Assembly (NCBI GenBank): GCA_900556965.1 | Contig: USQV01000087.1 | Location: forward strand, 1-5,256 | DNA from: an uncultured Clostridium sp. | GTDB taxonomy: Bacteria > Bacillota_A > Clostridia > Lachnospirales > Lachnospiraceae | Reading direction: 5' to 3' | DNA length: 5,256 nucleotides | In this document: positions 1 through 5,256 of the stretch, one piece after another | How the letters are laid out: each line of letters begins with the position of its first letter | Position numbering within the stretch: position 1 is the first letter of the stretch | The notes under the pieces: generated by a model | What the model was told of the DNA's origin: nothing | Database searches by the model: none | Seen by the model: only the letters and a program-made list of their open reading frames with translations | Program-made: the position numbers and the translations under genes

Positions 1-2300
1 CTCATCCGTGCATCGGAAAGCTATCCGCCGGAGAAACTTATTTTCTTATAGAAGAAGAAGCACCGGAGGGTTATCTGGTATCTCCTGCCACGTTGTTTAC
101 GATATCGAAGGACGGGAGCCACGTTATAGAGATCGCCAAAGGATCAGGAAAGATCATTATGGATACGGAGGAAAGCACCGGAAAGCTGAAAACGTTGTCT
201 GTTTTATGTCGCTCCGTCACAGGCGGACGGTTTGTTCTTAAAAACAGGGAACAGGTCATTTCTGCCGGGGAGATGCAAGGTGTGATCGAGATTCCGGATC
301 AGATCCCGGAGGGTGAGAGCCTGACGGTCAGCCAGTGGGTTACTTTTTCTGACGGATCGGAAAAGGCAATAAAAAATGAAAGCTTTCGTGTATACAGAAA
401 AGCCGGAGTCTGTCGGATAAATGTAAAAGCTCCGGTGAAAACAGAGTATCTTCTTTCGGATAAAAACGGAAGAAGCATCGCATTATGGGACGGACAGGAG
501 AATGAAAGAAAGCGGATAGAAGGTACCCTTTGGACGGAGGGAAGCTACAGACTGGAGGAGCGGCTCGTATTTGATGATGGGAGCAGGATCCCAGTGGAAA
601 GAACAGACCTTGGAATTGGAAACAGAAAAGCTGTCGATCATCTGGATATGAAGGATCGCAAGACGGAGGTGAGGATCAGAAAGACAGATAGGGAGAACGG
701 AAAATGGGTTCCGGGTGCAAAGCTTTCGATTAAAGACAGGAATGGAAAGACAATTGCATCATGGAATTCCGGTGAAGATGAGTATCTTCTTTCCGGCATC
801 TTAAAGCCGGGAGAAGAATATCGACTTGTGGAGGATCAGGCCCCGGAGGGATATTGGAAAGAGGAAGATATTCTATTCACGGTTTCAGAGGATGGCAGGA
901 TAGATCTGATCCGGATGGAGGACAGAAAAAAGGAAACAGAGCCTCCGAAGGAACCGGAACCGCCAACAAAGCCGGATGTGCCGGACAGACCAAAGCCGCC
1001 GAAAGAGCCGGAAAAACCGGATTACCCCGGAGATTCTAAGGATCCTCATCCCCCGGTGGAAACGCCGGATGGCCCGGGCCCGGGAAACCAGCCGGAGCTT
1101 CCTACAGAACCAATGAAGCCGGAAAAGCGTCCGGGAGTTATTACTGCAAAATATGCCCCCTCCACAGGAGGCGCGGGATATGCAGATCTGAGAAATCCGG
1201 GTAAAATAAGAGGTAAAACCGGTATTTATGTGCCCAAAACCGGAGACAGCCGAAATCCGCTTTTATATATCGGCGGAATGGTGGCTTTTATCATAGCAGC
1301 CGCAGTGATCCTTACACTTTCGAGGAAGAAGACCGCAGATAAAACGAAGCGAAGGTTTAATATCTTCCTTTTCACCGCCTTTTTGGTAATGGCAGGCTTC
1401 CAAAATATAAATGCGTGGGCTGAGGAAATGTCCGATCCAAGGGAAAACGGACGAAATGCAAAGATCTATGAAAGCCCTGTATTTGTCGGGGAAAGGAAAG
1501 ATCTGATCCCCGCAGACGTTATCAAGGAGGATGGAAAACAATACCGGCTGGTGTCGATGGAGGAAAAGGACGCCGTCAGAGAAAAAGAAATCACGTATGC
1601 GTCAGCCGACATCCCATACTTATTGGAAGGCAGCCAGAAGCCGCCGGATACTGCTTTGATCACACTAAAGGATGAGTATGCCCAAAGTGAATATGAGCGG
1701 GAGGTTCCCTTGCTTAAGGTCACGGAAAAAGATGTTTTCTGGTCGGATGACTTTCATTTTCCGTTAACGGTAACCGGCTATGATGCCGATTCCTTTCGGA
1801 TCGGAGAAACAGAGATACCGGCCGAGGCAGATATGATACGGTACGAGGATGCCTTTTTAGAATATCTGGGGCTTTCTGCCGACTGTTATCAGATCAACAA
1901 GATCGAATGGAGTGGGGAGAGCTATGAAAAGGATGGAGAAAAATGCCGGGATGGAGAGGCAAAGGGAAAAAAGCTCGTCAGAAGCGTGTCTGTAAAATAC
2001 GGAGGTCAGGTAGAAGCTCCAAGGCTTGAAGGCAAACAGTATGTGGCACTTTATGAGGAGATCTCAGGGGCAGATATGGATACAGAGGAAACAGAAACAA
2101 CAGTTTCGGAAGAAACAGAGGCATCAGCAGGATCGCCGATCGATGCCGAAGCTTTACAGAAAATTTCTTTTACAGAAAGAGTTTTATCATGGATCCGGGA
2201 ATACCGGACGGTAATAGCGGTCAGCATTTTCTTTCTTCTGTTTCTTCTTTCGGCACTGCTTCTCTTTTTTCGCATCGGAAAAAAAGGTAAGTATAAATGA
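1..2300 (+). CDS. Cna-B/SpaA-domain surface adhesin or pilin-like protein, fused to a second secreted membrane-anchored module (5' end outside window)
   Basis: Likely a cell-surface adhesin or pilin-like protein. The frame is open from the left edge (first full codon at 3, about 765 residues visible), so the TTG at 93 is internal and the true start lies upstream. Counting the codon at 3 as residue 1, I see: the end of a Cna-B domain (about 1-50, with YFLIEEEAPEGY), two degenerate Cna-B-like units (about 55-220), a canonical Cna-B domain (about 222-310), a Pro/Glu/Lys-rich stalk (311-378), VPKTGD (410-415), a membrane helix (420-440), a basic loop, a second hydrophobic segment shaped like a signal peptide (452-473, ending AWA), an unrecognised ectodomain (474-about 690), a Thr/Glu-rich tether and a final membrane helix (736-756) followed by a basic tail. 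Basic residues flank the helices on the predicted cytoplasmic side each time. Cna-B domains and sortase anchoring are known family traits. The role of the second half is unknown. A lost stop codon or an assembly error between two genes is the main alternative to a genuine fusion. Confidence 0.85.
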   Translation, partial: HPCIGKLSAGETYFLIEEEAPEGYLVSPATLFTISKDGSHVIEIAKGSGKIIMDTEESTGKLKTLSVLCRSVTGGRFVLKNREQVISAGEMQGVIEIPDQIPEGESLTVSQWVTFSDGSEKAIKNESFRVYRKAGVCRINVKAPVKTEYLLSDKNGRSIALWDGQENERKRIEGTLWTEGSYRLEERLVFDDGSRIPVERTDLGIGNRKAVDHLDMKDRKTEVRIRKTDRENGKWVPGAKLSIKDRNGKTIASWNSGEDEYLLSGILKPGEEYRLVEDQAPEGYWKEEDILFTVSEDGRIDLIRMEDRKKETEPPKEPEPPTKPDVPDRPKPPKEPEKPDYPGDSKDPHPPVETPDGPGPGNQPELPTEPMKPEKRPGVITAKYAPSTGGAGYADLRNPGKIRGKTGIYVPKTGDSRNPLLYIGGMVAFIIAAAVILTLSRKKTADKTKRRFNIFLFTAFLVMAGFQNINAWAEEMSDPRENGRNAKIYESPVFVGERKDLIPADVIKEDGKQYRLVSMEEKDAVREKEITYASADIPYLLEGSQKPPDTALITLKDEYAQSEYEREVPLLKVTEKDVFWSDDFHFPLTVTGYDADSFRIGETEIPAEADMIRYEDAFLEYLGLSADCYQINKIEWSGESYEKDGEKCRDGEAKGKKLVRSVSVKYGGQVEAPRLEGKQYVALYEEISGADMDTEETETTVSEETEASAGSPIDAEALQKISFTERVLSWIREYRTVIAVSIFFLLFLLSALLLFFRIGKKGKYK
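3..932 (+). repeat. Tandem Cna-B (SpaA-like) domain array within the adhesin
   Basis: Four related protein units follow one another. Unit 1 (3 to about 150) is only the end of a domain, with catalytic-type Glu 17 in the Y-x-L-x-E-x-x-AP-x-GY motif. Unit 2 (about 174-407) keeps only the FSDGSEK-type hairpin. Unit 3 (408-662) has DKNGRSIALW, YRLEE and a closing strand HLDMKDRK. Unit 4 (666-932) is complete: Lys 227 in IRKTD, Glu 277 in YRLVEDQAPEGY and Asp 307 in IRMEDRKK. Units 3 and 4 share the pattern D-K/R-NG-x-x-IA-x-W ... Y-R-L-x-E. The Lys/Glu/Asp set matches the intramolecular Lys-Asp isopeptide bond known from Cna-B2 domains. That the bond forms here is inferred. The units are diverged at DNA level, so this is a protein-domain repeat. 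Confidence 0.7.
1230..1331 (+). other. Sortase sorting signal (VPKTGD, membrane helix, basic tail) internal to the adhesin
   Basis: VPKTGD at 1230-1247 is an LPXTG-like motif. It is followed after a short spacer by a hydrophobic helix (about 1260-1319) and then Arg-Lys-Lys. This is the complete three-part cell-wall sorting signal, and a Pro-rich stalk precedes it as expected. It normally forms the extreme C-terminus, but here more than 320 further residues follow in frame. By family knowledge, sortase would cut between Thr and Gly and attach the upstream adhesin to peptidoglycan or to a pilus subunit. No sortase gene is inside the window. Confidence 0.75.
1332..1421 (+). other. Internal signal-peptide-like segment with predicted signal peptidase I site
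   Basis: A basic n-region (KTADKTKRR) leads into a hydrophobic core (1356 to about 1400) and a polar c-region ending in Ala-Trp-Ala at 1413-1421, followed by Glu-Glu. This is the A-x-A pattern cut by type I signal peptidase. No ATG, GTG or TTG codon with a convincing ribosome binding site lies just before it. The nearest in-frame ATG (1278) falls within the preceding membrane helix. The segment therefore seems to be translated only as part of the long protein. It would act as a re-entry helix, and possibly as a cleavage point freeing the second ectodomain from the sortase-anchored half. Confidence 0.6.
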
Positions 2301-2319
2301 TTTCTCCGGGGAATACATT
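2291..2319 (+). promoter_or_regulatory. Candidate sigma-E-type sporulation promoter for spmB
   Basis: An AATACATT element at 2312-2319 matches seven of the eight positions of the sigma-E -10 pattern CATACAnT, counting n as free. A GTATAAA at 2291-2297 carries the ATA core and A/T-rich end of the sigma-E -35 element. The 14-base spacer is in the usual 13-15 range. The element overlaps the stop codon of the adhesin gene, and initiation would fall about 20 bases before the spmB ATG. In Bacillus subtilis the dacB-spmA-spmB operon is known to be sigma-E dependent, which fits. This is a match by eye only, and short A/T-rich motifs arise easily by chance. Confidence 0.35.
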
Positions 2320-2345
2320 ATCTCAAAAAAGGAAAAATTAAAAAT

Positions 2346-2873
2346 ATGAAAATTTTGATCTTTTTATCTGAGTTTATGGTTCCTTTGACCATCTTTTATA
2401 TTGTAGGATTCGGATTCCTTTCCAAACGGCCGGTGTTTGATGATTTTTTAAAGGGCGCGGCAGAGGGAATGAAGATCGTTTCGGAAATTATGCCGACCCT
2501 GATCGGATTGATGACTGCTGTGGGGATATTAAAGGCATCCGGATTTTTAGAGGCAGTTGCCGGGTGGATGGAGGTTCCGGCCGGGTATCTTAAGATTCCG
2601 GCCGCGGTACTTCCTGTCATACTTGTCCGGATCGTGTCCGGATCGGCAGCTACCGGGCTGATCGTGGATATCTTTAAAAATTATGGGCCGGATTCGATCG
2701 TGGGAAATATGGTTTCGATCATGATGGGATGCACAGAAACCGTGTTTTATACGATGAGCGTGTATTTTATGACCGCAGGGATCCGAAAAACAAGATGGAC
2801 TCTGCCGGGGGCTTTACTGGCTACGGCTGCCGGGATCGGGGCCAGCATTGTGCTGGCAGGAGCCATGACCTGA
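2346..2873 (+). CDS. spmB: Spore maturation protein B (SpmB)
   Basis: An integral membrane protein that, with SpmA, contributes to spore core dehydration and maturation in Bacillus. The 175-residue length matches the usual size of about 178. Family hallmarks are visible in order: GILKASG (about 60-66), a VRIVSGSAATGL stretch (about 95-106), YGPDS (about 113-117), then GCTETVFY and VYFMTAGIRKTR near 128-150, closely resembling the B. subtilis protein. Several hydrophobic segments fit a multi-spanning protein. The ATG at 2346 is preceded by AAGGA (2329-2333) at a somewhat long 12-base spacing. The gene begins 45 bases after the adhesin stop. Its usual partner spmA is not next to it, which is odd. 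No terminator separates it from marR downstream. Recognition is confident. Its activity in this strain depends on whether the organism sporulates and has spmA elsewhere. Confidence 0.93.
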   Translation: MKILIFLSEFMVPLTIFYIVGFGFLSKRPVFDDFLKGAAEGMKIVSEIMPTLIGLMTAVGILKASGFLEAVAGWMEVPAGYLKIPAAVLPVILVRIVSGSAATGLIVDIFKNYGPDSIVGNMVSIMMGCTETVFYTMSVYFMTAGIRKTRWTLPGALLATAAGIGASIVLAGAMT

Positions 2874-2901
2874 AAACTGGCAGAAATAGTAAAGGCTGTT
2901 C

Positions 2902-2931
2902 TTGCGTTACGGTGCTTTAATGTGGTATCAT
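2902..2931 (+). promoter_or_regulatory. Possible upstream promoter of marR (extended -10)
   Basis: TATCAT at 2926-2931 with TG-G directly before it (2923-2925) resembles an extended -10 element. TTGCGT at 2902-2907 is a weak -35, 18 bases upstream. A start near 2938 would give a transcript containing the GAGAGGG stretch (2967-2973) in front of the GTG start of marR. It is weaker than the promoter at 2936-2964 and could simply be chance. Confidence 0.3.
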
Positions 2932-2935
2932 CATT

Positions 2936-2964
2936 TTGACAGAGATAATACAGATAGATAAAAT
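2936..2964 (+). promoter_or_regulatory. Near-consensus vegetative promoter of marR-pfp
   Basis: A perfect -35 hexamer TTGACA (2936-2941) lies 17 bases from TAAAAT (2959-2964), which matches TATAAT at five of six positions. This is the strongest housekeeping-sigma promoter visible in the window. Initiation would be near 2971. The TTG at 2936 and the ATG at 2963 are therefore inside the promoter and cannot start translation from its transcript, which supports the GTG at 2984 as the marR start. The resulting leader would be only about 13 bases. Confidence 0.6.
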
Positions 2965-2976
2965 GAGAGAGGGCTT

Positions 2977-2992
2977 GTTATCAGTGGATAAC
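2977..2992. promoter_or_regulatory. Candidate MarR operator: 16-base inverted repeat at the marR start
   Basis: GTTATC (2977-2982) and GATAAC (2987-2992) are perfect inverted arms around a four-base spacer. The site lies just downstream of the predicted transcription start and spans the GTG start codon. MarR proteins typically bind 16-20-base inverted repeats at or near their own promoter. The sequence differs from the known FabT-type site (TTTGA-TCAAA core), and six-base arms can occur by chance, so the call rests mainly on position. Confidence 0.3.
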
Positions 2993-3427
2993 TATAAGAT
3001 CTTTAATGAAGTGCTGGTGCGCTTGTTTCGGGATATTATGAATATTGAGGAGCGGTCTCTTGTGACACCGGAATTTAAGGATATCACAAGCAATGACATG
3101 CATGTAATTGAAGCGATCGGAGTAGGCACGCCCAAAAACATGTCCACGATTGCCAGAGAATTGTCGGTTACGGTAGGTACATTGACAATTGCAATGAACA
3201 GTCTGGTAAAAAAGGGCTATGTGATCCGGGAAAGAGGTCTTGAGGACAGGCGTGTTGTGTATATATCTCTTTCAAAACGAGGACTGGAGGCTTACGAGCA
3301 TCATGCCGCGTTCCACCGCCGTATGGTCGAGGCGATAACACAGGACCTGAGCGAAGACGAGATGAAGATTCTGGTTCAGGCTTTGTCCCGCATAGACAAA
3401 TGGTTCAGAGATGAGGAACGCGTATAA
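2984..3427 (+). CDS. MarR-family transcriptional regulator (FabT-like)
   Basis: A dimeric winged-helix DNA-binding repressor of about 147 residues, the usual MarR size. Helix 1 contains NEVLVRLFRDIMNIEE. The DNA-binding region follows: NMSTIARELSVTVGTLTIA (about 52-70) as helix-turn-helix, then NSLVKKGYVIRER and the wing with DRRVVYISLS (about 88-97). From memory, the combination KDITSNDMHVIEAIG plus VTVGTLTIA-type recognition helix resembles regulators placed before fatty-acid synthesis genes in clostridia; here the neighbour is phosphofructokinase instead. The frame also offers TTG 2936 and ATG 2963, but both lie in a strong promoter. GTG 2984 gives an N-terminus of the length expected for relatives and has GAGG (2969-2972) upstream, so I prefer it. 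The stop is 22 bases before the pfp start, suggesting one operon and possible self-regulation. The ligand is unknown. Confidence 0.88.
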   Translation: MDNYKIFNEVLVRLFRDIMNIEERSLVTPEFKDITSNDMHVIEAIGVGTPKNMSTIARELSVTVGTLTIAMNSLVKKGYVIRERGLEDRRVVYISLSKRGLEAYEHHAAFHRRMVEAITQDLSEDEMKILVQALSRIDKWFRDEERV

Positions 3428-3436
3428 TAATACATC

Positions 3437-3442
3437 AGGGGG
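3437..3442 (+). promoter_or_regulatory. Ribosome binding site deciding the pfp start
   Basis: AGGGGG sits seven bases before the ATG at 3450. The frame contains an earlier ATG at 3411, but that one lies inside marR, lacks a good Shine-Dalgarno sequence and would add 13 residues ahead of the conserved GNVIVGQSGGPT start of the enzyme. The site therefore fixes the start at 3450. Confidence 0.8.
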
Positions 3443-3449
3443 ATTCACT

Positions 3450-4688
3450 ATGAAGGGAAACGTGATCGTTGGACAATCGGGCGGACCGACAGCTGCAATC
3501 AATTCCAGTCTTGCCGGAGTTTACAGAACGGCAATAGACCGAGGAGCGAAAAAGGTATATGGAATGCTTCATGGTATCCAGGGACTTATGGAGGAGAAAT
3601 ATATCGATCTTTCCGATCATATCCGTAATGAGCTGGATGAGGAGCTGTTAAAGAGAACACCGGAGGCTTACCTTGGCTCCTGCCGTTATAAGCTTCCGGA
3701 GATCCATGAAAATCCGGAAATATTTGAAAAAATTTTTGGAATCCTTGAAAAGCTGGAGATCGAAAGCTTTATCTATATCGGCGGAAATGACTCTATGGAT
3801 ACGATTAAAAAGCTTTCCGATTATGCAATCGTAAAGGGACATTCCACCAAATTTATCGGTGTTCCAAAAACCATCGATAATGATCTTGCTCTTACCGATC
3901 ATACACCGGGCTATGGAAGTGCGGCAAAGTATATTGGTACATCCACAAAGGAGATCATACGTGACAGTAATGCGCTCGAATACAGGAAAGGGCTTGTTAC
4001 AGTGATCGAGGTCATGGGACGAAATGCCGGATGGCTGACAGGTGCAACGGCACTTTCAAAGGGAGAAGATTGTGAAGGCCCGGATCTGATTTATCTTCCG
4101 GAGCTTCCCTTCGACGTGGAAAAATTTGTAGAGAAGGTAAAATCTCTGCTCCAGAAGAAACAGTCGGTCGTTGTTGCTGTTTCTGAGGGGATCCGCCTTG
4201 AAGACGGACGTTATGTTTGCGAGCTGACAGACGGTGTGGATTTTGTAGATGCCTTCGGACATAAACAATTAAGCGGAACAGCAAATTATCTGGCATGCCG
4301 GATCGCGAATGAGATCGGCTGTAAGTCAAGAGGAATCGAACTTTCCACACTTCAGAGAGCGGCTTCCCATCTTGTCTCCAGAATCGACATTATCGAGGCA
4401 TATCAGGTCGGCGGTGCAGCGGTGAAGGCAGCAGATGAAGGGGATACGGGAGAGATGGTGATCTTAGAGAGATTATCCGATGATCCGTATCAGTGTACGA
4501 CAAGCCTGAGAAATGTCCATAAGGTATCAAATGTCGAGAAGGTCGTTCCGAGAGAATGGATCAGTGAGAACGGCGATTATGTAACAGAGGAATTTCTGAA
4601 TTATGTCAGACCATTGATACAGGGGGATGTGCCTCCGATCATGGTAGACGGAATCCCCAGACATTTATACCACAATGACAGATGGTAG
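3450..4688 (+). CDS. pfp: Pyrophosphate-dependent 6-phosphofructokinase (diphosphate--fructose-6-phosphate 1-phosphotransferase)
   Basis: Cytoplasmic glycolytic enzyme that phosphorylates fructose 6-phosphate to the 1,6-bisphosphate, here probably with pyrophosphate in a reversible reaction. The 412 residues carry the phosphofructokinase fold: VGQSGGPT (7-14) for the phosphoryl donor, GGNDS (111-115), PKTIDND (139-145) with the catalytic Asp 143, and MGR (189-191) for the sugar phosphate. ATP enzymes usually have GGDGS and PGTID. The Asp at the second variable position of GGND and the Lys in PKTID are the known determinants of pyrophosphate use, so donor specificity is well supported though inferred. 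Asn 113 replaces the more usual Asp of GGDD. The overall sequence closely resembles, from memory, the clostridial pyrophosphate enzymes. The start has a strong AGGGGG site and follows marR by 22 bases, so expression is probably from the marR promoter. Confidence 0.93.
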   Translation: MKGNVIVGQSGGPTAAINSSLAGVYRTAIDRGAKKVYGMLHGIQGLMEEKYIDLSDHIRNELDEELLKRTPEAYLGSCRYKLPEIHENPEIFEKIFGILEKLEIESFIYIGGNDSMDTIKKLSDYAIVKGHSTKFIGVPKTIDNDLALTDHTPGYGSAAKYIGTSTKEIIRDSNALEYRKGLVTVIEVMGRNAGWLTGATALSKGEDCEGPDLIYLPELPFDVEKFVEKVKSLLQKKQSVVVAVSEGIRLEDGRYVCELTDGVDFVDAFGHKQLSGTANYLACRIANEIGCKSRGIELSTLQRAASHLVSRIDIIEAYQVGGAAVKAADEGDTGEMVILERLSDDPYQCTTSLRNVHKVSNVEKVVPREWISENGDYVTEEFLNYVRPLIQGDVPPIMVDGIPRHLYHNDRW

Positions 4689-4705
4689 AACATAGCATTT
4701 AACCG

Positions 4706-4728
4706 AAGCGGATTGCGAATATCCGCTT
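4706..4728. other. Short hairpin after pfp without a T-tract
   Basis: AAGCGGAT (4706-4713) and ATCCGCTT (4721-4728) form a perfect 8-base-pair stem with a seven-base loop, 17 bases after the pfp stop. Neither strand has a run of T after it, so it is not a standard intrinsic terminator. It may protect the 3' end of the pfp transcript or be an accidental repeat. Confidence 0.45.
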
Positions 4729-4780
4729 GACCAAAATTAAGAGTCAGAAAAATAAACAGCCGGCAAAATAATAACAAAAC

Positions 4781-4821
4781 TAAAACAAGCGACATCCTGA
4801 TCAGGGATATCGCTTGTTTTA
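4781..4821. terminator. Bidirectional intrinsic terminator between pfp and nhaC
   Basis: A 17-base arm at 4781-4797 pairs with 4805-4821 around a seven-base loop containing TGATCA. The upper strand has one C-A mismatch, which becomes a G-U wobble in the lower-strand RNA, so the lower-strand hairpin is fully paired. The arms begin with A-runs and end with TTGTTTT, and the lower strand continues into further T-rich sequence (complement of about 4764-4781). It lies between convergent genes and can end both transcripts. The rest of the 155-base gap (4689-4843) shows only the small hairpin at 4706-4728. Confidence 0.85.
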
Positions 4822-4843
4822 CTAAAGTAATAGTAGAGAGGTT

Positions 4844-5256
4844 CTATTCTTTGTGATTAGCTGTCATAAATTTCGTATAGTTCGGATCGATATTGTATTT
4901 CTTCATGTAGTATTTATGCAGAAGGAGCTGCAGGAAGTACAGCATGACAATACCTACCGGAAGGAGAATAAACGGGCTCAGCTCTGTGAAACCGAAGATC
5001 AGATATAATACTGCGATTACGGAGATAACGGTGATCGCATAAGGAACCTGCGTTCCAACGTGGTCGATATGGTCGGCACCGGAGAAGATGGAAGCCATAA
5101 CGGTCGTATCAGATACCGGTGAGCAGTGGTCTCCGAAAATAGCACCGGAAAGAACAGCACCTGTCATACCAGTGGAGAATAAGATGTCACCGGTTACAGC
5201 GTATCCTAACTGGATAGCAAGAGGAGTCATGATAGCCATGGTTCCCCAGGATGTAC
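4844..5256 (-). CDS. nhaC: Na+/H+ antiporter, NhaC family (C-terminal part; 5' end outside window)
   Basis: Membrane antiporter that exchanges sodium for protons to control internal pH and sodium. About 137 codons are visible; the frame stays open to the right edge, so the ATG at 5239 is internal. The first visible residues, TSWGTMAIMTPLAI, and then GDHCSPVSDTT (5102-5134) and ADHIDHVGTQVPYA are typical of the conserved C-terminal half of NhaC-family proteins. Three hydrophobic stretches follow the pattern of membrane helices: one around the GDILFSTGMTGAVLSGAIFG region, one after VPYA and one starting at LSPFILLP. A charged tail of about 25 residues ends with NHKE. The substrate could also be another organic acid or amino acid exchanged in this broad family, but the motifs favour sodium/proton exchange. 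It converges on pfp, separated by a bidirectional terminator, so it belongs to a different transcript. Confidence 0.9.
   Translation of the reverse strand, partial: TSWGTMAIMTPLAIQLGYAVTGDILFSTGMTGAVLSGAIFGDHCSPVSDTTVMASIFSGADHIDHVGTQVPYAITVISVIAVLYLIFGFTELSPFILLPVGIVMLYFLQLLLHKYYMKKYNIDPNYTKFMTANHKE

Follow-up and report, generated by a model that had tools for sequence, protein, structure and literature searches.

A single frame in the window (the whole stretch of 5,256 nucleotides analysed here) runs through a sortase sorting signal into an internal signal peptide and a second ectodomain. It probably encodes a surface polyprotein that would be resolved by sortase and signal peptidase. The fused frame recurs in relatives, the order of its signals is kept there, and the fused state has more than one origin, as judged from trees of the second half.

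The frame lies on the + strand from 3 to 2297, with a stop at 2298-2300. It comprises 765 codons and is open at its 5' end, where the window begins. The junction is free of stops, as had been claimed. Also the order of the parts and the residue numbers given in the original prediction (Thr 413, Glu 474) are exact: VPKTGD occupies residues 410-415 and AWA 471-473, followed by E474. The features are:

3..2297, + strand: fused coding frame; a homologous fused frame is found in P0038 (1278 aa).
666..923, + strand: SpaA/prealbumin-like domain of the adhesin half, the best of two stretches (PF17802, residues 222-307).
1230..1247, + strand: internal sortase motif VPKTGD (sequence; TIGR01167, residues 411-443).
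1269..1313, + strand: helix 1, the hydrophobic part of the sorting signal (hydropathy scan, core 423-437).
1314..1355, + strand: basic loop TLSRKKTADKTKRR, net charge +6, which serves the sorting signal as its charged tail and the signal peptide as its n-region.
1356..1400, + strand: helix 2, h-region of the internal signal peptide (hydropathy scan, core 452-466).
1413..1421, + strand: AWA, predicted signal peptidase I site before Glu474 (sequence; [AVS]xA here in 16 of 18 fused proteins).
1422..2147, + strand: module, a predicted all-beta ectodomain followed by an acidic linker (AlphaFold; relatives).
2226..2270, + strand: helix 3, the predicted C-terminal membrane anchor (AlphaFold and hydropathy scan, core 742-756).

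The helices and signals of the window were called by a hydropathy scan and regular expressions, not by a dedicated topology or signal-peptide program. The adhesin half matches PF17802 with an E value of 3.6e-19 (for the whole protein), and a proline-rich stem connects the SpaA domains with VPKTGD. The elements of an LPXTG-type sorting signal, i.e., motif, hydrophobic helix and positive charges, are present as VPKTGD, helix 1 and RKK. TIGR01167 (LPXTG anchor) scores 19.2 bits, above its cut-off of 15.9; PF00746 stays at 17.0, below its cut-off of 20. What is unusual is the position, since about 320 further residues follow in frame behind the helix and its charges. The same holds for the signal peptide. 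By hydropathy and regular expression it has a KTKRR n-region, the hydrophobic stretch FNIFLFTAFLVMAGF and AWA, and it is internal in the window. In the 14 separate module genes that lie beside a sorting-signal gene (see below), a signal peptide is found near the N-terminus.

Downstream of the fused frame lies an spmB-like gene (PF07670, 27.7 bits, below the cut-off of 29.6). It is followed by a FabT-like MarR regulator (NF050133, below its cut-off) and a diphosphate-dependent phosphofructokinase (NF010675, above its cut-off). Part of a Na+/H+ antiporter (PF03553) is encoded on the opposite strand, also downstream.

The charges had been said to fit a hairpin, and their pattern indeed suggests a chain that is threaded out-in-out-in: the loop is basic, the module ectodomain has a net charge of -27, and the tail behind helix 3, which extends to 2297, one of +5. 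A SpaA-type adhesin with its own sorting signal would thus be co-translated with a membrane-tethered partner, the module. Sortase would cut VPKT|G and thereby transfer the adhesin to the cell wall. A cut after AWA, by signal peptidase I, would free the N-terminus of the module, which would remain tethered by its C-terminal helix. A discarded linker would be formed by helix 1, loop and helix 2, and the end products would be the same as those of the split gene pair in relatives. We infer both cleavages, the topology and the cooperation of adhesin and module. As a reading, the bacterial polyprotein of the original prediction gains support: the charge pattern and the split homologues agree with two processed products. 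That the two are made in equal amounts is plausible. Coupled synthesis is not special to the fusion, though, because the separate genes of relatives mostly overlap. Sortase genes were present in all 16 module-bearing genomes tested, which do not include the window's own.

The closest relatives were sought with residues 385-765, among candidates of 421-1339 aa (8000 scored), a range in which full-length fused giants could not appear. Two proteins were found. P0038 (1278 aa, on another contig, from a cluster of 8 sequences) is 96% identical over residues 385-765 and has the identical junction. Its differences from the window are scattered along the alignment, for which reason we take it for another strain. 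P0039 (848 aa, on a 33.5 kb contig, 40% identity) has LPKTGD, helix, KKKKKNRD, helix, SFA and module in one chain. A third relative, P0001 (24.6 kb contig), has a module 95% identical to that of the window, recorded as a separate protein of 303 aa. Its recorded start is a Met inside helix 2, and it has SYA in place of AWA. This strain may not be fused, or its frame may be broken upstream; if the recorded start is true, the protein would be devoid of a normal signal peptide. A search with the adhesin half (candidates of 260-828 aa, 7995 scored) revealed no close relative terminated by a stop, only 14 more distant proteins with at most 45% identity over part of the length.

The original prediction had proposed to compare the gene in related genomes. 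Both states exist there, separate genes as well as in-frame fusions that keep a sorting signal and, in most cases, an AxA-type site. The comparison comprises 49 loci: all places better than 1e-10 in two family draws and the order draw, G003, L007 to L009 and the window; 22 weaker places of the order draw and the second family draw and all new places of the class draw, including G940 (4.8e-12), are not part of it. A TGD-type sorting signal precedes the module in the same frame at 16 of the 49, namely the window, L007, L008 and L082 to L094. Without the window, 15 loci remain, which stem from 13 genomes or records, G123 and G216 contributing two each; L007 and L008 are counted as records of their own and may coincide with G genomes. 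Fused frames reach up to 5275 codons (L083). The adhesins of L093 and L094 contain a thioester domain (PF08341). Behind three of the fused frames a small ORF with CPYCGR and RPAEYV was seen (L087:14058-14513, L088:4506-4958 and L089:13378-13839), which is possibly part of a mobile element.

One further locus, L097 (G005; L097:7374-9845, + strand), is fused without a hairpin: SpaA domains and module form one chain, with neither sorting signal nor helices between them, and with no hairpin in between the ectodomains there would stay joined. Its place (the same as L005) is the genomic place of the window, spmB-, MarR- and phosphofructokinase-like genes following in both.

At 14 loci the module has a gene of its own next to a sorting-signal gene, which means that the parts of the presumed polyprotein exist in relatives as adjacent separate genes. 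The sorting signals of some of these neighbours are degenerate, e.g., RAGD in L096 and KLGD in L118. In 13 of the 14 pairs a candidate start of the module overlaps the upstream stop; the overlap at a candidate start is 11 bases in eight (L012, L095, L096, L098, L110, L111, L124, L125), and in these AGGAGG is often found directly in front. AGGAGG stands just before a candidate module start also in eight of the 14, and in L002, L003 and L012 it is located inside the codons for the basic tail of the adhesin. The overlapping pairs look translationally coupled. In the remaining 18 loci no sorting-signal neighbour was seen in the stretch read; among these, hardly any sequence is available upstream of L104 and L106, which may thus be of either state, and L105 is identical to L123. 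L112, L009, L103 and L119 are examples of such module genes. Since the module is also found in this setting, it may have other partners or function in trans.

The order of signals can be compared in 18 fused proteins, i.e., the 16 loci plus P0038 and P0039, which are partly related rows and not 18 independent events. By hydropathy scan, all 18 have a TGD, TGE or TGY motif, helix 1, a basic loop and helix 2. The loop is 4 to 58 residues long, with a net charge of +4 to +13. Helix 3 is present in 17, the frame of L084 ending before it. The proline of xPxTG is found in 14 of the motifs; it is absent in L082, L083, L084 and L092. Within 18 residues around the helix end, [AVS]xA occurs at helix 2 in 16 of 18, at helix 1 in 4 of 18 and at helix 3 in 3 of 17 proteins. 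When the flanks of helix 2 were shuffled, a mean of 9.5 contained it, and 16 was reached in none of 2000 trials. The two proteins that miss it after helix 2, L086 and L092, have TFA and GYA there. The test is a weak one, because only 7 of the 14 signal peptides of the adjacent separate genes pass it.

How the two states are related was addressed with module trees, in which long branches make exact counts of changes unsure. In a tree of 88 rows obtained by a quick method, the fused state needs 10 changes, four of them forced by starred branches. In a careful tree of 34 of these rows, the window, P0038 and P0001 group with P0003 (100/99) and P0039 groups with P0009 (99/100), P0003 and P0009 being separate according to their records. 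Forcing window, P0038 and P0039 into one clade is rejected (AU p 0.00013, in a comparison without P0001). So is a single clade of all 18 fused rows (AU p 3.4e-5) in a quick tree of 48 rows, which drops L104, L106, L123 and 37 protein-only rows. Split and fused states have therefore interchanged, and the trees indicate that the fused state is of more than one origin. In view of these trees, the fusion in the window looks like a secondary join of an overlapping gene pair. Given this interchange of the two forms, and with both signals retained in the fusions, cleavage to the same two products as from split genes would be the simplest account.

The chief rival to the polyprotein reading is that the two halves stay joined. 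The chain might remain uncut, as a three-helix membrane protein holding both ectodomains, or be cut by sortase alone, which would yield a wall adhesin and a module with a two-helix stub. An internal signal peptide need not be cleaved, L097 demonstrates that adhesin and module can exist as one chain, and L086 and L092 lack a strict [AVS]xA. In L097, however, the motif and both helices are missing together, and 16 of 18 proteins retain an AxA-type site behind helix 2, well more than at the other helices, while the loop in front of it varies from 4 to 58 residues. We consider this rival rather unlikely. Much less probable still is translation of the module from an internal start, in addition to or instead of the fused chain, with the continuous frame being incidental. 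The original prediction had stated that no new start codon intervenes. This is correct for 1308-1382, about the place where the separate genes of relatives start, but not for the surroundings: in-frame ATG, GTG or TTG codons occur at 1230, 1278, 1281, 1305, 1383 and 1389 (ATG at 1278 and 1389, GTG at 1281 and 1305, TTG at 1383). A product begun at GTG 1305 would in principle still have a signal peptide, made up of the basic loop and helix 2, and the recorded start of P0001 corresponds to 1389. Against such a start, none of the candidates from 1278 to 1389 has an AGGAGG-like site in the preceding 20 bases, and a protein begun at 1383 or 1389 would start inside helix 2; the codons from 1278 to 1305 fall within helix 1.

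Loss of a stop codon, or a sequencing error that joined two neighbouring genes, had been named as the main alternative; in its wider form it includes assembly errors and takes the stop loss to be recent and functionless. A small indel would suffice for this, as relatives have two genes that mostly overlap in different frames, and P0001 is recorded as separate. The junction, however, is the same in P0038 at 96% identity and in a cluster of 8 sequences, and fusions are seen also in P0039 and in 15 further loci. Sequencing error and chance stop loss are rejected on the strength of P0038 and these 15 loci from 13 genomes or records, and we hardly give this alternative any credence. Some observations do speak against the polyprotein reading itself: the four of 18 motifs without proline, the separate record of P0001, the hairpin-free chain of L097 at the same genomic place, the PF00746 score below cut-off, the low pass rate of the [AVS]xA test among the adjacent separate genes and GTG 1305.

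Three of the 16 fused loci (L082, L083 and L084) have a sortase in them or next to them. The most complex case is L082 (G123; L082:3428-15661, - strand), a single frame of 4078 codons that includes a class B-like sortase. Its chain consists of an N-terminal signal-like helix, SpaA domains, LIRTGD, two helices, AYA, the module with its helix, a further helix and the sortase. The sortase domain is recognised by PF04203 (E 2e-9) and by the NCBIfam class B model with an E value of 7.6e-37, but with 126.9 bits, below the cut-off of 153.75. In L084 (G209; L084:10785-11777, + strand), a frame resembling the module tail and its helix continues into a class B-like sortase; it overlaps the end of the module, the main part of which is in another frame that ends nearby. 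In L083 the sortase gene lies 1.2 kb downstream. It is preceded by an ORF of 246 aa (L083:17049-17789) that begins where the fused frame ends and has no Pfam match at E <= 0.1. Tentatively, one may go further and suppose that Lachnospiraceae generally use sortase-resolved surface polyproteins and have switched repeatedly between split and fused genes, and that in at least one lineage, L082, the chain is self-resolving by its own class B-like sortase; we regard this as possible rather than probable. If true, substrate, partner and enzyme would arrive together in L082, formally like in a viral polyprotein.

The module itself represents an unnamed family. When searched alone, within a range of 174-553 aa in which fused proteins could not appear, it had 37 relatives, between 214 and 368 aa in length. 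Neither Pfam nor NCBIfam has a model that matches window:1350-2297 at E <= 1. In the AlphaFold prediction (mean pLDDT 85), residues 13-213 of 292 form an all-beta ectodomain, followed by an acidic linker of low confidence and a helix at the C-terminus. Among the structures compared there was no convincing solved match, which does not make the fold a new one. Most of the places where the module was found are in the family to which the Lachnospiraceae loci belong. With a threshold of E <= 0.001, the module was detected in 35 of 397 genomes of the first family draw and, with a broader profile that includes weak C-terminal matches, in 49 of 387 of the second; the two draws share most genomes, and their counts are not independent. 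The corresponding numbers are 18 of 392 in the order draw, 14 of 391 in the class draw, where three have E values below 1e-10, and 1 of 388 in the phylum draw, the latter being the centre itself. The genus draws comprised two genomes and one genome only. Nine module records are named: six Lachnospiraceae and one each of Clostridium sp., Enterocloster hominis and Bacterium 1XD42-76. In viral contigs, 18 stretches matched a pattern, and none of them encoded a relative.

With known LPXTG-type sortase substrates that carry SpaA domains (PF17802, TIGR01167), the window's protein shares these domains, the proline-rich stem, xPxTGD, the helix and the positive charges. Some relatives carry a thioester domain (PF08341), as seen in L093 and L094. 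In contrast to them, the sorting signal is internal here, and the frame continues from it into a signal peptide and a second protein. A bacterial precedent for one chain giving two proteins is FbcH of Bradyrhizobium, a precursor of cytochrome b and c1 that is cut at an internal signal sequence. The separation at an internal signal peptide is alike, but FbcH involves no sortase, the proteins are unrelated, and they belong to a respiratory complex of a Gram-negative. In laboratory constructs that place a reporter behind a staphylococcal sorting signal, the chain was reportedly cut at LPXTG and the reporter stayed in the cytoplasm. There, too, the sorting signal was not C-terminal; these constructs differ in being artificial and in the cytoplasmic location of the reporter. 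Viral polyproteins are cut by the host signal peptidase (PMC7601889). They likewise are membrane-threaded chains cut at internal signal peptides, but they are viral, depend on a eukaryotic signal peptidase and are not anchored to a wall. In the accessible parts of the literature searched, which included few subscription papers, we found no combination of an internal sorting signal with a signal peptide, no natural chain of this kind with a sortase substrate and no cleavage experiment on such chains.

Sorting signals are assumed to end a protein, and annotation relies on that. A recurrent mid-chain sortase site, back to back with a signal peptidase site, would add polyproteins to the surface biology of Gram-positive bacteria. 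Such chains would offer a natural test of how sortase and signal peptidase handle internal sites, and they would link the very large adhesins found in gut bacteria with a membrane module so far uncharacterised.
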